NCBI GenBank assembly: GCA_028284955.1
Contig: JANQQS010000185.1
Span: forward strand, 1-32,028
Direction: 5' to 3'
DNA length: 32,028 nucleotides
Source of the DNA: Myxococcota bacterium
GTDB taxonomy: Bacteria > Myxococcota_A > Polyangia > Polyangiales > Houyiibacteriaceae
In this document: piece by piece, positions 1-32,028 of the stretch
How the letters are laid out: every line of letters begins with the position of its first letter
Numbering within the stretch: the first letter of the stretch is position 1
Notes under the pieces: model-generated
The model's database searches: none
The model's input: only the letters and a program-made list of their open reading frames with translations
What the model was told of the DNA's origin: nothing
Position numbers and translations under genes: made by a program

Positions 1-188
1 GAATACGATTCCGCGGGGCCCCCCTCCCGACGCCGCTTCGCGCTGCGCGGGGGCCCCTACGCCCCCTTGCTCTTGCTGGCGGGGGGTTCGTTTGGTGGCA
101 GGGTCCCAGCAGCTCACCCCCACGCAACCAGAACACGTGCATCCTGGCGGGGGAGTTTGGGTGAATCGACGGGATCGTATCCCGGCGA
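1..188. repeat. Partial copy of a structured intergenic repeat
   Basis: Positions 1-79 match 31574-31652 with a single difference near position 32, so the window opens inside a dispersed repeat. It begins within a hairpin with an ACG loop (arms GGAAT and ATTCC; the first G is missing at the window edge). A GGGGCCCC-rich segment follows, then a block (about 118-170) resembling 31783-31830 and 31957-32004, with the shared core CTGGCGGGGGAGTTTGGGTG. No credible gene overlaps it; the open frames here are by-products of the repeat. Role unknown. Confidence 0.75.
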
Positions 189-275
189 GAGGGTCTGGGT
201 GCCAGACCCTAAAGAGAAAACGTGGGTGAATCGACGGGATCGTATCCCGGCGAGAGGGTCTGGGTGCCAGACCCT
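159..275. repeat. Two identical 52-bp direct repeats, 65 bp apart
   Basis: Copies at 159-210 and 224-275 are identical by eye and separated by 13 bp. Each contains two stem-loops: GGGAT/ATCCC around CGT (171-183 and 236-248), and AGGGTCTGG/CCAGACCCT around GTG (190-210 and 255-275). Read on the minus strand, the order and shape of these stem-loops match the hairpin pairs at 31543-31585 and 31843-31885. They lie downstream of the minus-strand lipoprotein gene, so they could also shape the 3' end of that transcript, but no U-tract is seen. Confidence 0.8.
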
Positions 276-325
276 CAGAAACGAACGGCCAGACCCTCAG
301 AAACGAACGGCCAAACCCTCAGAAA
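268..325. repeat. 22-bp tandem repeat, about 2.7 units
   Basis: Units start at 268, 290 and 312 and share CAGACCCTCAGAAACGAACG; the third unit is diverged and truncated. The array begins inside the right arm of the hairpin at 255-275, so it probably grew by local duplication of that arm. It stops at the 3' end of the adjacent minus-strand gene. Confidence 0.75.
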
Positions 326-326
326 A

Positions 327-1190
327 CTAGAACCAGACAATCAGACCGAGGGCGGGGGTAAGGACTCGGCCTACCCTGCGAAAATTGGTCCGCTCGACGC
401 CACTGCCTGGTTCTCCTTCGAGATCCCCCGTCGCGCGCAGACGCGCCAATGTGAGTTCCGTAGCAACCCACACCCGCCGTCGCCCCACCGCGATACCGAA
501 CTGTCCGGCGAAGTAGTGGGCCTGTCCCGATGTGCTAATTCGCGTATCCCCACGGCAGCTTGACGCATCGCGATCGATGCATACGTCGACCCCAATATCA
601 AACCAAGAAAACAATAGTTTGGGCCCCGCCCACACGTGCACGTAGCGATTGCTGAAGCCAAGTACGAGAGGGAAAGCAAGCTCGCGTCGACGAAATCGAC
701 CAATCGAAGCTCGATCCGTAAACCGGTCCGCGGCAAAGCCATTGAATCCGAAGTTGGCTCCCATGCCGATGGCTCCGTAAATGCCGGGGCGCTTGCGAAG
801 GAACTGAACACGAAACCCAAAACCTGCAGACGTCGCGCCCACTCGTCCATCGAGTTCCAATCGCTTGTTCACGCCATAGGCCAGCGCGAGCTGACCGTCG
901 ATCGACGGTGGTTGGACCAGCGCCGTCGCGGCAATTTGCGCTACCTCTTCGGTTTCTTGAGGGTCGAGTTGACGCCCCAGATCATCGAGCGCACGAAGGT
1001 CGTCTACCACATCTCCCGCCACCCCCACAGGCACGGTTCCCTGCACTGAGGCGACCGCTTGGACGTGCTTTGGAGGTACCAAACGCGCAGGCTGCAAAGT
1101 GGTCAACGTCGAAGAACAAGCGCCGAGCAATAGAGTTCCCCAGGTCGCGACGGCATACCTTCTCGCTCTCCGGAACTCGAACCGCATCAT
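327..1190 (-). CDS. Putative outer-envelope lipoprotein, beta-barrel-like
   Basis: This 287-residue protein starts with a basic n-region, a short hydrophobic stretch and a lipobox LGAC near residue 25, so it should be exported and lipidated. The rest alternates polar and hydrophobic/aromatic residues in short stretches (for example the regions around GFGFRVQF and YVHVWAGPKLLF) and ends in a terminal Phe (VWF). That pattern is typical of small outer-membrane beta-barrels. No named family is recognised. Its ATG overlaps the TGA of the upstream sensor kinase (ATGA, 1187-1190), so it is probably translationally coupled and last in the operon. It could be part of the signal-sensing arm of that kinase, but this is inference from position only. 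Confidence 0.7.
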   Translation of the reverse strand: MMRFEFRRARRYAVATWGTLLLGACSSTLTTLQPARLVPPKHVQAVASVQGTVPVGVAGDVVDDLRALDDLGRQLDPQETEEVAQIAATALVQPPSIDGQLALAYGVNKRLELDGRVGATSAGFGFRVQFLRKRPGIYGAIGMGANFGFNGFAADRFTDRASIGRFRRRELAFPLVLGFSNRYVHVWAGPKLLFSWFDIGVDVCIDRDASSCRGDTRISTSGQAHYFAGQFGIAVGRRRVWVATELTLARLRATGDLEGEPGSGVERTNFRRVGRVLTPALGLIVWF

Positions 1191-2992
1191 CCGATCGACC
1201 GCGAGGATGCCGAACCATCCACGGGATGTGATACCGCGGAGACATCGGGCGGCCCGTCAACCGGTAAACGTACGTCCATGGAAGCCCCCCCGGTCGGCGA
1301 AGACCCGACTTCAATCTGGCCGTGGTGCTGGTCGACAATACGCTGCGCTACCGCCAAACCGATTCCTGTTCCTCCGGTGTTCGTCTCAGATTCTGCTCCG
1401 CGACGCGCCTTCGTTGTGTAGTACGGTTCGAAAATGCGATCCTGTTGGTCGAGCGGAATACCCGGCCCGTTGTCGCGTATGGTCACTCCGATCATGTGTG
1501 TTGTATTTTCGGTTGGCGACATCGGTGCGGCGGAAATCTCGATGCAGCCTCCCCGTTCCCCGTGACGTGCAAGGGCGGCTTCCCCCGCGTTCTGAACTAG
1601 GTTAACAAAAACCTGCATCAACTGCTCACCATCCGCGCGGATGCGCGGAAGGTTTTTGGACAACTGAAGCTCTATCGCGACCTCCCCTGATCGCTTCCAT
1701 ACGGCGCCCCGATGAAGGTTCGCGACCCGAGTCAGCAAACCGGCAACGTCCACGAGAGCAACTCGAGGAGCTGGAAGCCGCGCGAACTCGCTGAACTCAT
1801 TGACGATGCGCTCAATGCGCGCCACTTCCTCGAGCGTGGTCGAGGTAGACTCCAAAAAAATTTCTTGAAAGTCCGGATGGCTCCTTTTGTACGCTTTGCG
1901 CAGTGTTTCGATGGAAACTTGAATGGGAAGCAAGGGATTCTTGATTTCGTGAGCGATGTACCGAGCGATATCCCGCCAAGCAGCGACGCGCTCCGCGCGA
2001 CGCAGTTTCTTTTGAGTTGCCCTGAGCTCGGCAGTCATTCGATTAAACGCCCCCGCAGTTCGGCTCGCGCTACCGTGACTCAAAGAAGAAGTGCTGCCGT
2101 GGCCGAACGAAATCTGAGAACTCAGGTCTCCTTCGCCTACGCGCCTCGCAGCGGTCTCAAGCTCAAACCACGCCTGAGACGTTGTCCGAGTCAACCATGC
2201 CGAAAGCAAGGCGGCCAACGCCAGCACCAGCGCTACGCCAATCCCATAGACACCCGTGAGCTTTTTCAAAGACCACGCAGTTGCCGAATCCTCTGCCCAA
2301 AACACCAAGACTGCCCGAGCGAACCCTTCGACATCGCGAAACTCGTGGATGACCCTGCTCCTCGAATGGTCCTCTGCAGGTTCGAGAAACAATCGTAGAT
2401 TCGGCGAAAGCGACCGCAGCGAGTCTTCGAGCAAATGTCCCGCAAACACTCCAAAACGGGGATTTTCTCCGTACGACGCACAGCCGGTCGCCAACATCCA
2501 TCGTTTTCCAACCGTATTCGCGCGCCGCAGCCACAGTCGGTGCATTCGGGAACGATCGGGTCGCTTTAGGAGCGCCCGCGCAAGCTCGGGTTGGGCTCGC
2601 CGAATATCGTCAACGCGGTGCCCCTGCGCCAAAACTTGGCCAAAATGAGGCCCCGAGCGCAAGTCCACCGCGACTAGGGCATGCAAGCCGTGTTCGTTCA
2701 TTGCGGCGCGCAAACGTCTGTCCATAGTTCGCCGAACTTCGTTCTTGTCGGAGTCTGCAAAGACAGGCTTCATCAAATCGCGCCGACCGCAAAAGAAGCG
2801 GGCGACACGCAGCCTCGTTCTCTCTAGCTTCGCGCGACGCACGCGCGCGACTCGTTCGGTTTTTCGTCGCGCATGACGGTGGGCGACGACTTGGTCATGG
2901 GCCAACGCGCGATGCACAAGCCAAGCAGTCGCGAGGAGGGGAATACAATGCACAAAAAACAACAGAACGAACAGGCGGCTACGCGCAATCAT
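1187..2992 (-). CDS. NtrY-like membrane sensor histidine kinase
   Basis: The protein has 601 residues. A first membrane segment (about 7-26) and a second (about 246-268) bracket an extracytoplasmic sensor region rich in Arg. A HAMP-like linker follows (about 269-325), then the HisKA motif with phospho-acceptor His348 in AHEIKNPLLP. The ATPase domain shows the N box (NLVQNAGEAA), G1 box (DNGPGIP) and G2 box (GGTGIGLAVA). HEIKNPL with this layout is typical of the NtrY/PilS-type kinases, which often feed sigma-54 activators. No response regulator is encoded in the window, so the partner lies elsewhere. The start is ATG, 14 nt after the PBP stop; a 17-bp duplication lies across this junction. 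The NtrY label is by resemblance and the signal is unknown. Confidence 0.9.
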   Translation of the reverse strand: MIARSRLFVLLFFVHCIPLLATAWLVHRALAHDQVVAHRHARRKTERVARVRRAKLERTRLRVARFFCGRRDLMKPVFADSDKNEVRRTMDRRLRAAMNEHGLHALVAVDLRSGPHFGQVLAQGHRVDDIRRAQPELARALLKRPDRSRMHRLWLRRANTVGKRWMLATGCASYGENPRFGVFAGHLLEDSLRSLSPNLRLFLEPAEDHSRSRVIHEFRDVEGFARAVLVFWAEDSATAWSLKKLTGVYGIGVALVLALAALLSAWLTRTTSQAWFELETAARRVGEGDLSSQISFGHGSTSSLSHGSASRTAGAFNRMTAELRATQKKLRRAERVAAWRDIARYIAHEIKNPLLPIQVSIETLRKAYKRSHPDFQEIFLESTSTTLEEVARIERIVNEFSEFARLPAPRVALVDVAGLLTRVANLHRGAVWKRSGEVAIELQLSKNLPRIRADGEQLMQVFVNLVQNAGEAALARHGERGGCIEISAAPMSPTENTTHMIGVTIRDNGPGIPLDQQDRIFEPYYTTKARRGAESETNTGGTGIGLAVAQRIVDQHHGQIEVGSSPTGGASMDVRLPVDGPPDVSAVSHPVDGSASSRSIG

Positions 2993-3009
2993 AGGCTACG
3001 CGCAATCAT
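2976..3009. repeat. 17-bp tandem duplication at the PBP1A/kinase junction
   Basis: The 15-bp string GCTACGCGCAATCAT occurs at 2978-2992 and again at 2995-3009, a period of 17 bp. Each copy contains, on the minus strand, an ATG followed by the codons of the kinase N-terminus. The upstream copy overlaps the PBP stop as ATGA but runs into an in-frame stop after six codons. The downstream copy is the start of the long frame. Confidence 0.8.
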
Positions 3010-5531
3010 TGCGGATCCGGCGAGTCGGCGCTGGGGTCCTTGCCCGGCTCCGTCGTCAGCCCTACATCGAACCCGCCCATCTGTTCCATCGCGAAGGAGT
3101 TGGGGTCGAGCACATCCGGGGGCCGAGCAGTCTCCGTAGGTGCCGTGCCTTCTACGAACACTTCTTGAATCGCTTGTTCCATTCCTTCGTACGCCAATAG
3201 TCCCGATTCCGGGTCGACCAGCGCAGTAGTGACCCCGCTGGGCATCGCGAAGCGAGCACCGGTCGGTTTCGGTTCCGCCGCCCGGAAGAGATCGATGCAG
3301 ATCGGCAGAGCACTCCGACCACCATTCTCGCGACGGCCGAGCGGTCGCCCGTCGTCAAAGCCCACCCACACCCCAGCCACATGGTCTGGCGTATACCCAA
3401 CAAACCAGGCATCCCGAGCCCGGTTGCTGGTTCCGGTCTTTCCCGCGACCGGCCTCCCGAGCGACTGGGCCGCGCCCGCGGTTCCCTCACGCACAACGCT
3501 CGTGAGCATTTGAGTGACAACGTACGCCTCCGCTGGAGTCAGTATCTCCCTGGCATCACCGTAATCTCGAAGCGAGAGTTCGTTACCGCGCGCATCGACG
3601 ATCTTGCGCACCAGCCGGGGAGGTTCATATCGCCCACCTGCCGCAAACGTCGCGTAGGCGTTCACCATCTCAATCGGGCGCACTCCGCTGGCCCCTAGAG
3701 CGAGAGACAAGGAAGGCTCAAGCTTCGATTCGATGCCCAGCGACTTCGCAAAATCGACCACTTCGGTCGCGCCGAGCTGCTCGATCGCGCGTACGGCAAC
3801 CAGATTGATGGAACGCGCAAGCGCTTCGCGAATACGGACCGGCCCCTCGTGGCGCCATTCCTCGTAGTTCCTGGGCTGCCATTGATCGTAAACCGCGGGG
3901 GCGTCGATCACGACGCTGGCAGGCGTCAGCGTGCGATTGTGAATGCCCAAGGCGTACACGAAGGGTTTGAAGGTGCTCCCCGGTTGACGCACCGCCTGAG
4001 TCGCTCGGTCAAAACCCGGCGCAGCGCCATACCCTCCAACCAGCGCGAGCACATCCCGGGTACGCGGCTCGATCACGATTGCCGCTCCTTGCGGACCCAA
4101 ATCGAAACGCCCCGAGATCACTTCCGAGTCGTTCGATTTCTCGGCAGCTTGCCCTACGTGCTCGACGGCGACGTGAGCCCACACGCCCACGGGAGCAAAT
4201 TCCGGCAGCCTAAGTTTCTTCTGATTGAATCTAGAAAACTCAGCGCGAGCGTCTTCACTGAAGCGGACGCCCACGTTGTGGCCATGGACGTTCATCACGA
4301 CGAGGGAACGACTTTCGTCCACCGATCGCACTTGCCCCCAATACGTACGACCTTCACGCAAAGTCTGTTTCTTTTCGCGCATCGCTGAACGAACTCGGCG
4401 ACGCCGGCGCAGCGGACCACGATACCCCTGCCGTTGATCGATCTCTCGAAGTCCTCGTCGCAACGCTGCCCGTGCCTTTCTTTGCAACTCGAGGTCGACC
4501 GTGGTGTGCACCACAAACCCTCCAAAACGCATCGCTTCGGCGCTCACAGACTCTTGAAGCTCGCGGCGCGCCCAGGTCATTACCTCGTGCGCATCCCCCG
4601 ATCCGTTTTTGGGAATGGGCGCGAGCTGTGGTTCCTTCTCTCGGGCTTGCTCTATCTCCGAAGCCTTCAAATCCGGCCAATACATGTCTCGCTTGGCGAG
4701 CAGTTGACGAAGCACAAAACTCTGTCGTCTGCGCGCTGCGGGAAGATTGGTACGCGGGGAGAGACGCGCCGGCGCTTGCGGAATACCGGCAATGAGCGAA
4801 GCCTCCGCCAATCCGAGCTCGGATACGTCCTTATCAAAGTAGAACCGCGCCGCTTCTTGCACTCCATAGCGGCCGTGCCCAAAATTAATGTGATTCAGAT
4901 AGAGATGGAGGATCTCGTCTTTCGTAAGCGCCTGCTCCAAACGTCGCGCGAGAATCAACTCGCGGGCTTTTCTGGTAAGCGTGCGTTCGGGCGAAAGGAG
5001 CAGCAGCTTGACCACCTGCTGGGTAATCGTGCTTGCTCCTTGGGCTGGTCGGCCCTGAAGCGCGTCGCGCACCAACGCACGCACGATCCCTGGATAGTCG
5101 AGCCCCTCGTGTTCGTAGAAATCAGCATCTTCGGCAGCCAACACCGAAAGAACAAGCACCCGAGGTACGCGTTCCATGGGAACCACGGTGCGGCGCTCCC
5201 GAAATATCTCTCCGATCAGCCGACCCTGCCGATCCAGCACGCGAGTGGTTTGAGGAGGCCGGTAATTCTGGAGTGTCTGAACAGATGGGAGGTCCCGACT
5301 GAAGTACCAAAAGCCCGCGCCAAACGCGAACACCCCGATCACCAGGGAAATTCCACCAGCATACGCGACGCGCCGTAGCCAGACCTTCCACGCGGATTGC
5401 GCCTGTCTTTTTCGCATTCCACGTCGAGCTCGCGCCACGCGACGTGTACCCGCGCCTCGTGCTCTGGTGCTATGCGCTCTTTTCGCTTCGCGCTTTCGCC
5501 CGCGTTCGGTCATGCAAGCTTTGGGCAGCAT
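3006..5531 (-). CDS. Bifunctional penicillin-binding protein 1A (transglycosylase/transpeptidase)
   Basis: This class A PBP polymerises and cross-links peptidoglycan in the periplasm. The 841 residues contain a very basic cytoplasmic tail, one membrane anchor (about 53-75), then the GT51 domain with EDADFYEHEG, GASTITQQ and the ILHLYLNHINFG block. The transpeptidase domain carries all three active-site motifs: STFK, SIN and KTGTS. An OB-like insert sits between them. The length is usual for PBP1A. Two starts are possible, ATG at 5531 or the in-frame ATG at 5513; neither has a strong Shine-Dalgarno. It lies 6 nt after trmH and before the sensor kinase in the long minus-strand run, which suggests co-expression with the ECF sigma module. 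Confidence 0.95.
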   Translation of the reverse strand: MLPKACMTERGRKREAKRAHSTRARGAGTRRVARARRGMRKRQAQSAWKVWLRRVAYAGGISLVIGVFAFGAGFWYFSRDLPSVQTLQNYRPPQTTRVLDRQGRLIGEIFRERRTVVPMERVPRVLVLSVLAAEDADFYEHEGLDYPGIVRALVRDALQGRPAQGASTITQQVVKLLLLSPERTLTRKARELILARRLEQALTKDEILHLYLNHINFGHGRYGVQEAARFYFDKDVSELGLAEASLIAGIPQAPARLSPRTNLPAARRRQSFVLRQLLAKRDMYWPDLKASEIEQAREKEPQLAPIPKNGSGDAHEVMTWARRELQESVSAEAMRFGGFVVHTTVDLELQRKARAALRRGLREIDQRQGYRGPLRRRRRVRSAMREKKQTLREGRTYWGQVRSVDESRSLVVMNVHGHNVGVRFSEDARAEFSRFNQKKLRLPEFAPVGVWAHVAVEHVGQAAEKSNDSEVISGRFDLGPQGAAIVIEPRTRDVLALVGGYGAAPGFDRATQAVRQPGSTFKPFVYALGIHNRTLTPASVVIDAPAVYDQWQPRNYEEWRHEGPVRIREALARSINLVAVRAIEQLGATEVVDFAKSLGIESKLEPSLSLALGASGVRPIEMVNAYATFAAGGRYEPPRLVRKIVDARGNELSLRDYGDAREILTPAEAYVVTQMLTSVVREGTAGAAQSLGRPVAGKTGTSNRARDAWFVGYTPDHVAGVWVGFDDGRPLGRRENGGRSALPICIDLFRAAEPKPTGARFAMPSGVTTALVDPESGLLAYEGMEQAIQEVFVEGTAPTETARPPDVLDPNSFAMEQMGGFDVGLTTEPGKDPSADSPDPQ

Positions 5532-5537
5532 ACACCA

Positions 5538-6254
5538 TCATGAGGAAGAAGCGTTCTCCACCCGCTCTCGAATGATTCGGTCCGCATCTCGCACGTCGTT
5601 CATGAGGTAACGAGCCACAATCTCACGATGTTCCGATTCGCTTTTCGCTTCAGGAGCGCCGCGAGTCGCCGCGTACATGGTCACCGCCACCGCCACCGAA
5701 ACATTCAGGCTTTCGACGAAACCCACCATCGGCACAGAAAACGTCCCGTCGGCCATTGCGCGCGTAGCATCCGATACGCCACCGTGCTCGTTCCCAAATA
5801 CCGCCGCGGTAGGACACGACGAGAGGTTCTCAGGAGTAACGCTAGCGTTCTGGCATGCGACGAGTATGCGCACGCCGCGCGCTTTTAGATCTCGAACGCA
5901 ATGCTCGGGGCTCGGGTGGTGGACGAGATGCAACCATCGATGGGTTCCCCGAGAAATCGCCGGCGTCGCCTGAAGAACGTGTCGACTCGCGATAACCTCT
6001 ACACGATGCACACCAAACGCGTCGGCGGAGCGCAAGATGGCGGATGCGTTGTGCGGGTCGGCAATGTTCTCGAGCACTGGAATGAAGTTAAGCGTACGCC
6101 GCGACGCGACTTCTTGAATGCGCGAGAGCCTGGCCGGCGTAACCATGGGCGCCAGCACCTCCACAATGGTTTCTGCATCGGCAGGAAGGTTATCCGAGCG
6201 TGGTACAGCGTAGGTATGTTCGGAATCGCGTCGCATGCTGCGAGGGAGCGCCAC
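5538..6254 (-). CDS. trmH: TrmH/SpoU-family 2'-O-ribose RNA methyltransferase
   Basis: This SPOUT-fold enzyme uses SAM to methylate a ribose 2'-OH, probably Gm18 of tRNA if it is a true TrmH. All three family motifs are present: motif 1 around Asn69-Arg75 (NASAILR), motif 2 FGNEHGGVS at about 153-161, and motif 3 around Ser173-Asn184 ending in ESLNVSVA. There is an N-terminal helical extension as in TrmH and a C-terminal helical tail. The long frame starts at GTG (6254); ATG at 6236 would remove six residues and is equally plausible. It is embedded between a secreted-protein gene and PBP1A with short gaps, an odd place for an RNA modification gene. Assignment to the SpoU superfamily is firm; the exact substrate is inferred. 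Confidence 0.9.
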   Translation of the reverse strand: MALPRSMRRDSEHTYAVPRSDNLPADAETIVEVLAPMVTPARLSRIQEVASRRTLNFIPVLENIADPHNASAILRSADAFGVHRVEVIASRHVLQATPAISRGTHRWLHLVHHPSPEHCVRDLKARGVRILVACQNASVTPENLSSCPTAAVFGNEHGGVSDATRAMADGTFSVPMVGFVESLNVSVAVAVTMYAATRGAPEAKSESEHREIVARYLMNDVRDADRIIRERVENASSS

Positions 6255-6275
6255 TCTGAAGGCAGAGGAGGAACG

Positions 6276-6830
6276 CTACTTCTTGGATTTCGGCTGCGGC
6301 TGAAGCCTTACGCCGATAACCAGGGTGCCCCCGTCGTGGCTCTGTCCGGCGACAAAAAACGGGTCGCCGGGTGACGCGATAACCTGGAGCAGCGGTAGGT
6401 AGTCTGACTTGTCGGGCCGGTTGATGGATACCCGCACCCGATATCGGCCATCGGGCATGACTCGTTGAACCACGAGCCGCAACCGGCGGCCGTTTGGAAG
6501 CACCACGTCATGGTTTGCACCCATGCGGATTCGATGCTTGGGGCGAGAGAGAATCTTCATCGATCGAAACGCGTTGAACGGAGGCCGCCTGAGCGCGGGG
6601 AGGTCTGCCAAATCGGGGTCAATCTTTCCTGGCTTCTCTTTCGCCAGCACCACCAAAATCTCAGTGTCCAGGTTCTTCGCTTTGGCTTGGGCGTGCGCTG
6701 TTCCGCCGGACGCAATCGCGCACAGTCCCGCGACATACACAACTGCCCGAGCCAGAGAAGCTGCTCGGTCTGTGGTCGATCTGCTCTTGGTCGGTTGGTC
6801 CATGGTCAATCCGCTTTGGGCTCTGTTCAC
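6276..6830 (-). CDS. Secreted protein of unknown function in the sigma-factor operon
   Basis: The 184-residue product has a Sec signal peptide (hydrophobic segment about 27-42) with a likely cleavage after AHA at about residue 47. The mature part of about 137 residues is basic and beta-rich, with an RMGANHDVVLPNGRR segment and a Lys-rich C-terminal end. I recognise no family. The start is GTG at 6830: an AGGAG Shine-Dalgarno sits a suitable distance upstream and the gene follows the anti-sigma stop by 19 nt. Being third in a sigma/anti-sigma operon makes it a candidate partner of the anti-sigma factor's periplasmic part. That is positional inference. Confidence 0.75.
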   Translation of the reverse strand: MNRAQSGLTMDQPTKSRSTTDRAASLARAVVYVAGLCAIASGGTAHAQAKAKNLDTEILVVLAKEKPGKIDPDLADLPALRRPPFNAFRSMKILSRPKHRIRMGANHDVVLPNGRRLRLVVQRVMPDGRYRVRVSINRPDKSDYLPLLQVIASPGDPFFVAGQSHDGGTLVIGVRLQPQPKSKK

Positions 6831-6849
6831 CGCGCGCTCTCCTGCTCAC

Positions 6850-7398
6850 CTAGTCATTGATCCAAACGACGGCTAGAGACTGACCGGACGCCCCTTCGAC
6901 CGCAAACACGGTCCCCGTGCTCGACCCGAAATCGACTTCTTCCACCTCGGTGCCCTGCGGCCCCTCGATGAGAGTGACACGATCCGCGTACATTTCCCTC
7001 GGCTTCTTTTCCTCGGCTGGTCGTGCGGTGGGCTCCGGCGACCGGAACATGAATGCCAGCAGAATCGCTGCCGCGAGCGCAAATCCCACGCCGCCAGCAA
7101 CCACTCCTCTGCGGATTCGCTCGCCACGAATCACGTGCAGTCGAGAGGGCGGGTCCGATGCGATGCCATCACGCACCGAATCGAAAAGCTGGTCTGCGTC
7201 TACGTCGAGCTGCGCGCGGAAATCTTCCGCCGCGGCGCCGAATAGTCGGTTCAGCCGCTGGAGCTTCAGCAGCTGCTGTCGGTTGTCGTCAGAGGCTTCG
7301 AGCGCCTGACGCACCCTGTCGGACTCTTCGGGAGAAAGGTCGTTATCAAAATATCGCTGCAGATCGTCGTCTGCGAGTTGTGGTCGCTCCACGTTCAT
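6850..7398 (-). CDS. Membrane-anchored anti-sigma factor
   Basis: The 182 residues have three parts. An acidic, helical cytoplasmic region (1-90) includes LQRYFDNDLSPEE, the usual start of anti-sigma domains. A single membrane helix spans about 98-118. An extracytoplasmic tail of about 64 residues ends in a beta-like stretch (SLAVVWIND). No HxxxCxxC zinc motif is present, so it belongs to a zinc-free type. The ATG overlaps the sigma stop as ATGA (7395-7398), the classic arrangement for translational coupling of an ECF sigma with its inhibitor. It should sequester the sigma factor at the inner membrane and release it on an envelope signal. The function is inferred from architecture and position. 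Confidence 0.85.
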   Translation of the reverse strand: MNVERPQLADDDLQRYFDNDLSPEESDRVRQALEASDDNRQQLLKLQRLNRLFGAAAEDFRAQLDVDADQLFDSVRDGIASDPPSRLHVIRGERIRRGVVAGGVGFALAAAILLAFMFRSPEPTARPAEEKKPREMYADRVTLIEGPQGTEVEEVDFGSSTGTVFAVEGASGQSLAVVWIND

Positions 7399-8189
7399 GA
7401 TTCGATCTCGAGGTCTTGCTCGATGTAGGGGCCCAGCAGTTCCTGCATCTTTTTCCGCGCGTGGAAGAGGCGACTCATGATGGTGCCTTTCGGCACGTTG
7501 AGAATTGACGCCATCTCTTCGTAACTCAAACCTTCCACTTCCCGTAAGACGATGACCGCCTGATGATATTCGGGAAGTTCTGAAAGAGCTTTTTGGAGCG
7601 CCTGCGAGAGCTCCCGCCGGAGCACTGTCTTTCTTGGATTTCCATCCAAAATCCGAGGCACGAGAGCCCCATCGCCTGCTACGTCGCCTTCTTCCCGGCG
7701 AAGGCGGTCGTCATAGTCGAGATTCTTCCGCTTCGCGCCGCGACGAATGTGGTCGATGCTCAGGTTCATGACGATGCGGTAAAGCCAGGTGTAAAAGCTC
7801 GAAGTACCTTGGAAATTTCGAATATGTTTGTGAACTTTGACGAATGCCTCTTGCACCACATCGAGCGCGTCTTGGCGGTTTTTCACCACGCCCAGCGCAA
7901 CCGCAAACGCGCGCCGATGGTAGGCGTCAAAGAGCTCTCGAAACGCCGCGTGGTCGCCAGACTGAACGCGGGCGACCAGCTCCCGATCCCGGGCGCGTTC
8001 CCGCTTCGTGGCATCGCTCACAGAACGAGACCGGGGCGCACCTTTTTGAGAGGCATCTTTGCGAGGGACATCGTTTTGCGAATTGTCGTCCTGCAACGCA
8101 CCACCCTCTGACGGCGTATCGCGCGCAACGTCCGGCATTTTTGAATCGGTTTGAGCGGAATCCACCAGCGCTCTCTTTGTCGTCGGCAT
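7395..8189 (-). CDS. ECF-type RNA polymerase sigma factor (RpoE-like)
   Basis: The 264-residue protein begins with about 75 residues of disordered, Ser/Asp/Gln/Lys-rich sequence. Sigma region 2 follows (AFRELFDAYHRRAF through DVVQEAFVKVHKHI and FYTWLYRIVMNLSIDHIRR), then region 4 (LPEYHQAVIVLREVEGLSYEEMA and the helix-turn-helix VPKGTIMSRLFHARKKM). The reading frame runs open upstream to 9122, but that part is the shadow of uvrD. The ATG at 8189 is the sensible start and leaves a 51-bp divergent gap to uvrD. It is the first gene of the long minus-strand run and probably autoregulates it. The N-terminal extension is long for ECF sigmas; an internal ATG (codon 18) is an alternative start. Confidence 0.92.
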   Translation of the reverse strand: MPTTKRALVDSAQTDSKMPDVARDTPSEGGALQDDNSQNDVPRKDASQKGAPRSRSVSDATKRERARDRELVARVQSGDHAAFRELFDAYHRRAFAVALGVVKNRQDALDVVQEAFVKVHKHIRNFQGTSSFYTWLYRIVMNLSIDHIRRGAKRKNLDYDDRLRREEGDVAGDGALVPRILDGNPRKTVLRRELSQALQKALSELPEYHQAVIVLREVEGLSYEEMASILNVPKGTIMSRLFHARKKMQELLGPYIEQDLEIES

Positions 8190-8240
8190 ATGTATCACGA
8201 TTTCGGCGGTGACCACTCCAGCAGGTGCTACCTTCCCGGC
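8187..8240. promoter_or_regulatory. Short divergent intergenic region between sigma operon and uvrD
   Basis: Only about 51 bp separate the chosen starts of the ECF sigma gene (minus) and uvrD (plus). At least one promoter must therefore lie inside a neighbouring coding sequence or the two must overlap. CATATG at 8187-8192 contains an ATG for each direction. No convincing -35/-10 pair is visible. Confidence 0.4.
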
Positions 8241-10469
8241 GTGCTCAGTCCGCGACTCAATCTCGAGGGCCTCAATCCCCGTCAGCGAGAGGCAGTATTG
8301 CACGAAGACGGTCCGCTCGTCGTATTTGCGGGGGCCGGCAGCGGAAAAACGCGAGTGATTACGTATCGCATTGCGCACTGCGTCATAGCCCGCAATGTGC
8401 CGCCGTGGCGAATTCTGGCGGTTACGTTCACCAACAAAGCAGCAGGCGAAATGCGCGAACGTGTGGGTCAGCTGGTCCCGGACGGCGCCCGAGAACTCCA
8501 CGTGGGCACATTTCACTCCATGTGCGCGCGATTGCTGCGGCGCCATGCGGAGCGCATGGGGGTGCGACGCGATTTCACCATTTACGACGACCAGGACCAG
8601 CAGGCCATGGTCAAACGCGTTCTCCGCGACCTCTCCATTGATGAAAAACGCTTCGCCCCCAAGACAATCGCGGCGTGCATCAACCGCGCGAAACAAGAAG
8701 TACAGCGTCCGGATGCGATGGATGCGAGCGACGTCTTCCAGGAAACTGCGCAGCGCGTGTACGTCGCCTACGAGGAAGCCATGCAGCGAGCCGGCGCACT
8801 CGACTTTGGTGATTTGATTGCCCGCCCGGTGATGACACTCGAAGCCGACGAAGCGTTTCGGAACGAGCTCGCAGGGAAGTACAAACACCTCCTCGTTGAC
8901 GAATTTCAAGACACCAACCACGCCCAGTTCCGACTCGTCCGCGCGCTGGGAAGCGTGCATCAAAACCTCTGCGTCGTAGGAGACGACGACCAGGCGATCT
9001 ATCGATGGCGAGGCGCCGACCGGCGTCACATCCTCGATTTTCAGCGCAGTTTCCCGAGCGCGGCGATCTACAAGCTCGAGCAAAACTACCGCTCCACCAA
9101 GCGCATTCTTCGCGTCGCGCATTCAATCATCGCCAAGAACGCCGACCGCGAGCCCAAGCAGCTATGGACCGATAACGACGAAGGAACCCCGCCACTCATC
9201 GTGCGCACCGAAGATGAACGCGATGAGGCCAATATGGTGGTTCGCGCGGTGCAGGAGCTGATCACGCGCGGAGAAGCACTCGCCGACGCCGCCGTATTTT
9301 ACCGAATCCACGCCCAATCGCGGGCGCTCGAAGTGGCGCTCCGCGCCGCCAATATTCCCTATCGCATCGTGGGCGGAGTTCGGTTCTACGACCGCGCCGA
9401 AGTGAAAGACGTGCTCGCGTATCTGCGGCTTCTCCACAATCCAGACGACGATGTAAGCGTGCTTCGCGTGCTCAACAAGCCTGCCCGAGGCATCGGTAAA
9501 ACCACCGTCGAACGTCTAATGAACGCAGCGGCCCGCAGTGGACGCGGGATATGGAACACGATCGAACGCGCCGGGCAGGAACACGCGCTCAAAGGCGCAG
9601 CGTTGAAAAAGGTCTGCAGCTTCGCCGAACTCGTAAAAGAGCTCCAGAAGCTTTCCAGCGGCCCTGTGTCAGAGCTTTGCGCGGCAGTGCTCGAGCGCAC
9701 CGGCTACCTGAGCCAGCTCCAGCAAGACAACAGCGCCGAATCGGATGCCCGAGTGCAGAATCTACAGGAGCTCCACGGAAGCATGCTCGCCTACGAACAA
9801 GAAGCAGACTCCCCGTCGCTCGCAAACTTTCTCGAAGACGTAACGCTACAAACCGATGTGGCCGAAGACGACGCGCCAGACCAGCTCACCCTCATGACCG
9901 TACACGCCGCAAAAGGCTTGGAGTTCGACACCGTATTGGTCACGGGGCTCGAAGAACGCATGTTTCCGTTCAAGGGCTTCGACCCCTGGGACGATCCCGA
10001 CGAAATCGAAGAAGAGCGGCGGCTTGCCTACGTCGCGTTTACCCGCGCGCGACAACAGCTGATTCTAAGCTACGCGAGCTTGCGGCGCGTCTTTGGCCAA
10101 GCCCGACCGGGAATCCCCTCGCGCTTTATCGAAGAGCTCCCGGCAGACGACGTGACATGGCTCGGCGCGCGCCCTTCAACCCGCGGCTACACGCCGGCCT
10201 GGAGCTCGTCTTCGAGACAGGAAACCGAATCGCGAACGTCATCCCACGAAAGGGAACGCGACAACGGCCAAAGCTACATCGATCGATGCGAAGGTTCCGA
10301 CCTGTCAGACGACCCCGCCGCACTGTTCGAGGGCATGCACGTTCGGCACCCAAAGTTTGGAGTCGGTCAAGTCCAAGGCGTAGTCGGCGGCGCCCCCGCG
10401 CGCGCCAAAGTTCGGTTTGAACGCGCCGGCGTACGAACGATCGTCGCCAGATTCCTCCAGCCGATCTAA
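8241..10469 (+). CDS. UvrD/PcrA-family superfamily 1A DNA helicase
   Basis: This 742-residue 3'-5' helicase acts in nucleotide-excision and mismatch repair or in removing proteins from DNA. Visible motifs in order: Q-motif LNPRQREAV, Walker A GAGSGKT (about 31-37), TFHS-type motif Ia, Walker B DEFQDTN, motif III GDDDQAIYRWRGAD, motif IV QNYRS, motif V VHAAKGLEF and motif VI YVAFTRARQQL. The C-terminal Tudor-like UvrD segment (GMHVRHPKFGVGQVQGV) is intact. The open frame extends to 8151, but GTG at 8241 gives the normal N-terminus (LSPRLNLEGLNPRQ). ATG at 8190 is the main alternative; it shares a CATATG with the sigma start and would leave essentially no divergent promoter space. Confidence 0.95.
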   Translation: MLSPRLNLEGLNPRQREAVLHEDGPLVVFAGAGSGKTRVITYRIAHCVIARNVPPWRILAVTFTNKAAGEMRERVGQLVPDGARELHVGTFHSMCARLLRRHAERMGVRRDFTIYDDQDQQAMVKRVLRDLSIDEKRFAPKTIAACINRAKQEVQRPDAMDASDVFQETAQRVYVAYEEAMQRAGALDFGDLIARPVMTLEADEAFRNELAGKYKHLLVDEFQDTNHAQFRLVRALGSVHQNLCVVGDDDQAIYRWRGADRRHILDFQRSFPSAAIYKLEQNYRSTKRILRVAHSIIAKNADREPKQLWTDNDEGTPPLIVRTEDERDEANMVVRAVQELITRGEALADAAVFYRIHAQSRALEVALRAANIPYRIVGGVRFYDRAEVKDVLAYLRLLHNPDDDVSVLRVLNKPARGIGKTTVERLMNAAARSGRGIWNTIERAGQEHALKGAALKKVCSFAELVKELQKLSSGPVSELCAAVLERTGYLSQLQQDNSAESDARVQNLQELHGSMLAYEQEADSPSLANFLEDVTLQTDVAEDDAPDQLTLMTVHAAKGLEFDTVLVTGLEERMFPFKGFDPWDDPDEIEEERRLAYVAFTRARQQLILSYASLRRVFGQARPGIPSRFIEELPADDVTWLGARPSTRGYTPAWSSSSRQETESRTSSHERERDNGQSYIDRCEGSDLSDDPAALFEGMHVRHPKFGVGQVQGVVGGAPARAKVRFERAGVRTIVARFLQPI

Positions 10470-10754
10470 TTTTTGACAGCTCCTTCACCAGGATGCACGT
10501 GACCTGCCGGCCAGGGTGTTGAACTGCTGAGGCCCCAAACAACGGCTTCGGTCTCGAATTCGGCATCCGGTTCAGCGTTGGCGTCGGCGTCTACATCAGC
10601 CTCGGGCTCAGCGTCTGATTCCGATCCGGGATCGGGCTTGGCAAAGGAAGATTTTTGCGGCGGATGAGCGATGTATGGGTGCTACCACCCACACATCTGA
10701 GCTTGTGCAGCCTGCGTTGATTCGAAATTCGAACGCTTCTTGATGACCCGTAAC
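10470..10754. other. Intergenic region with hairpins and low-complexity sequence
   Basis: There is no convincing complete gene. A strong imperfect hairpin lies at 10670-10697 (arms GATGT and TGGGTG against CACCCA and ACATC, one A-C mismatch, four-base loop CTAC). A 15-bp palindrome CCGATCCGGGATCGG sits at 10621-10635. On the minus strand the frame ending with the TAG at 10466 reads as an acidic Pro/Glu/Asp/Ala stretch of about 74 codons, like a lipoprotein linker. It has no start codon and is closed by a stop near 10688. It may be a decayed gene end or chance from the hexamer-like GGCGTC/TCAGC repeats. Confidence 0.5.
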
Positions 10755-10771
10755 CTGGAACATTTCTTGCT
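10755..10771 (+). promoter_or_regulatory. Candidate sigma-54 (-24/-12) promoter
   Basis: CTGGAACATTTCTTGCT has the GG and GC doublets separated by exactly ten bases and matches TGGCAC-N5-TTGCW except for one base (A for C in the -24 box). It lies about 47 bp upstream of the ATG of the next gene, leaving a leader of roughly 35 nt. No upstream activator site was identified. Confidence 0.5.
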
Positions 10772-10817
10772 GCCAAACGCGCGAAGAAAATCGGATGATT
10801 AAACGGAGTCGGGTGAC

Positions 10818-11405
10818 ATGGACGAACGGAAGTTGTTGGTTTTGAGGTTCGTGACTCTTTGCGGTTCGGTCGGGATCGGATGCACGGCGGCGACCAGCGA
10901 GAACGAGCTGGCCGACGACGTCGAAAAGGAGATTTATTTTGGTCTTGTCAATAGTGACGCTTTGCATCCTGTATGCACCGGCAGCGGCCACGAGCGCAAT
11001 CCAGGCGGATATGTCTGCATGTACTTCGCGCAGAACAAAACACGCGAACAACAGTCCCTCATTCGAATCACGAAATATCCCATTCAATACCAAACCGTGA
11101 AGAATTTTCGAGGAGAACAACGGCGATCTATTGCCGGTAACCTCGCTAACCAGAAAGTGCTCATGGAATCCGTTCGAGGCTGCCACAACGGCCTCAATGG
11201 CCGGGACCCTCGACACAGACACCATGCCTCTGTCGGAGCAACGCTTGGCACGTTGGGTGCGATCGACTCCGGATGGCGAGAATGCCTCGACTACCAGCAG
11301 TCAGCGGGCCGACCGTTTTTCAAATCCAACGAGTGCAACGCATTTTCGTTGTACTTCAGGAACGGCAAGTCTCTGCTCACAGGCAGGAGCCCCTGCGACT
11401 ACTAG
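10818..11405 (+). CDS. Putative exported Cys-containing protein of unknown function
   Basis: The 195-residue product begins with a short basic segment, a hydrophobic core (LVLRFVTLCGSVGIG) and a Cys at about residue 22 (GIGC), an imperfect lipobox. Several spaced Cys residues follow (VCTGSG, GYVCMYF, GCHNG, ECLDY, ECNAF, PCDY), which suits an oxidised extracytoplasmic protein with disulfides. No family is recognised. A GGTGA Shine-Dalgarno lies just before the ATG and a sigma-54-like promoter further upstream; both support this strand over the open frame on the opposite strand (10608-11225). Codon use is less biased than in neighbouring genes, so it could be recently acquired or fast-evolving. 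Confidence 0.55.
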   Translation: MDERKLLVLRFVTLCGSVGIGCTAATSENELADDVEKEIYFGLVNSDALHPVCTGSGHERNPGGYVCMYFAQNKTREQQSLIRITKYPIQYQTVKNFRGEQRRSIAGNLANQKVLMESVRGCHNGLNGRDPRHRHHASVGATLGTLGAIDSGWRECLDYQQSAGRPFFKSNECNAFSLYFRNGKSLLTGRSPCDY

Positions 11406-11541
11406 CCTCCTTGCTCCGAAGATGGAGCGGCAACGTTTGCACCGGTCGTGGGCGTCTCGCCTGGATCGGGATAGGTATCCGACCAGGAGATACGTCGGGA
11501 AGGGCGCGGCGTCAGACGCCAAAAAAGCGAGGCAAGCGCGC

Positions 11542-11892
11542 CTAGCTCTTTGATGTGCTCTTGCCCTTCGCTTTTTTGTCCGACGAAGATTTCTTGTCGC
11601 TTTTGCTCGACGACGATTTTTCGCTCTTCGAGTCAGCGGATTTCGACTCGGTCGACTTTTCGCTCTTCGCGGTTTCATCGCCCGCAGAGTCACTCGTTTT
11701 TTTGTTGGACGCGCCGGAGTAGAGGTCTTTCTCCCAGTTGCCGCCCTTCAATATGAAATTGCCGCCGTTGATCATGCGGCGCGCTTTGAGCTTTCCGCAG
11801 TTCGGGCACTTCCTGATCGGTTTTTCGGTGATGCGCTGTTCACGCTCGAACGTATACTCGCAGGCGTCGCACGCGTATTCGTAAGTCGGCAT
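11542..11892 (-). CDS. FmdB-family zinc-ribbon protein
   Basis: This is a 116-residue small regulatory/zinc-ribbon protein. MPTYEYACDACEYTFE is the standard FmdB start, with two CxxC knuckles (Cys8/Cys11 and Cys29/Cys32, the latter in CPNCG). The C-terminal half (about residues 68-116) is an almost pure Ser/Lys/Asp/Glu low-complexity tail, common in this family. The founding FmdB was linked to control of formamidase genes, but the general role is unclear. It is last in an operon after pspA (gap of 33 nt), and may be a binding or regulatory accessory of that stress operon. Confidence 0.9.
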   Translation of the reverse strand: MPTYEYACDACEYTFEREQRITEKPIRKCPNCGKLKARRMINGGNFILKGGNWEKDLYSGASNKKTSDSAGDETAKSEKSTESKSADSKSEKSSSSKSDKKSSSDKKAKGKSTSKS

Positions 11893-11925
11893 ATGCGCGG
11901 TAAAATAAGCCCAAATTTTCCGAGA

Positions 11926-12711
11926 TCAACCCCCGATTTCGCGACGCTTGAGCTCCTCTAGGGCCTCTTCAAGCTCCGCCATTTCGTCTTCTGAGGACTC
12001 CTCGGTTTCCACTCGCGCCGCCGCGGCAGGCGCCTGACCGCCCATCCCCATCTTTCGCTTCAGCTCTTCGAGCTCCTCCTCGGCCCCCGCGGTACTTTCT
12101 AGCTTGTTGAAGCGCTGTTTCAGCACATCGCCGCTGTACTCTTCCGCAATCTCGGCGCCGGCTTCGGCTTCAGCTTCAATCTGGTCGATTTGGGTGGCCA
12201 TTCGGTCAAAGGTGTCGAACGCGCTGGTATCGGAGAGCCCGCTCATCGTCTCCTGAATGCTCTTCATCGCTTCGGCGCGGCGCTTGCGCGCAATCAATAC
12301 GTTCTTCTTGCGTTTGGCTTCCTCGATTTTGTGGTTCAGGGCGCGTAGCGCGGTCTTGAGCTGCTGCGTCGCCGCCTTCTGTTTTTCCCATTGGTCTTCG
12401 TAGGAGGCGAGCAAACCGTCGTGCTCCTTCTTGCGAAGCAGTGCTTCTTTGGCGAGCGAATCGTCGCCCGCACGCACCGCCATCATCGCCTTCTTCTCCC
12501 ACTCCTCGGCGACGCCAGCCTCGTTGCGAAATTGCTTGTACAGGCGCTTTTCGTCAGCGATCGCGACCGCCACCTGTTTCTTGGCCTCGATGAGCTGCTG
12601 ATTCATGTCGAGAATGACTTGATTCAGCATTTTTTCAGGGTCTTCCGACTTGCTGATGAGATCGTTCAGGTTGCTCTTGATGAGCTGGGCGAGTCGTCCG
12701 AAAAAACCCAT
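11926..12711 (-). CDS. pspA: PspA/IM30 (ESCRT-III-like) membrane-maintenance protein
   Basis: This 261-residue protein belongs to the PspA/Vipp1 family, which polymerises on the inner membrane and counters leakage. The N-terminal amphipathic helix (MGFFGRLAQLIKSNLNDLI) is followed by the characteristic SEDPEKMLNQVILDMNQQLIEAK and a long coiled coil with charged heptads. The C-terminal 50 residues are acidic. The frame opens at a TTG (12723), but ATG at 12711 has a GGGGG run just upstream and gives the canonical helix at the very N-terminus. No PspF, PspB or PspC is nearby. The partners here are a YbjN-fold protein and a GNAT-like protein upstream and FmdB downstream, so regulation must differ from the enterobacterial system. 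Confidence 0.93.
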   Translation of the reverse strand: MGFFGRLAQLIKSNLNDLISKSEDPEKMLNQVILDMNQQLIEAKKQVAVAIADEKRLYKQFRNEAGVAEEWEKKAMMAVRAGDDSLAKEALLRKKEHDGLLASYEDQWEKQKAATQQLKTALRALNHKIEEAKRKKNVLIARKRRAEAMKSIQETMSGLSDTSAFDTFDRMATQIDQIEAEAEAGAEIAEEYSGDVLKQRFNKLESTAGAEEELEELKRKMGMGGQAPAAAARVETEESSEDEMAELEEALEELKRREIGG

Positions 12712-12749
12712 CCAAACCCCCAATATGGCTCGGCGTGGCGAGCCGTCAG

Positions 12750-13142
12750 TCAGTCCGCGTTTCGAAAACTCGCGAGAGTCTCGTAGTGGTTTGCGAGCGC
12801 CAGCGAAAAGTCATCGATGGTGCCCTGAAACTCATTGTAGTCGAGATCTTCAAGACGAAGCACGCATGTCAGCACCACCGCTTCGTCCGCGAGCCCGTAC
12901 GCGCCGTGCACCATGTCGGACGCGTTGTACGTGAGTAGCTGAGCGTAGAGCTCTTTGCGTCGCTCGACACGTTCGAGCTCGAGCACCTTGATCCGAAACA
13001 CCACCACAGGGCCCGCCAAACGAATGACGATATTTTCGCGCGTGCCCGATTCCCGTACGAGCCAGGTGCCTTCGTCGCCGACTTCTTCGTACGTCAAGCC
13101 GGCACGCATGAGAAAGCTCTCGATATCTTCACGCGTGCGCAT
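12750..13142 (-). CDS. YbjN-domain protein
   Basis: The 130 residues show a YbjN / type III-secretion-chaperone-like alpha-beta fold: an N-terminal helix (REDIESFLMRAGL), beta strands including GTWLVRES and VVVFRIKVLEL, a helix with YAQLLTYNASDMVHGAYGL, then strand EAVVLTCVLRLEDLDYNEF and a final helix. The LLxxNxxxxxGxYGL-type block is the best family mark. YbjN proteins are thought to act as chaperones or stress regulators; the precise role is unknown. It sits 6 nt after the GNAT-like gene and about 38 nt before pspA, so it is very likely co-translated with them and may bind PspA or its client. Confidence 0.8.
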   Translation of the reverse strand: MRTREDIESFLMRAGLTYEEVGDEGTWLVRESGTRENIVIRLAGPVVVFRIKVLELERVERRKELYAQLLTYNASDMVHGAYGLADEAVVLTCVLRLEDLDYNEFQGTIDDFSLALANHYETLASFRNAD

Positions 13143-13147
13143 CGCGT

Positions 13148-14041
13148 TTAATCCATGGCTTCTTCGGCGGGGTTGGCAAGCTTACGGGTCCACAAAATGG
13201 CGTCCTTCCGCTCGTCCCCGACGACCACACCCTTAGCGAGCAAGCCTGTCTTCCGGTAGCCCGCAGCAAGCAGCGCGGTCGACATTTCAACGTGATCGTT
13301 GGGGGCAAACATGAACGCCGAAACGATTCCTCGCTCGGTCAGGTCGTCTCCCATGGAGCGCAAACACGCGGTGATCGCCAGCACCTCATTGTCAGTCGTA
13401 GGCAGCCGCAACGTTTCGATCAGCGAATGGCCAAAACAATCTTGGAACTCCGCCGACAGAATGTTGGCTTTGCTGCGCTTGTAGCTCGTCTGATAGAAAA
13501 TCCGCTCGGCATCGCGCCCGAACTGGTCGAACGAACCAAACGCCTCTTTTTTCTTCCAGGCCTGATCGCGCACCGACGCACCCTCGTCCGCATCGATCTC
13601 GGAAATCGACGCGCCTTTGATTTTCGCGGGGATCTCTTTCATCGCCTTTTTACCGGCGTTGATCGTCCGCTCCGTAAGCTTGACGTTCTTATCGTCTACT
13701 TCGATCGACGCCGTCTTGTCGCCGACGACGCAACCGCAGAGGTGCCCATCGCTCCGTTTATAAAATCCGGGAATCGTCCCTTCGCGCACGAAACCAACCC
13801 GTGTCCACGACGAGACTTCATCTTTTTCCACCAACGTCAGCACCTTGACGACGTTCTCTTGCTTGGCGACCGACTGGATATAAAGCCGCTTCGCAGGAAC
13901 GGCGCCGGCGCGAAAGTCGATGACGCGAATCAGCTGCGTGCGCCGGTTCAGAAGCAAGCAGAGGTAGGCGCTGTCGCTTCGGAAGTAGAGTTCTTCGACA
14001 ATCGGAGTGCTGGCTTTCGCCCGCGCCTTCGCTCTCGCCAT
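13148..14041 (-). CDS. GNAT-related protein resembling beta-lysine N-acetyltransferase (AblB)
   Basis: The 297-residue protein is not confidently assignable. Two parts look like AblB-type GNAT proteins. Around residues 65-110, a VGFVREGTIPGFYKRSDGH segment resembles the GY-x-E-x-IPxFY block. Near the C-terminus, ALLAAGYRKTGLLAKGV followed by ILWTRKL resembles the final strand-turn-WYK of that family. A central Lys-rich helical insert (about 125-165) is unusual. The canonical acetyl-CoA loop (Q/RxxGxG/A) is not visible, so it may be inactive or bind another ligand. It is first in the operon with ybjN and pspA and divergent from the cyclophilin gene. It starts at ATG within a basic MARAKARAKA tail. 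Confidence 0.55.
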   Translation of the reverse strand: MARAKARAKASTPIVEELYFRSDSAYLCLLLNRRTQLIRVIDFRAGAVPAKRLYIQSVAKQENVVKVLTLVEKDEVSSWTRVGFVREGTIPGFYKRSDGHLCGCVVGDKTASIEVDDKNVKLTERTINAGKKAMKEIPAKIKGASISEIDADEGASVRDQAWKKKEAFGSFDQFGRDAERIFYQTSYKRSKANILSAEFQDCFGHSLIETLRLPTTDNEVLAITACLRSMGDDLTERGIVSAFMFAPNDHVEMSTALLAAGYRKTGLLAKGVVVGDERKDAILWTRKLANPAEEAMD

Positions 14042-14055
14042 AGTGCTAGGACCTC

Positions 14056-14083
14056 TTGAAAATCTTGATGTTTCGCCTAAATC
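14056..14083 (+). promoter_or_regulatory. Weak candidate sigma-70 promoter for the PPIase gene
   Basis: TTGAAA (14056-14061) and TAAATC (14078-14083) are separated by 16 bp, about 70 bp upstream of the PPIase ATG in the divergent gap with the GNAT-like gene. The match is modest and is offered only as the best candidate in this gap. Confidence 0.25.
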
Positions 14084-14152
14084 ACAGCAAGGCTGCGTCG
14101 GACGATACCGATGGTTGGCGCTAGGGTCAAACGGGGCACTACACTCCCGCGC

Positions 14153-15121
14153 ATGCGCTCTACGATATTCCCCTCAAGAACCCCCGTTCTACCGCTAGGC
14201 CTCTACCGCCTACTTGTCCATTCGCTACTCGTCCATTCGCTGCTCGTCCTCTCCGCAGGCTGCGGGAATACCAAGAAAATTCCGCCAGCAGATCCGCCTG
14301 CGCGCGCGAAACCCGCCTCCGGAGAACCCAGCTCTCGCGGCGCAAATCCCGAGGCGCAGACCGCAAGTGAGGCTCTGTCCGCCAGCGGCACCAGCGCCGA
14401 GGTGCCCCCGAGCGAGACGACCCAAGCGCTGCTGAATCGAGCCGCCGCACGAGAGCAGAGCCCTGCCGAGTATTCGGTCGAGTTCAATACCACCAAAGGC
14501 TCGATCATCATTGACGTACACCGGGCGTGGGCTCCCCGCGGCGCCGACCGCTTCTACAACCTGGTCAAGCTCGGCTACTACGACGGTGTTGCGTTTTTCC
14601 GGGTCGTCGGCGGATTTGTGGCGCAATTCGGGATCCACGGCACGCCCGAGGTCAATCGCGCGTGGAAAACCGACCGCATCGAGGACGATCCGGTTCGCGA
14701 AAGCAACACGCGCGGCCGGGTCACCTTCGCTACATCGGGACCGAATAGCCGAACAACCCAGGTGTTCCTAAACCTCGGAAACAACCAAACCCTCGACCGC
14801 ATGGGGTTCGCTCCGTTCGGGGAGGTTCGCGACATGGCGACCGCGGATCGCTTGCATTCAGGATACGGCGATGGCCCGCCAAGCGGCCGTGGACCGGTGC
14901 AGGGGCGCATTCAGAGCGAGGGAAATGCGTACCTCAAAGCGGAGTTTCCCGAAATCGACTTCATCAACACCGCCCGCGTCACCGACACCCAAAGGAAAAA
15001 ACGCGGGCAAAAATCGAAGGCTTCAAAAACCACGAGCCGCAAGAAAGAAAGCGGCCAGACAAAAAGCGGCCAGACAAAAAGCGGCCAGACAAAAAGCGGC
15101 CAGACAAAAAGCGGGAAGTGA
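14153..15121 (+). CDS. Cyclophilin-type peptidyl-prolyl isomerase, lipoprotein
   Basis: The 322-residue protein (from ATG 14153) has a signal sequence ending in LSAGC, with Cys37 as the probable lipid anchor. A Pro/Ala/Ser/Glu linker follows, then the cyclophilin domain at about 105-275. That domain has the active-site block FFRVVGGFVAQFG (catalytic Arg and Phe), TRGRVTFATSGPN and TQVFLNLGNN. It should catalyse prolyl isomerisation of exported proteins. The C-terminal tail is basic and built from a five-residue KSGQT repeat (see the repeat at 15046-15118). The signal peptide itself contains a VHSLL duplication. The frame opens at 14111, but the first part is not signal-like. It is convergent with the triple-DsbA gene, another periplasmic folding factor. 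Confidence 0.88.
   Translation: MRSTIFPSRTPVLPLGLYRLLVHSLLVHSLLVLSAGCGNTKKIPPADPPARAKPASGEPSSRGANPEAQTASEALSASGTSAEVPPSETTQALLNRAAAREQSPAEYSVEFNTTKGSIIIDVHRAWAPRGADRFYNLVKLGYYDGVAFFRVVGGFVAQFGIHGTPEVNRAWKTDRIEDDPVRESNTRGRVTFATSGPNSRTTQVFLNLGNNQTLDRMGFAPFGEVRDMATADRLHSGYGDGPPSGRGPVQGRIQSEGNAYLKAEFPEIDFINTARVTDTQRKKRGQKSKASKTTSRKKESGQTKSGQTKSGQTKSGQTKSGK
14216..14245 (+). repeat. 15-bp tandem duplication in the PPIase signal peptide
   Basis: GTCCATTCGCT followed by ACTC (14216-14230) or GCTC (14231-14245): two 15-bp units differing by one base, encoding VHSLL twice within the hydrophobic core of the signal sequence. Confidence 0.85.
15046..15118 (+). repeat. 15-bp tandem repeat encoding the KSGQT tail
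   Basis: Unit AAAAAGCGGCCAGAC is exact at 15061-15075, 15076-15090 and 15091-15105, with a near copy before it and a partial copy after it. It encodes a basic pentapeptide repeat at the C-terminus of the PPIase lipoprotein, likely to vary in number between strains. Confidence 0.95.
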
Positions 15122-15149
15122 CCAAAAAAGCCACCTCCCGCTTCATTTT
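15109..15149. terminator. Bidirectional intrinsic terminator between convergent genes
   Basis: Left arm 15109-15120 (AAGCGGGAAGTG) pairs with right arm 15132-15143 (CACCTCCCGCTT) with one mismatch. The loop is AC/A-rich. A CATTTT run follows on the plus strand, and the A-tract before the left arm supplies a T-tract on the minus strand. It overlaps the end of the PPIase gene and serves both convergent genes. Confidence 0.6.
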
Positions 15150-15151
15150 CG

Positions 15152-17155
15152 CTACCCCTCCTTCAGGGCTCGGTCGATCGCCGCTTTGAACGCCGGGAAA
15201 GGCTGTGCGCCCTGGAGTAGGCGGCCGTTGATGAAGAACGACGGGGTCCCAATTCGCGCCCCCGACTCACGCACCGCGTTCAAGTCGGCGTCAACTCCGG
15301 CTTTGTGCGTCTGGGAATCGAGCGCGGATCGGAACTGCGCCATGTTGATGCCGCCAACCTGCTGAGCGTATTTCTCGAGGTCGGCGCGGCCCAGGGCCTT
15401 CTGGTTGGTGAACAGCAAATCGTGAAACTTCCAGAACTTGTCGTTTCCGCCTTGCTTGAACACCTCCCGCGCGGCTTGCGCGGCAGGGCCAGCTTCCTGG
15501 TGAAATGGAAGCGGGTAATCCCGCCACACGATCTTTACCTTGTTGCCGTACTCCTGTTCGACTTGCTTGATCGTTGGAAGCACGCGACCGCAGAAGGGGC
15601 ATTGAAAGTCGCTAAACAGCTGAACCACGACCTTTGCATTGCGCCCGCCCTTGAACGGAGCATTCCGAGGCGCAGCGATTTCGTACACCTTGTCAGCATC
15701 CGGCGCAGCGGCGGCCGGCGCGGCGGCGGGCCCGTCATCCAAGAATTTCGGTGACGTCGCTCCGCTCTTGATCGTCGCGGCGTAAACTCCGCTGCGCGGG
15801 GTCCCCTTGGCCACCAGCGCCTTCGCTTTGGCAAGCTCCTGGTCAATGACCTGCTCAAACGCCGGCAGAGGCTGCGCGCCGCGAAGGTTGCGCCCGTTGA
15901 TAAAGAACGAAGGGGTTCCCGTAGCGCCAAGCGAACGGGCGATTTGCTGCTGGGCATCAATGGCTTTCTGATGGGTCTTGCCATCCAGCGCGGAGCGGAA
16001 CTGAGCCATATTCAGCCCGATTTCCTTGGCGTAGCTCTCCAAGTTTTCGCGGGTTAGCCCACGCTGATTGGCAAAGAGCTTTTCGTGCATCTTCCAAAAC
16101 TTGGCATCACCGCCTTGCTTATGCGCCTCGAGCGCCGCCATAGCCGCAGGTCCCGCGTTTTGGTGAAACGGCAAGGGATTGTTCATCCACACGACACGAA
16201 CGTCTCGTCCGTACTTCTTCACGATCTGCGCGACGGTTGGCTCAACGCGTCCACAGAAGGGACATTCGAAATCGCTGAACTCCACGATGGTGACCAAGGC
16301 GTCGTCTGGGCCCTTCTGGGGTTCGTTACCCTGCAGCGTGACCTTATATACCGCGTCGGGGTCAGGACGACGTCGAGCCGGCTGCTTGGCTTTGTCAGCT
16401 TCTGGCGCGGGGGCCGACGTCAGACCATTCTTGGTGAGCGCGGCATACACCTTGCCCGCCGGAAGGCCTTCTTTGACCAGGCTTTCGGCGCGCCGAATCT
16501 CGTCATCGATCACTTCCTTGAATCGCTCGAACGGCTGGGCGCCCATCAGCTGACGACCATTGATGAAAAACGCCGGTGTTCCTCGAGCGCCCATTTTTTG
16601 AGCGATCTGCTGGTCGGCTTGAATGGCGCTGGCGTACTTCTTGGACGCAATGGCCGCCTTAACCTTGCCCACGTCGAGTCCTGCGCTCCGGGCGTATCGC
16701 TCCAAATCAGCTGGTTTGAGCGATTGCTGGTTTTCAAACATGAGGTCGTGCATCTTCCAAAACTTCTCTGAGCCGCCCTGTTTGAACGCCTCCACCGACG
16801 CGTTCGCGGCTCCCATCGCACTGGCATGGAACGGAAGCGGATTGTTGCGCCAGACAAACCGAACTTTGCCTTTGTATTCGTTCATGATGCGCGACGTGGT
16901 CGGCAATACGCGCTTACAGAATGGGCATTCAAACTCGCTAAACTCGACGATGGTGACCAGCGCATCCTCCGGGCCCTTGCTCGGCTGGTCATCGGTCACC
17001 GGGATCTTGAAGCGCTGAATATCTGCGCCCGCGGCGTCCCCATCGATCTCAACGGCGGCGGAGTCGTCGCCGCCGATTCCTGACGACAAATGGCCGATGG
17101 CAAAGCCACCGACGAATGCGATCAAAATCGCAATGATTGCTGAACCTTTACTCAT
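15152..17155 (-). CDS. Exported protein with three tandem DsbA-like thioredoxin domains
   Basis: The 667-residue protein starts with a membrane/signal segment (about 5-24). Three DsbA-family domains of about 190 residues follow. Each has a CPFC active site (Cys77/80, Cys298/301, Cys519/522), the downstream WxNPLPFH or WRDYPLPFH block, the KFWKMHD-type helix and the GTPxFFING cis-proline loop (Pro194, Pro415, Pro638). Pro/Ala-rich linkers separate them. All three look catalytically complete, so it is probably a periplasmic dithiol oxidase or isomerase with triple capacity. The frame extends to 17281, but ATG at 17155 has a good AAAGGA Shine-Dalgarno and begins the signal segment. It is monocistronic with a long leader containing an inverted repeat. 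Single-domain relatives are about 200-250 residues, so the triplication is unusual. Confidence 0.93.
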   Translation of the reverse strand: MSKGSAIIAILIAFVGGFAIGHLSSGIGGDDSAAVEIDGDAAGADIQRFKIPVTDDQPSKGPEDALVTIVEFSEFECPFCKRVLPTTSRIMNEYKGKVRFVWRNNPLPFHASAMGAANASVEAFKQGGSEKFWKMHDLMFENQQSLKPADLERYARSAGLDVGKVKAAIASKKYASAIQADQQIAQKMGARGTPAFFINGRQLMGAQPFERFKEVIDDEIRRAESLVKEGLPAGKVYAALTKNGLTSAPAPEADKAKQPARRRPDPDAVYKVTLQGNEPQKGPDDALVTIVEFSDFECPFCGRVEPTVAQIVKKYGRDVRVVWMNNPLPFHQNAGPAAMAALEAHKQGGDAKFWKMHEKLFANQRGLTRENLESYAKEIGLNMAQFRSALDGKTHQKAIDAQQQIARSLGATGTPSFFINGRNLRGAQPLPAFEQVIDQELAKAKALVAKGTPRSGVYAATIKSGATSPKFLDDGPAAAPAAAAPDADKVYEIAAPRNAPFKGGRNAKVVVQLFSDFQCPFCGRVLPTIKQVEQEYGNKVKIVWRDYPLPFHQEAGPAAQAAREVFKQGGNDKFWKFHDLLFTNQKALGRADLEKYAQQVGGINMAQFRSALDSQTHKAGVDADLNAVRESGARIGTPSFFINGRLLQGAQPFPAFKAAIDRALKEG

Positions 17156-17522
17156 TTTCTGATCCTTTGCGCGAACCTCGCGCGGGGTTTCTGGGTTTCC
17201 AAGAGAAAACTGTGGGCGCGTTCCGATGCGTTCGGAACGCAACCCGTATCGTGTTTCCGCAGGTCCGAAAACCAGCGGCATCGAGGTGCTTCACCAACGT
17301 TGTCCGCGACGAAAGCGACCCGCCGAACGATTCGAACATCGCGTTCGAGAAGGGTCGTATCCGAACATCGATCCGTCGCGAATCTGAACGCGACGAGCGA
17401 CCGTCGCTGCGCTCAAAGCGCTAGAGTCTGAGCCGACAAGGGCTTCGCCTGAGCGGTGATTCCGACTCGAAGAGGTTTCGAAAACCTGGACGGAGCCCGA
17501 AACCCGGCCGTATGAAATCGAG
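17156..17522. promoter_or_regulatory. Leader/promoter region of the triple-DsbA gene, with inverted repeats
   Basis: No gene is seen. A perfect 9-bp inverted repeat with a 5-bp spacer lies at 17218-17240 (arms GCGTTCCGA and TCGGAACGC), about 65 bp upstream of the start. A second, related one is at 17332-17348 (TCGAAC and GTTCGA, 5-bp spacer). Both share GTTC/GAAC cores and could be operator sites or RNA hairpins. A small hairpin AGGTTT/AAACCT lies at 17473-17487. No clear -35/-10 was found. Confidence 0.4.
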
Positions 17523-17999
17523 TTATCTCGGCGGGCGCTCGACTCGAACCGCAAAACCGGAAGCCGACCCCAACACCCCGGAGAGGCGACGTACCGCAAC
17601 GATCGATCGCGCTCCAGGAACAGCGTGTCGGTTTGAATGAGCCGCGCTCAGTCCGCTGGCTGCGATTTCCAGTTCGCCCTGCGCGCGATGCACCGGTCCG
17701 CACCTCGGATCGTCGTTCCCCTCGCACCACAACGGGCGCGAAGACGGTGCTCGAGAATCCTTCGTTGGGTTTCGTACTGCCGGGAGCTGCGCTTCTTGAG
17801 CGAACGTTCTTTCGAACCCGCAAGCCGCCTGGGACTCCCCCGATCGCGTCCCCGCAGACTGGCCCTCTGCAGGCCCAGTCTCCGCAGGCCCAGTCTCTGC
17901 AGACCCAGTCTCTGCAGATTGGACCTCTGCAGATTGGGCCTCCGCCAGCGGAGCCAGGCTCACTGTCCACACGCAAACGAACGCAGCATTTAGGCACAT
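17523..17999 (-). CDS. Small secreted protein with pentapeptide repeats, unknown function
   Basis: From the ATG at 17999 the product has 158 residues. It opens with a signal peptide (MCLNAAFVCVWTVSLAPLAEA) and is probably cut after AEA. Directly after the cleavage site come six five-residue units (SAEVQ, SAETG, SAETG, PAETG, PAEGQ, SAGTR). The remaining 100 residues contain Cys in CGFER, LWCEG and RCGPV and no recognisable domain. The frame continues to a TTG at 18053, but ATG gives a better signal peptide. It follows the AmgK-like kinase by about 110 bp on the same strand. The coding call rests on the signal peptide and in-frame repeats. Confidence 0.6.
   Translation of the reverse strand: MCLNAAFVCVWTVSLAPLAEAQSAEVQSAETGSAETGPAETGPAEGQSAGTRSGESQAACGFERTFAQEAQLPAVRNPTKDSRAPSSRPLWCEGNDDPRCGPVHRAQGELEIAASGLSAAHSNRHAVPGARSIVAVRRLSGVLGSASGFAVRVERPPR
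17852..17956 (-). repeat. 15-bp tandem repeat, seven units
   Basis: Units of 15 bp start at 17852, 17867, 17882, 17897, 17912, 17927 and 17942; CTGCAGACCCAGTCT is typical and the outermost are diverged. They encode the Ser/Pro-Ala-Glu pentapeptides just after the signal peptide of the overlapping gene. Confidence 0.9.
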
Positions 18000-18108
18000 T
18001 CGCTTCACAGAGCGCCTCGCCGATGAGTCTACAGCTTCGGATTCGAGCCGCAAGCCCCGGTCAGCAGGCGAGCGTCGACTGATCGGATAGCCTACCTCGT
18101 TTGGCCGC

Positions 18109-19296
18109 TTACCGCGTTTGGGGAGCCTCTACTTGATTGGGGAAGCCAGGAATGATGCGAGCAATCTCACGATACAGCGTGTCACGACCACTCAGCTTCA
18201 AAGCCCGCCCCGCGTACACCAAGCTTTCAGGAAACCATTGCAAGAACTTTGGATTCTTACGAACGCGATCGATGAACACAAAACGCCCGGCATCTTTTAG
18301 CTTCCGCTGCGCCGCCACCAACCAAAACGCTCGCTCAAACTCCTCGTCATCGATTGGGCTCACGGCTGCTTGTTTGGCGCGCTGCTCCAGGTAGCGCCGA
18401 ATCATGGCGCGTTGAAGGTTCAACTCGAGCGCAACGTACGAATCACACAAAAGCGCAACGAGATCGTAGGGCGCAGGTCCGATCAGCGCGTCTTGAAAGT
18501 CGATCACCACGAGCTCCCCACTGGGTCGCACCATAAGATTGCGTGATTGGTAGTCACGATGCACAAACCCGGTAGAAAGCGCGGCAATCTCGTCCGCGAG
18601 CTCGTCGAACCCTTGGTGCAGACGCGCGGCGCTGTCTCCGTCGACCGGGCCAAATGGCTCGAGCCCCCACTCGAAAAAATGGTGAAGCTCAGATCGCAAA
18701 AGCGCTCGGTCGAATCGACGGGAGTACACGAGACACTCGCGACGGTCGTTCGGCGCATTCGGATCGCAGGCATGATGCATGGAAGCGAGCAGGTCGACCG
18801 CGCGTTCGTACGCCGACGCCCATTCCGTTCGAGGCATGCTCAGCAATAGGTGTTCGAAGGTTTGGTCGCCCAGATCTTCGAGCAGAACGATTCCGCAGGA
18901 GGCATCGCGAGAAAAAATCTTGGGAACAGGAACCCCGCGAGTGGCGAGCCATCGAGCCACCGAGAGAAAAGGAATCTCGGCTCGCGTGTCGCACGCGCCG
19001 AGCTGTTCAGATGTTTGTTCGTCGCTTCGATGAGGATCTTCGGGGAGTCGCATCGCCACATACGAAGCTGGGTTCCCACCGGCGACTTGGATGCGAAAAT
19101 ATTCGCGGCTGGATGCATCGCCCGCCAAACGAACAACCGCACTGGGATATATGGCCTGGGCGCCGGGAAGCGCCCCCGAGAAGGCGTCCGAAAAGGCTTT
19201 CAGAAGTTGGCTATCTGCTTTGTCCACAGTTTGCCGGCTAGATTCGCAGACGGAGGATTTCGCGGCAAGAACTCCCGCGCCAGTCCCCCTCCACAC
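18109..19296 (-). CDS. AmgK-like phosphotransferase (amino-sugar kinase of the APH fold)
   Basis: The 395-residue protein has the APH/choline-kinase fold. The nucleotide-binding part contains LAGDASSREYFRI, then PVPKIF and LLEDLGDQTFEHLL. The catalytic loop is HRDYQSRNL with His246, Asp248 and Asn253, and the metal-binding DFQD begins at Asp266, followed by GPAPYDLVALLCDSYV. That last block is characteristic of the group containing AmgK, the anomeric MurNAc/GlcNAc kinase of cell-wall recycling. Its usual partner MurU is not in the window, so the sugar specificity is inferred. The start is a GTG 18 nt after the CHAT gene stop, so the two are likely co-transcribed. Family assignment is firm; substrate is moderate. 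Confidence 0.8.
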   Translation of the reverse strand: MWRGTGAGVLAAKSSVCESSRQTVDKADSQLLKAFSDAFSGALPGAQAIYPSAVVRLAGDASSREYFRIQVAGGNPASYVAMRLPEDPHRSDEQTSEQLGACDTRAEIPFLSVARWLATRGVPVPKIFSRDASCGIVLLEDLGDQTFEHLLLSMPRTEWASAYERAVDLLASMHHACDPNAPNDRRECLVYSRRFDRALLRSELHHFFEWGLEPFGPVDGDSAARLHQGFDELADEIAALSTGFVHRDYQSRNLMVRPSGELVVIDFQDALIGPAPYDLVALLCDSYVALELNLQRAMIRRYLEQRAKQAAVSPIDDEEFERAFWLVAAQRKLKDAGRFVFIDRVRKNPKFLQWFPESLVYAGRALKLSGRDTLYREIARIIPGFPNQVEAPQTR

Positions 19297-19314
19297 CAGA
19301 AACTAGGTTCGAAG

Positions 19315-22146
19315 TCAGGGGACGAATACTCGATAGCTCGCCCAATCTTGCTTCGGGAAACGTTCTCTCAGCGCGCGAACTGCATCGACAAAACGTCGCC
19401 AATCCGCTTGCGGAGGCGCCGTCGCGCGTGAAGCGGATGCGCCCGTGGTGGTGGACCGATCCCTCGGATAGATCGCCTCCGCCAAAGCATACGCAAGCGC
19501 GTCAGACACCGGACGAGTCGCCGCAAGCACGGTTTCGCTTCCTGCGAGCAAGAACGCGTGCGCAATCCCTAGACCTTGAACGGGCCCATCTTGAGCGCTG
19601 CGGGCGGTTTCGCATCCCGAAAGCACAACCGTGCGGGGTACGCGCGCAAGCAGCAGCACATCACCCACCATCAATTCCCCGGCGTTCGCAAGCAGCAACC
19701 GACTATCCCACGCTCCGCGTCCTTCAAAGAGCCCGTGCCCCGCATAGTGAAACCACCGTGCAGAGCGCAAGGCATCGAGAACTGGCTCGCGAGTGGCGTC
19801 ACCACCCGCCAGCTCCACCACCTCAAACCCCATCCTCGGAAGCGCGCGGCTGGCGACACGCCCTTCTTTCCGAGCCAGCGCGAGATCGCCACGGGCATCG
19901 CTGATGACCAGTGCTTTGCGCGTCGCCGACGGGGGCGCGGGGACTGAAATATCGAGACCGTACGCGACGGGCACACGGGCCTGCAGAGGCTGGCCATCGA
20001 CCACCAGGGCATGAACATCGACTTCACGAAACGGCCCGTAGGGTAGAACCCGAATCACTTCCGCGCGCGCCACCTCGCGCGCAAATGGGCCCAGCAAACG
20101 TTCCGATAGACCGCTCTTGTCCAGAGTTCCGAGCCATGGCCCGAGACGCGCGGCACGCACGCCTTTCTTGTCGGCAACAAACCCGATCCAGCCTGCGCGG
20201 CCTGGAAAATAGGTCAGCAGAGCCTCGCCTCGCCCCATCGCACCGGGCGCGACGAAATCGCTCGTCGACGGCTTGAGCGGCTCAGTTCCAGAACCGAGCA
20301 CCAGCAGCATGCGGTCGAGCAGTCCGCGAACTTCTTTCTTTTGAGCGGTGATGGTCTTTTGTCGCGCACGAAGTTCGTCCGCAGGTAGCTGCCACGCCTG
20401 CGCCGCGTCTGCCGAAAGTTTCTTTCGTCGCTCACGATACGCGCGCAACGCCTTTTCCCATCGCTCCTTTCGGCTCCCCGCAAGCTCAGAAAGCCGGCTG
20501 CGTTGGGCCAGCCCGAAAAGCCCTCGCGCGCGCACTCGCCGAACCACCGACAGCGCTTCGTCGGCGCGCCCTTGAAGCACCAACAAATCCACCAAGCGGC
20601 GAGCGCTCTCCTCCCATTGCCCGAGAAACGTGCCTCGACCCTCGCCGAGAGGAATCCGCAGCTGTGCTTCGTCCACCTGCCGCTCCGCCATCCGATAGCT
20701 CTCGAGCGCCTCTCGCGTTCTTCCCATGACCTCGAGCGTCCGTCCTCGCCCCATCGCGGCTTGCCATGCAAACTCGGGTGCGAACGCTGCCTCCGAGCGC
20801 GCCCAAAACCGATCGTACACCCGCAGCGCGTCTCGCGTGCGACGTTCGGCCAACGCAATTTGACCCTCGGCGTGGAGCATCCAAGCACGAATATCTCCGC
20901 GCGGTTGGTCCGAGATGGCACGCGCTTCCGCAAGCCACTTCTTGGCTTGGCTGATGTCGTTACGCTGAAGCTCCGCCAGCGCCAAATTGGTCAACACGCA
21001 TTGTTGCCGATCTACACGCGCACAACCCTTCCGATACGCTGCCAAAGCGCGCATGAACACCGGACGAGGATCGCGCTCCGGACGGTTCTCGCGACGCTGA
21101 TTCGACGCCTGCCACGGCAACCGATGCGCACGTTGAAGAAGCCGAATCCATCCTAGATTCGTCGCCAAATCAGCCTGCTCGCACGCGTCGCTTCCTGCAC
21201 CGAGTTCCGTTTCGAGCTGGGCAAATTGCGACGCAGCGTCTTCGCTTCGGCCCAGTTGTTGAAGCGCCCATCCCCGAACCTGGTCGATATTGCGACGATC
21301 GTAGCGCATTTCGAGACGCGTCGCGCCGCGGCGCGCTCGCTCGAGCCATCTCAGCGCGCCGCGGAGATCTCCTCGATCTTTCGCGATTAGACCGCGATGG
21401 TAGTTCACGAGCACCCGACCTTCGGGGTAGTCGCCCAAGAGCGGCTCGATAGCATCGAGCGTTTCTCGAGATTCTTCAAACCGCCATCGTTCGCGCTCGA
21501 CGAAAGCCAACGCGATCGTGTTGTCGACAGCTTCTGAAACTCGACCCGCCCGGCGCAACGCAGGTAGCGAACGACCTAGTTCTTCACTCGCGCGGTGGGC
21601 TGCTCCTTCGGATAGTGAAACACGACCCATCCAGCCCCATGCACGCCCGCGCTCGGCAGGGTCCCCCGCATTCAATGCGCGCTTCAGAGCAGCGCGAGCG
21701 GCGTCGAATTCTCCGCGCGCACGAAGCTTTCGCGCGCGCTCAATCGAAGCGTCAGGATGGTTCGCAGCGAGCCGAAGACGAAACACCGAAGCTCGGCCAC
21801 CACGCTCGAACCGGAGCTCGACGTGTCGGGCCAACTTCGAAACCTCAAACCCAATCTGGGTACCGCGTTCTCCGACGCGGCTCGTGACGGGCGCCGAACG
21901 ACCATCGACACGTAACGCGAACGCTTCAGATCGAGCCGCAGTCCACAGCCTCAGTCGAGACCGCGACGTTTGCGCCAGCAAACAAACCGGGCCCTTCAAG
22001 ACAGCGGCGCACCCCGCGAAATCGACCTTAAGGGCTCGCTCGATGGTTTCGGAAGGAGACTCGTGGGACGGATCGCAACCAACAAGCCCACACATCGCGA
22101 GACACCAGGCGCATCGTGCTCTCCCATCCATGGCGCGAAAACCCAT
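19315..22146 (-). CDS. CHAT-domain (caspase-like) protease with TPR repeats and a lipoprotein signal
   Basis: About 943 residues from ATG 22146 (GTG 22155 and ATG 22131 are alternatives; none has a clear Shine-Dalgarno). The N-terminus has Arg residues, a short hydrophobic core and a good lipobox LVGC, so it is predicted to be exported and lipidated. A beta-rich segment (about 35-130) is followed by helical TPR-like repeats (about 140-520). A basic coiled stretch precedes the C-terminal CHAT domain (about 620-943). CHAT active-site motifs are intact: HYAGHG with His804 and SGCETA with Cys845. CHAT proteases in bacteria cut partner proteins on a signal sensed by their repeats. The target is unknown; neighbours are lipoproteins and an amino-sugar kinase. 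Confidence 0.88.
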   Translation of the reverse strand: MGFRAMDGRARCAWCLAMCGLVGCDPSHESPSETIERALKVDFAGCAAVLKGPVCLLAQTSRSRLRLWTAARSEAFALRVDGRSAPVTSRVGERGTQIGFEVSKLARHVELRFERGGRASVFRLRLAANHPDASIERARKLRARGEFDAARAALKRALNAGDPAERGRAWGWMGRVSLSEGAAHRASEELGRSLPALRRAGRVSEAVDNTIALAFVERERWRFEESRETLDAIEPLLGDYPEGRVLVNYHRGLIAKDRGDLRGALRWLERARRGATRLEMRYDRRNIDQVRGWALQQLGRSEDAASQFAQLETELGAGSDACEQADLATNLGWIRLLQRAHRLPWQASNQRRENRPERDPRPVFMRALAAYRKGCARVDRQQCVLTNLALAELQRNDISQAKKWLAEARAISDQPRGDIRAWMLHAEGQIALAERRTRDALRVYDRFWARSEAAFAPEFAWQAAMGRGRTLEVMGRTREALESYRMAERQVDEAQLRIPLGEGRGTFLGQWEESARRLVDLLVLQGRADEALSVVRRVRARGLFGLAQRSRLSELAGSRKERWEKALRAYRERRKKLSADAAQAWQLPADELRARQKTITAQKKEVRGLLDRMLLVLGSGTEPLKPSTSDFVAPGAMGRGEALLTYFPGRAGWIGFVADKKGVRAARLGPWLGTLDKSGLSERLLGPFAREVARAEVIRVLPYGPFREVDVHALVVDGQPLQARVPVAYGLDISVPAPPSATRKALVISDARGDLALARKEGRVASRALPRMGFEVVELAGGDATREPVLDALRSARWFHYAGHGLFEGRGAWDSRLLLANAGELMVGDVLLLARVPRTVVLSGCETARSAQDGPVQGLGIAHAFLLAGSETVLAATRPVSDALAYALAEAIYPRDRSTTTGASASRATAPPQADWRRFVDAVRALRERFPKQDWASYRVFVP

Positions 22147-22226
22147 CGCGGGCACAACGTAGGCCGTATGGAACGCTGGATCTAGCGAGCGCTGTGCACG
22201 ACGGAGCGAAGCCGCGGCAGCGAGGG

Positions 22227-23078
22227 TTACTGCGACGCGTCCGCTGCAGGCGTCTCCACTACCGGCGCGCCTACCGCAAACATGGTGTAGCTATTGATAA
22301 GTCCGAAAGAAATCAGCGGAGCCCATGAATAGGGCGGGGTGGAGGCCTGGCTCCATAGGCTGCGGTCACGGTTTCCGGAATCCAAGCAGGAGCCCACGCA
22401 AATCCCCTGTGGTGCAACGACCGAATGCTGCACAGCGATGTATAGGTCCTCTCCGCTCTCGAGCTGAAGAGGGGCCGGCAACATCAACCGAACCTCATGC
22501 ACCGGTTCATCCGGCTCCGCGACAGTCACCTCGAATTCCGCTTCGATCAATGGGGTCGCCGGAGGCGCTCCGCCTTCGGAACGAAATACCACCACCCGAT
22601 GGGTCGGCGTTGCATCACAACCATCCGATTTCTCCGGCGTGTGCTCGAGCTGGTAGCCGATTTCGGTTACGGCAAAGGGATATCGCGGCGGAGTCAGTCG
22701 AGCCGCGCCAAGATGGTTCATCTCGCCCGGGTTCGCGAACACGCCGACTTCAGAGCAACGTTCTGGATCGACAATGCGCACCACGAACGGCCCGGTAGAG
22801 GCATCCGCCGCATCCTCCAAACGACCTCCATCCATCGCGCCGTCGGAGGCCGCGGCATCGGAGACTATCGCATCAGAAACTGCTGCGTCGGTGATCTGAC
22901 CATGGACCGCCGAATCCGCGACTCCTTGTCCGTTTATCGACGCACGAACCGCAGCGTCGCTCTCGGCGGCCACAAACTGCGCGCCATCTCGGAGCGACGC
23001 ATCCCGGACATCGTCGCCGCACCCCACAAACGAGAAAATCAGCGCGTACGTGGAAAAGGTTTCCGAAAAACGCGGCAA
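22227..23078 (-). CDS. Putative lipoprotein with Ala/Ser/Asp-rich linker
   Basis: The 283-residue product starts at TTG, the only start that yields the signal sequence; the lipobox is FVGC at about residue 20. A long Ala/Ser/Asp linker follows, partly a degenerate five-residue repeat (SDAxV type, 15-bp period at 22843-22902). The C-terminal part (about 95-283) is a beta-rich domain with Cys in ERCSEV, DGCDAT, GICVGSC and a segment LESGEDLYIAVQHSV, as in extracellular carbohydrate-binding or adhesion modules. No family is named with confidence. The start lies one base after the stop of the upstream lipoprotein gene, so coupling could rescue the weak TTG. Confidence 0.65.
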   Translation of the reverse strand: MPRFSETFSTYALIFSFVGCGDDVRDASLRDGAQFVAAESDAAVRASINGQGVADSAVHGQITDAAVSDAIVSDAAASDGAMDGGRLEDAADASTGPFVVRIVDPERCSEVGVFANPGEMNHLGAARLTPPRYPFAVTEIGYQLEHTPEKSDGCDATPTHRVVVFRSEGGAPPATPLIEAEFEVTVAEPDEPVHEVRLMLPAPLQLESGEDLYIAVQHSVVAPQGICVGSCLDSGNRDRSLWSQASTPPYSWAPLISFGLINSYTMFAVGAPVVETPAADASQ

Positions 23079-23079
23079 A

Positions 23080-23862
23080 CTAAAAATTCGAAACGCCCAT
23101 AATGAACGGATCCGACGTCACGACCTGCGAAACCGTGCTCAGTTGGAACTGCGAAAGCGCGGTACTCGGAACGCCGTTCGCTCCCGCGCCAAGCCAAATC
23201 CATTGCCCGTCGGACGGATCCACTTGGTTTGACAGCCACGCGTTGATGCCAGGGTTGCCCACCAAATTCTGGCCAACCGACGTCGGATCCAGAAGCACGT
23301 CAAATCCCGGCAAGACCGTCACGCCAGCGATGTAGTCGGACTGCTGAAGCTCGATGTACGCGAGCACGTATGCGCCGCTGAACACGGCGACGTCGCACAC
23401 TTTGCACGGGTTGTTGCCGGGGCCTACATGGCGATCGGCAACCAACTTATCTGTGGCGCCTCCATAGGGAGTCGCGGCTCGACCGGCCGTGGTCCATAGC
23501 TCGTTGTTTCCGCGACTGCCTGCTCCTCGGTAGGCAGCATAGTTGGGGGTGGCGGCTCGGTAACTCAACTGCGCATTGCTCAATTCGGCCGCACGCTTTC
23601 GATCGGCTTCGCGTCGCAGGACCTCTCGAGCTTCCCTGAGCTGCGCCTCGGTGGGCGGAGGAACGGCCAAGGTCTGCGCGGCGATTTGGAGCTGCTCGTG
23701 CACCGCCGCAACTCCGGGGTCGCCCGCTGTTCCCGGATCGCCCGCCCCGTCATCCAGCTGGCCGGCACATCCCGCCACGGTTGCCACAACCGACATCGCG
23801 ATCGCTGGTCGCCACGACTCCGTCCGCCTTAGTTCACGCCAGCATTGTTCAATGAGTTTCAT
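23080..23862 (-). CDS. Putative lipoprotein of unknown function
   Basis: The 260-residue product has a signal sequence with lipobox VAGC near residue 32, a Gly/Asp-rich linker containing two GDPGxA units, and a charged helix (about 70-95). The domain that follows has CKVCD and several aromatic strands (YVLAYIELQQSDYIAGVTVL, WIWLGAG). An AAGGAGA Shine-Dalgarno stands well placed before the ATG. I do not recognise the domain. Together with the two neighbouring lipoproteins it may form a surface complex; only position supports this. Confidence 0.7.
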   Translation of the reverse strand: MKLIEQCWRELRRTESWRPAIAMSVVATVAGCAGQLDDGAGDPGTAGDPGVAAVHEQLQIAAQTLAVPPPTEAQLREAREVLRREADRKRAAELSNAQLSYRAATPNYAAYRGAGSRGNNELWTTAGRAATPYGGATDKLVADRHVGPGNNPCKVCDVAVFSGAYVLAYIELQQSDYIAGVTVLPGFDVLLDPTSVGQNLVGNPGINAWLSNQVDPSDGQWIWLGAGANGVPSTALSQFQLSTVSQVVTSDPFIMGVSNF

Positions 23863-24198
23863 GTCCCCGTCTCCTTCGGAACCTCGCGGCGTCCGATCCT
23901 TGCGTCCCGCGCCCCAGGCGCATGTTGGTGGTACCTCGCATGGCGCGTTCCAGCAACGGCCTTGCGCGGGGTAATACGCGCCCTGCGGCGCGAATCTGAC
24001 AAACTTTTTTCACGATATTCTGGTGTGCGCGCCCGCCCCCATCGTGACATATGAAAGGCGTAATTTTATCTCTAAAACCCGTAATTTTAGCATAAACGCA
24101 CACTCTCCATTCGAGAAATCCTTGTCGCGGGACTATGTGCTTCGAATGATACCGTTGCGATCAACCACTCATTTCGAGCGTGGCGACGCGTGTTTCTA
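23863..24198. promoter_or_regulatory. Upstream region of the 23862 lipoprotein gene
   Basis: No gene is seen. The stretch contains an AT-rich segment (about 24055-24105) with CGTAATTTTA repeated at a 22-bp interval, unlike the GC-rich surroundings, and a likely place for a promoter or operator on the minus strand. A hairpin CGCGCC/GGCGCG with loop CTGC lies at 23977-23992, within the probable leader. No U-tract follows on the minus strand. Confidence 0.4.
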
Positions 24199-24996
24199 TC
24201 AGGGCGCGCTGATGGTCAGCCGCATGCTCAGCGTGACTGGAAACGCTTTGCCACCATCGGTGGTGATCACATCCCCATTGAGATTTCTCCAGGCGTTGGT
24301 CCAATCCCACGGTGGGTGGTCGTACTGGTCCCAAAACGGCTTTTCGAAGTTGATGACCGCCCCCTCTCCGACGTTCTCGCCAAGCGCATCCACTCGAATC
24401 GACATACGCAACACCCCCGCTTTCGATCCGCAGACCTGCTCCCCCTGTTTCACCACGCATCGCTTGATGATGATGGTGTAGAAGAAAGGGAAGCCAGTGT
24501 TGTCTCCGATGCTCTTGACATCGAGCTCGGCGCGCCAGCGTCCATCTCGATACGGAATAGGATTCACCCAGTCTTTGGGCGCGTCCTGGTTGATCATACT
24601 CGACGTATATTGAAAGAAATCGCGATTGTGAGTGATGGTACCGGTGTCCACCAGTACGAACGACTGTCCAGACGCACTCCCATTATTGCCATTGCCGCTG
24701 TTGCCATTGCCGCTGTTGCCATTCCCGTTATTGCCACTGCCTCCAGATGGATTCCCCGCCGAACCATTACTCCCGGAGCCATCCATGGGCGAGCCGGCGC
24801 CGTTTGCCGTACCGTCATCACCAGCCGAGCTGCCCGAAGGTCCGGCCGGGCTCGTTTCGTTTGTGGTTGTAGATCCGCGCTGGATCCCATCCGCCGCAGG
24901 ATCAATCGGTGGATCCATCATGTCTTCAGACGTGCAACCGAGGACACCTACCAAAACGACTACAGGCCATATTGCGTACCAAGAACAACCACGCAT
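24199..24996 (-). CDS. Putative lipoprotein with Gly/Asn/Ser-rich linker
   Basis: From ATG 24996 the product has 265 residues: a signal sequence (MRGCSWYAIWPVVVLVGVLGC) with lipobox VLGC, then about 90 residues of Thr/Ser/Gly/Asn/Asp linker including GNGNS repeats. The C-terminal domain of about 150 residues is beta-rich and has a Cys pair (RCVVKQ, VCGSK) and many aromatics (WDWTNAW). It could be a surface binding module; no family is recognised. The frame opens at 25074, but only the internal ATG gives a proper signal peptide. It is divergent from a Ser/Thr kinase gene, with a palindrome in the shared gap. Confidence 0.72.
   Translation of the reverse strand: MRGCSWYAIWPVVVLVGVLGCTSEDMMDPPIDPAADGIQRGSTTTNETSPAGPSGSSAGDDGTANGAGSPMDGSGSNGSAGNPSGGSGNNGNGNSGNGNSGNGNNGSASGQSFVLVDTGTITHNRDFFQYTSSMINQDAPKDWVNPIPYRDGRWRAELDVKSIGDNTGFPFFYTIIIKRCVVKQGEQVCGSKAGVLRMSIRVDALGENVGEGAVINFEKPFWDQYDHPPWDWTNAWRNLNGDVITTDGGKAFPVTLSMRLTISAP
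24682..24735 (-). repeat. 15-bp tandem repeat in the lipoprotein linker
   Basis: ATTGCCGCTGTTGCC occurs exactly at 24691-24705 and 24706-24720, with diverged units on both sides. It encodes the Gly-Asn-Gly-Asn-Ser repeat of the lipoprotein linker on the minus strand. Confidence 0.88.
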
Positions 24997-25055
24997 GACA
25001 GCAAAGTAGCAGACCCGATTTTTCCCTTCAACACCGCAACCAAACACACATCTAC

Positions 25056-25065
25056 GTACATGTAC
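25056..25065. promoter_or_regulatory. 10-bp palindrome between divergent kinase and lipoprotein genes
   Basis: GTACATGTAC is a perfect palindrome about 20 bp before the kinase ATG and about 60 bp before the lipoprotein start. A site here could control both promoters. Size and position are suggestive only. Confidence 0.3.
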
Positions 25066-25085
25066 CTCTATCAAGGCTGCAAAAT

Positions 25086-25925
25086 ATGAGCTCTATTCCG
25101 ATCCAAGGCGATATCTTCGCGGAGGATTACCGTATTGAACGACGGCTGGCTGCGGGCGGCATGGGGACGGTATTTGCGGTTGTCGAAATCGCCACCGGGA
25201 AACCATTCGCAATCAAACTACTGCATCCTGAGCTCGCAAAAGATCAAAAGATGCGGCGGCGGTTCCGTCGCGAAGCGGCGGTGCTGAAAGCGCTCGATCA
25301 TCCTGCGGTGGTTCGCGTGTGGGATCTTGGTATGGAACCGGGCGGTGCGCCGTTTTTCGTGATGGAGCGGCTGAATGGTGAGACGCTGCGGTCCCGCATC
25401 ACTCGAGGTGGGCTCCCCGCGGCGGAACTACTGCCCATTCTTCGAGGGATCGCCGAAGGGCTCAGTGCAGCACACGACCACGGCGTGCTGCATGGCGACC
25501 TGAAGCCGGAAAACGTGTTTCTGCTCACCGCACCGAATGTGCCGAGCCCCGTCAAACTGGTGGATTTTGGAACATCGAAGATTTTGGGCCTAGAGCGGCT
25601 CACGAAGACGGGAGAGCTGGCTGGAACGCCGGTGTATATGGCGCCCGAACTGATCACCGGTCGAGGCGGGCTCAACGAAACGATCGATACCTACGCGATG
25701 GGCGCGCTGGCCTACGAAGCGATCAGCGGCAAGCCTCCCTTTTCTCAACGGAGCGATCAGCTCCTCGTCTCGATCGCAGCCGGCCAGAGCCGACCGATTC
25801 GTGAAGTCGCGGCGCATGTTTCGGCGGACGTTGAAGAGGTTCTCGCGATGGCCATACACGCAGACTCGAGGCGCCGATTCACCCACCCCCTAGCTCTCTA
25901 CCGTGCGCTCGCACAAGCTTTTTGA
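25086..25925 (+). CDS. Eukaryotic-type Ser/Thr protein kinase, isolated catalytic domain
   Basis: The 279-residue protein is almost only a Hanks-type kinase domain: Gly loop AAGGMGTVF (22-30), ATP-anchoring Lys44 in FAIK, catalytic loop HGDLKPEN (136-143), DFG (160-162), activation segment ending in GTPVYMAPE (180-188). Asp138, Asn143 and the DFG Asp are present, so it should be active. The usual HRD is HGD, making it a non-RD kinase, which is less dependent on activation-loop phosphorylation. There is no membrane helix and no sensor domain, unlike PknB types, so it is a soluble kinase recruited by others. An AAGG element precedes the ATG. It is divergent from a lipoprotein gene. Confidence 0.93.
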   Translation: MSSIPIQGDIFAEDYRIERRLAAGGMGTVFAVVEIATGKPFAIKLLHPELAKDQKMRRRFRREAAVLKALDHPAVVRVWDLGMEPGGAPFFVMERLNGETLRSRITRGGLPAAELLPILRGIAEGLSAAHDHGVLHGDLKPENVFLLTAPNVPSPVKLVDFGTSKILGLERLTKTGELAGTPVYMAPELITGRGGLNETIDTYAMGALAYEAISGKPPFSQRSDQLLVSIAAGQSRPIREVAAHVSADVEEVLAMAIHADSRRRFTHPLALYRALAQAF

Positions 25926-26033
25926 ACGAGCCAACCTAAACCTCTCCATGCCATCGACCGAGAAGACAGAGCAAGTGATATAGGGCACAATGGTAGATAT
26001 TGGCGCGGGTGGTAGAACCAGCAGGGGCGCAAG

Positions 26034-26079
26034 GTACGGTGAGCAGAAGTACGGTGAGTAGAGGGTACGGTGAGTAGGA
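26034..26079 (+). repeat. 15/16-bp tandem repeat spanning a start codon
   Basis: Three units of GTACGGTGAG plus a variable end start at 26034, 26049 and 26065. The GTG in the third unit is the start codon of the next gene, and the GAGG that serves as its Shine-Dalgarno lies at the end of the second. Confidence 0.8.
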
Positions 26080-26828
26080 AGTCATCGCGGACGATGCAGC
26101 GAATCATCAAGGAGCAAAAAAACGCCGGCCACGAGCCCGAGAGATGGCGCCTCGTTCGATGGGAGTGGCTCGTGATCGCGGCCTGCGCGATGATTGGTTG
26201 CGCCAAAAACCAGCACCTCAATCATGGAAACGATTCGCATTCGACCGCCGCAAACGGCGAAGCGGCAGCACCGCCGGATATGGAAACCCTGCCCAGCCCC
26301 GACGTTCGGCTCGAGCAAATGTCAGAAAAAATGCGGTTCGCGTGGCTGTTGACGGAGCAGAGTTTCGAGCTCGAGCAGCCCGCTCCGCCGCTTGCCGAGT
26401 CGGTTGCTGATCTTCAAGAATGGTCGCGTACATCCTTGCAAACCTGGCTCACCAAAAAAAACCAAATGGTGGAAGCGGCACGCGCAGAGCTCGACGTCGC
26501 AGCCGAAGAAAGCCACCGGCAACGAATCATGGCAGGGGCTCTGGTTGGGTTGATGTACGAGGACGTAGCGCGCGTGCTTCTCAAGGTGCCAACACCCCGA
26601 GAACTCGACTCTGAGCCTGAGGTCGCCGAAGCCTATCGCTACGTAGTGGACTTTCAGGCATCTCCCTATCTACGTTTCGCGCGGCGAGCCTACATGGCGT
26701 GCGCGGCCAACGGCCGGCGCCCCAAAAGCATGAAGCATTGGTCCCAATATTGCTCGACACGCGCCCAGAACTTGCCGCTACGACTCAACTCAGGCGAGAC
26801 AGTGGTTACCGTCATCGAAGAGCAGTAG
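26070..26828 (+). CDS. Putative lipoprotein of unknown function
   Basis: The 252-residue product has a long basic n-region (about 30 residues), a short hydrophobic core (WLVIAACAMIG) and Cys44, an imperfect lipobox (MIGC). The rest is mostly helical and acidic, with Lys/Arg patches and a Cys near the end (QYCST). No domain is recognised. The start is GTG at 26070, supported by GAGGG just upstream; ATG at 26094 is possible but has no Shine-Dalgarno. Both ends of the gene lie inside short tandem repeats, so start and stop context may differ between strains. Confidence 0.65.
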   Translation: MSRKSSRTMQRIIKEQKNAGHEPERWRLVRWEWLVIAACAMIGCAKNQHLNHGNDSHSTAANGEAAAPPDMETLPSPDVRLEQMSEKMRFAWLLTEQSFELEQPAPPLAESVADLQEWSRTSLQTWLTKKNQMVEAARAELDVAAEESHRQRIMAGALVGLMYEDVARVLLKVPTPRELDSEPEVAEAYRYVVDFQASPYLRFARRAYMACAANGRRPKSMKHWSQYCSTRAQNLPLRLNSGETVVTVIEEQ

Positions 26829-26878
26829 GTAGAATCGCAGAGCAGTAGATAGAATCGCAGAGCAGTAGATAGAACAGC
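26819..26878 (+). repeat. 20-bp tandem repeat spanning a stop codon
   Basis: Units start at 26819, 26839 and 26859 and share AGAGCAGTAG-TAGAA with small changes. The TAG in the first unit is the stop of the upstream gene. A change in unit number would not alter the protein. Confidence 0.88.
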
Positions 26879-26955
26879 AGCAGACGGCGCACAGGCAACG
26901 TCGTTGCGCTCGCGAGGATCGAAGACAACGGCTGGGGCGCAAAGCCGGGCGAGCC

Positions 26956-27651
26956 ATGAAACCTACTTCTATTGGCCCTATCTCTGTTGATTTCGACGAA
27001 GTGCGCGCAATGCTGCGTCCGCTTTCGGAAATCGACCAGACACCGGACGATGCCGTCGTCGAACAGATCCACCGCTATGCGGAGATGACCGCGCTCTGGA
27101 ATACCAAAACAGACCTCGTGGGGAGCGCAGACGCAGCCACATTGCTCGACATTCTTCTCACCGATGCGGTCCAACTGTGTCGACATTCGTTGATTCCCCG
27201 GGGCTCACACTGGGTCGACGTGGGCGCAGGAGCAGGCGCTCCTTCCTTGGGTCTCGCGCTCCTCCGAGGGGATACGCGCGCTACATTGATCGAACCACGC
27301 CGCCGTCGCGTCACCTTCATGCGCGCCGCGCTGGGAAGCGTTGGCCTTGCCGGACGAGTACGCGTACACGAGGGGCGGGTAGGCGACGAGCAAGCCAACC
27401 AGGGGCATATCCGACCTCCCCTGCCGTCTGCTCCCCCGTTTGACGTCGCGCTTTCGCGAGCCACGTTTGCGCCCGACCAGTGGCTGCCGATTGGTGCGCA
27501 ACTCGCGCCGCGTGTGCTGGTGTTGACCGCCCAGCCTACGCCCGTTTCGAACATCCATGGGCGAACACCAGCCTACACGGTTTCTTATCGCACCGTCTCG
27601 GGGGCACCACGTTCGATCGCCGCGTACGACTGTGGCATAGGAACACCATGA
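26956..27651 (+). CDS. RsmG (GidB)-like SAM-dependent methyltransferase
   Basis: RsmG makes m7G527 in 16S rRNA. This 231-residue protein has the family layout: YAEMTALWNTKTDLVG (residues 41-56, like the WNxxxNLT start), LLTDAVQLCRH, the SAM motif WVDVGAGAGAPSLGLAL (86-102) and the TLIEPRRRRVTFMRAAL segment (110-126). It lacks the canonical GSGGGFPG wording, and the C-terminal third is divergent. It may be a paralogue with another target rather than the housekeeping enzyme. No mnmG (gidA), its common neighbour, is present. Its TGA overlaps the next gene's ATG (27648-27651), so the two are coupled. Confidence 0.7.
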   Translation: MKPTSIGPISVDFDEVRAMLRPLSEIDQTPDDAVVEQIHRYAEMTALWNTKTDLVGSADAATLLDILLTDAVQLCRHSLIPRGSHWVDVGAGAGAPSLGLALLRGDTRATLIEPRRRRVTFMRAALGSVGLAGRVRVHEGRVGDEQANQGHIRPPLPSAPPFDVALSRATFAPDQWLPIGAQLAPRVLVLTAQPTPVSNIHGRTPAYTVSYRTVSGAPRSIAAYDCGIGTP

Positions 27652-28313
27652 GCTCTCCCGATGCTCCAAGCGCCAGTGTTCCCGATCAGACGCGAGACCG
27701 AGCGGTGCTCGAGATTCAGATCGGTCGTCCGCTGCGCGCTCCTGCGTGCGTGACAAAACGCTGCGCGTTCGACCTTCCGGTGGTCATCACAGTGCCCCCA
27801 GTGCTGGAACACGGCGAGCCGTTTCCAACCCGCTATTGGCTAGCTTGCCCGCTCGCCCATCGACGCATAGCCCGCATCGAAGCCGCGGGCGGAGTTCGGG
27901 ACGTCGACGCACGCTGCGCACAGGATGTCGAGTTGCGCGAAGCGGTCGAACGCGCCCATCGCCGCTATGCCCAGGAGCGAGACGCTCTTGTGCCTCAGGG
28001 GAGCAAGCTGAAGCCAACAGGGGGCGTTGGCGGATCGACCGGCGGAATCAAGTGTTTGCACGCCCACTATGCCGATTTCGCAGCCGGCAACGATAATCCA
28101 GTGGGCGCATGGGTCGATGGGCAAATCGGCTCGCTCAACTGTGCGGCCCCTTGTGTCGTGGAACCCAGTGTCCTCGAACCCAGTGTCCTCGAACCCAGTG
28201 TCGTCGAACCCAGTGTCGTCGATGCACCCGATGCCCAAGGCGAAAGGGCAAGGCCTCAGCGAAACGTGCAATGGACCGAACCGCCACAGAACGACAATGA
28301 GTCTCGCGACTAG
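27648..28313 (+). CDS. DUF501-family protein
   Basis: The 221-residue product matches the DUF501 pattern: an N-terminal IGRPLRAP, CAFDLPVVITVPP, the PFPTRYWLACPLAHRRIARIEAAGGV block, a central helical part and GIKCLHAHYADFAAGNDNPVG with His/Cys/Asp residues that look catalytic or metal-binding. The function of DUF501 is not known; similar genes are often near enolase or cell-division genes in other bacteria. The C-terminal 50 residues are a variable tail with EPSV pentapeptide repeats. The open frame starts earlier (27480), but the ATG at 27648, overlapping the upstream stop, is the natural start. Confidence 0.8.
   Translation: MSSPDAPSASVPDQTRDRAVLEIQIGRPLRAPACVTKRCAFDLPVVITVPPVLEHGEPFPTRYWLACPLAHRRIARIEAAGGVRDVDARCAQDVELREAVERAHRRYAQERDALVPQGSKLKPTGGVGGSTGGIKCLHAHYADFAAGNDNPVGAWVDGQIGSLNCAAPCVVEPSVLEPSVLEPSVVEPSVVDAPDAQGERARPQRNVQWTEPPQNDNESRD
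28155..28229 (+). repeat. 15-bp tandem repeat in the DUF501 tail
   Basis: Five units start at 28155, 28170, 28185, 28200 and 28215; GTCCTCGAACCCAGT is exact twice. They encode (V/L)EPSV repeats at the C-terminus. Confidence 0.92.
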
Positions 28314-28340
28314 ACCAAGCCGGCTAGACCAGGCTAGTCG
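28307..28340. terminator. Inverted repeat covering two convergent stop codons
   Basis: CGACTAG (28307-28313) and CTAGTCG (28334-28340) form a stem that contains the TAG stops of the DUF501 gene and purS. No T-tract follows on either strand, so function as a terminator is uncertain. Confidence 0.3.
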
Positions 28341-28576
28341 AGCTCGAAGCGAAAGTCTTCGATGACCGGGTTGGTCAACAGTTTCTCACACATCGCGCGG
28401 AGATCGTGCTCGGCAGACGCGCGATCCTCAGTATCCACCGAAATCTCGATGAACTTTCCCACGCGCACCGAGTCAGCCACGAACCCAAGCGTACCAAGCG
28501 CTCTACGCACCGCGTCGCCTTGGGGGTCCAGCACCTCGCGCTTTAGCGTCACATAAACTCGTGCCTGAATCGCCAT
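28334..28576 (-). CDS. purS: Phosphoribosylformylglycinamidine synthase subunit PurS
   Basis: PurS joins PurL and PurQ in the FGAM synthase complex (step 4 of purine synthesis) and helps pass ammonia between them. The 80 residues have the family pattern: ARVYVTLKREVLDPQG, LGTLGF, VRVGKFIEIS and CEKLLTNPVIEDF. It follows purC by 9 nt. purQ and purL are not next to it, so those subunits are encoded elsewhere. Length is normal. Confidence 0.95.
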   Translation of the reverse strand: MAIQARVYVTLKREVLDPQGDAVRRALGTLGFVADSVRVGKFIEISVDTEDRASAEHDLRAMCEKLLTNPVIEDFRFELD

Positions 28577-28585
28577 GAACCGCTC

Positions 28586-29563
28586 CTAACGCTGAAGGTA
28601 TGATGCGAGCGCACGTTCAATGCGCTCCGCGGGAGGCTCAAGATTTGGAACAAAAGCCTCTCCGCGAATCAGATCGCAAGCCTCGATGTAGCGATAGGCC
28701 GACTCCACGCGCACGTCGTCAGGAATCGGCGGCACATCCCCGTCGCCGCGAAACCCTTGTTCGGCGAGAAAACGTCGTACGTATTCCTTATCGAGCGCAC
28801 GGGGGTCTTCTCCTGCTTCGAGCTGCTCTAGATAGGAGTCGGCAAGCCAAAAGCGAGAGGAGTCCGGTGTATGAATTTCATCGATTACGACGATTCGGCC
28901 GTCTCTCGTTTTTCCGAACTCGTACTTGGTATCCACGAGGATAAGTCCTCGCTCGGCGCAGCGACGCTGGCCAAACGAGAAGAGCTGCATGGCATATTCG
29001 GCCGCTTCGTCAAAATCGCGCGCGCTCACCGCCCCCATTGCCAGAATCTCCTCACGGGACGCGCTTTGGTCGTGTCCGCCAGCGTGCGCTTTGGTGCTTG
29101 GGGTGAGGATAGGCTCGGGAAGTTTCTCGTGTTTGCGCAGGCCTTCGGGCAACACGTGGCCGCAAAACGTGCGAGCTCCATGATCGTAGTGGGTCCAGAT
29201 GCTCGTCGAGGTCACGCCAGTGAGGTAGGCCCGGACCACCATCTCGACTTCGAGCGGGACACATTCCATAGCCACGGAGACCGCGGGATCCGGCACGTCC
29301 AGTAGATGGTTGGGGACGAGGTCAGAGGTTTCCCGGAACCAATACGCCGCCAGTTGATTCAGCACTTGGCCTTTGAACGGAATCGTTCCCAGCACACGGT
29401 CAAATGCGCTTACTCGGTCGGTCACCACCATCACCCGACGCTCTTCATCCAGTCGATAATTGTCCCGTACTTTGCCTTCGTATTTCGGGCCGCAGCGAGC
29501 CAGCTCGGTCGACCGCAAAGCCACCGCGAGGCCCTGCCTTAGCGTTTCTCGCGTGACGGTCAT
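28586..29563 (-). CDS. purC: SAICAR synthetase PurC (long form)
   Basis: PurC couples CAIR to aspartate with ATP (step 8). The 325 residues include [18 protein letters not shown], the LTPSTKA motif, [10 protein letters not shown] and [13 protein letters not shown]. The length and the [11 protein letters not shown] segment fit the long, Ade1-like type rather than the short (about 240-residue) type. The start lies 3 nt after the purB stop, in the operon purB-purC-purS. The ATG follows the stop closely, so coupling is likely. Confidence 0.95.
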
Positions 29564-29566
29564 GGT

Positions 29567-30952
29567 CTACGTCGCGTTTTCGTCGGCGAGGCTCTGATTC
29601 GGCTGGTTCGCTGGCGGTTGGCTCGGTCGCGAGGAGCTGCCGCTTGCCGGAGGATGTGCGTTGAGCGCGCGGTCAATGATTTCATCCGCATGACGTAGGG
29701 CACGACTCAAATCGAACTGGTGGTCGATGATCTCCGAGGAAATTTTAGCCGCCACGTCGGCGTCAGACTTGAGCAGCTCACGAAAGTCGCCTTCTCCGGA
29801 AAAAGCCCGCATCGCATTCCGCTGCACCAGCACGTACGCATCCTGCCGACCAAGCCCGGATTCCACCAACGCGAGCAGCACTCCTTCGCTGGCCCATAGA
29901 CCGCCGCTGCGGTCAAGGTTCGCTTTCAACTTCTCGGGGTACACGCAAAGCTCTTCCGCGACGCGGGCCGCTCGATCGATCATAAACGCCAGCGTCGATG
30001 TGCTGTCGGGAAGCGTCATGCGCTCAACCGAAGAATGGCTGATGTCTCGTTCGTGCCAGAGCGCAACGTTCTCAAACGCGGGGGTCACCGCGGATCGCAC
30101 CACACGCGCGAGCCCGCACAGATTCTCGGTAAGCACCGGATTGCGCTTGTGCGGCATGGCGCTCGAGCCTTTCTGGCCCTGTTTGAATCGCTCTTCCGCT
30201 TCGCCGACCTCGGTACGCTGCCAATGCCGAACGTTGGTCGCAAAGCGCTCGATTCCCGATGCCACGACCCCGAGCGCTGCTGAAAATGACGCGTGTCGGT
30301 CGCGTGCCACGATCTGGGTGGCCACCGTTTCTGGTTCGAGCCCCAGTCGATCTAAGGCATCCGCTTCAATCTCGGGCGTCAGATGTGCGTACGTGCCTAC
30401 CGCACCAGCAATCTTGCCCACCGCGATCTCTTCGCGAGCCGTTTCTAGGCGCGCCCGGCACCGGCCCATTTCCGCGTAGTGTCCCGCCAGAATAATCCCG
30501 AACGTCGTGGGTTCGGCATGGATGCCATGCGAACGGCCCATCGCCGGCGTATGCCGATGTTCGCGCGCGCGCGCGGCGAGGGCCCCAAGCAATTGAGCCA
30601 TCCGATCGAGCAGCTTGTCGGTGGCTTCGACCAGCAATATCGCCAGTGAGCTATCGAGTACGTCCGACGAGGTCATGCCGCGATGAAGCCATCGCGCAGG
30701 CTCGCCAGCGAGCTGCTCGACATGGGTAAGAAAGGCGATCACATCATGACGCGTTTCTTTCTCGATTTCGGAAATGCGCTCTGGATCTAGCTTGTCTCGA
30801 AACGGGCGGAGCTTGTTCGCGGTTCCTGAAGGCACCAGGTCGGCCGCTTCCATCGCTTCACATGCTGCGATTTCGACGTCGAACCATACTTGGACGCGGT
30901 GCTTCGAGGACCAAAGCTCGGCAAAATCATTTGGCGTATATCGAGGTATCAT
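29567..30952 (-). CDS. purB: Adenylosuccinate lyase PurB
   Basis: PurB releases fumarate from SAICAR (step 9) and from adenylosuccinate. From ATG 30952 the protein has 461 residues and starts with [16 protein letters not shown], the usual N-terminus. Motifs: [26 protein letters not shown] and the signature [12 protein letters not shown]. The last 30 residues are Pro/Ser/Gln-rich and dispensable-looking. The frame is open to 30994, but the extra residues do not look native. It leads the minus-strand purine operon and is divergent from a pseudo-receiver gene. Confidence 0.95.
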
Positions 30953-31054
30953 AGAGTCTGTAGGTCGGCGCGAGAACCTAGCAGAGCCGAACAAAAACAG
31001 CCACGCGAAGCGGGCGAATTGGTTGATTCCACTGGGTTTTGGGAGTAACGAGGG

Positions 31055-31510
31055 ATGGTGGTCGAAGTCGATATAGACGTCGAGGGTGGGCTCGAATCGC
31101 CGGTCACGCTGCGTATTCCGGTGTCCTCCAAGCGTCCTGTTTCGGTGTTGGTGGTGTCCTCCACAGACGAGCTCGCGAGCTGGCTGACCACGGCGCTAGG
31201 CTCCGAACGTGTGCGCGTACGTACAGTGAGAGAGGAACCGGAACTGCGGCGCGCTGTGTTCTCAGATTCGCCATTGCTCGTATTGATCGATACGAAGGCG
31301 CCAGCCGACATCGAGCGGGGAACACTGGCCGCCGCGGTCCGAGATTTGCCCGACAGCGTGACACCGGTGATTTGGGCCGTCGACGACGACTTCGGGCGAA
31401 CCTTGGCGCAAAACCTCCGTGCAGTCGCTGTGTTCGTCGTCGAGCTACAACGCAGCGAAGGGGAAGAACCGCTGCTTGACCTAGTCCGATCCCGGCACTC
31501 AGCTGACTAG
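31055..31510 (+). CDS. Receiver-like (pseudo-receiver) protein of unknown function
   Basis: Of 151 residues, 29-145 look like the fold of a response-regulator receiver: SVLVVSSTDELASWL (strand 1 and helix 1), LLVLIDTKAP with an Asp at residue 79 where the phospho-acceptor would be, and PVIWAVDDDF and VAVFVVE for strands 4-5. The acidic pair usually found after strand 1 is SST, and no conserved Thr or Lys is evident after strands 4 and 5, so phosphorylation is doubtful. The first 28 residues are an acidic, beta-like start (VEVDIDVEGG) that could bind a partner. Its function is unknown; it may be a protein-protein module. It is divergent from purB. Confidence 0.6.
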   Translation: MVVEVDIDVEGGLESPVTLRIPVSSKRPVSVLVVSSTDELASWLTTALGSERVRVRTVREEPELRRAVFSDSPLLVLIDTKAPADIERGTLAAAVRDLPDSVTPVIWAVDDDFGRTLAQNLRAVAVFVVELQRSEGEEPLLDLVRSRHSAD

Positions 31511-32028
31511 CCTGAGGAGCTGACCGCAGCCGCTCTGTTTTCGGAGGGGCTGACCGCAGCCCCTCCCCCCACGGAATACGATTCCGCGGGGCCCCCCTCC
31601 CGACTCCGCTTCGCGCTGCGCGGGGGCCCCTACGCCCCCTTGCTCTTGCTGGGCGGCGTTCCGGTGAGGGAACTGCTTTGTGGTGAGCTGCTCCGACTTT
31701 GTCTTCTGAAAGAGTAACTTCGTCCCCAGTCCGGCCGCTATCGCGGCCGCCCCATCGCTTCGCGATGGGGCCCCGGCAGTTTACCCTCACGCAACCAGGT
31801 TACGTGCCTCCTGGCGGGGGAGTTTGGGTGGCCGTGTAGTTCGGAGGGTTTGAGGCAAACCCTCCCCCACGCGGGTACGACCCGCGCGGGGCCCCCTCCC
31901 AACTCCGGCCGCTTGCGCGGCCGCCCCATCGCTTCGCGATGGGGCCCCGGCAGTTTACCCTCACGCAACCAGGTTACGTGCCTCCTGGCGGGGGAGTTTG
32001 GGTGAATCGACGGGATCGTACCCCGACG
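31511..32028. repeat. Cluster of structured intergenic repeats at the right window end
   Basis: No gene is credible here; the open frames are by-products. The 89-bp segment 31742-31830 is repeated exactly at 31916-32004. Each copy has a hairpin CCCCATCGC/GCGATGGGG (31750-31770 and 31924-31944). 31574-31652 repeats the first 79 bp of the window. Two further hairpins at 31544-31565 (GAGGGGCTG/CAGCCCCTC) and 31843-31865 (GGAGGGTTTG/CAAACCCTCC) are each followed by an ACG-loop hairpin at 31573-31585 and 31871-31885. Confidence 0.85.
31543..31652. repeat. Structured repeat unit A (left part)
   Basis: A GAGGGGCTG hairpin with four-base loop is followed by a C-run, the GGAAT/ACG/ATTCC hairpin, GCGGGGCCCCCC and a second GGGGGCCCC; GGGGCCCC is self-complementary. 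It aligns with 31843-31910 in order and spacing, with different stem bases. It begins about 30 bp after the stop of the preceding gene and could also act in its transcription end. Confidence 0.75.

Follow-up and report, generated by a model that had tools for sequence, protein, structure and literature searches.

A REP-like family of two-hairpin cassettes in Myxococcota, probably mobile and often placed just behind genes

The window analysed here, 32,028 nucleotides long, is the whole of one contig (C219) of a 6.07-Mb genome in 223 contigs, hereafter the own genome, and both of its ends lie within repeated hairpin units. We propose that these units are cassettes of a REP-like, non-coding mobile element family of Myxococcota (class Polyangia), which probably spreads in trans and forms part of the 3' untranslated region once it lies behind a gene. 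Copy number, a layout common to several genera, paired changes in the stems, the presence or absence of elements and sense placement past stop codons were all observed directly. Few non-coding repeats of bacteria are as common as REPs, whose placement and role are still debated; the cassettes would be another REP-like family, independent of the first, from a phylum of which the two REP surveys searched make no mention.

Cassette architecture at the window ends

All cassettes follow one frame, consisting of a leader, a first hairpin (H1; GAGGG-nn..nn-CCCTC), CCCC, a second hairpin (H2) and GGGGCCCCCTCCC, followed by more hairpins. The cassette is part of a multi-hairpin element of 90-200 bp, and longer, tandem and nested forms occur too. 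The contig ends within one element (31511-32028) and starts within another (1-345), with the following features.

31055-31510: open reading frame with a TAG stop (31508-31510), a putative gene with no Pfam match or other independent confirmation
31511-31542, + strand: degenerate H1-like hairpin (31514-31535) 3 nt past the TAG stop at 31508-31510, then the T-rich leader TGTTTTC
31543-31566, + strand: H1 of unit 1 (type a), GGAGGGGCTG-ACCG-CAGCCCCTCC
31567-31592, + strand: H2 of unit 1, CCCC-ACGGAAT-ACG-ATTCCGC-GGGG
31588-31602, + strand: flank after H2, GGGGCCCCCCTCCC, kept in all genera examined
31603-31721, + strand: linker hairpins GCGCTGCGC and GGGGGCCCCTACGCCCCC and the variable middle of the composite element; G044 has a similar linker
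31723-31830, + strand: M module, copy 1, with GGCCGC and CCCCATCGC hairpins, a CCAGG...CCTGG part and the end GGGGGAGTTTGGGTG
31843-31866, + strand: H1 of unit 2 (type b), GGAGGGTTTG-AGG-CAAACCCTCC, with CGTGTAGTTC as the leader 5' of H1
31867-31896, + strand: H2 of unit 2, CACGCGGGT-ACG-ACCCGCGCGGGGCCCCC
31897-32004, + strand: M module, copy 2
32004-32028, - strand: beginning of a type c unit (inverted end unit), truncated at the contig end
1-157, + strand: 3' part of a further element, with H2 GAATACGATTCC, GGGGCCCCCCTCCC, linker and an M-like part, its 5' part lost at the contig start
158-210, - strand: inverted end unit (type c), with leader, H1 GGGTCTGGCACCCAGACCC, H2 CGGGAT-ACG-ATCCCG and CGATTCACCC
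223-275, - strand: second type c unit, identical to 158-210
266-345, - strand: 22-bp tandem half-units, H1 5' arm plus leader, repeated (GAGGGTCTGGCCGTTCGTTTCT)

A sequence-only reading of this DNA had placed two hairpin-bearing units at 31543-31652 and 31843-31910, and both are present with those hairpins, folding better than every one of 200 dinucleotide shuffles (z of -3.6 and -4.2). Its reversed parts at 159-275 proved to be two identical 53-bp units (158-210 and 223-275) of a distinct opposite-end type, type c, and the sequence that follows their hairpins is CGATTCACCC and not, as that reading had it, GGGGCCCC. It had passed over the truncated unit at 32004-32028, the degenerate H1 at 31514-31535 and the duplication of the 108-bp M module, whose copies at 31723-31830 and 31897-32004 are 96% identical at a spacing of 174. 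The truncated type c unit carries the ACG stem GGGGT-ACG-ATCCC with one uncompensated change (G.T on one strand, A.C on the other). The half-units at 266-345 look like repeated copying of the element end, and similar half-units lie 5' of type c units elsewhere. Rfam gave no match at gathering score in the window or in the loci of six relatives.

Since the contig both begins and ends inside repeats, the assembly breaks at these repeats, and the family probably causes much of this assembly's fragmentation; the practical effect is that such repeats break Myxococcota genome assemblies. Away from the repeats, the window encodes on the minus strand a protein of 709 aa in which three stretches resemble thioredoxin/DsbA (15152-17281) and a 946-aa TPR-CHAT protein (19315-22155).

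Copy number and spread across genomes

The family is neither a product of chance nor an artefact, and it is not confined to the window. With the right-end element as query, BLAST found 81 places in the own genome, and a covariance model built from 64 units, the kind of search that the sequence-only reading had called for, found at least 150 (E < 5e-4). A 393-kb sample of this genome, picked contig by contig, held 19 cassettes, all of them intergenic by a simple ORF caller, and extrapolation from this sample would put the whole genome at about 290. For many of the unit matches in the own genome, a contig end is no more than a few hundred bases away.

Across the order we searched with a frame pattern in which H2 was left free (8-30 N) and a mismatch was permitted at the two inner H1 pairs. 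Carriers made up 11 of 184 genomes, with 85 matches in the own genome, 53 in G016, 25 in G178, 18 in G011, 16 in G035, 13 in G179 and fewer in the remaining carriers; the reversed pattern, used as a control, matched nowhere in the 184 genomes. GTDB contigs (85,000 prokaryote genomes, 257 Gb) yielded at least 75 loci, all the listed ones lying in MAGs titled Myxococcota, Myxococcales, Sandaracinaceae, Polyangiaceae, Kofleriaceae, Polyangia, Deltaproteobacteria or plain 'bacterium'. An even draw of 379 genomes of the phylum contained 7 carriers, all of the same class (Polyangia). Viral contigs held no cassettes, and neither did plasmids or phages when the right-end element itself was the query.

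The layout is found in other Polyangia genera too, where the stems and loops of H2 are replaced wholesale and H2 is still self-complementary, as in these examples.

Own genome: GGAAT-ACG-ATTCC and CGGGT-ACG-ACCCG
G011 and G016: GGGGC-ATGAA-GCCCC
G178: ATGCGGC-AAA-GCCGCAT and ATCGCGGC-AAA-GCCGCGAT
G035 and G181: CATTGGGCG-AA-GCGCCAATG
G054: ATTCGGA-GTGAA-TCCGAAT

The suggestion of a mobile palindromic family, made from the window, is thus supported by hundreds of copies, by relatives in other genera and by two presence/absence polymorphisms, to which we return below.

Paired changes in the stems

Stem differences between the units of the window are compensated around a constant loop, as had been noticed from the letters, the loop in the own genome being TACGA where ACG had been given. 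Across genomes, the two free H1 pairs were Watson-Crick in 286 of 288 cells, compared with a mean of 233 and a maximum of 248 in within-genome shuffles; this count was grouped by genome and drew on a slightly larger set than the 135 distinct units used for individual pairs. Among those 135, the K-M pair was G-C in 63, T-A in 70 and T-C in 2, and the Y-R pair was C-G in 108 and T-A in 27. The paired changes are genuine, and both K-M states are present together in eight genomes, so that the double change has arisen again, or been exchanged, on many occasions. In H2 regions the longest stem averaged 5.5 bp, versus 3.0 bp after letter shuffling, and 59% versus 1.7% of the regions reached 6 bp. In G178, H2 has gained a base pair through a paired insertion (CATGCGGC/GCCGCATG versus CATCGCGGC/GCCGCGATG).

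Type c units were counted without requiring pairing, which gave C-G 32, T-A 14 and C-A 1 at the H1 pair and G-C 32, A-T 13 and G-T 2 at the H2 pair. The sequence-only reading had named uncompensated changes, or a lack of further copies, as the outcomes that would speak against it; copies are plentiful, and 3 of these 94 type c cells are non-Watson-Crick. A structure count over the 64 own-genome units gave a covariation score of 0.349, compared with 0.153 when shuffled and at most 0.134 when slid, a result that is partly selected at stem 2, which served as a filter when the units were collected, and that understates H1 pairing because the MAFFT rows of type a are off by one in H1. We therefore prefer the manual pair counts.

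Wobble pairs are near absent from the Myxococcota cassettes, whereas frequent GT pairs are reported for REP stems (PMC3733652). At the Y-R pair neither T-G nor C-A occurred in any of the 135 units, though the pattern permitted both, and G-T is rare elsewhere; selection on a folded RNA in particular, one of the options of the earlier argument, is not supported by these counts. Strict Watson-Crick pairing suits a two-strand DNA palindrome, or correction by template switching, as well as it suits RNA.

Template switching between the arms, which copies a change from one arm to the other, could generate paired changes with no selection on them, a reading that is compatible with the mobile family proposed here and that we consider quite possible, if short of probable. 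It agrees with the virtual absence of wobble or half-way states, with the paired single-base-pair insertion in H2 and with conversion-like exchange between G035/G181 copies. The fixed frame (GAGGG..CCCTC, CCCC..GGGGCCCCCTCCC), the near-constant lengths and the lineage-conserved loops nevertheless suggest constraint too, and template switching covers the covariation but not the spread or the position. For the mobile family, we suppose that the perfection of the stems would be owed to a need for the palindrome on both strands, to its renewal by template switching between the arms, or to both, which would account for the near absence of wobble pairs.

Presence/absence polymorphisms between sister genomes

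The sister genomes G035 and G181, both Sandaracinaceae MED-G138, share about 99% identity at the compared loci and differ in the presence of an element of about 200 bp, in which inverted ends of about 21 bp (GGCGRCCCGAARTSCGTTCCG) surround a leader-H1-H2 cassette. One copy occupies a site in G181:C1 that is empty in G035:C76, another occupies a site in G035:C134 that is empty in G181:C122, and the flanks of these sites are about 99% identical. With one polymorphism in each direction, the whole unit of about 200 bp evidently moves or is removed, and gain cannot be told from loss in the single cases. Target duplications are doubtful, comprising GGA and AG alone (2-3 bp). Both cases concern one TIR-bearing subfamily, the only one in which we found clean insertion together with terminal inverted repeats, as in a MITE; for the subfamily at 7 nt past stops, insertion would be read from element-free orthologues. 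Growth also occurs in tandem, with a period of about 172 bp in G035 and 174 in the window, and at other loci units are nested within units or show exchange between copies. A GGCGGTCGCGGA-type tandem array lies behind the cassette at G035:C92:20850-21170 and G181:C116:13360-13590, differing in length by about 90 bp.

The cassette could instead be passive cargo in TIR-bearing MITEs moved by a DDE transposase (e.g. IS630/Tc1-like), its hairpins mattering only as parts of the transposon ends. The inverted ends of the polymorphic G035/G181 element would fit, as would the inverted type c units of the own genome, which face type a/b units and some of which lie inside an CTAGAGCAGTGG inverted-repeat element. 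We nonetheless regard such cargo as somewhat unlikely, given that outer sequences around the cassette are unrelated between genomes, that cassettes lie directly past stops without TIRs of the G035/G181 type, and that in a search for an autonomous parent the inverted ends of the G035 element matched short elements alone and no longer copy.

Search for a mobilising enzyme

In cassette position and copy number the family is REP-like, and its units might be ordinary GTAG-type REPs mobilised in trans by a REP-associated tyrosine transposase (RAYT). The own genome encodes a single Y1_Tnp protein, similar to NCBIfam NF047646 REP_Tyr_transpos at 73.6 bits against a cut-off of 80. No units lie around this RAYT-like gene, however, and none flank the Y1_Tnp genes of G178; the carriers G044 (one contig), G182, G054, G011 and G016 gave no Y1_Tnp match, and no GTAG or CGTC tag is found outside the stem. 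We accordingly hold mobilisation by a RAYT to be very unlikely, and adjacency to a REP-associated tyrosine transposase, which the sequence-only reading had proposed looking for, was not found. Spread of the mobile family proposed here would rely on an enzyme supplied in trans, other than the usual RAYT.

Comparison with known repeat families

Like the REP/BIME sequences of E. coli, Pseudomonas and Stenotrophomonas (PMC2817692, PMC3733652), the cassettes are short, GC-rich, extragenic palindromes in more than 100 copies, paired or clustered, and mostly just 3' of genes; the REPs of P. entomophila and S. wittichii lie mostly within 20 bp of gene ends (PMC3733652). Unlike REP/BIME, a cassette places two differing hairpins next to each other in a fixed frame with hardly any GT pairs, has neither a GTAG head nor an associated RAYT, and has its stems and loops swapped between genera. 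The GTAG tag, an unpaired GT(A/G)G directly 5' of the palindrome, is absent; a T-/Y-rich leader that varies by genome stands there, and the GGAG of the cassette lies within the stem. CGTC REPs carry an unpaired CGTC (or TGTC/CCTC) tag, a stem of 8-9 bp that starts with AT, a loop of 4-5 and a CCA tail, and resemble the cassettes in being palindromic, intergenic, near gene 3' ends and without a known dedicated transposase (PMC3733652). The cassettes differ in having two hairpins and no unpaired tag, AT stem start or CCA tail; in type c a TCGTC adjoins H2 but pairs with GACGA in several copies. The cassettes fit the wide sense of REP as a high-copy extragenic palindrome usually located downstream of genes. 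They are REP-like in abundance and position, and are not members of the GTAG or CGTC groups by tags or RAYT association.

The BOX elements of Streptococcus pneumoniae are likewise modular, tandemly amplifiable and intergenic, with stable stem-loops, but by description they differ from the cassettes in modules, phylum and composition. Correia/NEMIS and RUP, TIR MITEs mentioned as IS630-derived in PMC2817692, are non-coding like the cassettes and spread in trans, as is proposed for these, and the G035/G181 element shares their possession of inverted ends; in the present family, by contrast, the conserved part is the internal two-hairpin cassette and the outer ends differ between genomes. We found no description of the family among myxobacterial intergenic repeats in the open-access literature, and it is apparently undescribed so far.

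Another interspersed family of the own genome, bounded by the inverted ends C-TA-GAGCAGTGGTCAG...CTGACCACTGCTC-TA-G, resembles an IS630/Tc1-type MITE (C183:11380-11700, C183:68619-68860, C29:23999-24540 and C211:38100-38340). Type c units often lie just inside the ends of this family.

Placement behind stop codons

Among the relatives, 34 units have an upstream gene that reads in the same direction, and 10 of them begin 5-8 nt past its in-frame stop, in sense orientation. Uniform placement in the same gaps would give 0.78, and none of 200,000 simulations reached the observed number; on the antisense side, none of 20 units lay closer than 22 nt to its neighbour. A wider set peaks at exactly 7 nt past the stop (14 units), and most sampled units of G178 begin 7-12 nt past an in-frame stop. 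The stops before units are mainly TGA, with TAG and TAA too. The rule is weaker in the own genome, where just part of the end units are found 14 nt or less from a stop and multi-unit composites fill many gaps, and it thus rests on the relatives.

In other genera, most orthologues of unit-bearing genes lack a unit and terminate at the same residue, which indicates that the stop is the gene's own and that the unit arrived later. An alternative in which insertion truncates genes and supplies the stop was rejected on this ground for most cases, the exception being the L209 gene, whose orthologues are 7-20 residues longer in four genomes. In G044, the orthologue of one G035 gene with a unit is also followed by a unit, a different one lying about 8 nt past the stop; the orthologous gap of G182, a congener of G044, holds none.

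Sense placement right past stops and between convergent genes would also be expected if the cassettes were transcription terminators or mRNA 3'-end processing sites multiplied by the host and not selfish elements, and in G182 a different long hairpin occupies the gap where G044 has its cassette. We find this unlikely. H1 and H2 are followed by C and not by a U tract, a promoter and terminator scan returned weak matches alone with none at H1 or H2, terminator-like sites occur only elsewhere in the element, and element-free orthologues are the rule.

If the cassettes belong to a mobile family, as we propose, an element inserted behind a gene would become part of its 3' untranslated region, and a hairpin 7 nt past the stop would meet the terminating ribosome. 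By analogy with REPs within 15 nt of a stop, so stable a hairpin would hinder ribosome clearance or exonucleases; in E. coli, according to work cited in PMC12306157, REPs at such distances stall ribosomes, and 260 of 496 REPs qualify. The cassette may target stop-proximal sites or may simply be tolerated there. A more speculative extension, which we put forward tentatively and would rate as rather improbable, is a class-wide mobile family that recognises, or is retained at, stop codons, in which a leader of about 7 bases sets the cassette at the mRNA entry side of the ribosome and stems and loops diversify by lineage, co-evolving with a non-RAYT enzyme. The lineage-swapped stems and the tight 5-8 nt stop spacing amount to many natural replicates, with which hairpin control of translation or mRNA decay behind stops, selection versus template switching in palindrome upkeep, and non-RAYT spreading enzymes could be tested.

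Unit variants also occur behind tRNA genes of the own genome. At C211:12848-13300 and C211:14555-14900, the genes for tRNA-Ser(TGA) and tRNA-Ser(GCT) each have a T6 tract immediately 3' of them and, beyond it, a unit variant (GAGGGGGTCTTCCGAGACCCCCTC plus a TACGA hairpin); the same loci hold tandem repeats of about 130 bp, with the second hairpin in a GTG-loop version.
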